Shown here piece after piece: positions 1 to 64,000 of a stretch of DNA of 64,000 nucleotides. The stretch is from Bryobacteraceae bacterium. Lineage in GTDB: Bacteria > Acidobacteriota > Terriglobia > Bryobacterales > Bryobacteraceae. Location of the stretch: assembly GCA_023384675.1 (NCBI GenBank), contig JAHDVK010000012.1, positions 1 to 64,000 of the forward strand, given 5' to 3'. The translations under genes and the position numbers were made by a program. The first letter of the stretch is position 1; each line of letters opens with the position of its first letter. Below the pieces are notes generated by a model. It was not told where the DNA came from. It saw nothing but the letters and a program-made list of their open reading frames with translations, and searched no databases.

Positions 1-792
1 AGCAACGGCGCCGGGCAGTTTGCGTTCGGCTCGCTGTTCTGGGGACCGGGCTTCAACCACGTTGCCGCGGGCGACCTCAATGGCGATGGCCGCGACGACG
101 TGCTCTTCTACCGTTCAACGGACGGCACCATGTACACCGGCCTCAGCAATGGCAGCGGCGGTTTCGCCTACACCTACCTGCTCGTCAGCATGGGCTTCAC
201 GACGGTCAAGCTCGCCGACTTCACCGGCGACGGGTTGAGCGATGTGTTCCTGTACCGCGCCTCGGATGGCCTGGCTTTTATGGGCACAAGCACGGGGACG
301 GGTAATTTCACCTTTGCGCCAGTGGCCGTGGGTTCCGGGTTCAACTTCATCGAGACCGGCGACCTGAACGGCGACGGCCGAATCGACCTGTTTTTGTATT
401 CGAGCGCCACCGGCACGGCGCGTACGGCCACCAGCACGGGCGTCGGCTTCACCGTGCAGACTCACGGATGGTCGCCCGGGTTCACGGCGGCGAAGCTGCT
501 GGACTTCAACGGCGACGGGCTGGCGGACGTAGCGCTGTACAACGCGAGCAACACGCTCGGCTATCTGGGCATCGGCGACGGGCTGGGCGGCTTCAACTTT
601 GGCTCGCTGTTCTGGGGCTCGGGGATGACCTACGTGGACGTGCTCGACCTGAACGGCGACGGCCGCGCCGACGTGATCATCTACAACCCGGCGAACGGAG
701 CCGCGTACACGGGCCTCAGCACGGGCAACCCGGCGAACCCGTTCACGTACCTGTACTCCTACTGGGGGCTGAATAAGCAGTTTGCGAAGTAG
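1..792 (+). CDS. FG-GAP/VCBS repeat protein, C-terminal part
   Basis: The reading frame is open from base 1, so the start lies upstream of the window. The 263 residues seen are almost entirely tandem repeats, each carrying a calcium-binding loop of the form D-[LF]-[NT]-G-D-G. The loops begin at bases 73, 217, 361, 502 and 646, a period of 47-48 residues. Such FG-GAP/VCBS repeats build integrin-like beta-propeller blades, and the proteins are normally exported and bind polymers or other proteins. No catalytic domain is visible in the part present. The protein ends with a short Phe/Tyr-rich tail and no membrane anchor. The family call is firm; the ligand and the missing N-terminal domains are unknown. 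Confidence 0.85.
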   Translation, partial: SNGAGQFAFGSLFWGPGFNHVAAGDLNGDGRDDVLFYRSTDGTMYTGLSNGSGGFAYTYLLVSMGFTTVKLADFTGDGLSDVFLYRASDGLAFMGTSTGTGNFTFAPVAVGSGFNFIETGDLNGDGRIDLFLYSSATGTARTATSTGVGFTVQTHGWSPGFTAAKLLDFNGDGLADVALYNASNTLGYLGIGDGLGGFNFGSLFWGSGMTYVDVLDLNGDGRADVIIYNPANGAAYTGLSTGNPANPFTYLYSYWGLNKQFAK

Positions 793-837
793 GAGCGGCT
801 GTAGCTAATATCCGGTCTTGCACATCGTTGCCTGCTT

Positions 838-865
838 CTGCCCGGGCGCGCGGCCGGGCAGTTGT
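838..865 (+). terminator. Possible hairpin terminator after the FG-GAP gene
   Basis: CTGCCCGG (838-845) and CCGGGCAG (854-861) form a perfect 8-bp stem with an 8-nt loop, 45 bases after the stop. The T-tract after it is poor (TTGT), so termination is only suggested. Confidence 0.4.
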
Positions 866-1003
866 CGTACGAGGCACACAGTGGCAACGGCGCCCTCTGC
901 GGTGCGTCTGTCGTGCAGATACCATCTACCATCTTCACATTATTGACATAGAAGTCTGGAATGGTTAGGCTCCCACAATAGGCTCAAGAGGGAGGATTCT
1001 TGA

Positions 1004-1597
1004 ATGGACCCGATGTTTCTGCCCAGGGTCGAAGACCATGTCGGCGACGACCCCTATTCGCAGCTCGCAGGACGGTTTCGGCCCGCTGGCCGCCCTTATC
1101 CGCAGATCTGGCATCTATTTGCTTTCAAACGGAACGCGACGAAGCATCTGGAGGCCTTTACCCATGAGGTGATGCGCGGTCCGTCACCATTGACGCCCGG
1201 TCTGCGCGAATTGATCGCCGCCCTGACCTCGGCCCGTAATCAATGCCCATTTTGACTGAAATCCCACGCCGCGGTCGCGGCGCTTCTGCTGGAGAACGAA
1301 AGCTTGGTCGAATCCGTCCTGAATGACGTCGATACCGCGCCACTCTCAGCGAAGGATCGCGCGCTCTTCCAATTCGTGGAGAGGGTCAACACAGATTCGT
1401 CGTCTCTCACTCCCGCGGTTGTCGACGAAGTTCGCAAGGCAGGCTGGGATGACGAGGCGATCTATGACGCAATCACGGTCTGCGCTCTGTTCAATTTCTA
1501 CAACCGTTGGATTGACGCCTCGGGAGTGCATGCCATGCCCGACGAAGCCCATCGCGCAGGAGCCGAGCAGTTGCGCAAAGGCTATTTGGCGGGTTAG
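1004..1597 (+). CDS. Putative selenocysteine-containing AhpD/carboxymuconolactone-decarboxylase-like peroxidase
   Basis: One frame runs from ATG 1004 (strong Shine-Dalgarno GGGAGGA at 989-995) to TAG 1595-1597, broken only by TGA at 1253-1255. Read through, it gives 197 residues of the uncharacterised peroxidase-related (AhpD-like, CMD domain) family: an N-terminal helical part, the segment ARNQCPF-U-LKSHAAVAALL, and a C-terminal helical domain. AhpD enzymes use a CxxC followed by a His as the peroxidatic redox centre. Here Cys81 is kept, the TGA is codon 84, exactly the second Cys position, and the following His is kept. A perfect 6-bp stem with a GGUC tetraloop lies 18 nt after the TGA (see the SECIS entry). 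AhpD-like and CMD-domain selenoproteins are known from metagenomes, which favours Sec insertion over a nonsense mutation. The alternative is a pseudogene with a Cys-to-stop change. No sel genes are in the window. Confidence 0.82.
1253..1282 (+). promoter_or_regulatory. UGA codon with bacterial SECIS-like stem-loop
   Basis: After TGA 1253-1255, CGCCGC (1267-1272) pairs perfectly with GCGGCG (1277-1282) around the loop GGTC (1273-1276). Bacterial SECIS elements lie inside the coding sequence just after the UGA and present a G-U in the apical loop to SelB. From memory, the E. coli fdhF element also has a GGUC tetraloop with the essential GU at positions 23-24 counted from the UGA; here the GU falls at positions 22-23. 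The clear bulged U of fdhF is not reproduced. Confidence 0.7.
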
Positions 1598-2413
1598 TTA
1601 GAAGGTCCGCGACACCATCGCGTGCCAGTAGCGGTTGTGCGGGATGCCGTTTCGCAGGCCATATTGGGGCCGGAAGCCCGCCTCATAGCTGGTGCGGCCA
1701 TGCGTGACGACGAGCGCGCCGGCATAGCGCAGCACGCGGTGGCCGTTCGTTCCAAAGAAGTTCCAGGAGTAAGTATGCTGCGGCCCGTGACGGAGCACCA
1801 CCTGCACCCGGTCGTTGGCCATCAGGCTGTGGTCGAACCAGGCTGTTGTGTAAAGAAGCGACCCATGTTGAAGCGGCGAATGGAGCACCGTCCAGGCGTT
1901 CGATTGCACGGTGAAAGGCGTTCGTTTCAGCTTGGTGGCGTACGTGGCGCTGTAGGCGGCCACCCAATCCTGCGAACCGCTCAGCACGCCAGGGAAGCGC
2001 CAGCGCTCCACACCGCCGGAGGCATAGAAAAGATGGCTGCGCTTATTCACCAGGCGGGCGCGGTAGGAGATGCCGGCCGTCCAATCGTTGTTGTGGGTGG
2101 GCGTGTCGTGAGTATTAAAGCCGGCAATCGACACCGAATCGCCTTCGCGAAAGGCGTTAGCGCGGGTGATTGTGACGCGGCTCTGCCAGGCGGGACCGTC
2201 GCCGAAGACCCCGCCAAGGGTGAGTTGAAATGTTTCGGCCAGGCCGGTTTGGAGTGTGACAGTCCACTTCCGCGACGCGGCCTTTGGGAGGGAAACGGCT
2301 TCCGGAACCGGGTCCTGCACAAGTTTCACCGTCTCTTTGACTTCCGAGTCCGCAGCCGCAAGCACGCCTGCTGTGAGGGTGCAGAGCAGCCAACAGCGGA
2401 GTATCAGAGCCAT
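1598..2413 (-). CDS. Secreted hypothetical protein, probable outer-membrane beta-barrel
   Basis: The 271-residue product starts with a signal peptide (about residues 1-20, cut after an Ala-rich stretch). It then shows alternating hydrophobic/polar segments rich in Tyr, Trp and Thr, and ends in Phe, the usual C-terminal residue of Gram-negative outer-membrane beta-barrels. I recognise no named family. It converges on the selenoprotein gene with no gap: the two stop codons are adjacent. The Shine-Dalgarno is weak (GAAG). The barrel assignment is inferred from composition and the terminal aromatic residue. Confidence 0.6.
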   Translation of the reverse strand: MALILRCWLLCTLTAGVLAAADSEVKETVKLVQDPVPEAVSLPKAASRKWTVTLQTGLAETFQLTLGGVFGDGPAWQSRVTITRANAFREGDSVSIAGFNTHDTPTHNNDWTAGISYRARLVNKRSHLFYASGGVERWRFPGVLSGSQDWVAAYSATYATKLKRTPFTVQSNAWTVLHSPLQHGSLLYTTAWFDHSLMANDRVQVVLRHGPQHTYSWNFFGTNGHRVLRYAGALVVTHGRTSYEAGFRPQYGLRNGIPHNRYWHAMVSRTF

Positions 2414-2506
2414 AAATCTTCATTTAAGCATAGCTGATCGCTGACGCCTCTCGGGGCGAGGAACGGTGATAGGCTAAGGGCGATCGAACGTCAGGGAGGA
2501 TTCTGT

Positions 2507-3769
2507 ATGAAAGCCAGCCGGAGAGGCTTCTTTTCCGCGGCTCTTGCCGGCAGCGCCGCCTGCGCCGCTCAATCGCCCGGCGCCGGCCCGGCGCTGGCCG
2601 AGCGCTACCGCAAGCTCGACGCCATCCTGCGGGCGCCGGTGCTGAATAAGGAGATGTTCAAGGCGCCGGTGATCCTGGAATCGGTGGAACTGCTGCGGTC
2701 CGGCAACAGCTTCCTATGCCGCGTGCGGTCCCGGGACGGAGCCGAAGGGATATCCGTGGCGCACAGCGGCATGAGCACGCTGTTTCCCATTTTTGTGCGC
2801 AATCTCCAGCCGTTTTTTGTGGGAAAAGACGCGCGGGAACTGGATTTGATCCTGGAAAAGGTCTATATATACAACCTGAATTTCCGGCTGGGCGGCATGG
2901 CTCTCGGCCTGCCGCTGGCCACGCTGGAATTTGCGGTTCTGGACATGCTGGGCCGGATCGCGGGAAAGCCGGCGATGCAGCTTCTTGGCGAGATTCATCA
3001 TCCGGAGGTGGGGGTTTACATTGCCACCGAATGGCGCGAGAAACCGGTGGAGGAGTCGCTGGAGCTGATTCAGAAAGCGGTAGCGGCCTACGACGCGCGC
3101 GCGCTCAAGATCAAGGTCGGCGGCCTGATGTTCATGACCACCGACATGTACGCCACGGGTCCCGCGGGGCGGACCGAACGGATGGTGCCGCTCATTCGCA
3201 AGACCTTCGGCGATGACATGGCGCTCTATGCCGACTCGAACAGCTTTTATGAAGCACCCGAGGCGATTCGAGTGGGCAGGCTGCTCGAGCAACACAATTA
3301 CCGGTACTTCGAGGAGCCGGTGATGTTCGATCACCTCGAGGAGATCAAGCAGGTTTCCGATGCGCTGCGGATTCCCATCGCCAACGGTGAGCAGGATTTC
3401 AGCTTTTACGGATTCCGCTGGCTGCTGGCCCATGACGGACTGGATATTTATCAGCCCGACAATTACTATTTCGGCGGGGTGATTCGTTCATTGAAGGTGG
3501 CGCGGATGGCGGCAGCTTTCGGAAAGACGTTCATCCCGCACATGTCCGGCGGCGGCCTGGGCTACCTCTACAACATCCAGATCGTGTCGGGCGCGCCGAA
3601 TGCTGGTGAACACCACGAATTCAAAGGCCTGCAGACGCACGTTCAGTTCGAGTGCAAGACCTCGCCGCTCAAGGTCGTGAAAGGAAAAATGAAGGTACCC
3701 ACCGGACCGGGCTTTGGCGTGGACTTCGACCCGCAATGGGTGGCCCGCCATCAGCCCGTCCGGCTTTGA
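2507..3769 (+). CDS. Enolase-superfamily dehydratase (mandelate racemase/muconate lactonizing type), exported
   Basis: 420 residues with a twin-arginine-like leader (SRRGFF near residue 4, then an Ala-rich stretch). It has the enolase-superfamily layout: a capping domain to about residue 165, then a TIM barrel. Catalytic features are readable: a KxK pair (Lys201, Lys203), metal ligands Asp243, Glu269/Glu270 and Glu295, and His345 in an IPHMSGGG segment. KxK plus a late His is typical of acid-sugar dehydratases such as galactonate or gluconate dehydratase; the substrate cannot be read. The start is set by ATG 2507 with GGGAGGA just upstream. It faces the DUF1326 gene with a 10-bp gap and lies upstream of other sugar genes. 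A leader is unusual for an intracellular sugar-acid enzyme but common in this type of genome. Confidence 0.85.
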
Positions 3770-3779
3770 GCTTCGTGGT

Positions 3780-4469
3780 CTATTCCTTGTAGTGGAACGT
3801 GCCGACGAACGCGCTGCGCTTGTCAGGGCTGGACCAACGGGAGTTCAGATCCTCACCGGCGAAACGGTGCGCAATCGTATAAGCCGGCATGGCGTGGTCA
3901 AGCGTGGTGAGCGGATCGTACCAGGTCTCTTCGTGGGAGCAGACGTGGTCGGCCTGGGCAATGGCGCGGGTTTCGATCTTCGCCAGGGTGCCCGCGGACA
4001 GCGCCACGGAAGCGGCGTGGATCGAGGATCCCTTCACTTCGAACTCAATCGGCAGCGCTTCCACTTTCACGATGTCCTGCAGCAGATCGCCGGACTGACG
4101 AACGGCGAAGCGGCGGAGGGCATCACGCTGTTCGAGCGAGGCGCGCTCGTCCACCATCAAAACGGCTTTCACCGGATAGGCCGTGCCGGTGCGGTCGCCG
4201 AGCGTGGAGTTGGCGCGAACGGCGGCCACGACGGCGAGGCCGTCAAGGTTCACGCCCTGCCAGGTTCCTTTGTTGATCTTCCAGCCGAAAACCGCGAGGT
4301 TTCCGACGAGTTGCACTTCCGAATTCGCGAAGCACGCGCCGGTATAGACGTCGGCCGTGCGCGCTTCGACGTAGGCGCCCTTGATATCGGTCGCCGGCAC
4401 GCCGGCGGCAAGGGAAACACCCATGAGCGCGAAGCCGGCAAGGCCGGCGCGAAGAATCTGTGTCGTCAT
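3780..4469 (-). CDS. DUF1326 domain protein with signal peptide
   Basis: 229 residues. Residues 1-23 look like a signal peptide. The mature part opens with the DUF1326 signature (an I-x-G-x-Y-x-E-A-R-x-A-D-V-Y-T-G-x-C pattern), and the domain fills the protein. The family has no established biochemical role. It contains two cysteines, in the GACF and HVCSH segments. The Shine-Dalgarno GGGAGAG precedes ATG 4469. It is convergent with the enolase-superfamily gene and divergent from the isomerase at 4580. Confidence 0.8.
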   Translation of the reverse strand: MTTQILRAGLAGFALMGVSLAAGVPATDIKGAYVEARTADVYTGACFANSEVQLVGNLAVFGWKINKGTWQGVNLDGLAVVAAVRANSTLGDRTGTAYPVKAVLMVDERASLEQRDALRRFAVRQSGDLLQDIVKVEALPIEFEVKGSSIHAASVALSAGTLAKIETRAIAQADHVCSHEETWYDPLTTLDHAMPAYTIAHRFAGEDLNSRWSSPDKRSAFVGTFHYKE

Positions 4470-4579
4470 CGGTTGGACTCTCCCAGGAGTTTGGACTTTC
4501 TATCAGTATAGATGCGTCAGACATCGATTGGGTCGCAGCTGGCAGCGCCGCGATGGCTGCGATATGATCGGCGCGAACC

Positions 4580-5434
4580 ATGATCCCCGGATTTCATACC
4601 GACGCGTTCAACAGCGCATATTGGAATTTCACGCAGTGCCTGGACTGGGCGGCGGCACACGATCTCGGCTTCATCGAATGCGGCGCCATCGACGGCGTGA
4701 GTTGGATTCACGGGCTGGGCTATCAGCCCCATATCGCGCTTTGGGAGGACCCGCTGGCGCTGCGCCGCGAGATGGAGCGGCGCGGGGTCCGCCTGTCGCA
4801 GCTGGACGCCGCTTTTCCGCTGTCCCGGCCCGAGGGCGCCACGCTGGGTGTCGAGTACATTCTTCATTCCATCCGCTGGGCGCACCTGGCGGGCTGCCCG
4901 TGTATCGACACCACCGACGACCGTTTCCCGCCCTCCTCGATGAGCGAAGCCGAAGCGATGGCGCATATGCGCCGCTGCTATCAGCAGGTGGTCCCGGTGG
5001 CCGAGAGCTACGGCATCACCATCAACATTGAGCCGCACGGGCACTTCACCACCAACCCGGACCGTGTGGCCGAGATGCTGGAATTCGTGGATTCGCCCTT
5101 CTTGCGCCTGAATTTCGACACCGGCAACACATTTATCGCGGGACAGGATCCCGTTGCGTTTCTGCGCCGGTTTATCGGCAAGGTGACGCATGTCCATATC
5201 AAGGATGTGAGCGAATCGCTCGCTTCCGCCGCGCGCGGCGAATTGACCGGCATCGCCGTCAGCCATTGCGCCATCGGCGACGGTGTAAACGCGGACAACA
5301 TCCGGTCGTGCCTGCGAATGCTCCGCGAGCAGGGCTACCGGGGAGTGTTGAGTCTGGAATGCGAGGGGCAGGGCGGGCCGATGCTCGAGCGGAGCCTGGG
5401 ATGGGTACGCCGCGAACTGGAGGAATTGCGATGA
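4580..5434 (+). CDS. Sugar phosphate isomerase/epimerase-like TIM-barrel protein
   Basis: 284 residues of the AP-endonuclease-2/xylose-isomerase-like TIM barrel family. Diagnostic segments are a metal-site Glu in NIEPHGH, an Asp in NFDTGN, a His in VHIKDV and a Glu near the C-terminus (SLECEG), the usual ligands of a divalent-metal sugar isomerase, epimerase or dehydratase. The likely substrate is a (keto)sugar or inosose. Its stop overlaps the start of the ThuA gene (ATGA), so the two are translationally coupled. No clear Shine-Dalgarno precedes ATG 4580. Confidence 0.8.
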   Translation: MIPGFHTDAFNSAYWNFTQCLDWAAAHDLGFIECGAIDGVSWIHGLGYQPHIALWEDPLALRREMERRGVRLSQLDAAFPLSRPEGATLGVEYILHSIRWAHLAGCPCIDTTDDRFPPSSMSEAEAMAHMRRCYQQVVPVAESYGITINIEPHGHFTTNPDRVAEMLEFVDSPFLRLNFDTGNTFIAGQDPVAFLRRFIGKVTHVHIKDVSESLASAARGELTGIAVSHCAIGDGVNADNIRSCLRMLREQGYRGVLSLECEGQGGPMLERSLGWVRRELEELR

Positions 5435-6111
5435 ACACTGCCGCGCTTGTCGTGTTGATTCTCACGGGGTCGAGCGACCTGCCCCACCACCACTGGGACC
5501 AGACGACGCCCATTCTGCGCGAGTGGTTCAACGCGCGGGTGATCGAAGAGCCGTCGCGACTGCGGCCCGGCGACCTGAAGGGCGTCGATGCGGTGATTGT
5601 GAACTACCATGGCCCGCGCTGGGGTGAGCAGGCCGAGCGCGCGCTGGAGGACTACGTCCGCGGCGGCGGCGCGCTGCTGGCGTTTCATCAGTCGAGCTAC
5701 GGCCCCTTCTTCGGCATGGTGCAATTAGAAGGCAAATGGCGCACCGGGCCCACGCGCGGCTGGGAGGCGTGGAGCCGCATGATCGGAGCGCATTGGGAGC
5801 CGGAGAAGATCGGCCATGCCCGCCGGACGCGCTTTCAGGTGGAGTGGCGCGAAGGCTCGCCGGCTTTTGAGGCCGACGATGAACTCTATCACCGGCTCAC
5901 ACTGCACGAAGGCGTAAAGGTGCTGGCGGAGGCGCTGAGCCCCAAGGATCTTGGCGGCACCGGGGAGCGCGAGCCGTTGATCTGGACGAATGCCTACGGG
6001 CAGGGGCGCGTGTGGTTCACCACTTTGGGCCACGATCCGCGCGCCTTCTTGCAGCCGGGCATGAGGGAAGCATTCAGCCGCGGCCTGCAATGGGCCGCGC
6101 GAAAGGAGTGA
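5431..6111 (+). CDS. ThuA-like (trehalose utilization) domain protein
   Basis: 226 residues from ATG 5431, which overlaps the previous stop and has GGAGGAATT upstream; the frame is open further upstream but that lies inside the isomerase gene. It shows the ThuA glutamine-amidotransferase-like fold: a strand after the start, a VIVNYHG segment, then GGGALLAFHQSS and a C-terminal FTTLGHDP segment. In the known disaccharide system ThuA acts with the oxidoreductase ThuB on 3-keto sugars. The next gene, 3 bp away, is exactly such an oxidoreductase, so a shared oxidised-sugar pathway is likely. Confidence 0.8.
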   Translation: MNTAALVVLILTGSSDLPHHHWDQTTPILREWFNARVIEEPSRLRPGDLKGVDAVIVNYHGPRWGEQAERALEDYVRGGGALLAFHQSSYGPFFGMVQLEGKWRTGPTRGWEAWSRMIGAHWEPEKIGHARRTRFQVEWREGSPAFEADDELYHRLTLHEGVKVLAEALSPKDLGGTGEREPLIWTNAYGQGRVWFTTLGHDPRAFLQPGMREAFSRGLQWAARKE

Positions 6112-6114
6112 GGC

Positions 6115-7398
6115 ATGACGGATCCCATTTCCCGGCGCGGCTTTCTGGGCGCCGCCTCCGCGGCGGGCTTCTTCACCGGCAGCGGCACGATTCGCACCGG
6201 CATTATTGGCTGCGGCGGGCGGGGTGAAGCCGCCGCCATCAATGCGATCAAGGCCGGGCCGGATGTGCGGATTGTGGCCCTGGCTGACCTGCTGCGCGAC
6301 CGCGCCGAAGAGGTGCGTTCGAAGCTGCGTTCGCTGCATCCCGAACAGGTGGACATTCCCAACGACCGCATCTTCGCGGGTTTCGATGCCTGGCGCAAGG
6401 TGATCGAAGCCTCCGACGTGGTGCTGATCGCCAACGCGGCGCGGTTTCATCCCATGCACCTGATGGGGGCGATCCAGGCGGGCAAACACGCGTTTCTCGA
6501 AAAGCCCCACGCGATCGACCCTGCCGGACTGAAAGTGCTGCGCGCCGCGTGCGAGCTGGCGAAACAGAAACGCCTGTCCGTGGTTTCGGGCCTCCAGAGC
6601 CGTTATCATCCGGGTTATCGCGAAACCATGGCCCGGGTCCACGCCGGGGCGATCGGCGACATTGTCGCGATTCAGGAAACGTGGCTGCGTCCGCCCTACG
6701 TGCTGCGGCAGAGGCGTCCTGGGCAGCCGGAGCTGTCGTTTCAGGGCTCGAACCAGTATCACTTCAACTGGCTTTCGGGCGATGACGTGCCGCAGACGCT
6801 GATCCACAACCTCGACCGCTCGAGTTGGGCTTTAGGCGAGGCGCAGCCGCTGAGCTGCTACGGAATGGGGGGGCGCTCGACGCTGCACGGCGAGATTTAC
6901 GGCAATGTGTTCGACCATCACTCGGTGGTGTATCAGTTCCCGCGAGGCGTGCGGGTGTACGCCTATTGCCGCACGATCGACGACTGCTACAACGAGAATT
7001 CAAGCCTGATTCTCGGCGCCAAAGGCCGCTGCGACCTGCTCAATCTGCGGATTGAAGGCGAAACGAACTGGCAGCACGAAAGCGACAGGTCAAAGAACCC
7101 GGCTTACGACCTGGAACAGGCAGCGTTGTTCGAGGCGATCCGCCAGTCGAAGCCGCTCAACAACGGCGAATACATGGTCCGCAGCTCGCAGATCGTGGTG
7201 ATGGGACAGATGAGCTGCTACACAGGCCAGCGTTATACGTGGGAGGCGATCGAGGGCTCGGACTACGCCTATCCTCCGGCGGGCGAGATCACGGACGCGA
7301 CCGAACCGCCGGTGCGGCCCGGTCCCGATGGAGTCTATCCGGTCTTCCGCCCCGGCGTGACGCGGCTGGACGAGCGTTACGCCCCCTTAGCCAGATAA
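6115..7398 (+). CDS. Gfo/Idh/MocA family oxidoreductase with Tat-like leader
   Basis: 427 residues. The N-terminus has a twin-arginine motif (SRRGFLGAAS) followed closely by the Rossmann glycine motif IIGCGGRGE. The EKPHA segment carries the conserved Lys of the family. The C-terminal alpha/beta domain includes a GSNQYHFNW segment. These enzymes oxidise or reduce the hydroxyls of sugars and inositols with NAD(P). It follows the ThuA gene by 3 bp, so the isomerase, ThuA and oxidoreductase genes look like one transcript. Its end overlaps the convergent gene at 7377 by 22 bp. Confidence 0.85.
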   Translation: MTDPISRRGFLGAASAAGFFTGSGTIRTGIIGCGGRGEAAAINAIKAGPDVRIVALADLLRDRAEEVRSKLRSLHPEQVDIPNDRIFAGFDAWRKVIEASDVVLIANAARFHPMHLMGAIQAGKHAFLEKPHAIDPAGLKVLRAACELAKQKRLSVVSGLQSRYHPGYRETMARVHAGAIGDIVAIQETWLRPPYVLRQRRPGQPELSFQGSNQYHFNWLSGDDVPQTLIHNLDRSSWALGEAQPLSCYGMGGRSTLHGEIYGNVFDHHSVVYQFPRGVRVYAYCRTIDDCYNENSSLILGAKGRCDLLNLRIEGETNWQHESDRSKNPAYDLEQAALFEAIRQSKPLNNGEYMVRSSQIVVMGQMSCYTGQRYTWEAIEGSDYAYPPAGEITDATEPPVRPGPDGVYPVFRPGVTRLDERYAPLAR

Positions 7399-7760
7399 CG
7401 CCGCACGAACTGCCCGATGGCCGCGCCGAGGATGGCGCAGCACGCCCCGTAAAAGGCGGCGAGCACGAGTTCCAGGGGCCAGAGATTGTGCGACGTGGGG
7501 TCGCGGGCCGTATCGACGATCACGCGAAGCAGGGCCGCGGCGGGCAGCGCCAGGGCCATCACGATGGCAGTTTTCCAGAGGGGAGCCGCGTCATAGGCGC
7601 GCAGCGCCAGGGCCGCTATGCCCACAACCGCCAGCCCCAGTCCGTAAAACACCGCGGCCTGCAAATTGCTGTTATAAGGCGTAAACAGGTTTGGAATTCC
7701 GATTAAAGCGATGCTCGCGAGCAGGACGAGCCGCAGCGTGCGCGGATGGGACGAAGCCAT
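7377..7760 (-). CDS. Small integral membrane protein, unknown
   Basis: 127 residues from ATG 7760; an in-frame TTG at 7805 would add 15 residues. Neither has a convincing Shine-Dalgarno. Four hydrophobic helices are visible, separated by short Arg/Asp-containing loops, and the C-terminus is basic (RRYLAKGA). No family is recognised. The 3' end overlaps the convergent Gfo/Idh/MocA gene by 22 bp. Confidence 0.55.
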   Translation of the reverse strand: MASSHPRTLRLVLLASIALIGIPNLFTPYNSNLQAAVFYGLGLAVVGIAALALRAYDAAPLWKTAIVMALALPAAALLRVIVDTARDPTSHNLWPLELVLAAFYGACCAILGAAIGQFVRRYLAKGA

Positions 7761-7827
7761 AAGCCAGTGGTGAGAGTGTAGCAAATGGGTGAGGGTTTCA
7801 ATCAAATCCGCCTGGCGGATTGTGCGT

Positions 7828-8256
7828 TTACCGGAAACTCACCCAAAGCAGCAGGGCGGAACGCGCCGTCCAGGCCGCGGTGCGAATCCAGTTTGTCGCG
7901 ACCAGTGCGGCGTGGGTGGCCGGATCGAACCCGGCGGCAAGCTGGGCGTGTCTCGGGATTTGCAGGAACGCCGTGCTGGCCCAGATGACACCCACCAGGG
8001 CAAGGCCAGTCCAGGTGGCCCACGCGGGCACGAAAGCGGGCCGGACCCGAACCAGGGCGATGGCCGCCGCGAGTTCGAGCAGCATCACCGGCCCGACGAT
8101 GATCGTGATGCGGGCCGAATGCTCAGCTTCGTACGCCGCGAACACAGACGCGCCTACGCGCGCGAACAGCGGGTAGTGGACGATCTGGATCGTCCAGATC
8201 AGCCCGGTCATAAAGAGCGCCAGCGCCAGGTTGGCTCCAGCCACAGCCTTGATCAT
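7828..8256 (-). CDS. Four-helix integral membrane protein, unknown
   Basis: 142 residues with four predicted transmembrane helices (about 8-28, 50-70, 82-102 and 120-140). There is a conserved-looking QIVHYPLF segment after the first helix and an HAALVATNWIRT segment before the last, a pattern seen in small uncharacterised membrane proteins. The start overlaps the end of the flavin oxidoreductase by 4 bp (ATGA), so it is the last gene of the 10641-7828 operon. Confidence 0.6.
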   Translation of the reverse strand: MIKAVAGANLALALFMTGLIWTIQIVHYPLFARVGASVFAAYEAEHSARITIIVGPVMLLELAAAIALVRVRPAFVPAWATWTGLALVGVIWASTAFLQIPRHAQLAAGFDPATHAALVATNWIRTAAWTARSALLLWVSFR

Positions 8257-9512
8257 CCTGCCGGCGCTTTCTCTGCGCCGGGATCGCGAAGCAAGGCCTC
8301 GGCGGCCAGACGCCCGCTCTCCATCGCACCTTGGATAGAGGGCGTGGCGCGGTGGTCTCCGGCGACGTACAGACCCTGCTCCACGCGCGGCTCTTCAATC
8401 CACTCGAGGGGCCTGACGATGGGCTGCGCATGTTCGATCTGATACATGCGCAAGAAACGCCACTCCGCGCTCTTGCTGCCGAACCAGCGGCGGACCTGAG
8501 TGCTGACGTTGGCGACGAGCGCCTGCTCATCGCGCGTGGGCAGTCCCAGAACCGTGATCGAGATCAGGTGCTGGCCCTCCGGCGCGTAGTCCGGGCTCAC
8601 ATTGCTCATCACCGCGAGGTTGTTGATCAGTCCGCGTCCGCTGCCGCCCAGCACCAGCAAGGCCTCGGAAATGGGGGGCTCGTCCGCGGCAAAATACAAG
8701 CACGTGACCGGCCGCGAAGGGACCGTCCGCTGCAGCCTCCTGAGCCGGCTGGATTCCGGACCCTCCACTGCAAGCACGATATTCGGAGCAGACAGCGTTT
8801 CGCCGCTCTCCAGCGTCACCGTCCGGCCTTCAACGCTCTGGACGCGCGCGTTTAGGCGGAGAGAATCTGGTGGCAGGGCCTCCGCGATCTGCGCGGGAAT
8901 CCGGCCCATGCCACGCGCGGGCACTGCCGTTTCGCCTTCGGACATCATGCGAAAGACGAATTCGAACATGCGGCTGGAGGCCCCGAGTTTCGAATCCAGT
9001 TGAATCCCGCCAAACCAGGGGCGGAAGAATTCCTCAATGACTTGGGTCGAAAACCGGCGCCGCTCCAGCGCCTGGCGCGTACTCGTCTCGGGCGCCGCAA
9101 AGATCTCACTCAGTGTCCGGTTCATCAAGTCCGAACGCAGGCGGGCCATGCGGATCTTATCCGCCATCGATCCCACGGGCGAAAACAGGTTGCGCAACCA
9201 CGATCCGGGATCGCGCCAGGGATCCGAAATCCGGAAAAACTGCCCGTCCTTGCGGACCAGCGCCCCCGGCAGGAAAGCGCACAGCTCGAGGGCGCTGTAA
9301 TCCAATACATTCGCGGCCTCGGGGTACGCGGTAAGCAACACTTGAAAGCCGCGGTCCAGGAGGAAGCCGTCCACCTCGTCCGTCCGGACGCGGCCCCCCC
9401 AGCCGTCCGAGGCCTCAAGCACAACAAACGGAATCCCGTCCTGGTGCAGCCGGCGCGCGCAGCAAAGCCCCGCGAGCCCCCCGCCAATGATGATGACGTC
9501 AAACTGGCTCAT
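8253..9512 (-). CDS. FAD-dependent amine oxidase/phytoene desaturase-like oxidoreductase
   Basis: 419 residues. An N-terminal dinucleotide-binding motif (IIIGGGLAGL) is followed by an EAS..WGGRVRT stretch, the GG-doublet typical of protoporphyrinogen oxidase, amine oxidase and carotene desaturase relatives. A C-terminal FAD segment (LYVAGDHRATPSIQGAMESG) completes the fold. The substrate is unknown. The Shine-Dalgarno GGAGGAAA directly precedes ATG 9512. It overlaps the upstream protease gene by 14 bp and the downstream membrane gene by 4 bp, so all three are co-translated. Confidence 0.85.
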   Translation of the reverse strand: MSQFDVIIIGGGLAGLCCARRLHQDGIPFVVLEASDGWGGRVRTDEVDGFLLDRGFQVLLTAYPEAANVLDYSALELCAFLPGALVRKDGQFFRISDPWRDPGSWLRNLFSPVGSMADKIRMARLRSDLMNRTLSEIFAAPETSTRQALERRRFSTQVIEEFFRPWFGGIQLDSKLGASSRMFEFVFRMMSEGETAVPARGMGRIPAQIAEALPPDSLRLNARVQSVEGRTVTLESGETLSAPNIVLAVEGPESSRLRRLQRTVPSRPVTCLYFAADEPPISEALLVLGGSGRGLINNLAVMSNVSPDYAPEGQHLISITVLGLPTRDEQALVANVSTQVRRWFGSKSAEWRFLRMYQIEHAQPIVRPLEWIEEPRVEQGLYVAGDHRATPSIQGAMESGRLAAEALLRDPGAEKAPAG

Positions 9513-10641
9513 TTTCCTCCACTTGCGAGCGCTGCCGTGCGTTTCGAATCTCCCGCAACACCAGGAATTCCGAGAGGTTCTCAGCAGTCAGAAGCCCCAC
9601 CAGGCGCTCGTCCTGGAAGACGAGCGCGCAGCTGTTGTTGCCAGTCAAGAGGGGCACGGCGTCGGTGAGGTCCATGTCGGGGCTTACCTTGGCGAAGTTA
9701 CGGTCCATCGCTCCCGCAACGTAGCCCTCCGGGCCTTCGGTGGCCATGGCGCGCAGCAATGCCGTACGGGTCAACAGGCCGGATACATGGCTGCCCGTGA
9801 GCACGGGGAAGTCCTGTTGCGTGGTGGAGAGCAACAGGTTCGCCGCGTCACGGATCGAGTCCCCATGCAGCAGAGTGCGGAAGTCGGTCACCATCGCGCT
9901 ATGCACCTTCTCACCGCGAATCAGAACCTGTTGCTGGGATGCAAGGCTCTCCTGCATCGCGCCGACATAGACAAAAAATGCGATGAAAATCAGAAACGGG
10001 TTGAGGGCCAGCAACCCATACAGCCCCATCATCGCGGCCATCCCCATGCCGATGCGCGCCGCGGTTCGCGTGGCTTCGTGTTCGGGCCGGAATTTGGAGA
10101 GCAGGCTGCGCAGGATGCGTCCGCCATCCATGGGGAACGCCGGTAAGAGGTTGAACGCGGCTAAGACCAGGTTGGCGGTGGCGATCATCGGCAGCAGGCT
10201 CTGATCCGTGATCTCCAGCCAGTTGTCAGGTAGCGGTGCCACACCGGTGAGCGTGAGCCAGAGAAAGATTGAACCGGCGATCAGGAGGTTCACGACCGGC
10301 CCGGCCAACGCGACCCAGACTTCCTCATGGGCCTTCGGCGCGCGCTCCAGCCGCGCTAAACCGCCAATGGGGAGCATCACGATATCCAGCGTCCGAATGC
10401 CGAAACGCCGCGCCACCATCGCGTGACCGAGTTCGTGCAGCAGGACAGAGCCGAAAATCGAAAGAATGTAGATGGTGAGCGCCGCCGCACTCTGCTTTCC
10501 TCGCGCGCCGTAAACGATCAGCGCCACGACAATCAGCCAGAAAGTGAAATGAAAACGCACCGGCACGCCGAGGATATTGACCGTCCCGACACAGCCCGGG
10601 ATGCGCCTTGGTTCGCTGCGCTGTTCGCTTTCAGATGGCAC
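9499..10641 (-). CDS. Site-2 protease (M50 family) with C-terminal CBS domains
   Basis: 380 residues from a GTG start at 10641. It has several transmembrane helices, a zinc motif HELGH at residues 69-73 and the second M50 motif NLLPAFPMDGG around 164-174. After the membrane part (about residue 230) come two CBS modules (about 250-300 and 310-365), which usually bind adenine nucleotides and control the protease. Enzymes of this kind cleave membrane-embedded regulators. It heads a minus-strand operon and is divergent from the LacI-type regulator. Confidence 0.9.
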   Translation of the reverse strand: MPSESEQRSEPRRIPGCVGTVNILGVPVRFHFTFWLIVVALIVYGARGKQSAAALTIYILSIFGSVLLHELGHAMVARRFGIRTLDIVMLPIGGLARLERAPKAHEEVWVALAGPVVNLLIAGSIFLWLTLTGVAPLPDNWLEITDQSLLPMIATANLVLAAFNLLPAFPMDGGRILRSLLSKFRPEHEATRTAARIGMGMAAMMGLYGLLALNPFLIFIAFFVYVGAMQESLASQQQVLIRGEKVHSAMVTDFRTLLHGDSIRDAANLLLSTTQQDFPVLTGSHVSGLLTRTALLRAMATEGPEGYVAGAMDRNFAKVSPDMDLTDAVPLLTGNNSCALVFQDERLVGLLTAENLSEFLVLREIRNARQRSQVEENEPV

Positions 10642-10752
10642 TGCTTTGCTTCCCTACACCGATTCTCGCACCACGCTGGCTACCGCTGCCCGCTGGGGCA
10701 TACGATTCCCAAGGATTGACACTCTGAACGCCGAAAAGTATGCTGAGAACAC

Positions 10753-10772
10753 CATTGCACACGTGTGCAATG
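10753..10772. promoter_or_regulatory. Perfect 20-bp palindromic operator upstream of the LacI-type gene
   Basis: CATTGCACACGTGTGCAATG equals its own reverse complement. It ends 22 bases before the ATG of the LacI-family regulator. LacI-family dimers bind such palindromes centred on CG, so this is the probable autoregulatory and iol-operon operator. I saw no second copy in the window. Confidence 0.75.
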
Positions 10773-10794
10773 ATTGTTTTCGAGCCTTCTTCCG

Positions 10795-11808
10795 ATGCGG
10801 CCCACCTCGATCAAGGACATTGCGCGGCTGGCGAACGTGTCGCATTCCACCGTCTCGCGCGCCCTGCGCGACAGCCCGCTGGTCAACCACGAAACCGCCG
10901 CTGAAATCCGCCGTCTGGCCGACAAAATGGGGTATCGCCTGAGCGCGGCCGCCCGCAGCCTGGTCACGCAGCGCACGGACACCATCGGCGTGGTGGTGAC
11001 GACGATCGCCGACCCGTTCGCCGCGGGCGTCGTGGAAGGAATCGAAGAGGCCGCCAACGAACACGGGCTTTCGGTGCTGCTGGCCAATTCGAATGCCGAT
11101 CCTGAGCGCGAACTTCGAGTGGTCCGCACCCTCGAGGAGCGCCGCGTGGACGGCATCATCGTCACCGCCTCGCGCGTGGGCGCCCTCTACATCCCGGAAC
11201 TCGAGCGGATGCAGGTGCCCATCGTCCTGTTGAACAACCAGCATCCCGGCGAATTTGCGCACTCGGTGATGATCGCCAACACGGAAGCGAGCGAGGCCCT
11301 GGCAGGCCACCTGATCGGGCTGGGCCACCGCCAGATCGCCTATCTCGGGGACCGGTTCGGGCGCGAGTCCGATGCCGAGCGATTCGAGGGTTTTCGCCGC
11401 GCGCTCACCGCAGCCGGTCTGAAGTTGGAAAAGCGGTTCGTGGTACACGGCGATGGGCGTCCGGAGGGCGGCCATGAAGCCATGGCGCGGCTGCTTGAGG
11501 GGCCCCGGCGTCCCACGGCGGTCTTCTGCTACAACGACATGTCGGCGCTGGGCGCGCTGCTGGCCATCCGGGAAGCCGGACTGCGCGTGCCGGCTGACAT
11601 CTCGGTCACGGGCTTCGACGACCTGTACCTCGCGCAATACACGGAGCCGCCGCTCACCACCGTCCGCCAGCCGATGCGGCGGATGGGGCGGCTGGCCCTC
11701 GAGACCCTGATCCAACTGCTCGCCGGCGACCGCACGAAGCGCAACCTCAAAGTCCCCGGCGAACTGATTATCCGCGGCTCGACCGCCGCACCCCAGAGGA
11801 AGCTATGA
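10795..11808 (+). CDS. LacI-family transcriptional regulator of the inositol operon
   Basis: 337 residues from ATG 10795; a TTG at 10774 in the same frame would place the start against the operator. The first 50 residues are a canonical LacI helix-turn-helix plus hinge (TSIKDIARLANVSHSTVSRA). The rest is a periplasmic-binding-protein-like sensor domain with the usual segments, including a late SVTGFDDLYLAQYTEPPLTTV. It precedes iolB with an ATGA overlap, so the regulator is the first gene of the operon it probably controls. The effector is presumably an inositol derivative, inferred from context only. Confidence 0.9.
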   Translation: MRPTSIKDIARLANVSHSTVSRALRDSPLVNHETAAEIRRLADKMGYRLSAAARSLVTQRTDTIGVVVTTIADPFAAGVVEGIEEAANEHGLSVLLANSNADPERELRVVRTLEERRVDGIIVTASRVGALYIPELERMQVPIVLLNNQHPGEFAHSVMIANTEASEALAGHLIGLGHRQIAYLGDRFGRESDAERFEGFRRALTAAGLKLEKRFVVHGDGRPEGGHEAMARLLEGPRRPTAVFCYNDMSALGALLAIREAGLRVPADISVTGFDDLYLAQYTEPPLTTVRQPMRRMGRLALETLIQLLAGDRTKRNLKVPGELIIRGSTAAPQRKL

Positions 11809-12617
11809 GCCATCTGCTGATGAAGCCGGACCGTTACACGGACCGCGTCGACACTTTCGATTACGAGTACCTGAGCTTCCAGGCCAGCAAACTGGAGGCC
11901 GGCGAATCACTCCAGGGCGATACCGGCGGCCGCGAACTGGCGATCGTGCTGCTGGGCGGCGTGTGCTCGGTGGCGTCGGCGGCGGGCGAGTTCCCGCGCG
12001 TGGGTGGGCGGACCAATGTTTTCACGGGCCGTCCGCACACGGTGTATCTGCCGGTGTCCACTCAGTTCACTGTCACAGCCGAGACCGCCTGCGATCTGGC
12101 CTTCTGCTACGCCAAGGCCGAAGAGCCCTTCCCGGCGCGCGTGGTGACGCCTGATGAAGTGGAAGTGGAGATCCGGGGCGGCGGCAACGCCACGAGGCAG
12201 ATCAACCACATCCTGAAGCCCGATTTTCCAGCACACCGGCTGCTCGTCGTCGAGGTGTACACGCCCGCGGGCAACTGGTCGAGCTATCCGCCGCATAAGC
12301 ACGACGTCCACAACCCGCCGGGCGAGGTGGACCTGGAAGAGATCTACTACTACCGCGTTTCCGATCCGAAGGGCTACGCGATTCAAAAGGTGTACACGGC
12401 GGACCGGCGCCTTGACGAAACCATCACGGTGCGCGACGGCGAACTGATCCTGGTGCCCGAAGGGTATCACCCGGTGGTGGCCGCGCACGGCTACGACGTG
12501 TATTACTTGAACTCTCTGGCGGGCTCGGCGCGGTCGATGGCGGCGTCCGACGATCCCGATTACGCCTGGGTCCGGTCGGCCTGGAAGGATGTGGACCCGC
12601 GGCTGCCGCTGGTCTAG
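11805..12617 (+). CDS. iolB: 5-deoxy-glucuronate isomerase
   Basis: 270 residues, the usual IolB length (KduI/IolB bicupin family). It isomerises 5-deoxy-D-glucuronate to 2-deoxy-5-keto-D-gluconate in myo-inositol breakdown. Readable cupin features are the PPHKHDVHNPP segment with metal-binding His residues, the following EEIYYYR with a Glu, and LVPEGYHPVVAAHGY with another His. The start overlaps the LacI stop by 4 bp. The surrounding genes encode the other iol steps, so the assignment is strong. Confidence 0.93.
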   Translation: MSHLLMKPDRYTDRVDTFDYEYLSFQASKLEAGESLQGDTGGRELAIVLLGGVCSVASAAGEFPRVGGRTNVFTGRPHTVYLPVSTQFTVTAETACDLAFCYAKAEEPFPARVVTPDEVEVEIRGGGNATRQINHILKPDFPAHRLLVVEVYTPAGNWSSYPPHKHDVHNPPGEVDLEEIYYYRVSDPKGYAIQKVYTADRRLDETITVRDGELILVPEGYHPVVAAHGYDVYYLNSLAGSARSMAASDDPDYAWVRSAWKDVDPRLPLV

Positions 12618-12633
12618 GAAGGAGAACCCTGCG

Positions 12634-13572
12634 ATGGACGTTGTTGTACTCGGGCGAATCGGATACGACCTGTACTCGGAGGAGCCGAACGTGCCGCTGC
12701 CGCAGGTACGGCGCTTTTCCCGCTACCTCGGCGGTTCGAGCGCGAACATGGCCGTGGGGCTGTCGCGGCTGGGCGCGCGCGTGGGCATCATCAGTTGCCT
12801 GGGCGACGACAGCCTGAGCGAATTCCTGACGGGCTTCCTGCAGGGGGAACGCGTGGACACTTCTCGCGTGAAGACGGCGCCCGGCTTTCTGCCCTCGCTC
12901 TGCCTGACCGAGGTGACGCCGCCGGACCGCTTCCCGCAGGTGTTCTACCGCCACGAGGCCGTGGACATTCAACTGCGCACGACGGACGAGGACATGGACT
13001 ACCTCAGCCGCGCGCGCATGTTCATCACGAACGGCACTTCGCTGTGCATGTCGCCCTCGCGCGAGTCCACCTACCGTGCGCTTGAACGGGCCAAAAAGGC
13101 GGGGTGCCGTGTGGTTTTTGACGTCGATTACCGGCCGATGTCCTGGGAAGGCCCCGAAGCGGCGGGCCTGGCCGTGAGGCTGGCGCTGCCCTACGTGGAT
13201 GTGCTGATCGGCAACCAGTTGGAGTTGGGGCTGGTAGCGGACTGCGCGGACCTTGATGAAGCCGTGGCGAAGCTGCGGAACACGATTCCAATGCTGGTTT
13301 CGAAGCTGGGGGCGGAGGGCACGCGCGTCTGGCAGGGCGATCAATCGGTGTTTCTGCCTCCGTATGAGGTGGAAGTGGTGACCACGATTGGCGCGGGCGA
13401 CGGATTCGCCTCGGGATTTCTCTACGGGCAGTTGCAGGGGCTCAGCGTCGAAGAGAGCCTGCACTATGGCAATGCCGCCGCGGCTATCGTGGTGAGCCGG
13501 TTGAGCTGTTCAGAAGCGATGCCCACGCTCGAGGAAGTCCGGGAAATCATTACGCGGCAGCGGCGGGCCTGA
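12634..13572 (+). CDS. iolC: 5-dehydro-2-deoxygluconokinase (PfkB family)
   Basis: 312 residues from ATG 12634, with AAGGAG upstream. PfkB kinase signatures are present: GGSSANMAVGLSRLG near residue 35 and GAGDGFASGF near 270, holding the catalytic Asp. It phosphorylates 2-deoxy-5-keto-D-gluconate. Many proteobacterial IolC proteins carry an additional C-terminal aldolase-like DUF2090 domain. This one is the kinase alone, and an aldolase-like protein is encoded separately by the next gene. Confidence 0.92.
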   Translation: MDVVVLGRIGYDLYSEEPNVPLPQVRRFSRYLGGSSANMAVGLSRLGARVGIISCLGDDSLSEFLTGFLQGERVDTSRVKTAPGFLPSLCLTEVTPPDRFPQVFYRHEAVDIQLRTTDEDMDYLSRARMFITNGTSLCMSPSRESTYRALERAKKAGCRVVFDVDYRPMSWEGPEAAGLAVRLALPYVDVLIGNQLELGLVADCADLDEAVAKLRNTIPMLVSKLGAEGTRVWQGDQSVFLPPYEVEVVTTIGAGDGFASGFLYGQLQGLSVEESLHYGNAAAAIVVSRLSCSEAMPTLEEVREIITRQRRA

Positions 13573-13592
13573 AGCCGCGATGGAGTAAAGAG

Positions 13593-14612
13593 ATGTTTTC
13601 TTCTCAAGAATTTCTGACCGGCGCGATCATGGCGCGAATCACGCGGACCCGCGTGGATGACCCGGAATACAGTCTGCGGGCCGCGGCGGCGCGTGTCCGC
13701 CGCGACCGCGTCGCGCCGGACGGACGGCTGTGCATCATCGCTGCCGACCACCCGGCGCGCCTGGTGACCAAGGTGGGCGACGATCCGATCGCGATGGCGG
13801 ACCGCCGGGATTACCTGGCGCGCATCCTCCGCGTACTCACCTGCGAGGCGGTGGATGGCGTGATGGCGACGATGGACATCCTCGAAGACCTGCTGACGAT
13901 CGACGGTTTTCTGCGGGAAGCCGGCGCGCCCACGCTGCTCGACTACCGTGTGCTGATCGCCAGCCTGAACCGCGGCGGGCTTGCCGGGTCGCACTGGGAA
14001 CTCGACGACCCCACGACCGGACCCACGCCCGCTACGTGCCGCGCCTGGCATCTCGACGGGGCGAAGCTGCTGATGCGCGTGGACGCGGACGAACCCGCTT
14101 CGCTGAAAACGATGCTCGACTGCGCCCGGATGATCACGGAAGCGAACGCGTTCAAGCTGCCGATGTTCCTGGAGCCGCTGCCCGTGAAGAAGAGCGGCGG
14201 CAGCTACAGCGTGGAGAAGAAGGCGGCGGCGGTGGCGCGGCTGGCCGGCGTCGCTTCGGCGCTGGGGGACAGCAGCCGGTACCTGTGGTTGAAGCTGCCC
14301 TACTGCGATCACTACGAGGTGGTGGCGCGGTCCACTACGCTGCCGATTCTGCTGCTGGGCGGCGAGTCGGCCGGAGACGCCCGCCCGTTCCTGACGCAAC
14401 TCGCGGGCGCGCTCGCCTCGGGCGCCAACGTGCGCGGGGCGCTCGTGGGCCGCAATGTGCTTTTTCCCGGTGACGAGGATCCGATGGCCGTGGCGGGCGC
14501 CGCGGCGGGGATCATCCACCTGGGATGGACAGTGGAAGAGGCCATGAATTCGTTCGCGGCCAACCGGGGAGGCGCGCCCGACCGATTGACGCGCCACCTT
14601 TCCGCCAGATAA
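13593..14612 (+). CDS. Cgl0159-type (beta/alpha)8 protein, probable aldolase of the iol pathway
   Basis: 339 residues from ATG 13593; ATG 13629 is an alternative. It resembles the class I aldolase-like family named after Cgl0159 of the Corynebacterium glutamicum inositol cluster. Readable segments are CIIAADHPARL near the N-terminus, a GAKLLMRVD strand, a WLKLPYCDHYE strand carrying the likely Schiff-base Lys, and LLLGGES. No classical iolJ is seen in the operon, so this gene probably supplies 2-deoxy-5-keto-gluconate-6-phosphate cleavage. The family call rests on memory of its pattern, and the role on context. Confidence 0.75.
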   Translation: MFSSQEFLTGAIMARITRTRVDDPEYSLRAAAARVRRDRVAPDGRLCIIAADHPARLVTKVGDDPIAMADRRDYLARILRVLTCEAVDGVMATMDILEDLLTIDGFLREAGAPTLLDYRVLIASLNRGGLAGSHWELDDPTTGPTPATCRAWHLDGAKLLMRVDADEPASLKTMLDCARMITEANAFKLPMFLEPLPVKKSGGSYSVEKKAAAVARLAGVASALGDSSRYLWLKLPYCDHYEVVARSTTLPILLLGGESAGDARPFLTQLAGALASGANVRGALVGRNVLFPGDEDPMAVAGAAAGIIHLGWTVEEAMNSFAANRGGAPDRLTRHLSAR

Positions 14613-14623
14613 GGAGACACCCG

Positions 14624-16510
14624 ATGACGACTCGCCGTACAACCATGGCTCAGGCTCTCGTGGGCTTTCTGAAGAATCAATACGTGGAGCGAGACGGCCG
14701 TGAAAACCCGTTCTTCGCGGGCGCCTGGGGCATTTTCGGCCACGGGATCATTGCCGGCGTGGGGCAGGCGCTGCAGGAATCGCCGGACTTCCCCTATTAC
14801 GTCAGCAAGAACGAGCAGGCATCCGTTCACATCGCTACGGCCTATGCGAAGGCCCGCAACCGGATGAGCACGTTCGCCTGCATCAGTTCGATCGGCCCCG
14901 GCGCGACCAACATGGTGACCGGCGCGGCCACGGCTACGATCAACCGCATCCCGGTTCTGCTGCTGCCCGGCGACATCTTCGCGCGGCGCAACGTGGCCCC
15001 GGTGCTGCAACAGCTTGAATCCGAACAAGGGCAGGACGTGTCCGTGAACGACGCCTTCAAGCCCGTGTCGCGTTATTGGGACCGCATCAACCGGCCCGAT
15101 CAGCTCATCTGCTCGCTGCCCGAGGCGATGCGCGTACTGACTTCGCCGGCGCAAACCGGCGCGGTGACGCTGGCCCTGCCGCAGGACGTGCAAGCCGAGG
15201 CCTACGACTACCCCGAGGAGATGTTCCACAAGCGCGTGTGGCACATCCCGCGCGCCGAACCCGACCGCGCGATGCTGGCGCGCGCAATCGAATGGATCCG
15301 CGCCGCCAAGCGGCCGTTGATCGTCGCGGGCGGCGGCGTGCTGTACAGCGAAGCGACGGCCGCGCTGGATGCCTTCGCCCGCGCCACGGGCATCCCGGTG
15401 GGCGAGACCCAGGCGGGGAAGGGTTCGCTTGCCTTCGACCATCCGCAAAACCTCGGCGCGATCGGCGTGACCGGGACGCCGGGAGCGAATATCGCGGCGC
15501 GGGAAGCCGACCTGGTGATCGCGATCGGCACGCGCCTGAGCGATTTCACAACCGCGTCAAAAACGGCCTTCCAGAGCGAAAAAGTGCGCTTTTTGAGCAT
15601 CAATACGGCCGAAATCGATGCATATAAGCACGCGGCGCTGCCGATGGTGGCCGATGCGCGCGTGGCGATCGGGCACCTCGGCGCGGCGCTCGCCGGTCAT
15701 CAGGTGGAGGCCGCCTACGCCGCGCGCATCGCGGAATGGAAGCAGCAGTGGGAGGCCGAAACCGATCGGATTTATGCGCTACGCCACGGCCCGCCCATCA
15801 GCCAGGGTGAAGTGATCGGCATCGTGAACCGGCTCTCGCGGCCGGAGGATATCGTGCTTTGCGCCGCGGGCAGCCTGCCGGGCGACCTGCACAAACTGTG
15901 GCGGACGCGGCAGCCGAACGGCTATCACCTCGAGTACGGCTATTCGTGTATGGGCTATGAAATCGCGGGCGGGTTGGGCGCCAAGATGGCGTATCCGGAA
16001 CGCGATGTGTGGGTGATGGTGGGCGATGGCTCCTACCTGATGATGAATTCCGAGATCGTTACGTCGATCCAGGAAGGGTACAAGCTGAACATCGTGCTGC
16101 TGGACAACCACGGATTCAGCAGCATTGGCGGGCTCTCGGGGGCGATCGGCTCCGGCGGCTTCGGCACCGACTACCGCTTCCGGCGGGCCGGGAGCGGCCA
16201 GCTCGACGGCGCGTACCTGCCGGTGGACTTCGCCGCGCTGGCGCAAGGCCTGGGGGCGCACGTCACACGGGCCACGACGCGGGAGGAAGTGGAGGCCGCC
16301 GTCGAGGCGATGAAGAGCCACGACCGCACATCGGTGGTGGTGGTGGAAGTGGACAAGGAGATGCGCGTGCCGGGTTACGAATCCTGGTGGGATGTGCCGA
16401 TTTCCGAGGTTTCCGGGATCGAGAGCATCCGGGAAGCGCGCGCCGGCTACGAGAAGGCGGTGACGCGGGAGCGCCACCACGAGATTGCGATTCCGGAGGG
16501 ACAGGGATGA
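14624..16510 (+). CDS. iolD: 3D-(3,5/4)-trihydroxycyclohexane-1,2-dione hydrolase (ThDP-dependent)
   Basis: 628 residues from ATG 14624, with AAGGAG upstream; the frame is open earlier but overlaps the preceding gene. The three-domain acetolactate-synthase-like fold shows SIGPGATNM in the N-terminal domain, an NAD-like central domain, and the ThDP/Mg motif [12 protein letters not shown] ending in LLDNHG. It opens the ring of the dione to 5-deoxyglucuronate. It overlaps the next gene by 4 bp (ATGA). Size and motifs match IolD. Confidence 0.93.
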
Positions 16511-17979
16511 GCGCGCAATACGAAGTGCTGGACTACATCGGCGGCGAGTGGCGGAAACCGCCCAACGCCGAGGGCGTCGAGGTGCGGAATCCGGCGACGG
16601 GCGACGTGCTGGCCCGGTCGCCGATGGCCGGCTCCGTGTCCGAAGCCGTGGCCGCGGCCTCGGCGGCGTTCCCCGAGTGGCGCGCCGTTCCGCCCGCCGA
16701 GCGGATTCAACCGCTGTTCCGGCTGAAGCAGCTGCTCGATGAGAACTTCGACGCGATCGCGCGCGTCATCACGACCGAGAACGGCAAGACGCTCGACGAG
16801 GCGCGCGCCGAGTTGCGCCGCGGTATCGAGAACGTGGAAACGGCCTGCGGCATCCCGCTGATGATGCAGGGCGACAATCTCGAAAACGTCGCGCGCGGCA
16901 TCGACGAGCTGATGTTCCGCCAACCGCTGGGCGTGGTGACCGCCATCACGCCGTTCAACTTCCCGGCGATGATCCCTCTGTGGTTTCTGCCCTATGCCGT
17001 GGCGTGCGGGAATACGTTCGTGCTGAAGCCCTCCGAACGCGTGCCGCTCAGCATCGTGCACATCATGGAACTGATCGGGCAGGCGGGCTTCCCGCCCGGC
17101 GTGGTGAACGCGGTGAACGGCGGAAAGCCCGTGGTGGATGCGCTGCTGGAACACCGGGACGTCAAGGCGGTGAGCTTTGTCGGCTCCACTCCAGTGGCTC
17201 GTTACATCTACGCTCAGGCCGCGGCGCACGGCAAGCGTGTGCAGTGCCAGGGCGGGGCGAAGAATCATGTGGTGGTGATGCCGGACGCCGACCGCGAGAC
17301 GACCTCGCGCATCGTCGCCGACAGCGCGTTCGGCTGCGCGGGCCAGCGGTGCCTGGCGGTGTCGGTGGCCGTGACGGTGGGCGAATCGCGCGACTGGTTC
17401 TGTTCGTCGATCCGGGATCTGGCCGCCTCGCTGAAGGTGGGCAATGGCCTGGAGACGGGTGTCCAGATGGGTCCCGTGATCACGGCGCAGAGCCGGGAGC
17501 GCATCGAAGCCCTGATCGCCAAAGGCGCGGGGCAGGGCGCGCAGGCGCTGCTCGATGGCCGCGGACTGAGCGTGCCGGGCTATGAGGGCGGCAGCTTCGT
17601 CGGGCCCACGATTCTGGATGGCGTGCCCGCGGCGAGCGAATTGACGGGCACGGAGATTTTCGGTCCGGTGTTGAGCGTCGTGCATGCCGGGAGCGTCGAA
17701 GAAGCGATCCGTCTGATCAGCGATTGCGAATACGGCAACGCCGCTTCGATCTTCACCAGCGATGGCGCCGCGGCGCGCAAGTTCCGGCATGAGGCGCCCA
17801 CGGGCAATGTCGGCGTGAACATCGGCGTGGCCGCGCCCATGGCGTATTTTCCCTTCAGCGGTTGGCGGGCCAGCTTTCTGGGCGCGCTGCACGCGCAAGG
17901 AAAAGACGCGATCGAGTTCTACACCGACAAGAAGGTGGTCATCGAGCGATGGCCCAAGGAATGGTCGAGGAGGTTCTGA
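16507..17979 (+). CDS. iolA: Methylmalonate-semialdehyde dehydrogenase (CoA-acylating)
   Basis: 490 residues of the aldehyde dehydrogenase superfamily, MmsA/IolA branch. The signature [16 protein letters not shown] and the nucleophilic Cys in [10 protein letters not shown] are both typical of CoA-dependent MmsA enzymes. It converts malonate semialdehyde to acetyl-CoA and CO2, the last step of inositol breakdown. It is coupled to iolD by a 4-bp overlap, and iolE starts 1 bp after its stop. Confidence 0.92.
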
Positions 17980-17980
17980 A

Positions 17981-18913
17981 ATGGCGATGAGCGGATTGCG
18001 GACCGGGAATGCTCCGTGTTCGTGGGGCACGCTGGAATTCAGTGAGACGAAAGGCGAGCAGATCGGTTACGCGCGGATGCTGGATGAGCTCGCCGAAGCC
18101 GGCTATACGGGGACGGAACTCGGTGACTGGGGCTACATGCCGGTGGAGCCGGCGGCGCTGCGGGCGGAGCTTACACGGCGCGGCCTGGTGATGCTGGGGG
18201 CGTTCGTGCCCGTGGCGCTGAAGGAGAGCGCCGCTCATGCGCCGGGCGCCGCCGCGGCGGTGAAGACCGCGCGTCTGCTGGCCGCCGTTGCTTCTGAACC
18301 CGCGCCGTTCCTGGTGCTGGCCGACGACAACGGCACGGTGGAGGCGCGGACACGCAATGCGGGCCGCATCACTCCGGATCAGGGATTGACGCCCGCCGAG
18401 TGGCGGACCTTCGCGGATGGGGCGAACCAGATCGCGCACGAGGTGAAGGAAGAAACCGGCCTTAGGACCGTTTTCCATCACCATTGCGCGGGCTATGTCG
18501 AAACGCCCGAAGAGATCACGCGCCTGCTGGATTTGACGGACCCCGCATTGGTCGGGCTCGTATTCGACACCGGCCACTACGTTTACGGCGGCGGACCGGC
18601 GGATGCCGCCGACGGGCTGAACCGGTTCGGCGACCGCGTCTGGTACATGCACTTCAAGGACTGTCATCCCGAGGTGGCGGCGCAGGCGCGCGCGGAGAAG
18701 TGGGATTACTTTGAAGCGCTGCGCCACGGCGTGTTTTGTGAACTGGGGCGCGGGTCGGTGGATTTCCCGGCGGTGCTCGAACAATTGAAACAGCGCGGCT
18801 ATGAGGGGTATGTCCTGGTCGAACAGGACGTGCTGCCCGGCATGGGCAGCCCCTTGGAGAGCGCGCGCCGCAACCGCGAGTATTTGCGGTCGATCGAGCA
18901 TTGCTTTGTTTGA
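17981..18913 (+). CDS. iolE: Inosose (2-keto-myo-inositol) dehydratase
   Basis: 310 residues, TIM barrel of the xylose-isomerase-like family, starting with the IolE-type N-terminus (a GNAPCSWG segment). Metal-site segments are the [10 protein letters not shown] strand, [12 protein letters not shown], and MHFKDCH, plus a late VEQD. It dehydrates 2-keto-myo-inositol. It lies between iolA and iolG, which supports the specific call over a generic isomerase. Confidence 0.88.
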
Positions 18914-18929
18914 ATTGGCGGAGGAACGA

Positions 18930-19952
18930 ATGGAACAGCTTAATGTCGGCATCATCGGCGCGGGCCGGATTGGCCGCGTGCATGCGGAGACGCTCGCGTT
19001 CCGCATCCCCGAGGCGCGCGTGGCCTCGATCACCGATATCCGCAGGGAGGCAGCGGAGGCTGCCGCCGCCAGCTTCGGCATTCCGGCCGTGGCCGATTCG
19101 GCGGAGGAACTGTTGGCTTCGCCGGAAGTGGAGGCCGTGATCATCTGCTCGTCGACCGATACGCACGCGGACCTGATCGTGCGCGCCGCCGAGGCGGGCA
19201 AGCACATCTTCTGCGAAAAGCCGGTGGACCACAGCCTGGAGAAGATCGACCGCGCACTGGAAGCCGCGGCTCGGGCCGGGGTGAAACTCCAGATCGGGTT
19301 CAACCGGCGTTTCGACGCGAACTTCGCGCGCGTGCGGCGGGCGGTGGTGGAGGGCGAGATCGGCACGCCGCAGCTGGTGCACATCATCAGCCGCGATCCC
19401 GCGCCTCCGCCGGCCGAGTACGCCGCGGCTTCGGGCGGCATGTTCCTCGACATGACGATCCACGACTTCGACATGGCGCGCTTTCTGACCGGCGATGAGG
19501 TGGAGGAGGTCTATACTGCGGCAGGGGTGATGGTCGATCCTGAGATCGGCCGGGCGGGCGACGTGGATACCGCGCTGATCGTGCTCCGGTTCCGCGGGGG
19601 CGCGATCGGGACGATCGACAACAGCCGCAAGGCGGTGTATGGATACGACCAGCGGGTGGAGATCCTGGGGAGCCGCGGGTCGATCGCCACGGCGAACTGT
19701 TATCCGAATGAGGCGGTGGTGAGCACGGCGACCGAGATCCGGCGGGATCTTCCTTTGAACTTCTTCATGGACCGTTACACGGAAAGCTTCGTCGAGGAGT
19801 TGCGGGCGTTTGTTCGAGCTGTCGTGGATGACACCGAACCGCTGGTGGGCGGGGCGGACGGGCGCGTCCCCGTGGTGATGGCGCTGGCGGCGCGGAAGTC
19901 GTATGAGGAAAATCGGCCGGTGCGTTTGGCGGAGGTGGGGCCGACGCGGTAG
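18930..19952 (+). CDS. iolG: myo-Inositol 2-dehydrogenase
   Basis: 340 residues from ATG 18930, preceded by GGAGGAA. Gfo/Idh/MocA fold: GIIGAGRIGRVHAE Rossmann motif, CEKPVD with the conserved Lys, and a catalytic-type His in MTIHDFDMARF. The fit to the IolG branch and the operon position support NAD-dependent oxidation of myo-inositol to the 2-keto form. It is the last gene of the operon; no clear hairpin follows. Confidence 0.92.
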   Translation: MEQLNVGIIGAGRIGRVHAETLAFRIPEARVASITDIRREAAEAAAASFGIPAVADSAEELLASPEVEAVIICSSTDTHADLIVRAAEAGKHIFCEKPVDHSLEKIDRALEAAARAGVKLQIGFNRRFDANFARVRRAVVEGEIGTPQLVHIISRDPAPPPAEYAAASGGMFLDMTIHDFDMARFLTGDEVEEVYTAAGVMVDPEIGRAGDVDTALIVLRFRGGAIGTIDNSRKAVYGYDQRVEILGSRGSIATANCYPNEAVVSTATEIRRDLPLNFFMDRYTESFVEELRAFVRAVVDDTEPLVGGADGRVPVVMALAARKSYEENRPVRLAEVGPTR

Positions 19953-20348
19953 ACGCCTCACGTTCTTCCAGTGCTGCGACCGCCCGAGGTACTGGTGATG
20001 CTCCTGAAATGTGTTGCGGGTAGCGGGTGCGTGGGAAGGCCAAAGGTGGAACCGGGAAGCGCAGAGCGAGTGACGCAACAGGACGGGCCTGCATCGCGGG
20101 AGCGGGTGAGGTTCGAGGGATTTCCAACCGGAGGTCGGCCATCCTCTTCAACGCTATGCACGCCCACCTGCGCATCGCCCAGGATGGCGGCAACCTACGG
20201 GATGGCTTGATCGGGCGGAGAATCGTGAACGCGCATGAGCAGTCTCGTTGGAAGACCACCTGCGACAATCTGCGGTCCGCAGTCGAAACGCCGAGTGGCA
20301 TGCGGGCTCTCGACACGGCGTTCCGCCGCGCGGATTCTCTCTGCCAGA
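19953..20348. other. Non-coding stretch between iolG and the anti-sigma gene
   Basis: About 400 bases. Short open frames occur on both strands, but none has a recognisable product, a Shine-Dalgarno or domain-like composition. No tRNA-like structure or strong hairpin was seen. Confidence 0.5.
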
Positions 20349-20927
20349 CTACGCGCCAGGACCAGGCAGTGAGCGCGTGTGGTTAAACGTGTATTCACCG
20401 GCCAGACGCTCGCCGCCGGATTCATCGAAGGTGACCAGGCGCACGATCATTTTGCCTGACCCCATAGCCTTCGCGAGGTTGATCGGCTCCTGGTAGGCGA
20501 TGCTGTCCGCCCCGGGTTGGAACGGAATGTCCGGCAACCGGATCTGTTCCTTGCCACGCTCATCACAAATGCAGAGATCGACTCGCTTCGCTCCGCCCAG
20601 GTTCGCGGCCAGGCGGCCGATGAGGATGTCGTCTTCCGCTGTCACGGTGCACTCGACGACGCTTCCATCGGGAGGGATGTATTCACGGATACGCAAGCCT
20701 TCTTCCGCGACCCGCTTGAGATATGTGTCGCTTACCACCATTCGCAACGATCCCTCGCTGACCAGGTCACGGAGGTTCCCGGCCAGAGCGATCACTTCGC
20801 GCAGGCGCGCTCCGCATCCGTCGCAGCCGAGCAGGTGCTCCTCGACGGCATCTTCTTCGGATTGCGCCAGCGCGCCCAGCCAATAATCGGCCAGAACTGC
20901 CGCGTCGATGGGATGGGCGCAGTTCAT
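20349..20927 (-). CDS. Zinc-finger anti-sigma factor, soluble
   Basis: 192 residues from ATG 20927, whose codon overlaps the sigma-factor stop (ATGA); this fixes the start rather than a longer frame. The N-terminal anti-sigma domain carries the zinc signature His31-x3-Cys35-x2-Cys38 (HLLGCDGC). The remaining 130 residues form a beta-rich domain with no membrane helix, so the protein is cytoplasmic and could sense an intracellular signal, possibly redox through the zinc site. It is co-translated with the sigma factor. Confidence 0.82.
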   Translation of the reverse strand: MNCAHPIDAAVLADYWLGALAQSEEDAVEEHLLGCDGCGARLREVIALAGNLRDLVSEGSLRMVVSDTYLKRVAEEGLRIREYIPPDGSVVECTVTAEDDILIGRLAANLGGAKRVDLCICDERGKEQIRLPDIPFQPGADSIAYQEPINLAKAMGSGKMIVRLVTFDESGGERLAGEYTFNHTRSLPGPGA

Positions 20928-21469
20928 GCGGCAACCCCCAGGCAATCGCGCAACTGGTGGATCGCCCGATGTCGAATCACCCGCACGTTAGCTTCGGAAA
21001 CGCCCAGAAAACCGGCAAGATCCGCACCAGTCTCCTCGTGATAGAAAGTCATGACCACGACCGCGCGTTCACGTTCTTTCAGATTCTGTACACAGCGCCT
21101 AAGCTTTTCCCGGTCCAGGCTCGGCATCGACGGCTGGAATTCCGCCAGCCGATCCGGCCCAAACTGGCGGAGCAAATGCTCCTTTCGTTGAGCGGCCCGG
21201 CGCAGGCCGAGCACCGTCATCCGGCACGTGCCCAACACGAAGGACGCCAACTTCCCGGGTTGACGCAGCCGACGCGCTCTCAGCGCTTCGAGCGTCGTGA
21301 TCATGACCTGCTGTGCAAGGTCCTCCGCGGCGTGTTCGTGTCTCAAGTGGCGCAAGCCATACAGCCGAATGCGCGGAGCCATCCGGCGGAACAATTCGGC
21401 TTCAGCTTCACGGTCGGTTCCACAACCGATTCGCCGCACCAACTCAGAGTCGTCCAGTTCAGTATCCAT
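20924..21469 (-). CDS. ECF-type RNA polymerase sigma factor
   Basis: 181 residues from ATG 21469; GTG 21475 is an alternative. Region 2 is seen at about residues 10-75 (AEAELFRRMAPRIRLYGLRH, AAEDLAQQVM) and region 4 at about 120-175, ending in a helix-turn-helix (DLAGFLGVSEANVRVIRHRA). No region 3 is present, as in ECF sigmas. The stop overlaps the anti-sigma start. The divergent metallo-beta-lactamase-fold gene starts about 60 bp away and is a candidate target. Confidence 0.88.
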   Translation of the reverse strand: MDTELDDSELVRRIGCGTDREAEAELFRRMAPRIRLYGLRHLRHEHAAEDLAQQVMITTLEALRARRLRQPGKLASFVLGTCRMTVLGLRRAAQRKEHLLRQFGPDRLAEFQPSMPSLDREKLRRCVQNLKERERAVVVMTFYHEETGADLAGFLGVSEANVRVIRHRAIHQLRDCLGVAA

Positions 21470-21532
21470 CAACACGCATTCTAACTGTAACGGCGAGGCT
21501 TCTCGTTACACATCCCGTGCGGAGGTCAAAAG

Positions 21533-22297
21533 ATGATCACGAACAAAGACACTGGCACGCGGGTGGACGAGGTTGGAGCGGGCATCTATCGCATCTGTAC
21601 GCCGCTGGATGTGATTCCGGGGGGATTCACGTTCAATTCATACCTGGTCGCCGACGACGAACCGCTGCTGTTCCACACCGGGTACCGCAAATTATTTCCG
21701 ATTACTCTGGAAGCGATCGGGAAGGTATTGCCGGTCGAGAAGCTCCGCTGGATCGGTGGATCGCACTTTGAAGGCGACGAGTTTGGCGCGCTGAATGACT
21801 TACTTGCAGCCGCGCCGGGCGCAACGCCGTTTGGCTCTGAAATCGGCGTACTGACGTCCATCAATGACTTCGCTTCCCGGCCCGCCCGCGGGTTGCAAGA
21901 TGGCGAGGAGTTCTCGATCGGCAGCCGCCGGATGAAGTGGCTCTACACTCCGCACGTTCCGCACGGCTGGGATTGCGGCATCCTGTTCGATCTCTCCACC
22001 AAGACCCTGCTCTGCGGGGATCTGTTCACGCAGCCGGGCGCGAACATGCCGCCCGTGACGGAGTCGGAAGTGCTGAGCGCGAGCGAAGAGATGCGCGGAA
22101 TGATGGACTATTACGCGCATGCGACGAGCATGTCCGCGACGTTTGAGCGCATGGCGGACCTCCAGCCGGCGATGCTCGCCTGTCAACATGGGAGCGCATA
22201 TCGTGGCGACGGCGCCGCGTTGCTTCGGGCGCTGGCCGCCACGCTGAAAAAGGGGGACGGCAAGCAACCCGCACACCCAAATGCCGCACGCGCATAA
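21533..22297 (+). CDS. Flavodiiron-type (ODP) metallo-beta-lactamase-fold protein
   Basis: 254 residues from ATG 21533 with a GGAGG Shine-Dalgarno. It matches the oxygen-binding diiron (ODP) branch of the fold: H78-x-E80-x-D82, then H144, D163 and H219. These spacings (62, 19 and 56 residues) are close to those of rubredoxin:oxygen oxidoreductases. The Glu in HxExD, rather than HxHxDH, points to a diiron rather than dizinc site. There is no flavodoxin domain, so it acts alone or with a separate partner. A role in oxygen, NO or peroxide handling or sensing is plausible, in line with the adjacent zinc anti-sigma. Confidence 0.8.
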   Translation: MITNKDTGTRVDEVGAGIYRICTPLDVIPGGFTFNSYLVADDEPLLFHTGYRKLFPITLEAIGKVLPVEKLRWIGGSHFEGDEFGALNDLLAAAPGATPFGSEIGVLTSINDFASRPARGLQDGEEFSIGSRRMKWLYTPHVPHGWDCGILFDLSTKTLLCGDLFTQPGANMPPVTESEVLSASEEMRGMMDYYAHATSMSATFERMADLQPAMLACQHGSAYRGDGAALLRALAATLKKGDGKQPAHPNAARA

Positions 22298-22627
22298 CAC
22301 GCCATCCAACCCGCATTGAGCCGGATGGCCGGCCGGCCGGAAGCGGAAGTGCGGACCCGCGCGGGGGCGCGCAGCCGGGCCATCAGGCGTGACTCAGCTC
22401 GGAACAGGAAGTCACGGAAGCGCTATCGCTACGGCTGTTTCTGGAGTTTCGAGCGGAGTGAGGCGTTTAGGTTTGTACCGGGAAGGCGGGCATCCACCAG
22501 GCAGGATTCGCGTTGGGTGTCCGAACGCTGCTGCCCCGGATTGAGTTGCTCCTTGGGTTCAGGAGCCAAACTGAGTACTCTCATCATGACTCCGACCGAT
22601 GTCCCGCGGACGACAGCCGGAAATAAG
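22298..22627. other. Non-coding stretch before the receptor terminator
   Basis: About 330 bases between the ODP gene and the receptor's terminator. Only short GC-rich frames and small Cys/Gly-rich palindromes (GGCCGGCCGG) were seen; there is no supported gene. Confidence 0.45.
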
Positions 22628-22659
22628 AAGGGCGGCCGGATCTGACTCCGGCCGCCCTT
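22628..22659 (-). terminator. Strong hairpin terminator of the TonB-dependent receptor gene
   Basis: AAGGGCGGCCGGA (22628-22640) pairs perfectly over 13 bp with TCCGGCCGCCCTT (22647-22659) around a 6-nt loop. It lies 22 bases beyond the receptor stop and is followed on the minus strand by CTTATTT. It could also stop plus-strand transcripts. Confidence 0.8.
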
Positions 22660-22681
22660 TCGGTTCGGATTCGAGCCCGGC

Positions 22682-25600
22682 CTAGAATTCCAGGCGCAGG
22701 CCCATGGTGATGATGCGCGGTCCCAACTGCGCGCCAGTGGGGCGGCCGAAGTTGGCGTTGCCGACGGTGCCGACCACACCGCCGAAGTTGGTGCGGTTGA
22801 AGATGTTGAATCCGTCGGCGCGGTAGATGAGCACGACGGGATTCCGCTCGTTCTGCCACAGCGTGGTGCGCTTCACGATGGAGAGGTTCTCCGAAAAGAC
22901 CGCCGGCTGGCGGAAGTCGTTATGGAAGAACGCCGCCGTGCCAAGCGTGAACTGCGGGGCGGCCGCGAACGCCGTGGGGTTGAACCAGCGCGTCGAGGGG
23001 TCGTTCGGGTCGAGCGTGGTGCGGTCGATGCCGGTGCGGATCGGGCCCGTGCCGAAGTTCGCCTTCGTCTGCGGGGCGAACAGCACGCCGGGGCCCAGCG
23101 GGTTGCCGGGGGTGACGAGCTGAATCAGGCCGCCTTTGCGGTAGTTCTGTGCGCCTGCGATGGTCCAGCCCGAAACGAGCGCGTTACCCACCGGGTTCAT
23201 GCTGGTGAGCCAGCGCTTGCCCTTGCCGAACGGCATGTCGTACGTGGAGAGAATGTTCAACACGTGCGGAATGTCAAAGGGCATGTGGCTCTTCGCGTCG
23301 CGCACGTTGTTGAAGTCCTGCGGGGCCGCCAGTCCGCCCTGGCCGAAGACCTGCCGGAAGTGGCCGTAGCTGAGGCTCTTCGACCAGGTGTAGTTGGACA
23401 TGAGCTGGAATCCGCCGAACCTGCGTTCGAACTTCACCTGCAGCGCGTCGTACCAACTGGTGCCGAAGCCGGCGAACAGGCTGCTCACGTCCAGGTAGTG
23501 CGGGAACGGCCGCAGCGATTGCGCCACGCTCAAGTTGCTGCGGAAGCCTGTGAACGGCGGAAGGATGTTGGCGGCGGCCGCGGCGGGCGAATCGATGCGC
23601 TGCTGCAGCAGTGAACCGAGCGACAGCAGGCTCGTGGGGAGGGCGTTAAGGCCCATGGTGGAGTTCAGCCGCGTGCCGCGGTTGCCTTGGTACGCGATGT
23701 CGAACAGGAAGTTCTTGAACTCGTGCTGGATGTTGATGCTCCAGTTCTGGATGCGGCCAGCCTGGCCGGCGGTCGGCCCCTGGTACTGCACGTTCTGATA
23801 GTTGACGATGGTGGGGTCGATGATGGGCGGTGGCCGGTAACCCTGCTGGATGGGGATACCGCCGTCCCAGTTGATGACGGGGTTGAGGCCGTCGCTGATG
23901 AGGGAGTTGGAGCCCGAGAACCCGGCGCGGCAGCCGCAGCCGCCACTGGACAGGCCCTGGTAGTAAATGGCCCAGCCGCCGCGCAGGACGGTCTTGGGAC
24001 CGATGCGGAAGGCGGCGCCCAGCCGGGGGCCGATGTTTGAGAAGTCCGTGGGGTAGAAGCGCTTCACTCCGGTGCGCCCGGGACCGACGCCCGAGAACAC
24101 CAGGGCGCCCGGCCGGCCGGCGGCGCCGGGGTTGGGCACATTGATGTCGACGTGCGAGTAGCCGTTTCCGCCAGGCATATGCCAGCCGATGGGCACTTCA
24201 TAACGTACGCCGAGGTTGAGCGTCAGGCGTGAGTTCACACGCCAGTTGTCCTGGAAGTAGACCGACGTGTCGTAGTAGACCGTCGTGTCGAACAGCACGG
24301 GCGGCACCACGTTCTGGGCCTGGTCAACCCCCCCGAGCAACATGCTGGCGAATTCGTGGCCGGTGTTGGTTGTGCCCGGCAGCATGGTTTGCGTGCGGTT
24401 GAACGTATAGCGGCCATTGGTGTTGGCGAGATCCTCACCGAGGGTGGTGAAGCGGCGCCAGGCCCCGCCGAACTTGAATTCGTGCTTGCCGCGCAGCCAG
24501 GAGTAGCCCTGCGAGATCCAGTGCTGGCGGTTGACCTGAGAACCATTAGCTACCTTGCTGTCCGCATGGCCATAGGGCGACAGGCCCGCCGGGCCCGTGA
24601 ACATGATGCGCGGGGTGGCGTCGGAATCGCCCGTGAGGTTGAAGCCCAGCCGGCTGCCGGCGCCCTTCTGTGCCGAGTTATCCCAGCTTTGCCGCGTAAT
24701 CGAGTAGCCATACGTGGTGTGCATCACCATCGCCGGGCTGAGGTTGACGTCATGGTTGATGCGGTGGTTGTACGGCTTCTGGAAATTATCCAGTCCGTTG
24801 CCGAGCGGACCGGCGAAGTTCTGAACGCTGAAGTCGGACTGAACCTCGTTGCTGAAGAAGTATGCGACCCGGTTGGTGGGGCTGAAAGCGTGGTCGAATT
24901 TCAGGCTCCAGATGTCGCGCTTGAACTGCGAGGTGTTGACGAAGTTGTAGTTGCCCGCGAGCCTGGCGACGTCGGGATCGGGGATCAGCGGGACAATGTT
25001 CCGGGAGTTCCGGCTGAAGCGCGATTGCGGGATCGTGCCATTTGGGAAGGGCGACCGCGTATTGCCCGCCGTGGTGGCCGGATCGTAGATCGCCGGGACG
25101 CCCGCTTCGGTGAACACACCCTGCTTCATGAGCGCGGTGGGCACGGTGAGGACCGGAAAGCCGAGCGTGGCGGGGCGCAAATCCTTGGTGTACGTGAAAA
25201 AGAAGAAGGTCTTGTCCCGGCCGTCATACACCTTCGGCAGAATCACCGGGCCGCCGATGGAGCCGCCCGTTTCATTGAAGCGCTCCTTCGGGCGGAAATT
25301 GGTGGCCGGGTTGGTGCTGGAATTCCGGGCCCAGGCGTTCGCGTTCCAGATGTCGCGCCGCATGTTGTGGAAGCCCGCGCCGTGGAACCAGTTACTACCG
25401 CTCTTCGAAACATAGATCTCGATGCCCCCGCCGACACGGCCATACTCGGCGGAGTAGTTGCTACCGAGCATCTTGAACTCTGCAAACATCTCCGCGGATG
25501 GGAAATTGAACACCGCGCTTGATTCCACGTTCAGCGCGCTGGCGCCGTCCATCAGCACTTCCTGGGCGCGGCCGCCGGAGCCAGAAACGCTCTGCTCGCC

Positions 25601-26104
25601 CGCATTAGCGGTGACGCCCGGCATGTAGCTGACGAAGGTCCTCGGGTTCCGAATGCCGCCTGAGAACAGCGGCAGATTATCCATGAATTTCGTTGAAATG
25701 TTGGCGCCGCGCTCCGACGTGGAGGTTTCCAGCAGCGGAATTTCGGCCGTCACGGTGATGGTCTGCTGGACATCTCCCAATTCCAATTGCAGGTTCATGT
25801 CGATGCGCTGGGCGATGCGTACCTCGACTTCGGTTCGAGTCAGACGCTTGAACCCGGCTTTCTCGGCGCTGATCGTATACACCGCCGGCGGCAGGGACGG
25901 AAATACGTACAACCCCGCGTCCGAACTGGTCGCTTCCACACGAGCCCCAGAGGCCACATTCGTGGCCACAATGCGAACCGCGGGGATACCCGCGCCCGCC
26001 GGATCGACAACAGTCCCCGCGACCGAACCGGTCGCGACCTGTGCATCGAGAGGCGCCACGATCAGCACTCCCAACAGCAACAGGGCTGTGATTATTCTAT
26101 GCAT
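22682..26104 (-). CDS. Oar-like TonB-dependent receptor with carboxypeptidase-regulatory domain
   Basis: 1140 residues from ATG 26104, preceded by AAGGGAA; the frame is open to 26143. A signal peptide (about 1-22) is followed by a carboxypeptidase-regulatory-like beta-sandwich (about 25-105), a plug domain with GARV-, AEYGR- and GG-rich segments, and a very long beta-barrel ending in RLEF with a terminal Phe. Such proteins sit in the outer membrane and are numerous in Solibacter-like bacteria, where they probably import glycans or peptides using TonB energy. No substrate is readable. Confidence 0.9.
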   Translation of the reverse strand: MHRIITALLLLGVLIVAPLDAQVATGSVAGTVVDPAGAGIPAVRIVATNVASGARVEATSSDAGLYVFPSLPPAVYTISAEKAGFKRLTRTEVEVRIAQRIDMNLQLELGDVQQTITVTAEIPLLETSTSERGANISTKFMDNLPLFSGGIRNPRTFVSYMPGVTANAGEQSVSGSGGRAQEVLMDGASALNVESSAVFNFPSAEMFAEFKMLGSNYSAEYGRVGGGIEIYVSKSGSNWFHGAGFHNMRRDIWNANAWARNSSTNPATNFRPKERFNETGGSIGGPVILPKVYDGRDKTFFFFTYTKDLRPATLGFPVLTVPTALMKQGVFTEAGVPAIYDPATTAGNTRSPFPNGTIPQSRFSRNSRNIVPLIPDPDVARLAGNYNFVNTSQFKRDIWSLKFDHAFSPTNRVAYFFSNEVQSDFSVQNFAGPLGNGLDNFQKPYNHRINHDVNLSPAMVMHTTYGYSITRQSWDNSAQKGAGSRLGFNLTGDSDATPRIMFTGPAGLSPYGHADSKVANGSQVNRQHWISQGYSWLRGKHEFKFGGAWRRFTTLGEDLANTNGRYTFNRTQTMLPGTTNTGHEFASMLLGGVDQAQNVVPPVLFDTTVYYDTSVYFQDNWRVNSRLTLNLGVRYEVPIGWHMPGGNGYSHVDINVPNPGAAGRPGALVFSGVGPGRTGVKRFYPTDFSNIGPRLGAAFRIGPKTVLRGGWAIYYQGLSSGGCGCRAGFSGSNSLISDGLNPVINWDGGIPIQQGYRPPPIIDPTIVNYQNVQYQGPTAGQAGRIQNWSINIQHEFKNFLFDIAYQGNRGTRLNSTMGLNALPTSLLSLGSLLQQRIDSPAAAAANILPPFTGFRSNLSVAQSLRPFPHYLDVSSLFAGFGTSWYDALQVKFERRFGGFQLMSNYTWSKSLSYGHFRQVFGQGGLAAPQDFNNVRDAKSHMPFDIPHVLNILSTYDMPFGKGKRWLTSMNPVGNALVSGWTIAGAQNYRKGGLIQLVTPGNPLGPGVLFAPQTKANFGTGPIRTGIDRTTLDPNDPSTRWFNPTAFAAAPQFTLGTAAFFHNDFRQPAVFSENLSIVKRTTLWQNERNPVVLIYRADGFNIFNRTNFGGVVGTVGNANFGRPTGAQLGPRIITMGLRLEF

Positions 26105-26262
26105 TCGGTTCCCTTTCATTCCGGGCGGCTTGGCGCCCTGCATTCATTTGCGCGTGGAGTGAGTATAAATAGAAAGCGCAGCCTGCGTCAATGATCGAAA
26201 GATAGTTCTTTTCGAGACAATCGCCACCCCCGTGCCCGTCCGCTCCTCTTAAAGTCTCCTTT

Positions 26263-28161
26263 TTAAGGTTTTCCCAAACGCGGATAAGCCGGCGGCGGAT
26301 CGGGTTCGGGCATTTCCTGATCGAAAAGCCGCTCGTAATCCTCCCACCTGGAGACCATAATTTTTACCTTCCGGCGAAGCTGGCTCGATAGATCGGGGCC
26401 GAGCACCCGGATGCTCTCTTCCTCCGTCGTCTTGGCCGTTTCAATCAGCACGCCCCGCGTCGAATCGATCAAATCCGCGAGGACAATGCTGTTGTCCAAT
26501 TCGCGGCGCGCGAGGTCCTTGATAGTGCGCCATTCAGTGATGTCGGTCAGGTGTTCCTGGAACTCGATCGGCCGCCGGAGCCGGCCATTGCGGGCGAAGT
26601 CGAGCACATACTGGTACTCGAGCGCGCCGCGGCAGTTGTCGATCAGAATGCCGAAGACCTGGATGCGCTTGTCGAGCAAATCCAATTCGTCTTTCACGGC
26701 GGTGGCGGCGATCGAGCGCAGATCGGCACGGGCGCGCGTCAGGTCGGCCTGCATGCGTGCCAGCAGGTTGCCGGAAACAGCCATGCCGCCAAGCCCTTCG
26801 TACTGGCGCGTGCCCTGGATGTCGCCCAGGTCCTGGGCGCGCGCTTCGCTGCGCGCCTGGAACAGGTACTTGCGGTAATACGCCGTCTCTTCCGGCTTCA
26901 ACTCCTGCGGAAACGGCACCCAGGGCCGCGTGAGCCAGCGTTGATGGACCGAAGCGATATAAAACAGGGTGCCGCCGAAATTCAGAATGTCGGCGTCGCG
27001 TTGCACGCGGTGGAGCGCCATCCAGGCGCTGACCAGCGCCCCGGCGTGCGCCTCGCCCACGCGCGCGGCGGCGATCGAGCGCAGCAGTTCAGCCCGGCTG
27101 GCGTCATCGGTCGTGGGCTTTTTGCGGAACCGGTTGTAGATCTCGAAGTAGAGTCCGCTGTCGTAGCGGTCGCCGATGAGGTAGAACAGCCGGGGCGCCT
27201 CCGTCTTCGCGGCCTGTTCGAGTTCCTCGAGATAGCGCACGGGCAGCGGCAGGCCCTGCGCCGGGTAGAACGGGTAGAAGTAATCGAGCAGGAAGCCCGC
27301 CACCGCCTTGTAACGCGTCGCGTTCGGGCCTTCGAAGTTGGCCACGGCCATGCCGGGCCCAAGTTTGGTGGCGACAAGTTCGGGCGTCGGTTCGCGGACC
27401 CATTCGGCGTCGATCTCGAGCGGCCCCGGGCGGGCGTCGCGCGCCCCGGCCTGCAGGGCGCCGAAGAAGTCGTGGTAGCGCTGATACATCTTGCGTTCGC
27501 GGAACAGGAAGCTGCCGTTCGGACCCTGATAGACGCCCGTGCTCCAACTCATGCCCGAGCCTGAATCATTCGTATGCAGCGACAGGATCTCGATCTCGGG
27601 GCAGATTTCGAGAAGCTTTCTCATCGACTCGCGATAGAGCGCGAGCACTTCCGGATGATCGATCGACGGCGCGAAGCGCGGCACACGCGAGCGCAGCGGA
27701 TGATCCACCTGCGGCCCGCGCCACAGCGGGTGCGCCTCATAGACGCGCTCCGGCAGGATTTGCGGCTCGAAGGTGGTGAAGGCCGCCTTCAGCCCGAGTT
27801 TTCGCAGCACTTCGCAGCGCTCGCGCAGCGTGGCGAGCACGCGGTCGGAATACTCCTTCGGCAGGTAGGGTTCGAGCGCCTTGGGAATCGACACCTTGAG
27901 CAGCCCGACATTCGACACAGCCCAGGCCGGGTACGGGTCGCCGGGGGTGTCCATCTGCCACATCGCCCAGGGCAGATCCTCAGCGGTGATGACGATGTGC
28001 GTGGCGCCGGACTGCTTGGCCTGCCGCGCGAAGTTCTCAAAGCTGGCCAGCGAATCTGAATATCGGCCGAAAATGACCGTCTTGAAGCGGCTGTTGACAG
28101 CCTCGGCGGCAGGCGCGGCAATCATCAGGATGGCGGAGAGCAGACAGGCGATTCGCAACAT
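26263..28161 (-). CDS. Large secreted protein, unknown family (TIM-barrel-like)
   Basis: 632 residues from ATG 28161, set by a strong GGAGGAAC Shine-Dalgarno; the frame stays open further upstream. Residues 1-21 form a signal peptide. The next 300 residues look like an alpha/beta barrel: FGRYSDSL, HIVITAEDLPW, LKAAFTTFEPQI, EILSLHTNDSGSGMSW, GPLEIDAEWVREP, a spacing that recalls glycosidase barrels with acidic residues at strand ends. The C-terminal half is helical and rich in Arg/Glu, ending in a Pro-rich tail. I cannot assign a family. A polysaccharide-active role is only an inference from fold and context. Confidence 0.6.
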   Translation of the reverse strand: MLRIACLLSAILMIAAPAAEAVNSRFKTVIFGRYSDSLASFENFARQAKQSGATHIVITAEDLPWAMWQMDTPGDPYPAWAVSNVGLLKVSIPKALEPYLPKEYSDRVLATLRERCEVLRKLGLKAAFTTFEPQILPERVYEAHPLWRGPQVDHPLRSRVPRFAPSIDHPEVLALYRESMRKLLEICPEIEILSLHTNDSGSGMSWSTGVYQGPNGSFLFRERKMYQRYHDFFGALQAGARDARPGPLEIDAEWVREPTPELVATKLGPGMAVANFEGPNATRYKAVAGFLLDYFYPFYPAQGLPLPVRYLEELEQAAKTEAPRLFYLIGDRYDSGLYFEIYNRFRKKPTTDDASRAELLRSIAAARVGEAHAGALVSAWMALHRVQRDADILNFGGTLFYIASVHQRWLTRPWVPFPQELKPEETAYYRKYLFQARSEARAQDLGDIQGTRQYEGLGGMAVSGNLLARMQADLTRARADLRSIAATAVKDELDLLDKRIQVFGILIDNCRGALEYQYVLDFARNGRLRRPIEFQEHLTDITEWRTIKDLARRELDNSIVLADLIDSTRGVLIETAKTTEEESIRVLGPDLSSQLRRKVKIMVSRWEDYERLFDQEMPEPDPPPAYPRLGKP

Positions 28162-28280
28162 GAAGTTCCTCCGGTAGAAAAAGAGAGCTGACCCGGCAAC
28201 AGGCCGTTTGCCAGCATATCGGATTCCGGCGGGCCCGCGCGGGGCGGATCCCTGGGCGTCACGGCGAGGGCCGCCTCCTA

Positions 28281-28314
28281 TACCAAGCCCCGAACGCATA
28301 CCGAGCCCCGAACG
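28281..28314. repeat. Short tandem intergenic repeat
   Basis: A 16-base unit (TACCAAGCCCCGAACG, then TACCGAGCCCCGAACG) occurs twice with an 18-base period and one mismatch. The sequence type, including the following GTGAGTGAGGGG, resembles dispersed intergenic repeats of GC-rich soil bacteria; this comparison is from memory. Confidence 0.5.
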
Positions 28315-28435
28315 TGAGTGAGGGGCAGCGCTCCGCACCCGGCCCCGCACAAGGTCATCCCCTCGTCGCCCCCGGGATTCTGCTTCCCCCTCCCAGACGG
28401 CCGGGGCTTACTGCTGGGCGTTGATGTGCGGGCGC

Positions 28436-29197
28436 TCAATCTCTCAGTTCGAACGTGACTGAGACGTTGGCGCGAATCGACAACTGCCCGAGGACCAGGT
28501 TGTCGGCGATCCCCCCCGAACTGCCGCTGTCGGCCTGCACCTGGACCTGAGACATGCCGGACGAGCGGCCCCAACCTCCTCCCCACTCGTCGTACCAACC
28601 TGACCAGTAGAATCCCTGTCCGCCGTAGTCATGGATCTGGATGGGTGACCCCACCGTCTGCCCAAGAACCGCCGACATCTTCTCGGCCTTCTCCTTCGCG
28701 GCTTTCAGCGCGAGTTCTCGCGCCTGCTCCCGGTGTCTCTTGAGTTCCGTGGTCTGGAAGTTGATTCCGTGGATATAGTTTACGCCGGCATCGAGCGCGG
28801 CGGTAACCAGACCCTCGACTTTCTCGACCTCGGAAATCGTAACAACCAAAGTATTACGAACAAAATATCCGATGACTTTCTGCCTTCTGGAGTTGTCGGC
28901 CCACTGTGGCCGGATCGAGAGCCGGTCCGATTGCATCTCTCTCTCCTGAACGCCACGCTCTCTAAAGCCGGCCAAAACCTTCTTGAGAATGTCGAGATTC
29001 TGCTGTTTCGCCACAATGATGCTGGCGTCCCATGTTTCTATCCCAAAGCTGATCACAATCCTGTCCGGTTTCACTTTCACGATAGCGTCGCCCGTCACCG
29101 TGATCTTCGGCCTGTCGTCGTACGCGGGCGGTTGTTGCGCCCAGAGGGCTTCCACAGACGCCAGCAGGAAAAGCGCCGTCAGTGCGGTTTTCGACAT
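28436..29197 (-). CDS. SIMPL-domain (DUF541, YggE-like) periplasmic protein
   Basis: 253 residues from ATG 29197 (GGAG upstream). A signal peptide (about 1-20) ends at an AQ site. The SIMPL domain follows: ITVTGDAIVKVKPDRIVISFGIET at the start, and the C-terminal strand ANVSVTFELRD. A Gly/Trp/Ser-rich insert lies between about residues 185 and 220. Family members such as YggE are periplasmic or outer-membrane-associated, linked to oxidative stress or membrane integrity, with no known catalysis. Confidence 0.88.
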   Translation of the reverse strand: MSKTALTALFLLASVEALWAQQPPAYDDRPKITVTGDAIVKVKPDRIVISFGIETWDASIIVAKQQNLDILKKVLAGFRERGVQEREMQSDRLSIRPQWADNSRRQKVIGYFVRNTLVVTISEVEKVEGLVTAALDAGVNYIHGINFQTTELKRHREQARELALKAAKEKAEKMSAVLGQTVGSPIQIHDYGGQGFYWSGWYDEWGGGWGRSSGMSQVQVQADSGSSGGIADNLVLGQLSIRANVSVTFELRD

Positions 29198-29441
29198 GTA
29201 GTCTCCGACTCCCTTCTCACGCCGCCGCGGCATCCTGGACCGGCCCGAGGACGCCGCGGCCCTACGGATCTTGCACCAAATTCGCCGCGTATTATTGTGC
29301 CGGTTACGATAATTAAATCCAATATGCGGCGGCCCGCGCAACTTCTCCCGTCACAGAATCGCGAAGCTTGTCAGCGTCCCCGGCCGGCGCGGCCGGCACA
29401 GCGCTTTCAATTCGCCGCCCATGGGATATATTGGTGCAGTT

Positions 29442-30428
29442 ATGCGATGGATGCTCTTATTGCTCTTGGCCTCCGCGGCCTCGGCCCAGACCCGGCACAA
29501 CCTGCACGCCTGCGTGGTGAACGCCAAGTCCTGGGTGGTCGGCGCCAAGCTCGCCTCCAGCGGGTTGATCCGGTTTGACCAGTCCCAAAGCTTCGAACAA
29601 CTCGGCTTCGTGCACCCCATGATCCTTGCCGCCGATTATGACCGGCGCGATCCTTCCGTGCTTTATCTCGCCGCCGGCAACGGCCTGATCCGCGCCACCG
29701 ATGGCGGGCGCAAATGGCGCATCACCACCGGCTGGGAAGTCACCGAACTGCGCGACGTCACCGTGGATCCGAACACGCCCGGCACGGTGTACTTCTCGCA
29801 CACGGAGGGCATCCGCAAAACCACCGACGGAGGCAACACCTGGCAGCCGGCGGATACGGGCATCCGCGAGAAATACTGCGAAACGCTCCAGACCGACCGC
29901 ACGCGCGCGGGCCGCGTCATCGCCGGGTGCGTGAACGGCGTGTTTCTGACCGAGGACGGCGGCGCTTCATGGCGCCGCACAGGCGCCGAGGGCATCCAGG
30001 TCCGCCGCGTCGTGCAGTCGCCTCACCAACCCGAGCAGTGGCTCGCGGGTACACAAGTCGCCGGCCTGCTGCGCTCCACCGATGGCGGGCGAACCTGGGA
30101 AGCCGCCGGCGACGTGGCGGTCGAACGCACCCTCTACGACATCGCCTACGACCCCACCCAGCCCGGCCGCATCGCGCTCGGCGGCTGGAGCACCGGCGTA
30201 ATGGTGAGCGAGGACAACGGCAAGACCTGGGAACGCCGCAGTCAGGGCCTCCCCCGCTGGGATATCTGGAGCCTGGCCTTCGACCCCGGCCGCTCCGGGC
30301 GGCTCTATGCGAACGTCCATGAAGAAGCTCTCTTCGTCTCCGAGGACGCCGGCCGGTCGTGGCGCAAAGTGGGTCTCGATGGAGCGTTCATCTACCGTCT
30401 GCACTTCTTCCCGGAGGCCGCCCAATGA
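29442..30428 (+). CDS. Secreted Asp-box (BNR) beta-propeller protein
   Basis: 328 residues from ATG 29442; ATG 29421 in frame is an alternative. A short signal peptide (to about residue 15, ASAQ) precedes six Asp-box motifs of the form [ST]-x-D-x-G-x-x-W: TDGGRKW, TDGGNTW, EDGGASW, TDGGRTW, EDNGKTW and EDAGRSW. This gives a sialidase/sortilin-like propeller. The Asp box is structural, and no sialidase catalytic Arg triad is evident, so a binding or scaffold role is more likely than hydrolysis. Its stop overlaps the next start (ATGA). Confidence 0.85.
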   Translation: MRWMLLLLLASAASAQTRHNLHACVVNAKSWVVGAKLASSGLIRFDQSQSFEQLGFVHPMILAADYDRRDPSVLYLAAGNGLIRATDGGRKWRITTGWEVTELRDVTVDPNTPGTVYFSHTEGIRKTTDGGNTWQPADTGIREKYCETLQTDRTRAGRVIAGCVNGVFLTEDGGASWRRTGAEGIQVRRVVQSPHQPEQWLAGTQVAGLLRSTDGGRTWEAAGDVAVERTLYDIAYDPTQPGRIALGGWSTGVMVSEDNGKTWERRSQGLPRWDIWSLAFDPGRSGRLYANVHEEALFVSEDAGRSWRKVGLDGAFIYRLHFFPEAAQ

Positions 30429-32146
30429 TCCCCCTGCTGTTCGCATTTCTGCTCGCTCCGCCGCCGGAATTTTCCGCGCGCGCGCGCGAAATCATTCAGC
30501 ATCACGCGCGGCCGGCGTCACTCGAAACGGCGAGTTACGGCACAATCGCCGCCAAATTGTGGCTGAAGCAGGATCCCGAATGGTGCTCGCGGCGCCTCGT
30601 GGAGATCCTGAAAGCCGGGCCCTCGGGCGACATGTTCTGGATGTTCCCGGTGACCGCGGTGGCTTACACGGGCCGCGGCCAACTCTCCGCGGAAGCCCAG
30701 CAGGCGCTGCGCGACGCCTGGCGCACCTACATGCCCTTCCGCGGCGACACCGAAAACCACTGGCTGCTCTACTACACCAGCATCTACCTGATGGCTCAGA
30801 TGTGGCCCGATGAGCCTGGCGAAGCGTGGTTCAACGGCAAGTCTTCCGCCGAAAACTTCAAGGAGAGCGAGGAGTGGATTCACTGGTGGGTGGACATGAC
30901 CACGCGCCGCGGGCAGGGCGAGTATGATTGCACGCACTATATCGGCGTATTTCTGCTGCCGATGTCCTATCTCGCCGAATGGGCCGATGATCCGCAGATG
31001 CGGAAGAAAGCCCGGATGATGATGGATTACATCATCGCCGACTACGCCGCCGAACAGATCGACGGCATCTATGCCGGATCCCACGCGCGCACCGACGACC
31101 GGCAAGTGGTGGAGAAGTGGGCCGGCGTCAGCTCCGACTTCGGCTGGCTTCTGTTCGGCCTCGGCTATCACACGCCCGGCTATGGCGGCTATCCGCTCTA
31201 CTACGCGCTGGCCTCCTCCTACGAGCCGCCGGAGATCCTGCAGCGCATCGCCAGGGATCGCCCCGACGGGGTGCTGCACAAGGAAACCAAGCGCACCCGC
31301 CACCGCTGGCGCTTCCACGAGGAGCGCAACGGCGACGTGTACAAGACCACCTACCTGCGCCACGATTACGTGGTGGGCTCCGACCAGGGCGGGCTTCTGC
31401 AACCCGTGCAGCAGCACTCCTGGGATGTCACCTGGCGCGTGGCCGACCCGCGCGGCGTCCACAACACGCTGTTCACTCTCCACCCCTACTCGGGCCTGCT
31501 CGAGTTGCAGGCCTACTTCACCTTCCCGCCCGACTCGGCCACCGAGGTCGTGTACCGGTCGAAGAAATCGTACGATTCGCCGGACAAACTGCTGGGCGGC
31601 TCGCCCTACGAACAGCTCTTCCAGGACCGCGATACGGTGATCGCGCTCTACGACATCGCGCCCGGCGCGCGCTTTCCCCACATCAATGGCTTCTTCTCGA
31701 AGGACCTGTCGATGATCGTCGAGGATCCCTCGGGCTGGATCTTCGCGCGCGGCGGCGATGCCTGGATCGCCTACCGCCCGCTTGCGCCCTGGTCCTGGAA
31801 ACCGATCGAAGGCGGCGGCAGGCGCCTGTTCAGCCCCCATCTGAAAAACGGCGCGATCGTGCAGGTGGCATCGGCGCGCGATTACAACTCGCTCGAGGCG
31901 TTTCGCGCCGCTGTCACGCGCCTGCCGCTCGAGTTCCGGCTCGAACCCACGCCCTCGGTGCGCTTCCGCACTCTGCGTGGAACGGAAATGATCTGCACCT
32001 ACGGCGCCCCGCGCGACTTCTCCTCCTGGAAGCTGTTCGACGGGCCGTTCCTCCAAGCCGAACGCGGCAGCCGGATGCTGGAACTGCGCCACGGCTCGAT
32101 GCGGCGCGTGCTCGATTTCGCCACGCTCACCGTCCGCGACGAATAA
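30425..32146 (+). CDS. Secreted helical-toroid plus beta-sandwich protein, possible polysaccharide lyase
   Basis: 573 residues from ATG 30425, coupled to the Asp-box gene by a 4-bp overlap. A short leader is followed by about 280 helix-rich residues with many Trp, Tyr and His (HWLLYYTSIYL, WIHWWVDMTTRRGQGEYDCTHYIGVFLLPM), then a beta-rich second half. The two-part arrangement resembles heparinase/alginate-lyase type enzymes with an (alpha/alpha) toroid. I do not recognise the exact family, so lyase activity is an inference from architecture. Confidence 0.6.
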   Translation: MIPLLFAFLLAPPPEFSARAREIIQHHARPASLETASYGTIAAKLWLKQDPEWCSRRLVEILKAGPSGDMFWMFPVTAVAYTGRGQLSAEAQQALRDAWRTYMPFRGDTENHWLLYYTSIYLMAQMWPDEPGEAWFNGKSSAENFKESEEWIHWWVDMTTRRGQGEYDCTHYIGVFLLPMSYLAEWADDPQMRKKARMMMDYIIADYAAEQIDGIYAGSHARTDDRQVVEKWAGVSSDFGWLLFGLGYHTPGYGGYPLYYALASSYEPPEILQRIARDRPDGVLHKETKRTRHRWRFHEERNGDVYKTTYLRHDYVVGSDQGGLLQPVQQHSWDVTWRVADPRGVHNTLFTLHPYSGLLELQAYFTFPPDSATEVVYRSKKSYDSPDKLLGGSPYEQLFQDRDTVIALYDIAPGARFPHINGFFSKDLSMIVEDPSGWIFARGGDAWIAYRPLAPWSWKPIEGGGRRLFSPHLKNGAIVQVASARDYNSLEAFRAAVTRLPLEFRLEPTPSVRFRTLRGTEMICTYGAPRDFSSWKLFDGPFLQAERGSRMLELRHGSMRRVLDFATLTVRDE

Positions 32147-32184
32147 TCCTGACCAGGCGAAGAACTGCTAGACTGGCGAATCAA

Positions 32185-33435
32185 ATGGCTCACTTGAACC
32201 GCCGCCGCCTTCTGGCGTCCTCGCTGCTCGGGGCCGCATCGGCGCTGCCGGCCGGAGCGGCCGTGCCGCCCGCGCCGGAGTTGCGCGCCGCCGATCCGGA
32301 ACTCTACTGGAAACGCATTCGTCAGGAAATGTTCTATTTGCCCGGGTGGCGGTCCTATCTCAACAACGGGAGCCTGGGGCTGGTGACGCGGCCGGTGTTG
32401 ACCGCGGTCGAGGACTACCTGCGCAAGGCCGCCGCGCTGCAGATCACCGGCTATCCCCGCTGGGGCTACGAAACGCTCGACGAGGAACGCGAGGAGATGG
32501 CCCGCTTTCTCGGCTGCAAGAAGGACGAACTCGCCTTCACCCATTGCGCCACCGAATCGATGAGCATGATCGCCGCCGGCATCGATCTGAAAGCCGGCGA
32601 CGAAGTGCTGATCACCAACGAAGAGCACCCCAGCGGCCGCGAACCGTGGCTGCGGCGTGCCCAGCGCGATGGCGTCGTGGTGCGTGAAGTCCCCATTCCG
32701 CTGCCGCCGGATAGCGCCGCCCAACTGGCCGACCTCGTCATCTCCGCCATCGGACCGCGCACCCGCGTCCTCAGTTTTTCGGGCATTCTCACCAATCCCG
32801 GCGTCATTATGCCCGTCCGCGAAATCTGTACGGCGGCGCGCGCGAAAGGCGTCATCACCGTCGTAGACGGCGCCCACATGAATGGGCAGATCCCCGTCAA
32901 ACTCTCGGATCTGAACTGCGATTACTATGCCGGCAGCCCGCACAAATGGATATTCGCCCCGGCGGGCTGCGGCCTTTTGTATATCCGCGAGGAGAACCTC
33001 GACCGGCTCTGGCCCACCATCGTGAGCGGCAACTGGGACAACCGCGAATTGAAAGCCGCCCGCTTCATGCAGGTAGGCACCAACAACCGCGCGATCTTCG
33101 CGGGGCTGATGGCGGCTTTGCGGTTCCTGGAATCGCTGGGTCCGGAAGCGGTCTACGAGCGCATCCACCACCTGGCACGGATGGCCTACCGCATGGCGGC
33201 CGAGCGCCCGTCGCTGGAGCTGTATTCCCCGGCCGACCATTCGCTTTACGGGTCGCTCGTCACGATCGGTTTCCGAGGCAAGGACCACGCCCCTCTCCTG
33301 CGCAAGCTGAACGAACGGCGCATCTGGGTGTACCAGAATCCGCGCCTGCGCATCGCATGTCACATCCACACGCGCCCTGAGGATCTCGAAGCTTTCTTCG
33401 AGACCGTGGACGAGGTCTTCGGCACAACGGGCTGA
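32185..33435 (+). CDS. Class V aminotransferase (isopenicillin-N-epimerase/cysteine-desulfurase-like)
   Basis: 416 residues from ATG 32185; the frame is open upstream but lies inside the lyase-like gene. A basic leader (NRRRLLASSLLGAAS) suggests export, probably Tat. PLP-fold features are the DGAH segment (Asp228, His231) and the Schiff-base Lys254 in AGSPHKWIFAPAG, with a late RIACHIHTRPEDL segment. Similar exported proteins in this bacterial group have no proven substrate; epimerase- or desulfurase-like chemistry is possible. Confidence 0.85.
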   Translation: MAHLNRRRLLASSLLGAASALPAGAAVPPAPELRAADPELYWKRIRQEMFYLPGWRSYLNNGSLGLVTRPVLTAVEDYLRKAAALQITGYPRWGYETLDEEREEMARFLGCKKDELAFTHCATESMSMIAAGIDLKAGDEVLITNEEHPSGREPWLRRAQRDGVVVREVPIPLPPDSAAQLADLVISAIGPRTRVLSFSGILTNPGVIMPVREICTAARAKGVITVVDGAHMNGQIPVKLSDLNCDYYAGSPHKWIFAPAGCGLLYIREENLDRLWPTIVSGNWDNRELKAARFMQVGTNNRAIFAGLMAALRFLESLGPEAVYERIHHLARMAYRMAAERPSLELYSPADHSLYGSLVTIGFRGKDHAPLLRKLNERRIWVYQNPRLRIACHIHTRPEDLEAFFETVDEVFGTTG

Positions 33436-34201
33436 AGGGGAGTCGGCGTCTCGCCGGCCCGGCGCCGGCGCTGCGACCGGAGATGGCCAGAGTTGAGCCG
33501 GGCACGACAATTGCCGGTTTCTCCCTTCCAACTGCGTCAGACCTGGTTTTTTCCTGGCAGCCGCACGCAGGCAGCGCGGTCGGCGGCGCGCTGAACGATG
33601 GAATCGGCGATTCCGGGGAGGATGTGCGGTGCATTTCCGGGCATCTCATTGGAGAAGCGCGGAACCGCAGGAAAAATCCTCCAAACAGGCGGCCGGAATC
33701 AGATATATATGGTGTCCTGGCAAACGGCTCACCCTCTGCGGCAGTCTCCTTCAGGTCCTGATTGGGCCGGCTTAGCATGGAGGCGATTCGCCTGCATTGG
33801 GAGACGGTTTCGGCGGACCTGGCACCGGCGGCGGAAGTGCGGGAAATCGAGGTGGACCTGAGGGCATAGGGCAGGGGCGGACCACTCGCTGGTTGATTCG
33901 GCACGCAGAGGGGTTCGCTGCAAAGCGCTAGGGACGGGGCAGGCTGGCGACTGATGCGGCGAATGCTTCCTTGGCGGGCTCCTCCTTGACAGTCGGGGAT
34001 TGCGGGGCGCGTTTGCAGAGCTGAAGCTGGCCCGTACTCTAGCAGCGGGTTGCGCCAAATGCCCCAGCCCGGCCTGCGTCAACCTTCCCCTTTCTTTCAG
34101 GATTCGCTGGTCTTATACTCTTTTATAGTGCTTTACCGGCCGGGCGGCGATTGGCCCCCGAATTGCTCCCTGGTCATGGAAGCGAAAGGAATCTTACATC
34201 C
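33436..34201. other. Non-coding region upstream of the acyl-CoA dehydrogenase operon
   Basis: About 770 bases. Frames on both strands are short and unlike proteins. A 30-codon frame starting at ATG 33777 has no Shine-Dalgarno support. An AT-richer patch near 34110 contains TATACT, a possible -10 hexamer, but no -35 at normal spacing. No RNA gene was recognised. Confidence 0.45.
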
Positions 34202-36427
34202 ATGCAGCCGCTCACCCATGCCCCCACCACGGAAACTCTCAAGACCCTCCCCGGCGACGACATCCGCCAGGTCCTGTGGCGCATGGAGGACCGCTACGAC
34301 CTCGCCATGCTCGTGCAGAGCGTGCGCGCGGTGGCCCGCGGCCCGGTGGCGCGGCTTGTGGCGGGCGGCGGCCGCCTGACCCACGATTGGACCCCCGAAA
34401 AGAACGCTCTGCTCGCCGAGTTCGACGCCGCCGGCATCACCGCCGCCTACATGGACCCTGATTGCGGCGGCTACCTGGAGGGGCCGAAGAACTTCGCCCT
34501 CGCCCTCATCGCCTTCGAACTCGCCTGGGTGGACGCCGGCGCGGCCACCGGGTCGCTCGCGGGCTGTCTGGCGCTCGCGCCGATCCACGAAAAAGGCACG
34601 CCCGAACAGAAGGCCCATTACATGGAACTCGCCGCGCCGGGTCCGGGCAAGACCCCGTGGCGCGGCGCCTTCGCGCTCACCGAACCCATCCCGTTCGTCG
34701 GCGTCGAAACCGGCATGCTGTCGGGCCGCGTGCGCATTGCCGAGTGGAACGAAGGCGAAGAGCCCATCCTGGAAGTCACCAAGCGCGGCCGCTTCATTAC
34801 GAACATGGGCTTCGCGAACTTTGTCACGGCGGCCGTGGATTCCGGCGACGAGCGCATCCAGGGCAGCCTGATGGTGATCCTCGAAGAAGGCGACCCCGGC
34901 ACGTTCGACCGCGGCGCGCCCACCAAGAAGCTGGTCCATCAGCTCAGCTCGACTTCGGACCCGGTGCTCAACCTGCGCGTCCCGGCCCACCGCATCATCG
35001 GCGGCTATCAGATCAAGGACGGCAAGATCATGCCCACCTACAATCACGGCGAGATCATCGAAGCCGTGTTCCGCCGCACGCGCGTGACCGTGGGCGTGAT
35101 GACTTCGGCCAAGCTGCTGAGCGCGGTGGAGCCGCTGATCCGGTACCACCGCGACCGCTTCCGCGGCTCCGGCGCGGTGCCGCCGGGCTCGCCGCGCTAC
35201 GAGTTCGGCCTGCAGATGAAGGAGGATGTCACGCACCGGCTGATCGACATCTGGGCCGCGGGCGAGGCGGGCGCGTCGCTCGGGTTCGCCGCCGCACGGC
35301 TGTTTGACGATCTCGACCCGCTCGAACGCGAGCGCGACCGACTGCTGGCCGAACAGGGCATTCGCGGCGGCATGGCGGCCTTGAAGGCGCTGAAACGGCG
35401 CAACGTGGAAGCGATCGAATTTCTCGACCAGGAAGCGAAACTGCCCACGCTGCGGGATCAGGAACGCTACGAAGCGTTGAAGAACGACCCCATCGTGCAG
35501 TCGATTGTGCTCGATGCGGCGGCGAACGTGCTGTGCCCCGCCACGAAGCTGTGGAACACGGGCTACGGCGCGCAGGTGATGCGCGAGGCCGTCAGCCTGA
35601 TGGGCGGCTACGGCATCACGGAGGATTGCCCCGGCTTCCTCGGCCAGAAATGGATGGACGCGCAGCTCGAAGCCACTTACGAAGGCCCCGAGGCCGTGCA
35701 GCGGCGGCAGTTGTCGGTGACGATGACCAACGAAGTGTTTCTGGCGCAGTACCGCACCTGGATTCACGAACTGCGCCGCGCCGGCTCACGCCATCCGGGC
35801 ACCGGCGCCTGCACGCTGGCCACCGCCATGGAGATGTGGCTGTGGACCCTGAACCACCTGCAGCACAACCAGGACGCCGAAGGCGCGAAGCTCTACCAGG
35901 GCAACCGCCAGGGCGTGACCTTCCCGCTGGCCGACGCGCTGTGCTGGCTGGTGGCCTCGCGCGCGCAGATCCTCGATGTCGAACATCTGGCCGAGGTGGG
36001 GCCGCGGAACCCTGCGCTGGTGGATGGTCTGGACGGAACCCTGCAGTTCCTGCGCGACCTGTGCCACGTGCAGGCGGCGCGCGCGGCTGGCGAGGTGAGC
36101 CGCGTTTGCTCCGAACTCGTGTTTGGCTATCGCCGCCATCCGAGCTGGGAGGACACCGAATGCCAGAGCTGCTTCGCGGAAAATGAACTGACGGCGCTGG
36201 AGGCGCTGGTGCCTGGCGCTTCGGGGTTCACCAGCGAATACGTGCTCGATGATGGGCGCCACGAATCCAAGGCCGGCCCCTGCGCCCGCCACGAGGACTT
36301 GCGCGACTTCGCGAAGCTGCGCGCGAAACTCGACGGCTGCATGACCGGCTGCCAGTTAACCAAAGACCGCGCGGCCGGGGCGCTGACTCGCGTCATGATT
36401 CCCGCCGCGCTCGACTATCCACAGTAG
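34202..36427 (+). CDS. Large acyl-CoA dehydrogenase
   Basis: 741 residues from ATG 34202. The acyl-CoA dehydrogenase fold is clear: GAFALTEPIP for the flavin/substrate region, MGGYGITEDCPG, and YEGPE with Glu494 at the position of the catalytic base (YEGT in medium-chain enzymes). About 200 extra C-terminal residues include a Cys-containing segment (WEDTECQSC). The typical size is about 380-600 residues, so this is an enlarged form like the VLCAD/FadE types. It heads the operon with the ETF:quinone oxidoreductase and ETF genes, which would take its electrons to the quinone pool. The substrate is unknown. Confidence 0.88.
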   Translation: MQPLTHAPTTETLKTLPGDDIRQVLWRMEDRYDLAMLVQSVRAVARGPVARLVAGGGRLTHDWTPEKNALLAEFDAAGITAAYMDPDCGGYLEGPKNFALALIAFELAWVDAGAATGSLAGCLALAPIHEKGTPEQKAHYMELAAPGPGKTPWRGAFALTEPIPFVGVETGMLSGRVRIAEWNEGEEPILEVTKRGRFITNMGFANFVTAAVDSGDERIQGSLMVILEEGDPGTFDRGAPTKKLVHQLSSTSDPVLNLRVPAHRIIGGYQIKDGKIMPTYNHGEIIEAVFRRTRVTVGVMTSAKLLSAVEPLIRYHRDRFRGSGAVPPGSPRYEFGLQMKEDVTHRLIDIWAAGEAGASLGFAAARLFDDLDPLERERDRLLAEQGIRGGMAALKALKRRNVEAIEFLDQEAKLPTLRDQERYEALKNDPIVQSIVLDAAANVLCPATKLWNTGYGAQVMREAVSLMGGYGITEDCPGFLGQKWMDAQLEATYEGPEAVQRRQLSVTMTNEVFLAQYRTWIHELRRAGSRHPGTGACTLATAMEMWLWTLNHLQHNQDAEGAKLYQGNRQGVTFPLADALCWLVASRAQILDVEHLAEVGPRNPALVDGLDGTLQFLRDLCHVQAARAAGEVSRVCSELVFGYRRHPSWEDTECQSCFAENELTALEALVPGASGFTSEYVLDDGRHESKAGPCARHEDLRDFAKLRAKLDGCMTGCQLTKDRAAGALTRVMIPAALDYPQ

Positions 36428-36449
36428 AGGAGGGCCGAAAGGGGCTGCC

Positions 36450-38222
36450 ATGTCCGAGCCTGCATTCGAACCGAAACCGCTCGACGCCGACATCCTTTGT
36501 GTCGGCTTTGGCCCCGCCACCGGCGGGTTCCTGACCACGCTCTCCCGCGCGCTGACCGAAGGCGGCCTGGCGAGCCAGGCCTTCCCCGGAATGCCGCCGC
36601 AGGTGATCTGCTACGAACGCGCGGACGATATCGCGTTCGGGGTGTCTGGCGTGGTGACGCGGGCGCGGGCGATTCGGGCGAGCTTTCCGGAGTTTGAGCC
36701 AGCGGAAGTCCCAATGGCGACAAGCGTTTGCACGGAAAAGCTCGTGTACTTGATGGACCCGGATGGGGCCAGCCAGCGGCCCGCCTGGATGCAGGCGGCG
36801 GACTGGATGCTGCAGGCGTTCTCGAAGCTCACAAAAGGGCAAAAAAACGCCTTCGAAGTGCCGTTTATCCCCTCTTTTTTGCACAAAAACGATGGTTTTG
36901 TGATGGCCCTGGGGCAGTTCAACCAGTGGGTGGGCCAGCAGGTGATGATGAGCGGGCAGGCGCAGATCTGGCCGGGGACTCCGGTGGCCGAACCGCTCAT
37001 CGAAGACGGCAAAGTGGCTGGCGTGGTGCTGACCGGAGAGGGCGGCGAGATTCGCGCGCCGCTTACGGTGGTGGCCGACGGGCCCGTGGGCGCGGTGTCG
37101 CGGCGTCTGGACGACATCTTCGGGTTGCCCGAGGGCCACAAGCGCGACGAGTGGGCGCTGGGTATGAAATTTGTCGTGGATCTGCCTGAGGGCGTTGAAC
37201 TTGCGCCCGGGACGGTCTTCCACACGATCGGCTATCCGGAACCTGAGATCTTCGGCTTTTTCTATGTGCATCCGGACCGCGTGGCGTCGGTGGGGATCTT
37301 CATTCCATCTTGGATGGAAAGCCCGGTGCGCTCCGGTTATCGCTATTTGCAGCACTACATTCAGCACCCATACCTCTGGCAATACTTGAAGGGCGGGAAG
37401 CTGCGGAGTTGGGGCGCGAAATCGCTGCTGGAATCGGGCAAACGCGGCGAACCGTACCTGGCGGGCGACGGCTACGCCCGGATTGGCGAGAACTCGGGTT
37501 CGACGAACGTGCTGACCGGCTCGGGCGTGGATGAGGCCTGGCTGACGGGCGTGCAACTGGCCGAGGGCGTGATCGAACTGATGCGCGAGGGCAGGCCTTT
37601 TACGCGCGAGAACCTGGAAGCGGCCTATGTGACGCGGCGGCGCGCGAGCTGGCTCGAAAAGGAAGGCGCGGTGGCCGAAAACGCGCGCAACGGTTTCCAG
37701 CGCAGCCTGTTTTTGGGCTTCCTTGGCATGGCGCTGGACGGGCTGACGGGCGGGCGGCTCCATCTGCCGCGCGCGCGACGCGAGAAGCCGCCGCGGAAGC
37801 TGATCGATCACTATTTCGGCCGCCTGCCGCACAGCTATGTGGAGCAAATTGTGGATCATTGCCTGCGCGACGGCCGCCCGCTGCACGATGCCCTGATGGA
37901 CGCGGTGGGCTGGCCGGAGATTCCGTACGACGGCCAACTGCTGATTTCTCATCAGGATGCGCTGCTGGTTGGCGGAAAGGTGCAGGCGCCGGGCGATGCC
38001 GCAGATCATGTCATTTTCCGCGATCATGCGTTGTGCCAGGCGTGCGAAACGCGGATTTGCATCGAAATCTGCTCGGGCGAGGCGATTCATCCGGGCGACG
38101 GCGCCGTGCCGGCGTTCGACCGCGAGAAGTGCGTCCACTGCGGCGCATGCCTGTGGAACTGCCCGACGGCGAACGTGATGTTCGCCGCGGGTCCCGGCGG
38201 GCTGCATTCGGCGGAAAATTGA
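36450..38222 (+). CDS. ETF:quinone oxidoreductase-like flavoprotein with C-terminal FixX-type ferredoxin
   Basis: 590 residues. The N-terminal FAD domain starts with DILCVGFGPATGG, and the middle resembles ETF-QO/FixC (GDGYARIGENSGSTNV). The C-terminus carries eight cysteines: Cys529, 532, 537 and 541, then Cys561, 564, 567 and 571 in CVHCGACLWNCP. The second set is a standard 4Fe-4S motif. The first set resembles the extra cysteines of FixX. The protein therefore looks like FixC and FixX fused, passing electrons from ETF to quinone at the membrane. It lies 22 bp after the dehydrogenase and 18 bp before etfB. Confidence 0.86.
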   Translation: MSEPAFEPKPLDADILCVGFGPATGGFLTTLSRALTEGGLASQAFPGMPPQVICYERADDIAFGVSGVVTRARAIRASFPEFEPAEVPMATSVCTEKLVYLMDPDGASQRPAWMQAADWMLQAFSKLTKGQKNAFEVPFIPSFLHKNDGFVMALGQFNQWVGQQVMMSGQAQIWPGTPVAEPLIEDGKVAGVVLTGEGGEIRAPLTVVADGPVGAVSRRLDDIFGLPEGHKRDEWALGMKFVVDLPEGVELAPGTVFHTIGYPEPEIFGFFYVHPDRVASVGIFIPSWMESPVRSGYRYLQHYIQHPYLWQYLKGGKLRSWGAKSLLESGKRGEPYLAGDGYARIGENSGSTNVLTGSGVDEAWLTGVQLAEGVIELMREGRPFTRENLEAAYVTRRRASWLEKEGAVAENARNGFQRSLFLGFLGMALDGLTGGRLHLPRARREKPPRKLIDHYFGRLPHSYVEQIVDHCLRDGRPLHDALMDAVGWPEIPYDGQLLISHQDALLVGGKVQAPGDAADHVIFRDHALCQACETRICIEICSGEAIHPGDGAVPAFDREKCVHCGACLWNCPTANVMFAAGPGGLHSAEN

Positions 38223-38240
38223 GTGTTTTGAAGGAGCAAG

Positions 38241-39029
38241 ATGAGTTTTGAGATCATCGTGTGCGGCGGGCTTGCGCCCGATCCGCTGCAAACGCTCGAG
38301 CCCGTTCCGGGCCCGGCCTTAAAGAACGAAATGATGCTGCCGGCGGTGTTCGACCCGTGGGCGGCGCACGCGCTCTATGAAGCGGCGCACCTGGCGGCGC
38401 AGATGCCGGGCAGCCGGCTGCGCGTGGTCTGCCTCGCGCCGAAAGCGAAGCTCCAGCAAGTGATGATGAAGATGGCGCAGAAGCTGCCGTTTGAGCTGAT
38501 CCCGCTGGATGGGCCGTCGAACGGGTTTTCCGACGCCGGGCCGACGAGCGAGGCGCTCGCCGGCGCAATTCAGGCGCTGCCGGATGTGGACATATCCCGG
38601 CTGCTGGTGTTCGGTGGATGGGAGTCGGCCACGCGCGGCGCCGGCGTGGTGATGCAGATGGTGGGCGAGCGGCTGGGCATCACGGAGCAGTTCCTGGCGG
38701 TGGACGAGGTGAAGGTGGACGCGGGCGCGCTGGTCATCAAGGAGCGTGTGGAGGGCGGCCAGCATATGGTGTCGCGCTGCGCCGGCCCTCCGGCGGTGCT
38801 GGCCTGGGCCACGGGCAGCCTGCCCGAGCCTCCCAATCATCCGCAAACAGGCATGGCGAACATGCGGACGATGATGCCGGCGCTGCAGAAGGCGGCGGCC
38901 GTGGCGCCGGCGAACGGCGTCGCGTACCACGAAGTGGCGCTGCCGAAAGTGCAGCGCGAGACGCGCATCGTGAAGGACCTGTCCGCGGCCGAGATTGCGC
39001 GGGAACTGGCAACGTGGGTGAAGGAGTGA
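38241..39029 (+). CDS. etfB: Divergent electron transfer flavoprotein, beta subunit
   Basis: 262 residues with the EtfB layout: an N-terminal strand, a FDPWAAHALYEAA helix (normally NPFD..ALEEA), LRVVCLAPKAK, and a GAIQAL helix. The usual AMP-binding Asp-rich segment is absent: around residues 125-140 it reads GGWESATRGAGVV. The assignment depends on the order of motifs and the etfA neighbour 8 bp downstream. It probably carries electrons from the dehydrogenase to the quinone reductase, but cofactor binding may differ from standard ETF. Confidence 0.78.
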   Translation: MSFEIIVCGGLAPDPLQTLEPVPGPALKNEMMLPAVFDPWAAHALYEAAHLAAQMPGSRLRVVCLAPKAKLQQVMMKMAQKLPFELIPLDGPSNGFSDAGPTSEALAGAIQALPDVDISRLLVFGGWESATRGAGVVMQMVGERLGITEQFLAVDEVKVDAGALVIKERVEGGQHMVSRCAGPPAVLAWATGSLPEPPNHPQTGMANMRTMMPALQKAAAVAPANGVAYHEVALPKVQRETRIVKDLSAAEIARELATWVKE

Positions 39030-39037
39030 GCGCCGCC

Positions 39038-40009
39038 ATGGAAAAGATCCTGGTTCTGGTACACACGGATGAAGGCGGCGTACTGCCGCGCGCGGCACTG
39101 GAAACGGTGGCCGCGGCGCGCTCGCTGACCGGGGATTTCACGATTGGCGTTTTCGGCGAGAAGGCGGGGGCCTCGATCGGTTCGCTGGCGGTGGAAGGCG
39201 AGGCGTTCAGCGCGCCACGCTACGCCACGGACGCGGCGGCCTGCGAGGCGATTGTCCGCAAAGCCGGGGCGACGCTCGTGCTGGCGCCCAATACGTTCCG
39301 CATGGCGCGCTGCCTGCCGGGCGTGGCGGCGCGGCTGAACGGCGCGGTGGATACGCACGCTGTGGCGGTGTCGCACGATACCGAAGCGGTGACGGTAACG
39401 CGCTGGTTCTACCGGCAGCGGATGGAAGGTACGCTGGCGCGCGAAGCGCGGCCGTGGTTCATTCTGATCGAGCCGGGCGCGTATGAGGCGGCGGAGGCCT
39501 CGCTCGCGGCGGCCGTGGAAGTGCTGCCCGTGGAGGCCACGACGCGCACGACGCATGTCGGCTATGTGTCGCCCGAGTCCGGCGAGCAGACGATCCGCCC
39601 GGATGCCCGGCTGCTGTTCGTCGCGGGCGCGGGCTGGACGAAGAAGCAGGCGGATGGGGCGGTGCACACGGACGAGGCGGGCGAGCTGATTCTCGGCTTC
39701 GTGCGGACGGCGCAAAGCTCGCTGGGTTCGTCGAAATCGCTGGTGGACCTCTCGGGCGAAGGCCAAACAGTGCTGCCGTTCCTCACGCACCTGCATCAGG
39801 TGGGGCAGACGGGGTCGACGCCGCGCCACCGCAAGGGTTTGGCGACGTGCTGCCACGGCGAGGAGCCGCACGTGGTGGGTTGGCGGTTCATCAACGAGCG
39901 GCGCGCGGTGAACCTGGATCCGAACTGCGGCTGGGCGCGCGGCAAGGCCGATGTGCTGTACGTGGCGGATGCGTTTGAGGTGATGCGGGAGTTAAACCGG
40001 CTGATCTGA
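39038..40009 (+). CDS. etfA: Divergent electron transfer flavoprotein, alpha subunit
   Basis: 323 residues from ATG 39038. The C-terminal FAD-binding half is recognisable: LFVAGAGWTKK, then QVGQTGSTPRHRKGLATCCHG and FINERRAVNLDPN (normally QIGQTG..., INKD). The N-terminal half is unusual, with a VTRWFYRQRMEG segment where typical EtfA has RKVYGG.A. It is the last gene of the dehydrogenase/ETF operon; the convergent peptidase gene ends 45 bp away. Confidence 0.83.
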   Translation: MEKILVLVHTDEGGVLPRAALETVAAARSLTGDFTIGVFGEKAGASIGSLAVEGEAFSAPRYATDAAACEAIVRKAGATLVLAPNTFRMARCLPGVAARLNGAVDTHAVAVSHDTEAVTVTRWFYRQRMEGTLAREARPWFILIEPGAYEAAEASLAAAVEVLPVEATTRTTHVGYVSPESGEQTIRPDARLLFVAGAGWTKKQADGAVHTDEAGELILGFVRTAQSSLGSSKSLVDLSGEGQTVLPFLTHLHQVGQTGSTPRHRKGLATCCHGEEPHVVGWRFINERRAVNLDPNCGWARGKADVLYVADAFEVMRELNRLI

Positions 40010-40054
40010 GGCCGCCGGGGGCTTTTGTCCGGCAGCCTGCCCCGCACAGGGGGA

Positions 40055-41236
40055 TTACTGGAGGAGTTCGAGCAGGCGTTCCTGCTTTTCTCCGGTGACC
40101 TCCGCCCGGGTTTCGCCCCGGTAGACATTCACTTCGCTCCGGATGCCGAATTCGGGCAGATAAATGCCAGGTTCGATGGAAAATGCGGTGCGGGGAATGA
40201 TAGAGCGCGCGTCGTGGGTCTCGTAATTATCCATATTCGCGCCGTTGCCATGCACTTCTTCACCGATGGAATGACCGGTGCGGTGGAAGAAACATTCGCC
40301 AAATCCCGCCGCGCGGACGACTTCGCGCGCCGCGTCGTCCACCTGGTAGCCGGCTAAGGGTTCCCCGGCCGAAGCCGCTTTTTGCACAAGGGCGATGGCG
40401 GCGTCGCGGGCGCGGGCGACCACACTGAAGACATTTTGCATCGCCGCGGGGGGTGTTGCGCCGCAATAGGCGGTCCAGGTGATGTCGTAGTAAACGGCGC
40501 CGGGCCGGTCCATCTTCGCCCACAGGTCGATCAGGAGCAAGTCGCCTTTACGGATGGGGGCTGTGTGGCTGCGCGAAGGTTCGTAATGAGGGTTCGAGGC
40601 GTTTGCGTTCACGGCGACAATAGGGCCGTGACCGGTGGTCATGCCGTTCAACCGGAACTGATCGAGGATGAACTGCTGCACTTTATATTCTGTGATTTCG
40701 CGCCCGGCGCGCACCGCTTCGCCCGCGAGATCGAAGGCCGCGTAGCGGATGGCGTCGATGCGTTTCTGGGCTTCGCGGTGCGAGGCGAGGGCTGCCTCGC
40801 TCCAACGGGCTTCGAACAGTTGTACTAGGTTGGCGGAGGAGGCGACGTCCACCCCGCACGTGCGGACGAGTTCCACTGTGCCCGCGTCCACGGTGCCGAC
40901 ATAGGGCACGGCGCATTCGGGCGAGTACTGCATGGCTACGCGGCCAAGCCCCTTCAACATTTCGGCGAGGAACTCGCGCTGCTGTTTCCAGCCTGCGTAG
41001 AGGCGTTTATCGCCGGGCAGCGGATCGAGGATCGCGGGCTCGATCTGGTGGCCCAGGCCGCGCGGTTCGCCGTGGGCGGGAATCAGGTAATACCAACGGC
41101 GGGTGACATGCTGCGTGGGGGAGAATTGCAGAACACGGTAGGCGATCGGGTCGCGGTGATGATGGTCGAAGAAGAGCCAGCCGTCCAGGCCCTCCTCGCG
41201 GAGGGCCTTTTGGATGAGGTCGATCTGCATGTCCAT
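40055..41236 (-). CDS. Xaa-Pro aminopeptidase (M24 family)
   Basis: 393 residues. The N-terminal creatinase/prolidase-like domain begins LIQKALREEGLDGWLFFDHH. The catalytic pita-bread domain has the five metal ligands: Asp in LLLIDLWAKM, Asp in VYYDITWT, His in HRTGHSIG, Glu in FSIEPGIYL and Glu in IRSEVNVY. It cleaves N-terminal residues preceding proline in the cytoplasm, using two metal ions. It has no operon partner. Confidence 0.9.
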   Translation of the reverse strand: MDMQIDLIQKALREEGLDGWLFFDHHHRDPIAYRVLQFSPTQHVTRRWYYLIPAHGEPRGLGHQIEPAILDPLPGDKRLYAGWKQQREFLAEMLKGLGRVAMQYSPECAVPYVGTVDAGTVELVRTCGVDVASSANLVQLFEARWSEAALASHREAQKRIDAIRYAAFDLAGEAVRAGREITEYKVQQFILDQFRLNGMTTGHGPIVAVNANASNPHYEPSRSHTAPIRKGDLLLIDLWAKMDRPGAVYYDITWTAYCGATPPAAMQNVFSVVARARDAAIALVQKAASAGEPLAGYQVDDAAREVVRAAGFGECFFHRTGHSIGEEVHGNGANMDNYETHDARSIIPRTAFSIEPGIYLPEFGIRSEVNVYRGETRAEVTGEKQERLLELLQ

Positions 41237-41874
41237 ACTCTATATGGATTTCCGGCGGCGTGTCGTTCGCACGGGGGCCGGCAGGAATGAGGTGGGGGCT
41301 GGCTGCGGTCACAGGGAACAGCCACAGCGACCCGGCGAATTGCGGCAATTGTCCGGCGAAATGCATTCGATCAAATCATTGAGTTGTCTATATGTAAGCC
41401 TGATCGTTTGATATTTTCTCCAATTTGTCGTACTTTATTGAGCAATGAGCGGAGCTGAAGCTCCGCGCGGGTTGAAACCCGCCCTACTTCTGTGGGGTCT
41501 CGCACTCGTTGCATCCGCGCCGTAGCGCGGAGACGATGACTTTGCGCAGGCGGGTTTGTTGCGCCCGTAGCCCAGCGCGGCGCGGGTAGCCTGGCGGAGA
41601 CACTGTGGCCAACTTGCCTCAGCGGCGGCACATGCGTGTTTCGCGCGGTCTCGTGTGGGGGTTCCAGAACGCAAATGCGGGATTGGGGCGTCCGGCGGCT
41701 CTGTTTGGGATTTCCCGGCTTTGGGCGGATTGAGCTGCGAAGGGTGCGGGAGTGTGGCGCTTCTGACTCACCTAGAAATCTGTAACTCAAATAAAAGTAA
41801 CCACTTAGAAATCCAGCTCCGTCTGTTACCATGGTCCTTGCGTTTCCGGACGAAGGCCCGCAAGGAGGTCCGAT
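41237..41874. other. Intergenic region between the Xaa-Pro peptidase and lpxC genes
   Basis: About 640 bases without a supported gene. It contains the two hairpins listed separately and an AT-rich stretch around 41380-41445 that may hold promoters for both flanking genes. Confidence 0.5.
41449..41482. repeat. Tandem REP-like hairpin pair
   Basis: GCGGAGCT-GA-AGCTCCGC (41449-41466) is followed directly by GCGGGTT-GA-AACCCGC (41467-41482). Each is a perfect stem with a two-base GA loop. Such doublets are typical of dispersed REP-like elements; a family match cannot be tested here. Confidence 0.6.
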
Positions 41875-42765
41875 TTGCGGTTTGAGACGACCATACAGCA
41901 ACCGGTGGAGACGCGCGGGGTGGGTTTGCACAGCGGCGTGGCGGTGGGCATCCGGATCCTGCCCGCCCCGCCCGCAACAGGTATTGTCTTCCGGCGCGTG
42001 GATCTGGACGGGTTCGAGGTGCCTGCCAGCTGGCGTTATGTCCAGAGGGTGAGCTACGCGACCAGCCTGATGCGGCAGGGCGTGCTGATCTCGACCACCG
42101 AACACCTGCTCAGCGTGTTCTACAGCATGGGCATTGACAATGCGTATGTCGAAATCGACAACCTCGAGGTGCCCATTCTCGATGGCAGCGGACAGCCCTT
42201 TGTGGAGTTGATCGAACAGGCGGGGATCAAAGCGTCGCGAAGGCGGCGGCGTTACCTGAGCATCCTGCGGCCGGTGGAGGTGGAGCACGAAGGCAAGCGC
42301 GTCTCGATCCTGCCCGCGGACTGCTTCCGCCTGACGTGCGACATCACCTTCAACCATCCGCTGGTGGGGAGACAGATGCTCGAGATGGACGTGACCCCGG
42401 AACGCTACGCCAAGGAGATTGCGCCGGCGCGCACATTCGGCTTCGAGAGGGAACTGGACCAGATGCGGAACATGGGGCTGATTCGCGGCGCGTCGCTGGC
42501 GAGCGCGGTGTGCTTCACGCCGGATGGAGTGATGAACCCGGGCGGGCTGCGCTTCCCCGACGAATGCTGCCGCCACAAAGCGCTGGATCTGATCGGCGAC
42601 CTGGCGTTGATCGGGCGTCCGCTGCTTGGCCACGTGATCGCGGAGCGGGGCGGCCACGCGATGCATGTGGCGATGGTGGCGAAGATCATGGCCGATCCGA
42701 CACTTCACGAGATCGTGACCTTCGACCAGTTGGCGAGCCGGGTGGCCCACGCGCTGGTATCCTGA
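41875..42765 (+). CDS. lpxC: UDP-3-O-acyl-N-acetylglucosamine deacetylase
   Basis: 296 residues, the usual LpxC length. The start is TTG 41875, with AAGGAGG at 41862-41868 and a 6-bp spacer; no in-frame ATG fits. Zinc ligands are His77 (STTEHLLS), His234 and Asp238 (CRHKALDL), with the catalytic His261/264 (GGHAMH). It carries out the committed step of lipid A synthesis and so implies an LPS-bearing outer membrane. The envelope genes that follow support the role. Confidence 0.93.
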   Translation: MRFETTIQQPVETRGVGLHSGVAVGIRILPAPPATGIVFRRVDLDGFEVPASWRYVQRVSYATSLMRQGVLISTTEHLLSVFYSMGIDNAYVEIDNLEVPILDGSGQPFVELIEQAGIKASRRRRRYLSILRPVEVEHEGKRVSILPADCFRLTCDITFNHPLVGRQMLEMDVTPERYAKEIAPARTFGFERELDQMRNMGLIRGASLASAVCFTPDGVMNPGGLRFPDECCRHKALDLIGDLALIGRPLLGHVIAERGGHAMHVAMVAKIMADPTLHEIVTFDQLASRVAHALVS

Positions 42766-42777
42766 TCCGGGACACCA

Positions 42778-43335
42778 ATGCAGGCTGATGGATGGAAGCT
42801 GCCGCCCAACTGGATTACGATTGCGCGCATCGCGCTGACTCCCGTGATCGGCGTGGCGCTCGCGCGCGGGAACTACCGGCTTGCATTGCCGGTGCTGTTC
42901 ATCGCGGGGATCTCCGACGCGGCCGACGGGTGGCTCGCGCGCCGGTTCGGCTGGCACAGTGCGCTGGGCGAGCGGCTGGACCCGATTGCAGACAAACTGC
43001 TGGTGGCGGTGGTCTATATAGGGCTTGGGCTGGGGGGCGGGCTTCCTTGGTGGCTCGTGGGACTCGTGCTGGGCCGGGACGCGGCGATCCTGCTGGCTGC
43101 GGCAGCGCTGCTGGGGCGGATGAAGGGGAAGCGCTTTCCCCCTTCTTTCTGGGGTAAGCTCAGCACGCTATTCCAGATGACGCTGGGAGGACTGGCCGTG
43201 CTTGCGGGAGCGTATCCGGGCTGGGGTTTGGGCGCGGCGACCGGTCCGCTGATCTGGGTGACGGCGGGATTTACGGTGGCGAGCGGGGCGCACTATGCCT
43301 GGCGGGCGATTGACGCGGCCTCTCATCGAGGTTAG
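42778..43335 (+). CDS. CDP-alcohol phosphatidyltransferase family protein
   Basis: 185 residues with about five transmembrane helices and the family signature D-x2-D-G-x2-A-R-x8-G-x3-D-x3-D, seen as DAADGWLARR...GERLDPIADK. It transfers a phosphatidyl group from CDP-diacylglycerol to an alcohol in the inner membrane. Phosphatidylglycerophosphate synthase (PgsA) is the most likely reaction, but cardiolipin or inositol-phosphate synthases share the motif. It starts 12 bp after lpxC. Confidence 0.85.
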   Translation: MQADGWKLPPNWITIARIALTPVIGVALARGNYRLALPVLFIAGISDAADGWLARRFGWHSALGERLDPIADKLLVAVVYIGLGLGGGLPWWLVGLVLGRDAAILLAAAALLGRMKGKRFPPSFWGKLSTLFQMTLGGLAVLAGAYPGWGLGAATGPLIWVTAGFTVASGAHYAWRAIDAASHRG

Positions 43336-43356
43336 CCTGAAGACAGGGTGCCAGCC

Positions 43357-43899
43357 ATGACGCGATATACTCCATCCCGTTTCTACCTCATCTCAGCCGC
43401 CGTGGCGATGGGTCTGGCTGCCTTCTCGGGATGGTGTGCGGCGGCCTGGCTCCCTGCCCTGCTGCCGGCGCTGCTCTTTATTCTGACCGCGTCCCTGTTG
43501 CTGACTCTGGCGCTGCAGCCGGTGATCGAAGTGCATGATACGTATCTGCAGTTGGGGCCGCGGGCCGTTGCGTGGGAAGAGATCCGGCGAGTGGATCAAA
43601 CCGGGTGGGCCGCGCCGCTGGTGGCGTATCTCACGCTGGCCGATGGAAGCCGCCTGCGGCTGCTCTACCCGGGCGACATGGAGACGGGCAACCGGCTGCT
43701 GGGCGTGATTCAGCAGCGTTGCTCGCGGGCGTTGATCAACGGGGTGCCCTACCGTCAGATCTTCGGCGAACCCGCCGCGCCTCCGCCAGCCAGGATGGCT
43801 TCGCCGCGGGTGCGGTTGCTGACGGCGGAGGACGAAGCGGAAGTCGAGCGGATGTATCTCGAGTTGAAGCGCGCAGGGCGCGTGGATCCGGACGATTAA
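43357..43899 (+). CDS. Membrane protein with a PH-like C-terminal domain, unknown
   Basis: 180 residues from ATG 43357; an upstream GTG at 43348 is possible. There are two hydrophobic segments near the N-terminus (about 10-30 and 35-55), then a beta-rich domain (VIEVHDTYLQLGPRAVAWEEIRRV) resembling small bacterial PH-type domains. The C-terminus is acidic. The function is unknown; it is probably in the same transcript as the neighbouring envelope genes. Confidence 0.6.
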   Translation: MTRYTPSRFYLISAAVAMGLAAFSGWCAAAWLPALLPALLFILTASLLLTLALQPVIEVHDTYLQLGPRAVAWEEIRRVDQTGWAAPLVAYLTLADGSRLRLLYPGDMETGNRLLGVIQQRCSRALINGVPYRQIFGEPAAPPPARMASPRVRLLTAEDEAEVERMYLELKRAGRVDPDD

Positions 43900-43911
43900 C
43901 CCCCAAAAAGC

Positions 43912-44508
43912 ATGCACCGGCGACGAGGAACCCTCTTCCTGTTGGTGGTTGTTGTGGCCCTCGGCGCCGGGATTGTATTCTGGCGTCCGGCGCTGCGCTG
44001 GCTGGCCGAGTATCCCGACATCGGGCAACCGCCGGTGAAGGCCGAAGCAGTGCTAGTGCTGGCCGGAGGCTGGCAGGGCGAGCGGATCCTCAGGGCGGGC
44101 GAGCTGGTTCGGGCGGGTTACGCGCCGTATGCGCTGGTCAGCAGTCCCACGGGCTGGTATGGGCTGCCCGAATGCGAGGCCGCCAAGGGCTTCGCGGTGA
44201 AGCGCGGGTTTCCGGAGGAGTACTTCGTGTGCGTGCCGATTCAGGCCACTTCGACTCGCGAGGAGGCGGCGCGGATCGTGCCGGCGCTGCGCGAGCGCAA
44301 ACTGCGGCGCGTGCTGCTGGTGACCGTGTCGACTCATCTCCGGCGGGCAGCGGCGCTGTTTCGTGAAGCGGCGCCCGAGGTCGAGTTCACGCCCGTTTCG
44401 GCGCAACCGCTGCACTACGAGTCCGCGCAATGGTGGACGACGCGCGAGGGGCGCAAGGCGATTTTCATGGAGTGGTTGAAGCTGATCACGGGGCCGTTCG
44501 GGATATAG
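43912..44508 (+). CDS. YdcF/DUF218-like protein
   Basis: 198 residues. One N-terminal membrane anchor (about 7-24) is followed by the DUF218 fold: AEAVLVLAGG, an R-G-x-L-V-R-A-G segment, and TREEAARIVPALRERKLRRVLLVTVSTHLRRAAALF. Family members such as SanA and ElyC act in envelope biogenesis; the biochemistry is unclear. It sits between envelope genes, 1 bp before the ABC exporter gene. Confidence 0.8.
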   Translation: MHRRRGTLFLLVVVVALGAGIVFWRPALRWLAEYPDIGQPPVKAEAVLVLAGGWQGERILRAGELVRAGYAPYALVSSPTGWYGLPECEAAKGFAVKRGFPEEYFVCVPIQATSTREEAARIVPALRERKLRRVLLVTVSTHLRRAAALFREAAPEVEFTPVSAQPLHYESAQWWTTREGRKAIFMEWLKLITGPFGI

Positions 44509-44509
44509 A

Positions 44510-46246
44510 ATGCAGCATTTTCTGACGACGGCGGTTCCGTATCTCAGGCGCTACAAGCGCGGGCTGGCCATGGGGCTGGGGGCGCTGGTGTTAAAAGACG
44601 TGGCGGGCGCGTCGATTCCCCTGGTGATCAAGGCGGCGATCGACACGGTGACTTCGGACGCGCCGCTGACAGTTCTGTATTGGTTCTGCGGATTGATGCT
44701 GGCCATCGCCGCTTTCAAAGCGTTTTTCCAATACTGGATGCGCGTGATTCTGGTGGGCATCTCGCGGGACGTGGAGTTCGACATCCGCAACGATCTGTTC
44801 CGGCAATTCACGCGGCTGGACGCCGGTTTTTATGCAGGACACCGCACGGGCGATCTGATGGCGCGCTCCACCAATGATCTGAACGCTGTGCGGATGATGC
44901 TGGGCCCGGCGCTGATGTATCTGACGGAGACCTCGCTCACCTTCGTGCTGGCCCTGGGGATCATGTTCTCGGTGGACTGGCAGTTGACGCTGTGGGCGCT
45001 GTCGCCCGCACCGCTTGTGACCTTGGTTGTGATCTTTTTCGGACAGCGGATTCATGCGCGGTTTCAGAAAATCCAGGAGCTGTTTTCCGACATCAGCTCG
45101 CGCGTACAGGAGAACCTGAGCGGCGTGCGCGTGGTGAGGGCCTATGCGCAGGAGGAGGCGGAGCTGGAGCAGTTCGCCAAACTGAACGAGCGGTTCATTC
45201 ACCAGAACCTGCGGTTGGCGCGGCTGTCGGGCCTGTTCATGCCGCTGCTGCAGGCCTTGATCGGAATGACGTTCCTGCTGGTGCTGATCGTGGGCGGCTT
45301 CCGGCTGCTGGACGGCCAGATCACGCTGGGCAGCTTTGTGATGTTCAACACCTACATGGGCATTCTGGTGTGGCCGATGATCGCCTTCGGCTGGGTAGTG
45401 AACCTGATGCAGCGGGGCAGCGCGTCGCTGAAGCGGATTCGGGCGGTACTCGACGAGGAGCCGTCGATCCGGGCGCCGCGGCAGCCCGAAGCGATGCCGA
45501 GGGACGCCACCATCGGGCTACACGGCGTGCGCATGGGCTGGAACGGGTTCAACGCGCTGGCGGGCGTGGATCTGACGATTCCGGAAGGGGCGACCGTGGC
45601 GGTGGTGGGCCGCACGGGTTCGGGTAAGAGCACGCTGGTGCAGTTGATCCCGCGGCTATTTGACCCGGTGGAGGGCGAAGTGCGGGTGGGCGGCATCGAT
45701 GTGCGGAGTTTCGATCCTGCGGAGCTGCGGAAGGTCATCGGCTTTATCCCGCAGGAGACCTTCCTGTTCAGCGCGACTCTGGCGGAGAACATCGCCTTCG
45801 GCGTGCAAAACGCCACGGAGGAGCAGGTCCGCGCGGCAGCGGAGATGGCCGGGCTGGACTGCGACATCGAGGACTTCCCGCTGGGCTACCGGACGATGGT
45901 GGGCGAGCGCGGCATCACGCTCTCCGGCGGGCAGAAACAGCGCACGGCGATCGCGCGGGCGATCCTGCGGGATCCGCGCGTCCTGATTCTCGACGACGCA
46001 CTTTCAGCGGTGGACACGATCACTGAGGAGCGGATTCTCGGGCGCCTGCGCGAATTCATGCGGGGGCGCACAACCGTTCTGATCTCCCACCGCGTGTCAA
46101 CGGTTCGCGGCGCGGACCGGATTTATGTTCTCGATCACGGTCGGGTGGTGGAACAGGGGCGGCACGAGGAGTTGATTACGCGCGGGGGCTACTACGCAGA
46201 CCTGCACCAGAAACAGCTTCTCGAAGAGGAGTTGGAATCGATTTAA
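44510..46246 (+). CDS. ABC exporter, fused membrane and ATPase domains (MsbA-like)
   Basis: 578 residues. The six-helix membrane domain covers about residues 1-300. The ATPase domain has Walker A GRTGSGKST (about 367-375), the signature LSGGQKQR, and Walker B VLILDD followed by an H-loop (VLISHR). It works as a homodimer or heterodimer. Placement after lpxC and phospholipid genes suggests lipid A or lipid export, although MdlB-type multidrug exporters look alike. Confidence 0.88.
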   Translation: MQHFLTTAVPYLRRYKRGLAMGLGALVLKDVAGASIPLVIKAAIDTVTSDAPLTVLYWFCGLMLAIAAFKAFFQYWMRVILVGISRDVEFDIRNDLFRQFTRLDAGFYAGHRTGDLMARSTNDLNAVRMMLGPALMYLTETSLTFVLALGIMFSVDWQLTLWALSPAPLVTLVVIFFGQRIHARFQKIQELFSDISSRVQENLSGVRVVRAYAQEEAELEQFAKLNERFIHQNLRLARLSGLFMPLLQALIGMTFLLVLIVGGFRLLDGQITLGSFVMFNTYMGILVWPMIAFGWVVNLMQRGSASLKRIRAVLDEEPSIRAPRQPEAMPRDATIGLHGVRMGWNGFNALAGVDLTIPEGATVAVVGRTGSGKSTLVQLIPRLFDPVEGEVRVGGIDVRSFDPAELRKVIGFIPQETFLFSATLAENIAFGVQNATEEQVRAAAEMAGLDCDIEDFPLGYRTMVGERGITLSGGQKQRTAIARAILRDPRVLILDDALSAVDTITEERILGRLREFMRGRTTVLISHRVSTVRGADRIYVLDHGRVVEQGRHEELITRGGYYADLHQKQLLEEELESI

Positions 46247-46400
46247 TCCGCCAGGCCGGCGCTTCTTGCGGCGGCATTTGTGTTGCAGAAAAGTGACAAC
46301 TGAACTAAATGGGATAAACCGGCCCGAAGGAAATCTAAAGATAGCCCCTAGAACGTTTCATATCCTATATTATCCCTATTCGTCGCGATAAATTTCAGAT

Positions 46401-46426
46401 ATGCTTATCCTGCTTCGGGTAAGCAT
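46401..46426 (+). promoter_or_regulatory. Stem-loop abutting the start codon of the second TonB-dependent receptor
   Basis: ATGCTTATCC (46401-46410) pairs with GGGTAAGCAT (46417-46426) over 10 bp, including one G-T pair, around the loop TGCTTC. It ends 2 bases before ATG 46429 and covers the place where a Shine-Dalgarno would lie; none is evident. This could control translation or be a protein-binding palindrome. The role is unproved. Confidence 0.45.
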
Positions 46427-46428
46427 CT

Positions 46429-49400
46429 ATGCGACAGAGCCAAGTCCTTCTCGGTTTCCTCGCCTCGACCGCCCTGCTCTTCGGACAGGGCGGTCTTGGT
46501 TCTATCTCAGGCACGGTCGTCGATCCCAGCGACGCCCCCATCCCCGGCGCAACGGTGAAGATCGTTCAGATCTCGACGAATTCATCGCGAACCACCACCA
46601 CAAACGACGTCGGGATCTTCAATTTGCCCTCGCTGCCGGCGAGCCGGTACGAGATCACGATTGAATCGGGTGGTTTCCGTCCGAGGACCATTCCGGATAT
46701 GGAAGTGAACGCCTTCCAGAACATCAGTCTGGGCAGGGTGATGCTGGAGATCGGCAGCGGTCCGGCCACGGTGGTAGACGTGACGGCGGAGATCCCGCGC
46801 ATTGTTACTGAGAATGCGGTGCGCAGCGATGTCATCCAAGCCAAGCAGGTGACGGAGATGCCGCTTCAGGGCCGGAACTGGTCCACGCTGCTGAAGCAGA
46901 TCCCGGGTTCGGTACCCAACAATGTGAACGGCATTGACGGCCGGGAGGCCGGATACGACGGGTACGCGGATTTCCGGGTGAACGGCAAGGCATCCAACCA
47001 GACGCAGGTTAATCTCGACGGCGGCTCCAATGTCGACCATGGTTCCGATTCGAAGACCACGGTTACGCCAAGCCTCGAAGCCATCCAGGAAGTCGCGGTG
47101 CTGACGAATAACTTCCAGGCCGAATACGGCACGCGCGCGGGTACCGTCGTGAATATCGTCACCAAGTCGGGCACCAACGAATTCCATGGCACGGCCTGGA
47201 ACTACATGCGGAACGAGGTGTTGAACGCCCGGCCTTGGGGTCAGGGCTTTTTCGGCCTCCCCAGACCGCGCTACCGGTTCAATTACTTCGGCGGCAATCT
47301 TGGCGGACCGGTGCTGAGGGACAAGGTGTTCTTCTTCTACAATTACGAAAACCTCAAGCAGGACACGCCCACGATCACGCAGCAGATCCGGGTGCCCACC
47401 GACCTTGAGCGCAAGGGCGACTTCTCCCAGACGCTCAATGTCAATGGCGTGCGGCCAAACATCTACATGCCTGGCTCGCAGGCTTCGGGCAGGCCGGTGC
47501 TGTTGCCCAACAACATCATGCCCGCTAGCCTGATTCACCCGCTCGGCATGGCCATCACCGGCATCTATCCCATGCCGAACTTGAAGAACGAGACGAACAA
47601 CAATTACCTGAACGAGTACGCCCGCGTGAACCGCCGCCACCTGAACGTGGTGAAGGTGGACTACAGCATCAGCGAGTCCATGCGCGCCTTCGTCCGCTTC
47701 AATTACGATCACCAGCACTACCGCGACATGGTGACCTGGGCCGCGGGATCCAACCTGCCTTTTGTCGTTACCGGCTGGGACCGGCCGGACAAGGCGGTGA
47801 CCGCCAACTTCACGAAGGCGTTTTCAGCGACTATCGTTTCCGAGACGTTGTTCAATTGGCAGAAGGACTTCGTGAATGCGCCTCTGGAGGTCTCCGGCGA
47901 CCCCTCGAAGATCTCGAAGGCGAGTGCCGGCCTCTCGGAACTGCCGCTGGCGCTCCCTCTCAAGACCGACATCCTGCCGGCTTTCTCAGGCACGGGCTAC
48001 CAGGACTTCCAGTTCAACCGATTCCCCTGGTACGCGATCGCGCCCGAATACCAGATCGCGCAGACACTCAGTTGGACGCGCGGCGCTCACCTGATCAAGA
48101 TCGGCGGCCAGTTCATCCACAATCAAAAAGACGAGATTAACCAGGCGATCGAGAAGGGCCGCTTTAACTTCGGTGTCAACACGGCAAGCGAGTTCGATTG
48201 GGGATACAGCCCTGCAAATATGCTTGCGGGCGCGGTATCGCAGTTTGACCAGGTCAGCAATCCCTCGCGCAAGTACTCACGCTTCCGGGATATGCACTTC
48301 TTCATCCAGGACACTTGGCGCGTAACGTCCAAACTGACGCTCGACTACGGCGTCCGCCTCTACAACATCCCCTCCGAGCACAACTTCAAGCACGACATCA
48401 CGCTGGATGCCGCGTTTGTGCCTTCGCTCTGGGATCCGGCCAAGGCGCCGCGTTACTACGTGCCCGACCCCAAAGCCCCAGCCCGCATCATCGACCCGGC
48501 CTTCCCGGACAACCCCCTACCCGCCGCCGCCGCGGCCGCGCTCCGCTTCTCGCTGGTGCCTGGCTCTGGCGACCCTATGAACGGGGTCGTCGCCCTGGGC
48601 CGTGACGGGCGCGCCAGCGCGGGAATTCGGGATCCGCGGGCAATCCTATTTGCGCCGCGGGGCGGTATCGCGTGGCAGTTCATGAATAAGACCGTGCTGC
48701 GCACGGGCTTCGGCTGGTCCTACAACCGGCCCACCATCGGCCAGGCCACTGGCACGTTCCAGAATGGCCTTGCCGACCAGGTTGATTTCCGTCAGACCAG
48801 CTTCGGCACACTCTCGAACCCTGCCATCAGCCGCATCTCGCCGCGCACTTTCGGCTCCATTGACGAGTCGTCGAACAAAGTGCCGACAATCTACGATTGG
48901 TCGCTCAGCATTCAGCGCGAACTGCCTTCCAACATGGTTCTGGACATGGCCTACATCGGCAACGTTCAGCGGCACCAGGTACTCCAGTTCAACATCAACC
49001 AGGTACTGCCGGGCGCGGCTTGGGATCCGAAGTTCCTCGACCCGCGCCTGGCGGGGAATAACTTCTCCGGCCCAGTGTCGGCTTCCAATCCCGGCCCCCT
49101 TCCCGGAACGCAGGCGGTTGACTCCAACCTGATGCGTCCCTACAGGGGCTTCGTCAACCTGAACCACATTACAAATGTCGGCAACAACCGCTACAACGCC
49201 TTCCAGTGGAGCCTTCAGAAGCGCTACAGCCAAGGATTGAGCTTCGCACTGATGCACACGTGGGGACGGCTGATCTCGGGCGTGGATGGTGTCGGTCCCT
49301 TCTTTTACAACTGGAAGGACTACGCAGGCGATGTCGCCAACAACCACCGCATGCACGTTTGGGGCCTGAACTACACCTACGACGTGCCCAAACTCGCCGC

Positions 49401-50046
49401 GCGGATGGGCTGGGATAACCCGGTTGCCCGCCAGATCTTCGACGGCTGGGGCATCGCCCACATGATGAACTGGTATTCCGGGCAGCCCGTCAGCCCCGGT
49501 TTCAACCTGCAATACGCGAGCCGCGACCAGGGAGTGCCCAACCTGAACAACATGTTCACCGGCAGCCCCGATGTCGCGCCGCGCCTGCTCGCTTCGGCCA
49601 ACCCCAACAACGGCGCCAAGACCATCGATAACTGGTGGAGTCTGAACCCGTTCAACATCCCGGGCATTCCCGGGGACGGGCGCGGATCCCGCAACTATCT
49701 GTGGTCGCCCGGAACCTTTTCGAACGACATCAACATCAGCAAACAGTTCCCCATCCGCGAGAAGATGGGCCTCGAAATGCGCGCCAGCCTGTTCAATCCT
49801 TTCAACCAGGTCCGGCGCCAGGACGTGAACTCCACCTTCACCTTCAAGATGAAGGGTGCGAACCTCTCGGACGGCTACTATCTGTTCAACTCTCCGGAGC
49901 AGCAGGTGGTGAACTTGCTGGGCCGGCTGCCGAACGCCAATGAACTGGAGAAATACAACCAGTACCGAAACGGCGTGGGTCACCAGAATGTGACCAGCGT
50001 CCTCGGCAACCGCATCATTGAAATCGGTCTCCGGCTGCGGTTCTGA
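46429..50046 (+). CDS. Oar-like TonB-dependent receptor with carboxypeptidase-regulatory domain
   Basis: 1205 residues. A signal peptide (about 1-22, ending at a GQG site) is followed by a carboxypeptidase-regulatory-like domain (about 25-105), a plug domain (LDGGSNVDHG, FQAEYGTRAG) and a long barrel ending in RLRF with a terminal Phe. Same architecture as the receptor at 22682-26104, but the sequences differ throughout, so the two are not a recent duplication. No recognisable Shine-Dalgarno precedes ATG 46429. Confidence 0.9.
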   Translation: MRQSQVLLGFLASTALLFGQGGLGSISGTVVDPSDAPIPGATVKIVQISTNSSRTTTTNDVGIFNLPSLPASRYEITIESGGFRPRTIPDMEVNAFQNISLGRVMLEIGSGPATVVDVTAEIPRIVTENAVRSDVIQAKQVTEMPLQGRNWSTLLKQIPGSVPNNVNGIDGREAGYDGYADFRVNGKASNQTQVNLDGGSNVDHGSDSKTTVTPSLEAIQEVAVLTNNFQAEYGTRAGTVVNIVTKSGTNEFHGTAWNYMRNEVLNARPWGQGFFGLPRPRYRFNYFGGNLGGPVLRDKVFFFYNYENLKQDTPTITQQIRVPTDLERKGDFSQTLNVNGVRPNIYMPGSQASGRPVLLPNNIMPASLIHPLGMAITGIYPMPNLKNETNNNYLNEYARVNRRHLNVVKVDYSISESMRAFVRFNYDHQHYRDMVTWAAGSNLPFVVTGWDRPDKAVTANFTKAFSATIVSETLFNWQKDFVNAPLEVSGDPSKISKASAGLSELPLALPLKTDILPAFSGTGYQDFQFNRFPWYAIAPEYQIAQTLSWTRGAHLIKIGGQFIHNQKDEINQAIEKGRFNFGVNTASEFDWGYSPANMLAGAVSQFDQVSNPSRKYSRFRDMHFFIQDTWRVTSKLTLDYGVRLYNIPSEHNFKHDITLDAAFVPSLWDPAKAPRYYVPDPKAPARIIDPAFPDNPLPAAAAAALRFSLVPGSGDPMNGVVALGRDGRASAGIRDPRAILFAPRGGIAWQFMNKTVLRTGFGWSYNRPTIGQATGTFQNGLADQVDFRQTSFGTLSNPAISRISPRTFGSIDESSNKVPTIYDWSLSIQRELPSNMVLDMAYIGNVQRHQVLQFNINQVLPGAAWDPKFLDPRLAGNNFSGPVSASNPGPLPGTQAVDSNLMRPYRGFVNLNHITNVGNNRYNAFQWSLQKRYSQGLSFALMHTWGRLISGVDGVGPFFYNWKDYAGDVANNHRMHVWGLNYTYDVPKLAARMGWDNPVARQIFDGWGIAHMMNWYSGQPVSPGFNLQYASRDQGVPNLNNMFTGSPDVAPRLLASANPNNGAKTIDNWWSLNPFNIPGIPGDGRGSRNYLWSPGTFSNDINISKQFPIREKMGLEMRASLFNPFNQVRRQDVNSTFTFKMKGANLSDGYYLFNSPEQQVVNLLGRLPNANELEKYNQYRNGVGHQNVTSVLGNRIIEIGLRLRF

Positions 50047-50069
50047 CCGCCGCAGGCAATTCTGACATA

Positions 50070-50136
50070 GCAGGCCGGCGTCAGGCCTCGAGTGGGCCGG
50101 GCGCCGGACTTTCCTGTGTGGCTTAGCCCGGCCTGC
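50070..50136. other. Distant inverted repeat between convergent genes
   Basis: GCAGGCCGG (50070-50078) and CCGGCCTGC (50128-50136) are perfect complements separated by 49 bases that contain further GC palindromes. It lies between the receptor and PAP2 stops and may help terminate transcription from either side. Confidence 0.35.
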
Positions 50137-50175
50137 GAGGACAGGTGCAACCGCGAACCCACTGCGGGCGAGCAG

Positions 50176-50715
50176 CTATAGCATCCCAAAGAGTAGCCAG
50201 CCGAGACCGCTGCCGATGAGTGCGCCCGCGACCACGTCGCTCATGAAGTGCATACCAAGAAGGACGCGCGACATAGCGATGCTGAGAGCGCAGAACACGA
50301 GGGCGGGCATGGCGTCGGGGAAGTGGCCGGCGGCAGGGACGATGACGGCGAAGGCGGTGATGGTGTGGCCGGAAGGAAAGCTGAACTGATCTGGAGGCAG
50401 AAGGTCCGACCAGCAATGCGGTTCCAGATGGCAGGGGCGCTTGCGTCCGGTAAGGCGCTTGAGCGCCAGGAAGATGGCGACGCCGAGCAGTCCGGCGGCT
50501 GCCGCTTCGAGCGTGGCGCGGCGGCCCGCTTCGCCGCCCAGAACGATGAGGACGGCAGCCAAGGCCAGCCAGAGCCAGCCGTCCCCGCCGCGGGTGGCCC
50601 AGATCATCCACAGACGAATCCAGCGGGGCGCCCGCCAGCGATTCACCCGGCGCATGACGAGATGGTCGCGGCGTTCGATATAGCTAAGCATGGATCCTGC
50701 CGAGAGCGAACTCAT
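50176..50715 (-). CDS. PAP2-family membrane phosphatase
   Basis: 179 residues from ATG 50715, with GGAG 6 bp upstream; GTG 50727 is an alternative. The three phosphatase motifs are clear: KRLTGRKRP, FPSGHT and SRVLLGMHFMSD, set among about five membrane helices. It removes phosphate from lipid phosphates such as phosphatidic acid, phosphatidylglycerol phosphate or undecaprenyl pyrophosphate; the substrate is not readable. Confidence 0.88.
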   Translation of the reverse strand: MSSLSAGSMLSYIERRDHLVMRRVNRWRAPRWIRLWMIWATRGGDGWLWLALAAVLIVLGGEAGRRATLEAAAAGLLGVAIFLALKRLTGRKRPCHLEPHCWSDLLPPDQFSFPSGHTITAFAVIVPAAGHFPDAMPALVFCALSIAMSRVLLGMHFMSDVVAGALIGSGLGWLLFGML

Positions 50716-51209
50716 TTCTGACTCCACTCCAGTTATGCGCGAGCTGAGTTACAGCACGGTGACACGTAAACAAAACATTCGTGAATTGATTTGCCGGGTC
50801 TTCCACCGGACGCAACCGGGCGGAGGCGCGCCGAAATTGGACACGGTCAGTTGCCACGCGTCTGTTTGACTTCGTAATGGAGAAAACTGTTGCCATGGCG
50901 TCCCGGTTGGCCCACTTCATTAGAGGATACCTGGCCTCGCGAGGATTCAGCTCGCCGCCGCCTCGACAGCGGCTCACGCGATCGCTGTAAGGAGGTCCGC
51001 AGTGGCAGTCGAGCCGCGATTGTGGCCGCGTTCATGCCGGAATGTGAAGGCTGAGCGAAAAGTAAACCAGCCATAGTTATTGGTGGGGTTAGAGAACCTG
51101 AATCAACGAAGGCATTTGTCGGGCCGGAAGCGGAGGAATTTGCCGTCCAAGGTGAAGCGATGGAATCCGTTCGCGAGGGCGCGGCTTCGGCCGTCGTCAG
51201 TCTCCCACT
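50716..51209. other. Non-coding stretch
   Basis: About 490 bases between the PAP2 gene start and the end of the ceramidase-like gene. The frames present are short and lack domain features. An AT-rich patch near 50745-50790 may be the PAP2 promoter. Confidence 0.45.
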
Positions 51210-52613
51210 TTATGCCCCCAGCATTCCCAATCGCCGCGTCATCGCTTCCATGAACCGCGGGGTGGCTTCTTTGTCCAGGAAGCTCGACTTCGCCAGCCAG
51301 GTCTCATAGCCGCCCTCTTCATGCGCCTGCACCGTGGGGACGTAACCCGCGTGGCCGTTCGCCAGGCCCACCGGGAAGAGCGCCCGGCCCTTGAACTTCC
51401 CGCGCAGTTCCAGGCCGAGTTCGACGAACGGTTCGCCCGTCATGCCGGCGACGAACAGATCGCAGATCCGCAAGGCTTGCGCCTCGGCGCGAAAGGTTGG
51501 AGCGAATTCGCGCGCGATGATGAGGGCTTCGCGCGCGAATACGTGGCGCGCGTCCCGGTAGGGGGACTCGACGCCCTTCAGGGCTTCCTGCGCTGCCTTC
51601 ACCTGCTCGGGCGAAGGGAGCCGCACACCGCATTCCACCCACTCGCGCGAAGCGCCCAGCTCCGCCTTATCTGTGAACTGCATCTGCTTCATCAGGCGAG
51701 TGCATTCGATGGCGAGCGTTCCCGCCACCTGTTCCATCCGCCGGTACGGAGGCAGCTTTGTCGCGGGCCGGCGCACATCGACATTGTTGATGTCGCCCTG
51801 ACACCCATTGGTGAGGATCGCGACGAAACGCGAACCGGCGCCCGCGGAACGGGCCATCATCGCGGCCCAATAGCCGAAGTAATCGGCAGACACTTCCCCG
51901 CCCCGCTCGCCGCCCACATAGTGCAGCGAATAGTTGCCCACGATCGCGAGCGGCGAACCATCGGCGCGGGCCACCGCCAGCAGTCCCACGGTGGGATCCA
52001 CCGGACCGGCTTCCTTCACGATGTCCGCGTTGCCCACGCCGGGATTCATCTTCACCTTGTCGATGCCGCCGAATGGGTTCGGGGGCATCTTGCCGGGCTT
52101 CATGTAAAACCGGCGGTTGAAGACCAGCGACTCCTCGCGGCCGAAACCCGTTGCGATCCGCGCCGGTTCGAGCCGCGCCACGGCCATGCGGACGCTGTCC
52201 ACGATGCGATCGGTGAGCAGGTCGAGATAGCGCGGATCGGCCTGCGACTGAAACAGGTGCATGGTGGCGGGCGCGCTGTGCGTGTGGGTGGCAGCCATGA
52301 GCAAGGCCTCTTCGGCGACGCCCGCCTCGCGCGCCGCGCGGAACTTGGCCGCCGCAACCACTTCGGGCGGCAGCACGCACAGGTCGCAAACGACGAGCCC
52401 GACGCGCGTTTGTCCGTTGTCGAAGACGATGCACTTGGCAAGGAGTTCGTCGTGGTTGTCGGTGCTGAAGCGCTCGGTGAAGTAGCCGGCGAGCGAGGCG
52501 CCGAGCGGCGGCGTGATTACCGCCGTGGCCGCGCCGGCGCGCAGCGCGGCGCCGTCCGAGCGGAACACCTGCGGCGCGGCGGCAAAACTACTCAAAAACG
52601 TTCTTCTTTGCAT
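51210..52613 (-). CDS. Exported neutral/alkaline ceramidase-like protein
   Basis: 467 residues from ATG 52613; the frame is open upstream into the Gfo/Idh/MocA gene. A leader with RRTF suggests Tat export. The N-terminal segment (ITPPLGASLAGY) and the zinc-type motif ATHTHSAPA match the ceramidase N-terminal domain family. The usual nucleophile segment GDVSPN appears as CQGDINNVD, without the Ser, so ceramidase activity is doubtful. It is the last gene of a three-gene minus-strand operon. Confidence 0.78.
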   Translation of the reverse strand: MQRRTFLSSFAAAPQVFRSDGAALRAGAATAVITPPLGASLAGYFTERFSTDNHDELLAKCIVFDNGQTRVGLVVCDLCVLPPEVVAAAKFRAAREAGVAEEALLMAATHTHSAPATMHLFQSQADPRYLDLLTDRIVDSVRMAVARLEPARIATGFGREESLVFNRRFYMKPGKMPPNPFGGIDKVKMNPGVGNADIVKEAGPVDPTVGLLAVARADGSPLAIVGNYSLHYVGGERGGEVSADYFGYWAAMMARSAGAGSRFVAILTNGCQGDINNVDVRRPATKLPPYRRMEQVAGTLAIECTRLMKQMQFTDKAELGASREWVECGVRLPSPEQVKAAQEALKGVESPYRDARHVFAREALIIAREFAPTFRAEAQALRICDLFVAGMTGEPFVELGLELRGKFKGRALFPVGLANGHAGYVPTVQAHEEGGYETWLAKSSFLDKEATPRFMEAMTRRLGMLGA

Positions 52614-52624
52614 GATCTTGGCCC

Positions 52625-53854
52625 TTAAATCGGCACAATTTCGCGTTTTTGCGGGTTGTAGGTGAGCCGGCGGCCCTCGCGCAACGCCCGGTCGGCCGCG
52701 ATCACCGCCACCGAGTGCGAATAGCCGGCCTCGATGGGCGCGATGGGCTTGCGGCCCGTGCGGATCGATTCGATGAAGTCCTGCATGTGATGCACTGTGG
52801 CGGGTTCGTCGATTTCGATGCGGGCCGCGATCTTGTCCGGCTCGCCCGAGCCTTCGCCGGTCGCCACCCATTTCTCACGGGGCGACAAACGCGCGGCGTC
52901 CACCGTGCCGAGCGTGCCGAACCACTTCGCGTAGTTGTTCGCGCCGTTGCCAAACATGGTGCAGTAGCGCACCAGGAACCCTTCGGGATATTCGTACACC
53001 ACTTCCACCGAATCGGGGACGTCGAACGCGCTCTTCCAGCGGTAGGTGCCGCCGAGGGCGACGACTTTCGAGGGAAACACGGCGCCCGTCGTGTAGTGCA
53101 TCAGATCGATGAAATGGACCATCAGGTTGGTGTGCGGGCCTTGCGAGAAATCGCTATAGCCGTACCAGTTCTGATACTGATTGGGATCGAACGGCCGCTT
53201 CTCGCGGCCCATCAGGAAGGCGTCCCAATCCACATCGCCGGCTTGCGGAGGTTCGCCGTGAAAGCCGCCGCCGCCAAAGCTCATCCAGTAGGGGCTGAAG
53301 CCGTTGCGCACCTGCTCCACTTTGAGGAGACCGCCGAGCCGCTTTTGCGCGAGGAACTGTTTCAGCCCGTTTGCCTGCGGATAGCTGCGCATCTGCGTGC
53401 CGATCTGCACGACGCGGTCCGAGGCCTTCACGGCATCGTAGGCGCGAATCAATTCCTCCATGTTCATCGCGAGCGGTTTTTCGACATAGACGTGCTTGCC
53501 CGCCTTGATCGCATCGACAAGCATCGTGCAGTGCTGGTGGTCGGGCGTGCCGATCACCACCGCGTCCACGTCGGAGCGGTTCATCGCTTCGAGGTAGCGC
53601 GGCGTCGCGGCGGGCGTGTTGCCGGCGAACTCCTTCACCTGCGCGACGGCGGCGTCGAGCTTCTGTTTCCAGGTATCGCAGACCGCGGTGACGGTGATCT
53701 GCGCCGAATCCTTCACGGTCATCAGGTCGCGCAGCAACTGGCGCCGTCCGCAGCCGATGTTCGCGACGCGGATGCGATCGTTGGCGCCGAGCACGCGCCG
53801 GTAGCTGATTGCGGTCATCGCCGCGGCGGTCATGAATTGTCTTCTACCCTGCAT
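52625..53854 (-). CDS. Exported Gfo/Idh/MocA family oxidoreductase
   Basis: 409 residues from ATG 53854, set by GGAGGGAACG. An RRQF leader precedes the Rossmann motif (VANIGCGRRQ). The conserved Lys lies in YVEKPLAMN, and a His-containing segment GPHTNLMVHFIDLMHY follows. It oxidises or reduces sugar-type substrates with bound NAD(P). It lies 11 bp before the ceramidase-like gene and 17 bp after the FG-GAP gene. Confidence 0.86.
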   Translation of the reverse strand: MQGRRQFMTAAAMTAISYRRVLGANDRIRVANIGCGRRQLLRDLMTVKDSAQITVTAVCDTWKQKLDAAVAQVKEFAGNTPAATPRYLEAMNRSDVDAVVIGTPDHQHCTMLVDAIKAGKHVYVEKPLAMNMEELIRAYDAVKASDRVVQIGTQMRSYPQANGLKQFLAQKRLGGLLKVEQVRNGFSPYWMSFGGGGFHGEPPQAGDVDWDAFLMGREKRPFDPNQYQNWYGYSDFSQGPHTNLMVHFIDLMHYTTGAVFPSKVVALGGTYRWKSAFDVPDSVEVVYEYPEGFLVRYCTMFGNGANNYAKWFGTLGTVDAARLSPREKWVATGEGSGEPDKIAARIEIDEPATVHHMQDFIESIRTGRKPIAPIEAGYSHSVAVIAADRALREGRRLTYNPQKREIVPI

Positions 53855-53871
53855 CGTTCCCTCCTCATGCG

Positions 53872-55908
53872 TTACGGCTTGTGTTCGCGCCAGCCCGGCA
53901 GCGAAACCGTGGTGCGGTAATTCGATTCGTTGTATTCGGGGTTGCGGACGGGCGCGTAGATGCGCTTGCCGGTGAAGGGCCGGTCCTGCGTGTAGATCCA
54001 GACGCGCTTCTGGTCCCACAGAACGATTTCGTCGCGGGCGTCGCCGGTGAGGTCCATCACGGCATAGGCGAGATCCGGGTGGCCGTCGTCGGGGAACATC
54101 ACCACGCGGCGGAATTCGCCGTCGATCAGCCCGCCCTCGCGCGGATTGCCGGACAGCATGGCGAATTCGATGCCGTCGCCGCGCCAGTTCACCGGCAAAA
54201 TTGGACTGCCGGAATGAATAGGCTCGCCCTGTTTCAACAGGTTTCCCTGCCAGTCGAATAGGGATAAAATGCCTGGATTTCTCCAGTAATTGATGGTCAA
54301 TAACTGCACGCCATCCACGCTGGCGCGGTATTTGCCGACGCTCGGCGACTGCGCGTGGCCGATGCGCAGGTGTTTGAGTACGTTGCCCTTGAGGTCGAAG
54401 AGCAGGAACCCCTCGTCGCTGCCGCAGGCGTAAACGAGAGGCGCGCGCTTCGGGTCGCCGCTGTAGTTGCCGATGGAGATTCCGTCGGCGTGGTCGCGAT
54501 AGTCCTTGTCGCGGCTGAAGATGGCCTTGCCCTCGGGCGACCAGAGCGTGTAGCCGAGGGCGAACTCCTCGCGCCCGTCGCCGTCCACGTCCATCGGGTA
54601 TGGATAGTGGCCCGTCAGCCCTTCGCCTTTCCAGAGCAGTTGCAGATTTTCGTCGTAAATCCAGAAAAAGCGATACCGGTCTTTTACGAGAATTTCACTG
54701 CGGCGGCCTTTGCCTGACATGTCGATAAAGGCAATGGAATCGATGGAGTTTAATTCATACGGGCGCTCTTTCAAGTCTTTTGCCATCGGCGGCATCCATG
54801 CCGATTTGAGCAGCTTGCCGGTGGCCCCTTCGAGCACCTTCAACTGGAAGTCCTGCACCAGCACGACTTCGTGTTTGCCATCGCCGGTGAGGTCGTGGAT
54901 CTGAAACGGCGTGTCGTTGGTCAACAGGCCCAGGCTTTCGTGCGGACGCCCCTTCTGCCAGAGCACTTTTCCGTCGAGCGTCACCGCGGTCAGGCATTGG
55001 ATGTGATCGAAGGCGTCGCCGCGGACGCGCGGCAGGTTCTGCGCGAAGAGCATGTCCACCTGCCCGTCGCCGTCGAGATCGCCGAAGCGCACATTGCGCC
55101 CCGCGCCATAGCCGGGGGTGTCGAACTTCTTCCACAGGACCGGCTTGGGGTTCTCCGCGCGCAGCTTGGTCAGTTCCGCTTCACGAGCGGCGATGCGCTT
55201 CCGGATGGCCCCGGCCTCCGCATCCGGCACGTGCACGTGGAAATCCATGAACCGCGCGGGCATGTTGGCCGTCACGCCGGCCTTACCCTTTGGCGGCTCG
55301 GCTTCGGCGGCATCGATGATCAGGCGGCCGTCGATATACGCGCGGATGCGTCCGCCCGCGTTTTCCACCTTGAGGTGATAGTAGCGGCGCGTGTCGTAGT
55401 CGAACTTCGCCGCGCCCAGATCCTTCCACTTCGCAATCCGGTACTCGTCTTCGATCGGCAGCCGAAGGCGCAGGACGGCCTCGTTGCCGCCGCGCAGGCC
55501 AAAAACGAAGAAATGCCGGTTTGTTTGATAGCGGAATACGAGGCCCGCCACATCGCCGAAGGACAGGGGCTTCACGCGCGCCTCAACGGTGTACTCGCCC
55601 CACTCCTCGTCGCCCGTGATGAACAGAGCGTTGAACCACTGGGGGCGGTCGACCATCAGGTGCTGCTCGAGGTATGCCTTCCCTTCCTCGTCGCCCACCA
55701 CCCAGGAGTCGAGATGGACGATGGGGTTCTTCCATAGCCCCGTGTCCACGCCGCGATGGGCGACGTAGTGGTACTCCTGAATCGCCGCGTTCAACTGGCC
55801 CATCGGCCGGGACAGCCAGCCCGGCGGCAGCTTCGAGAAATCGTCCCGGAACAGGTCCGCGCTCCACAGGGGGGCAGCGGCGGCGAAGAGCAGGACAAGG
55901 CGTTTCAT
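53872..55908 (-). CDS. Secreted FG-GAP protein with N-terminal laminin-G/DUF1080-like domain
   Basis: 678 residues from ATG 55908. After a signal peptide (about 1-17), residues 18-230 are beta-rich and look like a concanavalin-type carbohydrate-binding or DUF1080 domain (FRDDFSKLPPGW, YYHLKVENAGGRIRAYIDG). The rest holds Asp-rich calcium loops of the FG-GAP/VCBS kind (DLDGDGQVD, DLTGDGKHE, DVDGDGREE, DLTGDARDE). Related rhamnogalacturonan-lyase-type proteins combine similar parts. It is the first gene of the 55908-51210 operon. Confidence 0.78.
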   Translation of the reverse strand: MKRLVLLFAAAAPLWSADLFRDDFSKLPPGWLSRPMGQLNAAIQEYHYVAHRGVDTGLWKNPIVHLDSWVVGDEEGKAYLEQHLMVDRPQWFNALFITGDEEWGEYTVEARVKPLSFGDVAGLVFRYQTNRHFFVFGLRGGNEAVLRLRLPIEDEYRIAKWKDLGAAKFDYDTRRYYHLKVENAGGRIRAYIDGRLIIDAAEAEPPKGKAGVTANMPARFMDFHVHVPDAEAGAIRKRIAAREAELTKLRAENPKPVLWKKFDTPGYGAGRNVRFGDLDGDGQVDMLFAQNLPRVRGDAFDHIQCLTAVTLDGKVLWQKGRPHESLGLLTNDTPFQIHDLTGDGKHEVVLVQDFQLKVLEGATGKLLKSAWMPPMAKDLKERPYELNSIDSIAFIDMSGKGRRSEILVKDRYRFFWIYDENLQLLWKGEGLTGHYPYPMDVDGDGREEFALGYTLWSPEGKAIFSRDKDYRDHADGISIGNYSGDPKRAPLVYACGSDEGFLLFDLKGNVLKHLRIGHAQSPSVGKYRASVDGVQLLTINYWRNPGILSLFDWQGNLLKQGEPIHSGSPILPVNWRGDGIEFAMLSGNPREGGLIDGEFRRVVMFPDDGHPDLAYAVMDLTGDARDEIVLWDQKRVWIYTQDRPFTGKRIYAPVRNPEYNESNYRTTVSLPGWREHKP

Positions 55909-55991
55909 GGCGGGTTTCTTGCATCCTATGCGCTTCCCGGCGAGGGGGTCAACCGGCGCGGCTGCCGGTCTGATACCCTCGTCCCAAGCCA

Positions 55992-57251
55992 ATGCCGACG
56001 AACCAAACTACCCGCCTTGTGTTCCTGCTTTTTCCCGCCGTCACGATGTCGCTCGGCTGGGCGTTGCGCGGCTTCATCGGCGGCGGGCCGTTGGGCGCGA
56101 TGATTCCCGGCGCGATGGTGACGCTCGCCCTGGCGCTGCTGCTCAACCTGCCCGCCGGGGTGGCGGCCCGCGCGGCGGCATTCGGCGCCATCGGCGTCGG
56201 GCTCGGCGGCGAAATGACCTACGGCCAGACCGTGGGTTTCGCCGGGCAGGCGGAATCGATGTGGTGGGGTCTGCTGGGGCTTGCGGTCAAGGGCGGCATT
56301 TGGGGATTCTCGGGCGGCGCCATCGTGGCGCTCGGCTTTACCCGCTCCGCTTTCACGTCGCGGCGAATCGTCACCGCGTTGGCCCTGATGGCCGGTGCAT
56401 GCTGGGCCGGGTGGCGCTTCGTGAACCATCCGAAACTGATTTACTTCTCGAATCTCGCCGACCGCCCCCGCGAGGAGATGTGGTTCGGGCTGTTCTGCGC
56501 GGGGCTCGCGCTGCTGGTGGTGTTCCGCGACCGCATCGCCGCCACGTTCGCGCTCTATGCCGCGCTCGGCGGCTTCTTGGGCTTCGGTGGCGGCGGGCTG
56601 TTCATCTCGCTCCACCGCATCGTGATGCCCGAGGCCCAATGGTTCATGAGTTGGAAGTCGATGGAATACAGCTTCGGCTTCGGCTTCGGACTCACGCTGG
56701 CCATCGCGGCGTGGAAGTTCCGCGAGCGGCTCGCGGCCGAACCCGATGAAGACTGCGTGCCGCCGCCCACGCCCGAGACACTGGCCACGGTGCTGTTTGT
56801 GCTTTTCGCGGCGGTGTTCCTGGATGAGAACCTCCGCACCCGCTTCAGCTATTTGTTGACCGGCGCGGCGCTGCTGGGGATGGTGCTCGCCGTGCGCTGG
56901 CTCGCCTGGCACATCGCGCTCACGATGACGTTCGCCTGTTTCGCCTGGGATCTCGCCGAAAACGTCTGCGAGGGCATGCAACTCGCCCCCATGTTCGGGG
57001 GCTGGATGTTTGTCGCTGTGAGTTCGCTCGGGTTTTTCTACGTTCTGGACCGGCGCGTCCGCCGCGACGCGCCGCCGGTTCGCTTCGCGTTTCTGCTGCT
57101 GCTGTGGACATCCATGGCGGTGGCGACGGTAAAGACGATCGCCCAGGTCATCGCCAAGCCGTACTTCGCCTACGAGTACCCGATGTTCGTGGTGGCAACG
57201 GCGCTCACGTGGATGCTCTACCGGAGACTGGCCCCGCCCGAAGGCCGGTAA
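55992..57251 (+). CDS. Polytopic membrane protein, unknown
   Basis: 419 residues, nearly all in about ten or more hydrophobic helices, with a Gly-rich opening (GWALRGFIGGGPLGAMIPG) and a helix with paired Trp residues near 70-85. No transporter signature is recognised. It is divergent from the FG-GAP operon (83-bp gap), and its 3' end overlaps the convergent vapC gene by 34 bp. Confidence 0.7.
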   Translation: MPTNQTTRLVFLLFPAVTMSLGWALRGFIGGGPLGAMIPGAMVTLALALLLNLPAGVAARAAAFGAIGVGLGGEMTYGQTVGFAGQAESMWWGLLGLAVKGGIWGFSGGAIVALGFTRSAFTSRRIVTALALMAGACWAGWRFVNHPKLIYFSNLADRPREEMWFGLFCAGLALLVVFRDRIAATFALYAALGGFLGFGGGGLFISLHRIVMPEAQWFMSWKSMEYSFGFGFGLTLAIAAWKFRERLAAEPDEDCVPPPTPETLATVLFVLFAAVFLDENLRTRFSYLLTGAALLGMVLAVRWLAWHIALTMTFACFAWDLAENVCEGMQLAPMFGGWMFVAVSSLGFFYVLDRRVRRDAPPVRFAFLLLLWTSMAVATVKTIAQVIAKPYFAYEYPMFVVATALTWMLYRRLAPPEGR

Positions 57252-57604
57252 CATCGAACCTGGGCCATTTCCGCCGAGGCAACCAGCCGCTCATCCGCGC
57301 TCCAAATCAGCGCGCCTGACAACTTCGCGGATGCCAGCAGGTGGGCATCAACCCAACCAATTCCCCTCCCCCAGAGCTTGTACCGCTCGATGAGTGTCAG
57401 AACTTCCTCATCGGTCGCCGTCGAGGCCGATGGAAGCTCGTGCAGGTAGCTCATGAACCGGTCCCGGTGTGCGAGATTTGCGCAGGCGAGATCTCCCGTG
57501 ACGGAAGGGTGGGTCAAAACCAATCCTTCTTGGAGCAACTGCGCGAGCCGCGGCGATCCCCGGCGCAAGTGCTCCACCCAGACCGAGGTGTCGACCAGGA
57601 TCAT
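57218..57604 (-). CDS. vapC: PIN-domain ribonuclease toxin
   Basis: 128 residues, typical VapC size. Acidic PIN residues are Asp5 (LVDTSVW), Asp38 (TGDLA, often Glu), Asp86 (GWVDAHLLA) and Asp104 (SADERL). The toxin is an Mg-dependent RNase that cleaves specific RNAs when its antitoxin is lost. The start overlaps the antitoxin stop by 4 bp (ATGA), the standard coupled arrangement. The 3' end overlaps the convergent membrane protein gene. Confidence 0.9.
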   Translation of the reverse strand: MILVDTSVWVEHLRRGSPRLAQLLQEGLVLTHPSVTGDLACANLAHRDRFMSYLHELPSASTATDEEVLTLIERYKLWGRGIGWVDAHLLASAKLSGALIWSADERLVASAEMAQVRCYRPSGGASLR

Positions 57605-57801
57605 GCCCCAGCGCCGGCGCGACGCCGGGGGATCGGGTGCAGTTGAGGCTCCGTCCCGCCCAGGGCGGCAAGCCGCCTGGCCGCTTCACGCGCAATCAAA
57701 GCCTCCAGCCCGGCGTGAACCAGCGCGGTCTTTTCCTGAACTCCGGATAGTTCTCTCGCCCTCTCAACCAGCCGGTCATCGAGAATCAGCGTCGTCCTCA
57801 T
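57601..57801 (-). CDS. vapB: VapB-type antitoxin
   Basis: 66 residues from ATG 57801; ATG 57807 and 57828 are in-frame alternatives. The N-terminus (RTTLILDDRLVERARELSG) is a ribbon-helix-helix DNA-binding domain of the VapB/DUF2191 type, and the C-terminal helix plus tail would wrap the PIN toxin. There is no Shine-Dalgarno, but a -35/-10 pair ends 7 nt before ATG 57801, which suggests a leaderless mRNA. It is autoregulated through the operator at 57800-57830. Confidence 0.8.
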   Translation of the reverse strand: MRTTLILDDRLVERARELSGVQEKTALVHAGLEALIAREAARRLAALGGTEPQLHPIPRRRAGAGA

Positions 57802-57837
57802 ATGCATCAATATGCATGGTTGATGCATATAAGTCAA
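57800..57837 (-). promoter_or_regulatory. vapBC promoter and inverted-repeat operator
   Basis: ATATGCATCAA (57800-57810) and TTGATGCATAT (57820-57830) form a perfect 11-bp inverted repeat with a 9-bp spacer. On the minus strand, TTGACT (57837-57832) and CATATT (57814-57809) make -35 and -10 elements with 17-bp spacing, so the operator covers the -10 and the start of vapB. Confidence 0.72.
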
Positions 57838-57856
57838 GCGTCAGGAAAGCGCCCGT

Positions 57857-58270
57857 CTACTCCAGCTTCCCGTCCGGAGGCTGGCCGCTCATGCGGAGGT
57901 ACTTCTCGCGCTGTTGTTCGTTGAGGATCTGCAGAATCCGCTTCTTGCCCTCGTAGCGGAAGTCGTCCATCTGGGTTTGGAGGTTCTGGTAGTAGATGAC
58001 GTAGTCGTCGAGCACAGCTTCGATTTCGCGCGCCTGATCCGGGGTGAGCGCGAGTTCGCGCCGGAACCAGTCGAGGGTCATTTCGCGGGTGGATTCTTTC
58101 CAGGTGCTGATGGAGGGGCGCGCGGTATAGGTCCCCGCCAGACGCATGACCAGAGCGCCCGCCGCGGCGCCGCAGAGGAACACGAGCACCAGCAGGGACA
58201 CGATTCGCGGATGGTGCCAGCTCAACCGCCGGTCGCGTGAGGCCAGGTGTGTCGAAGAGCTTGAGTCCAT
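57857..58270 (-). CDS. Membrane-anchored Spy/CpxP-like periplasmic protein
   Basis: 137 residues. One transmembrane segment lies at about 24-44, with a basic cytoplasmic N-terminus. The periplasmic helical part has the pattern LALTPDQAREIEAVLDDY...LQTQMDDFR...ILQILNEQQREKYLRM, seen in Spy/CpxP and heavy-metal-sensor (CnrX-like) proteins. It follows the anti-sigma gene by 18 bp and is likely the sensor or chaperone part of that sigma system. Confidence 0.72.
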   Translation of the reverse strand: MDSSSSTHLASRDRRLSWHHPRIVSLLVLVFLCGAAAGALVMRLAGTYTARPSISTWKESTREMTLDWFRRELALTPDQAREIEAVLDDYVIYYQNLQTQMDDFRYEGKKRILQILNEQQREKYLRMSGQPPDGKLE

Positions 58271-58288
58271 TCAACCCTCAGAGGGGTG

Positions 58289-58798
58289 TTATTCGTATTC
58301 AATCGAGGTCAACATCAACGCGGCGGGCGCTCCGCCCTGAAAAGTGGATAGGCTTTCGAACACAACGCGGCGGTCGTATTCCTGGTCCTCGCCGGGCGCC
58401 GGGGGCAGCAGGGTGCCGGCGATGAACTCGAACGGCACGGCTTCGTGCATCGCCCGGCTCATCGAGGCCGAGATGGCCGCCGAACTCAGCAATACCAGCA
58501 GCGCCAGCGAAGCATAAGCCAGCTTTCTGGCGAACCAGGGTTCAAAAAAGATGGCCCAGAAGGAATTCGCCGCCTGGCTTTCGATCCGCTCGAGGACGCG
58601 GGCATAGAAGCCGGGCGGGGGGACCATTTCGCGTTCCGGCCGGAGGGTCCGGAGCATTTCGCAGTGTTCGCGGAAATCGCCGACTTCCGCCCGCTCTTCG
58701 GGCGAGCGTTCCAGTTCAGCCTCAAACTTCTGCAGCGCCTCACCGCACAGCTGGCCCGAGAGATACCGCTCAAGCTCGTTCATGATCGGCTTTTTCAT
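58289..58798 (-). CDS. Membrane-anchored anti-sigma factor
   Basis: 169 residues from ATG 58798 (GAGGG upstream). The N-terminal helical domain (ELERYLSGQLCGEALQKFEAEL) resembles anti-sigma domains but lacks the HxxxCxxC zinc motif. A single transmembrane helix lies at about 92-112, with a periplasmic C-terminal part of about 55 residues. It sits between the ECF sigma factor and the Spy/CpxP-like gene, which supports the role. Confidence 0.7.
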   Translation of the reverse strand: MKKPIMNELERYLSGQLCGEALQKFEAELERSPEERAEVGDFREHCEMLRTLRPEREMVPPPGFYARVLERIESQAANSFWAIFFEPWFARKLAYASLALLVLLSSAAISASMSRAMHEAVPFEFIAGTLLPPAPGEDQEYDRRVVFESLSTFQGGAPAALMLTSIEYE

Positions 58799-58950
58799 GG
58801 CAACATTCCCTCAAATTCTATCGCCACCGTTGGCCGGAAGGCTGCGACGCTCGACCCGCGCCTGTGGGCGCTTCGGGGGCTGCTCCTGGGGAGCGCCGCC
58901 GCGCTGGTCTGTTTTCTCGTCCACCTGAGCTTCATCCGGTGGTTACCCCG

Positions 58951-59643
58951 TCAGCTTCCGAACCTCAACGGTCCGGAATCTTTCATCAGCCTTTGCGCCG
59001 CTTTCAGCAGTTTCTGCCGCGCGCGGAACAACTTAACCTTGATTGTATTCTCGTTCATGCCGGTCATGGCGGCCAACTCCTCGACGGAATGGCCCTCCAC
59101 TTCCTTCAGCATCATCAGCTGCCGGTCTTCGGGCGAGACCTTGGAAAGCAACTTGATCGCCAGATCGCGCTTGGCGAGCCGGGCGTCGATCGGCTGCGCC
59201 GGGTCCGCTTCGCTGCGCTCCATCCCGGCTGTCTCGTCGTCCACGAAATCGCTTTCGTAGACGAGCTTCCGGACCTTCTTTTTCCGCAGATAATCGTAGC
59301 ATTCGTTCACCGTGATCTTGTAGATCCAGGTGAGCAGCGAACTGCGGAAGTCGAAGTTGCCGATCGAAAAGTAGATCTTGGCGAAAACCTGCTGGGCGAT
59401 GTCCTCGGCGTCGTTCTGGTTGCGGAGAATGCCGTAGATGATGGAAAACACCTTGGACTGGTAGCGGTCCACCATCTCGTGAAACGCCATCTCGTCGCGG
59501 GCCTGTACCCGGCGGACGAGCGCCGCTTCGTCGCTCTTACGGTGATCCACGCGTAGCTTCTCCGGGCGAGTTTCCTTCGCCGATGCAGCCCCAGGGAATG
59601 GGAGAAGTCCGGTATAGCCGCTCATACGCCCCTTGGGACGCAT
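58951..59643 (-). CDS. ECF-type RNA polymerase sigma factor
   Basis: 230 residues from ATG 59643 with GGGAGGG upstream. A 40-residue N-terminal extension precedes region 2 (FHEMVDRYQSKVFSIIYGILRNQNDAEDIAQQVF, then WIYKITVNECYDYLRKKK). Region 4 ends in a helix-turn-helix (SVEELAAMTGMNENTIKVKLFRAR). It belongs to the RpoE-like ECF class. The anti-sigma gene follows 152 bp downstream on the same strand. Confidence 0.9.
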   Translation of the reverse strand: MRPKGRMSGYTGLLPFPGAASAKETRPEKLRVDHRKSDEAALVRRVQARDEMAFHEMVDRYQSKVFSIIYGILRNQNDAEDIAQQVFAKIYFSIGNFDFRSSLLTWIYKITVNECYDYLRKKKVRKLVYESDFVDDETAGMERSEADPAQPIDARLAKRDLAIKLLSKVSPEDRQLMMLKEVEGHSVEELAAMTGMNENTIKVKLFRARQKLLKAAQRLMKDSGPLRFGS

Positions 59644-59871
59644 CCGGAACCCTCCCGGTTTCGCAAAAGTCCTAGAAAACGGTGGACCTTACGCCCTCCC
59701 GGGAGACTCGGCCAAAGGGCTGGCAAGCCCCGGCCGGGCCGTCTGGTTCAACATAGCAGATCGGCGAACCCTTCCACGGCTCCGCCGCATCCTCTAGAGT
59801 GTAAAGGTGGACCCGTTCCAAGCTATACTAAAAGGGTCGCCTAATCGATTCTCAGGAGGGTTTGACATTCC

Positions 59872-60195
59872 ATGATTCAGTTGACTCCCACCGCCATTGG
59901 CAAGGTAAAGGAAATCATCGGCGCGCAGGATCCCGCGCCCGCCGGTCTCCGGATCTCCGTCGTGGGCGGCGGCTGCTCCGGCTTCAGCTACTCGATGGCC
60001 TTCGAGAACGCCCCCGGGCTTCTCGACAAGACGTATGACTTCGAAGGCCTGCAGGTCTTCATCGACCAGGCAAGCATGCTCTATCTGGACGGCGCCCGCG
60101 TGGATTACGTCGAATCCATGGAAGGCTCCGGCTTCAAGTTCGAAAATCCGCAGGTGAAGTCCACGTGCGGCTGCGGCTCGTCGTTTAACGTATAG
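59872..60195 (+). CDS. erpA: A-type iron-sulfur carrier protein
   Basis: 107 residues. The three cluster-binding cysteines are Cys35 (VGGGCSGF), Cys99 and Cys101 (STCGCGSSF), the arrangement of IscA/ErpA/SufA proteins. The VDYVESMEGSGF stretch resembles ErpA most closely. It passes Fe-S clusters to target proteins in the cytoplasm. AGGAGGG precedes ATG 59872. It is monocistronic here, with no other isc or suf genes nearby. Confidence 0.88.
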   Translation: MIQLTPTAIGKVKEIIGAQDPAPAGLRISVVGGGCSGFSYSMAFENAPGLLDKTYDFEGLQVFIDQASMLYLDGARVDYVESMEGSGFKFENPQVKSTCGCGSSFNV

Positions 60196-60231
60196 GGTGC
60201 TGGATTCGCGTTTAGCTTCCGGGCGGCGCCG

Positions 60232-63200
60232 CTAGGGCGCCACCCGGAACTCGAACAGGTTCTCGGACAGCCGCTTTCCCCCCGCCGTCACCACGGCCAC
60301 CAGCCGGTATTCGCCCGGCGAGGCGGCCTTCCACTTCGCTTCCGCCACTGGCTCCGCCGAATCCGGGCCGAAGGTGTGGCTGCTCTTTCCCTGGGCCAGC
60401 ACCTTGCCCTGCGCATCCTCGAAACGCCAGGCGATCTCCGCGTTGGCGATGGGGTTGTGCAGATCGTTGATGCCCCAGACGCCCACGCCCACTTCCTCGC
60501 CCGGCTTCCATTCGTCGCGGTCGAACTCCAGGCTGGCCAGCACAGGCTCGAAACTGCGCGCCACTTGGGCATGCACTTTGGTTGGCACGCGGTAAAAATC
60601 CACCGCCGCCATGGTCACCGATGGCCAGAAATCAATTGCGAAAAAGTGGAAAATACCCGCCGCTCCGTCGCGCTTATTCCGCCGGGTCCGTTCCAATGCT
60701 ATCTGAAAAAGTCGAGCGGCATAGCGCTGGCTTTTGTCGATCAACTGTTCCGGAGTCTGCTTGCCGGAGAGGTCGCCCCAAGCCCGGGTGGCCTCCGGAA
60801 TCTGCAGCCGGTGATAGTGCCAGAGTTCCGCGTGTTCGGTGATCGGCCACTTGTCCTTCATGAAGCGGTCGAGGCTCTCGCGGGCGGGCAGCGCGGTGGC
60901 GCCGAGTTCGGTCACCAGCGGCGCGGTCATTTTCGCGTACTGCCAGATTGAGCCGCCGTACCAGCCGTAATAGAGGTGCGCGTCGCCCCAGCGGCTGGTG
61001 GAGGGCTGCACGTAGCGGTCCTGCGGATCGAGCAGCGAAGGTCGCGCCGCCACGTGCTTCACCAGGTCGAGATAGTTCTCGAAATCCTCTTCGTCCGAAC
61101 CGCACCAGGCCATCACCGACGCGTGGTTGCGCACCATCCGGATGTGATCGTCGAACAGCGCCGCCGCGCGGGGCGAAAATTCGTGATCGTGCGGGTACCA
61201 CGCCTCCAGGTAGTCCTGCCAAATCATCAGCCCGCGCTCGTCGGCGATTTCATAGAATTCCGGATTCTCAAAATGGCAGTGAATGCGCACCAGATTGATG
61301 TTCATGTTTTGCAGAATTTCGAAATCGCGCTCGTACTCCTTGCGCCCCATTTCCGACAACCACAGGTTGGCGTAAACATTCGTTCCGCGCAAAAAGACGT
61401 GTTTTCCATTGAGATAAAAGCGTTCGCCGATGCGGGTAATCGTGCGGATGCCCACGGCCATCCGCCGGGCGTCGAGCACATTGCCGGCGGCGTTCTTCAG
61501 GCGGATGTCGAGCGTGTAGAGGTTCGGCTTGCCGTGCTCCCAGGTCCACCAGAGTTGCGGCTGTCTGACTGGAATCGTGAGGCGCTCACGCGCCTGCTCC
61601 ACCGGGGCGGTGAGCCGCAGCGCTTCCCCGCCCTGGAAATTCCGGGGGGCGAGCGTGATCTCCCATTCGTACTCATCGGGCTCGCCCGCGGCCTCGACGC
61701 CCACCACCACGGCGGCCGACCCATCGGCGTTCAACCGCGTGTCCACGGCCACATCGGCGATTCGGACGGGCGCGCCCGCGGTGATGCGCACGGACCGCGT
61801 AATGCCCAGCGCGGTGATGTCGTCCGGCTTCTGATCCACCCCGCCATAGGCGCCCTTCACCGTGTAAGGACGGTGCTTCCAGTAGTAGTGGACGGGGGTC
61901 CACACCCGCACCATCAGTTCGTGATCGTGGCCGGGCTTCACGAGCGCGGTCACGTCGTATTCGTGGGGCGTCACATAGCCTTCATGCCTGCCCAGGCGCT
62001 GGCCGTCGATGAAAGTCTCCGCGAAATAGTCCGTCGCGCCGAACTGCAGCCGCAACGTCTGCCCGCCCCATTCCGGCGGCACGCGCAGCGTCCGTTTGTA
62101 CCACCACTCCTTGTAGCTGACCCAGCCCGCCTCGCGGGAGTAGATCTGCTCCCGCGGCAGCCACTGCAAATGCGCCGAGCCCGGCACGCGCACCTTGCGC
62201 CATTCCGACGACGGCCCCGCGCCTTTTTCGCCCCACGCAAGCTCCCATTCGCCGTCGAGCGAAATGGCTTGCGGCGCCCAGTGCGCCGGCAATTCCTGGA
62301 TTTGCGCCACGGCTGGCTCACGCATGAGCCGCAGCGGTTGCAGGAATTCGATCTCGCCCTCGCGCGCCGCGCTCACTTCGACCAGCAGCGGATTGCGGAC
62401 CCGGCGGTTTTCGGCGCGCGCCGCGAGCGCCGTGCGATGGCCGGCCCACTTCGTGAACAGCAGCGCGACTTCGCTTGCCGCTTTCGCGCTCTTCGCCTCG
62501 AAGCGCGATGAGCAGGCCCCGGCCCACTCGAGCGTTTCGTCGAGCGCGGCCACGGCAAGCGCGCCGTAGTCCTCCGTGGCGTGATAGAAGACGAAGTGCC
62601 CGCCCGCGGGCCTGGTCCATGGGCGCGCCTGGATTTCGTGGTCCGGCGGCTCGTTGCTGTCGGGGCCGGTGGGCCAGACGTATTCGTTGCCGTCCACGCA
62701 GCGGTTGAACGGCCAGAAGGGCGTGGCGGCGACGCGGGCGAACCGGAACCCGCGCGGGGCTTTCCAGCGCACAACGGGCGAGTCCGCATCCAGCGACAGC
62801 TCCGTGACGCCGCGCTCGCCGCGCAGCGTGAGCCGGGCGGTGAGCGGGGTCGACTCCATTTCGACCTTCTGAATCGCGCCCAGGCCGCCCAGCGGCTCCC
62901 AGCCTTCGTTCGGCCCCGGCACGGGCGTCCCCGAGCGGTCCTTCATCACCGGCGAGGCATCGTACATGTCGTACTTATCCTTTTCGTCGGGCGTCCGCTC
63001 CACCAGGTTGAGCATGCGCGCCTCGCCGGCCTGCAGGTTGAACGCCTCCACGATGCGTCCCGTGCGGGGGTCCAGCACCAGCCGGATTATGTCGTTTTTC
63101 AGCTCAATCCGGCCCGATGACAACGTGTGCAATAACACTTTTTCGCGCATCCGGCCTTCGCGTTTGTCGCAGCACATGACGCGGTACTCGGCCACGCCCG

Positions 63201-63453
63201 CGCCCATCACCGAAACGGGAAACACGAGCCGCGCGCCCTCCACCACGGCGGGCAGTTCGCGGCCTTGTGAGTCCGCCACGCGGTAGCCTTCGCGGTGATT
63301 GCCAAGTTTGTCGAGCGGCACACGGACCAATTCGTTCGTCCGGCGCTCGATTCCGGTGGGTTCTTCGACGCGGATGGTCCACACCTCCGCGGCGGCGAAG
63401 GAGGCGCTGAGCGCGAGCGCGGGAATCAGGTTTCGATACACTGGTTTTCGCAT
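60232..63453 (-). CDS. Secreted glycoside hydrolase family 2 enzyme with extra N-terminal domain
   Basis: 1073 residues from ATG 63453. A signal peptide (about 1-20) is followed by about 370 residues resembling the C-terminal beta-sandwich of GH38-type mannosidases (RIELKNDIIRLVLDPRTGRIVEAFN). The GH2 part then starts (LDGEWELAWGEKG, YKEWWYKRTLRVP) with sugar-binding, Ig-like and TIM-barrel domains (NINLVRIHCHF, LMIWQDYLEAWYPH). The acid/base Glu is probably in WCGSDEEDFE and the nucleophile Glu in LVTELGATALP. Beta-mannosidase-type activity is likely but not proved. Its start codon shares bases with the divergent aminotransferase gene. Confidence 0.82.
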   Translation of the reverse strand: MRKPVYRNLIPALALSASFAAAEVWTIRVEEPTGIERRTNELVRVPLDKLGNHREGYRVADSQGRELPAVVEGARLVFPVSVMGAGVAEYRVMCCDKREGRMREKVLLHTLSSGRIELKNDIIRLVLDPRTGRIVEAFNLQAGEARMLNLVERTPDEKDKYDMYDASPVMKDRSGTPVPGPNEGWEPLGGLGAIQKVEMESTPLTARLTLRGERGVTELSLDADSPVVRWKAPRGFRFARVAATPFWPFNRCVDGNEYVWPTGPDSNEPPDHEIQARPWTRPAGGHFVFYHATEDYGALAVAALDETLEWAGACSSRFEAKSAKAASEVALLFTKWAGHRTALAARAENRRVRNPLLVEVSAAREGEIEFLQPLRLMREPAVAQIQELPAHWAPQAISLDGEWELAWGEKGAGPSSEWRKVRVPGSAHLQWLPREQIYSREAGWVSYKEWWYKRTLRVPPEWGGQTLRLQFGATDYFAETFIDGQRLGRHEGYVTPHEYDVTALVKPGHDHELMVRVWTPVHYYWKHRPYTVKGAYGGVDQKPDDITALGITRSVRITAGAPVRIADVAVDTRLNADGSAAVVVGVEAAGEPDEYEWEITLAPRNFQGGEALRLTAPVEQARERLTIPVRQPQLWWTWEHGKPNLYTLDIRLKNAAGNVLDARRMAVGIRTITRIGERFYLNGKHVFLRGTNVYANLWLSEMGRKEYERDFEILQNMNINLVRIHCHFENPEFYEIADERGLMIWQDYLEAWYPHDHEFSPRAAALFDDHIRMVRNHASVMAWCGSDEEDFENYLDLVKHVAARPSLLDPQDRYVQPSTSRWGDAHLYYGWYGGSIWQYAKMTAPLVTELGATALPARESLDRFMKDKWPITEHAELWHYHRLQIPEATRAWGDLSGKQTPEQLIDKSQRYAARLFQIALERTRRNKRDGAAGIFHFFAIDFWPSVTMAAVDFYRVPTKVHAQVARSFEPVLASLEFDRDEWKPGEEVGVGVWGINDLHNPIANAEIAWRFEDAQGKVLAQGKSSHTFGPDSAEPVAEAKWKAASPGEYRLVAVVTAGGKRLSENLFEFRVAP

Positions 63454-64000
63454 GAGTAAGCTAGCAATCCTCGGCGGCGAAAAGGTTCGCCAGAAGCCGT
63501 TCAGCCCCTGGCCCCTGTATTCGGAGAACGACAAAGCGCGGGTGTTGGAAGTGCTGGAATCGCGGAATTGGGGCGGATATCCGTTCCCCAACCGGTTTGC
63601 CTCCGAATTCGCACAGAAGTTTGCAGACTATCACGGCGCCAAGTATGGCTGCACGGTGGTGAATGGAACGGTCTCGCTCACGGTGGCGCTGCGCGCGGCG
63701 GGAACGAAGTTCGGCGACGAAGTGATTCTGCCCGCCTACACCTGGGATGGCACGGCCACCGCGGTGCTCGACGCCGGCTGCGTGCCCATCTTCGCCGACG
63801 TCGATCCGGACACGTATTGCCTCGACATCGAGGATGTGCGCCGCAAAATCACGCCGCGGACGCGCGCCGTGATGCCGGTTCATCTCGCGATGCGCTTCGC
63901 CGACATGGACGCCCTGCTCGACCTGGCCCGCGAAAAGGATCTCATCGTCATCGAGGACGCCGCGCACGTCCACGGCGGCTTTTACAAGGGCCGCGGAGCC
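63452..64000 (+). CDS. DegT/DnrJ/EryC1/StrS aminotransferase, N-terminal part
   Basis: The frame runs from ATG 63452 off the window end, giving 183 residues. The opening (LAILGGEKVR, ENDKARVLEVLESRNWGG) and the segments NGTVSLTVALRAAG, GDEVILPAYTWDGTA and VIEDAAHVHGG match the DegT/AHBA-synthase family. The catalytic Lys would lie beyond the window. These PLP enzymes transfer amino groups to keto-sugars or inosose-like compounds. No Shine-Dalgarno is seen before this start. Confidence 0.85.
   Translation, partial: MSKLAILGGEKVRQKPFSPWPLYSENDKARVLEVLESRNWGGYPFPNRFASEFAQKFADYHGAKYGCTVVNGTVSLTVALRAAGTKFGDEVILPAYTWDGTATAVLDAGCVPIFADVDPDTYCLDIEDVRRKITPRTRAVMPVHLAMRFADMDALLDLAREKDLIVIEDAAHVHGGFYKGRGA

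What the first reader, a model, noticed from the sequence alone, without database searches (positions are those of the whole stretch)
1004..1597. Candidate selenocysteine-containing AhpD-like peroxidase (CxxU)
One frame is interrupted only by a TGA that replaces the second Cys of the redox CxxC; the first Cys, the following His and the whole C-terminal half are intact and in frame. Recoding here would give a selenolate at the peroxidatic position. AhpD-like/CMD selenoproteins are known from metagenomes, but one in an acidobacterial-type background beside no other sel genes is of interest. An annotation pipeline would split this into two ORFs or call it a pseudogene.
Basis: partly seen in the sequence, partly recalled or inferred. 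Interest (0 to 1): 0.9.

Follow-up and report, generated by a model that had tools for sequence, protein, structure and literature searches.

The report
Selenium-containing AhpD-like peroxidase gene
[quoted passage not shown] this is a real but previously recognised kind of bacterial selenoprotein.

Summary
Confirmed and explained. Window 1004-1597 (+) is one 197-codon frame with a single internal TGA (codon 84), giving CPFU. Of 118 distinct close genes (the window's included), 106 have TGA at this codon, 12 have Cys and none anything else. Right after the TGA is a bacterial SECIS hairpin: six pairs plus a covarying G-C/A-U closing pair, loop starting 17 nt after the UGA. All six stem pairs form in 93 of 105 distinct Sec windows and in 0 of 12 Cys windows. 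In 39 Sec genes, three stem codons have the least variable third positions of 71 fourfold columns. Purifying selection is similar on both sides of the TGA. Glu69, Cys81, Sec84 and His88 are present in all 106 Sec genes, and the predicted fold is AhpD-like. AhpD-like proteins of TIGR01926 with CxxU are already listed as a bacterial selenoprotein family, so this is a new member of a known kind: a branch common in the window's own family (31 of 61 sampled genomes) and also found in Gemmatimonadota. Selenocysteine is near certain; peroxide reduction is inferred and the substrate unknown.

The parts
989..995 (+). Shine-Dalgarno-like sequence AGGGAGG, 8 nt before the ATG
   Evidence: read by eye; a match to consensus only
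1004..1597 (+). selenoprotein gene, AhpD-like peroxidase-related enzyme (197 aa, U84)
1208..1210 (+). Glu69 codon, glutamate equivalent to Glu118 of M. tuberculosis AhpD (by motif spacing)
   Evidence: E in 106 of 106 Sec genes and 12 of 12 Cys genes; residue roles from PMC3141380 (passages)
1244..1246 (+). Cys81 codon, first residue of the CxxU motif
   Evidence: C in 106 of 106 Sec genes and 10 of 12 Cys genes (Thr in the other 2)
1253..1255 (+). in-frame TGA = selenocysteine codon (U84)
   Evidence: TGA in 106 and a Cys codon in 12 of 118 distinct close genes, the window's included
1265..1267 (+). His88 codon, histidine equivalent to His137 of M. tuberculosis AhpD (by motif spacing)
   Evidence: H in 118 of 118 close genes
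1267..1282 (+). bacterial SECIS hairpin: six-pair stem 1267-1272/1277-1282, closing pair G1273-C1276, apex G1274 U1275; apical loop starts 17 nt after the UGA

Best explanation
The gene encodes a selenoprotein of the AhpD-like, peroxidase-related family (TIGR01926 / Pfam CMD). SelB, guided by the SECIS hairpin at 1267-1282, delivers Sec-tRNA to the UGA at 1253-1255, giving a 197-residue all-helical protein with a Cys81-Pro-Phe-Sec84 redox motif (strongly supported by comparative evidence, not shown biochemically). By the AhpD scheme, Glu69 and His88 would help deprotonate and position the pair. The Sec84 selenolate would attack a hydroperoxide or other electrophile, Cys81 would resolve the selenenic acid as a Se-S bond, and a cellular thiol system would reduce it (inferred). 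Because Sec-decoding genomes also hold Cys versions, Sec here is probably a rate or robustness advantage, not an absolute need (inferred).
For: (1) Frame and site: one TGA in an otherwise open, homologous frame. In the close group (alignment score >= 390) there are 39 TGA and 8 Cys genes among the relatives' loci, 80 of 80 TGA in the best named-genome loci, and 106 TGA, 12 Cys, 0 other among 118 distinct genes pooled. The least selected sample, 396 genomes drawn across the phylum, gave 14 with a match at E <= 1e-40: 10 TGA, 4 Cys (codons read). (2) Machinery in the own genome: tRNA-Sec 74.7 bits, over its cut-off, anticodon tca, SelB, SelA, SelD with one in-frame TGA. (3) Machinery across relatives: 0 of 8 genomes without both a selA hit (E <= 1e-20) and a tRNA-Sec hit (E <= 1e-9) carry a close TGA copy, against 38 of 93 with at least one of them (Fisher one-sided p 0.019). 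(4) SECIS: 96.7% of cells paired in 39 sequences; closing pair G-C in 21, A-U in 14, other in 4; covariation score not reached by any of 500 shuffles. Eight Cys genes: 55.4% paired. Pooled, all six stem pairs in 93 of 105 Sec windows against 0 of 12 Cys windows. (5) Synonymous constraint in 39 Sec genes: third positions of codons 92, 93 and 89 have the lowest entropy of 71 fourfold columns (0.17, 0.37, 0.48; mean 1.46 over the 66 columns outside codons 89-93). (6) Purifying selection on both sides: in four of five close pairs dN is 0.02-0.07 against dS 0.26-0.67, upstream and downstream alike; the fifth has no nonsynonymous change. The window's gene against seven others: dN 0.28-0.41 on both sides, dS 1.1 to saturated. 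(7) E69, C81, U84 and H88 present in 106 of 106 Sec genes. AlphaFold model pLDDT 95.4 matches solved peroxidase-related proteins (Z 20-21).
Against: No protein-level proof exists. The hairpin alone is not unusually stable for its composition (z -0.50 to 0.19 against shuffles); the case rests on covariation and synonymous constraint. One of the five covariation measures does not stand out (further pair types, reached by 60 of 500 shuffles), and relatedness of the sequences can inflate the others. Five of 105 Sec windows lack a standard closing pair and 12 of 105 lack one or more stem pairs. The window's gene sits on a long branch (0.52), keeps 27 of 31 downstream columns that are >= 95% conserved (25 of 25 upstream), and has no match at E <= 1e-10 in the three same-genus genomes sampled. 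The His132 of the five-residue AhpD relay is Phe83 here, and the fold match to M. tuberculosis AhpD is weak (Z 10.9, Foldseek E 0.098). Genomic context differs between species, so the substrate is not identified.
Confidence: 0.94

Rival explanations
1. Nonsense mutation, sequencing error or decaying pseudogene: the TGA is a real stop or an artefact and the downstream half is debris.
For: One stop in the frame; long terminal branch of the window's copy; no match at E <= 1e-10 in the three same-genus genomes.
Against: The same codon is TGA in 106 of 118 distinct genes and Cys in the other 12; similar purifying selection up- and downstream; no other stop or frameshift in the frame; SECIS intact in the window's copy.
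Confidence: 0.01
2. UGA is read as another amino acid (Trp or Cys by a code change) or by nonspecific read-through, without SelB.
For: The site aligns with Cys in homologues.
Against: Another window gene, the 2507-3769 ORF, ends in TGA; a SECIS with covariation is present and is lost in Cys copies; complete selABCD in the genome.
Confidence: 0.02
3. The selenoprotein reading is right, but the enzyme is not mainly a peroxidase: the CxxU pair acts as a thiol-disulfide reductant, or as a nucleophile on another electrophile such as an organohalide, as in the AhpD-fold debrominase Bmp8.
For: Bmp8 (6ohi, 6ohj) is among the fold matches (Z about 16; its chemistry is recalled). 22 of 118 loci have a same-strand ORF of an outer-membrane beta-barrel cluster less than 100 nt upstream, and 16 of 118 have a same-strand ORF of an MFS transporter cluster directly downstream, which hints at handling of an imported compound.
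Against: Nearest fold and sequence matches are peroxidase-related or antioxidant proteins (Z 20-21), though their names are mostly not backed by assays as far as I know; those neighbours are not beside the gene in the window; one search used a crude ORF caller and only one representative of each cluster was identified.
Confidence: 0.3

Closest known systems
AhpD-like protein selenoprotein family (TIGR01926, CxxU), earlier 'AhpD-like' / 'AhpD-like 1' (COG2128) of the Sargasso Sea and GOS selenoproteomes
   Same: TIGR01926 match over the curated cut-off; CxxU with Sec at the second position; hairpin right after the UGA. Family listing seen in passages of PMC13188914, PMC2398784 and PMC1088965.
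   Different: The listings I saw come from marine metagenomes and a few genomes. This branch is mostly acidobacterial (73 of the 80 kept named loci are Acidobacteriota, 32 of the 80 ranked Bryobacterales), with 4 Gemmatimonadota, and has a near-invariant SECIS. That COG2128 and TIGR01926 name the same group is inferred from their shared example accession MCB9421940.1 in PMC9312934 and PMC13188914 (passages).
NF041238 alkylhydroperoxidase-related (seleno)protein (CFYUT)
   Same: AhpD-related, Sec-aware NCBIfam model; partial match
   Different: 45.6 bits against a cut-off of 175; a longer model (357 positions); not a member
Mycobacterium tuberculosis AhpD
   Same: Glu-x11-Cys-x2-Cys-x3-His spacing; all-helical fold match (Z about 10.9)
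   Different: Sec replaces Cys133; His132 is Phe83 here; the match covers residues 32-175 only and is weak (Foldseek E 0.098)
PDB peroxidase-related proteins 2pfx, 3c1l, 2prr, 6k40, 2oyo
   Same: Best sequence (E 1e-11 to 1e-15) and fold matches (Z 20-21)
   Different: 2pfx and 3c1l have C-x-x-C where this has CxxU (alignments; the other three not shown there); 22-24% identity in the structural alignments

Membership tests
Bacterial selenoproteins | In-frame UGA aligned with Cys or UGA in homologues | tested here: met
   106 TGA, 12 Cys, 0 other of 118 distinct close genes
Bacterial selenoproteins | Sec biosynthesis and insertion genes in the same genome | tested here: met
   selC, selB, selA, selD over their cut-offs
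Bacterial selenoproteins | SECIS fitting the bSECIS model (stem 4-16 bp, loop 3-9 nt, G in the first two loop positions, 16-37 nt after UGA, MFE <= -7.5), model as quoted in PMC13188914 (passages) | tested here: met
   6-bp stem, loop GGUC, 17 nt, -14.6 kcal/mol for the 51-nt stretch (two hairpins) and -11.6 for the consensus hairpin
Bacterial selenoproteins | Selenium shown in the protein | not testable with these tools
   needs 75Se labelling or mass spectrometry
TIGR01926 peroxidase-related / AhpD-like CxxU selenoproteins | Score over the curated cut-off | tested here: met
   93.6 against 81.8 bits
TIGR01926 peroxidase-related / AhpD-like CxxU selenoproteins | CxxU motif | tested here: met
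   CPFU in the window; the first Cys kept in 106 of 106 Sec genes
AhpD sensu stricto (M. tuberculosis type) | Five-residue relay Glu118, Cys130, His132, Cys133, His137 | tested here: not met
   Four of five by motif spacing; the His132 position is Phe83 (F 104, Y 2 of 106 Sec genes)
AhpD sensu stricto (M. tuberculosis type) | Peroxidase activity coupled to AhpC | not testable with these tools
   needs an enzyme assay
NF041238 AhpD-related (seleno)protein | Score over the curated cut-off | tested here: not met
   45.6 against 175 bits

The most novel reading that the evidence does not exclude
This branch is not a peroxidase but a selenolate-based detoxifying or reductive enzyme for an imported compound, for example a reductive dehalogenase: an AhpD-fold counterpart of thyroid deiodinase built like Bmp8 with Sec in place of a Cys, working in some species beside an outer-membrane beta-barrel transporter and an MFS transporter.
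Probability: 0.05. Interest if true: 0.65.

Novelty: new member of a known kind. Interest (0 to 1): 0.3.

Why it matters
Mechanical ORF calling splits the gene in two, and the NCBIfam models it passes, TIGR01926 and TIGR00778, are not described there as (seleno)proteins, so this branch may be missed or called pseudogenes in acidobacterial genomes (inferred; no public annotation of an orthologue was available to check). The Sec form is the common one here. Eight of 12 Cys genes fall inside Sec groups on a quick tree, and none of the 12 keeps the full SECIS stem, so the Sec-to-Cys switch and its consequence for the RNA can be read from sequence. Gemmatirosa kalamazoonensis KBS708 and Roseisolibacter sp. 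H3M3-2 carry it; they are named strains, apparently isolates, so it should be testable in the laboratory.

Tried and rejected
Single-sequence folding of the hairpin gave no excess stability over shuffles, so I used covariation and synonymous constraint instead. The SECIS model R1 run over the own genome gave 9 hits at E <= 5: this gene (2.8e-10), one at 0.0039 whose frame holds no gene that I could recognise (judged by eye, no search), and seven at 0.42 or worse; the eight others were rejected. A second internal TGA in some distant paralogues (L070, L072, L084) lies near the end of the aligned region, and in the sister row L083 the frame ends there; I read these as ordinary terminal stops but did not prove it.

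The first protein alignment was wrong because minus-strand loci had not been turned; it was discarded and replaced. One search crashed on output and was rerun. A first SelD translation was out of frame and was redone.

Literature: no paper in the held library has selenocysteine + Solibacter + selenoprotein or 'carboxymuconolactone decarboxylase family' + selenoprotein. The three papers with Acidobacteriota + selenoprotein + selenocysteine include deep-Sep (PMC12013277, passages), whose main text has no 'AhpD' but lists 3 known selenoprotein genes in the acidobacterium Occallatibacter riparius. The search for Bmp8 listed 8 of 76 papers, none with 'debrominase'; what I say of Bmp8's mechanism and its deiodinase parallel is recalled. 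That Cys133 is the peroxidatic Cys of AhpD is also recalled. The general search listed 15 of 841 papers, none with 'AhpD-like'. All papers that I cite were seen as passages only.

Biases: the 80 loci are the best 80 of 306 confirmed relatives, so 80 of 80 TGA is not a frequency. The tree is a quick LG+G4 tree with 52 of 142 inner branches open and warnings about long branches. I use it only to say that 8 of the 12 Cys rows lie inside Sec groups; the other four are at unresolved basal places, and the direction of change at the base is open. One search used Infernal's stricter filters, so some tRNA-Sec genes may be missed. One search left out of the paralogues rows scoring under 175, under 110 residues, or identical.

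Full report
WHAT IS THERE. Window 1004-1597 on the + strand is a 197-codon frame from ATG to TAG with one internal TGA at 1253-1255, codon 84, in the context ...RNQCPF-U-LKSHAA.... Ordinary ORF calling splits it into 83 and 97 aa. The read-through protein passes the curated cut-off of NCBIfam TIGR01926 'peroxidase-related enzyme' (93.6 bits against 81.8) and of Pfam CMD (40.1 against 23), with matches that span the TGA. It is the only match at E <= 0.001 in its genome.

THE ORGANISM CAN MAKE SELENOCYSTEINE. The own genome (5.73 Mb, 60 contigs, 97.4% complete) has a tRNA-Sec with anticodon tca (74.7 bits, gathering score 47), SelB (358 bits), SelA (493 bits) and SelD (351 bits), each over its cut-off. 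The SelD itself has an in-frame TGA, KAAGUASKLGP. These lie on contigs C41, C13, C34 and C42; the window is on C29. Among 101 genomes (the own one and 100 relatives), selA is over its cut-off in 90 and tRNA-Sec in 83. Thirty-eight of the 101 carry 39 close TGA copies. All 38 have at least one of the two machinery hits (selA at E <= 1e-20, tRNA-Sec at E <= 1e-9), and none of the 8 genomes lacking both has a close TGA copy (Fisher one-sided p = 0.019; fragmentary genomes and shared ancestry make this a weak test). One of those 8, G077, has only a distant Cys paralogue (L081).

THE CODON IS TGA OR CYS, NEVER ANYTHING ELSE. In the close group (local alignment score at least 390) the relatives' loci gave 39 TGA and 8 Cys codons. 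A scan of named genomes confirmed 306 relatives and kept the best 80; all 80 have TGA, but these are the closest relatives by construction. A draw of 396 genomes across the phylum gave 14 genomes with a match at E <= 1e-40: 10 with TGA and 4 with Cys (codons read). Pooled and made distinct, the close group has 118 genes, the window's included: 106 TGA, 11 TGC, 1 TGT.

WHO HAS IT. Of the 80 named loci, 73 are Acidobacteriota (32 of the 80 are ranked Bryobacterales, 8 Terriglobales, 36 have no order), 4 Gemmatimonadota, and one each Pseudomonadota, Cyanobacteriota and Verrucomicrobiota; the last three may be mis-binned (inferred). In the window's own family, 31 of 61 sampled genomes have a close TGA copy, but none of the three same-genus genomes has a match at E <= 1e-10. 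Two named strains, apparently isolates, have it: Gemmatirosa kalamazoonensis KBS708, on plasmid 2, and Roseisolibacter sp. H3M3-2. One relative in the window's own family, G035, has a contig of the same length and match position as a Bryobacteraceae record, from which I infer that the window is from Bryobacteraceae.

THE SECIS. Immediately after the UGA lies C1267-G1268-C-C-G-C1272 [G1273 G1274 U1275 C1276] G1277-C-G-G-C-G1282. The stem has six pairs and the apical loop starts 17 nt after the UGA, inside the published bSECIS limits (PMC13188914, passages). Over 39 TGA sequences, 96.7% of pair cells are standard pairs. The loop-closing pair is G-C in 21, A-U in 14 and other in 4, and no shuffle of 500 reaches the covariation score; one of the five measures (further pair types) is reached by 60 of 500. 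The 8 Cys sequences pair in only 55.4% of cells, a value that 494 of 500 shuffles reach. Pooled, all six stem pairs form in 93 of 105 distinct Sec windows and in 0 of 12 Cys windows. L181 shows a rewritten stem, CACAGC-GGGC-GCUGUG, that still pairs (read by eye). Over the 39 Sec genes, the third positions of codons 92, 93 and 89 are the three least variable of 71 fourfold-degenerate columns (entropy 0.17, 0.37, 0.48; mean 1.46 over the 66 columns outside codons 89-93). In the Cys genes the same columns are 1.46, 1.92 and 0.72, from 5 or 6 sequences each. The RNA is thus under selection of its own. Against: the window's hairpin alone is not more stable than shuffled sequence, and one Sec gene (L185) lacks a G in the first two loop positions.

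THE PROTEIN IS UNDER SELECTION ON BOTH SIDES. In four of five close pairs of TGA genes dN is 0.02-0.07 against dS 0.26-0.67 before and after the TGA alike; the fifth pair has dS 0.04-0.07 and no nonsynonymous change. The window's gene against seven others gives dN 0.28-0.41 on both sides with dS from 1.1 to saturated. It is more diverged than most (terminal branch 0.52) but keeps 25 of 25 strongly conserved columns upstream and 27 of 31 downstream.

HOW IT LIKELY WORKS. Glu69, Cys81, Sec84 and His88 are present in all 106 Sec genes. Their spacing equals Glu118, Cys130, Cys133 and His137 of M. tuberculosis AhpD, whose relay is described in PMC3141380 (passages); the fifth relay residue, His132, is Phe83 here. 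The AlphaFold model (Cys in place of Sec; pLDDT 95.4, pTM 0.92) matches solved peroxidase-related proteins 6k40, 2prr, 2oyo, 3c1l and 2pfx at Z 20-21 (Foldseek agrees). The match to M. tuberculosis AhpD itself is weak (Z about 10.9, Foldseek E 0.098). I infer that the Sec84 selenolate attacks the substrate and Cys81 resolves the selenenic acid. That Cys133 is the attacking residue in AhpD is recalled. Neither the reaction nor the reductant is shown.

SURROUNDINGS. In the window the gene lies between an FG-GAP repeat protein and a convergent gene without Pfam match at 1e-5, then an enolase-superfamily gene and a DUF1326 gene. Elsewhere, a cluster represented by an OMP_b-brl_4/CarboxypepD_reg outer-membrane protein is a near neighbour in 35 of 118 loci (nearest upstream ORF on the same strand in 23), and a cluster represented by an MFS transporter is the nearest downstream ORF in 16 of 118. 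ORFs were called crudely, related loci are not independent, and only one representative of each cluster was identified. This hints at handling of an imported compound in some species.

EVOLUTION. On a quick tree, 8 of 12 Cys genes fall inside Sec groups and 4 at unresolved basal places, so Sec-to-Cys reversion is likely in at least part of the family. The genomes with Cys copies in the relatives' set (G016, G032, G038, G041, G057, G068, G098) still have selA or tRNA-Sec or both, and two of them (G016, G032) also keep a TGA copy, so loss of the machinery does not explain those Cys forms.

COMPARISON WITH WHAT IS KNOWN. A 2026 review lists 'AhpD-like protein, TIGR01926, CxxU' among bacterial selenoprotein families, with a reference that appears to be the Sargasso Sea study (PMC13188914, passages; PMC1088965, passages). 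The GOS study counted 299 AhpD-like 1 selenoproteins with CxxU (PMC2398784, passages). A 2006 survey counted 4 selenoproteins in 3 families in Acidobacteria (PMC1794560, passages). The window gene meets the tested features of that family and is therefore a new member of a known kind. What is added here is a Sec-dominated branch, mostly acidobacterial, with a near-invariant SECIS that is eroded in the Cys copies.

VERDICT. Selenocysteine insertion: near certain on comparative evidence. AhpD-type thiol/selenol redox chemistry: likely. Peroxidase as the main role: plausible, untested. Interest is moderate to low because the kind is known.

Noticed in passing
L070-L077, L079, L083-L085 (relatives, same order and class): A second, more distant AhpD-like group with TGA in a C-x-Y-TGA motif (CHYU, CFYU, CVYU): 12 of 28 paralogue rows in the tree. 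A 13th TGA row, L078 (CGFU), stands apart on a very long branch.
   Followed up: partly
L056, L057, L059, L080: Neighbouring runs of Cys-type AhpD-like paralogues (CxxC), beside the Cys version of the focal gene in L056, L057 and L059.
   Followed up: no
L053, L054 (both from G041): Homologues in which the first Cys is Thr and the Sec position is Cys (TPFC), a one-Cys form of the motif.
   Followed up: no
L019 (own genome, contig C42): selD of the own genome is itself a selenoprotein gene with one in-frame TGA, KAAGUASKLGP.
   Followed up: yes
G080 and G084: Two tRNA-Sec genes over the cut-off in one genome; in G084 they lie about 3.6 kb apart, in G080 on two contigs.
   Followed up: no
L187, Gemmatirosa kalamazoonensis plasmid 2: A 61% identical homologue lies on a 1.04-Mb plasmid with TGA and an intact SECIS hairpin.
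   Followed up: yes
window 1598-2413 (-): 271-aa convergent ORF next to the selenoprotein gene without any Pfam match at 1e-5; it starts with a signal-peptide-like stretch (by eye).
   Followed up: no
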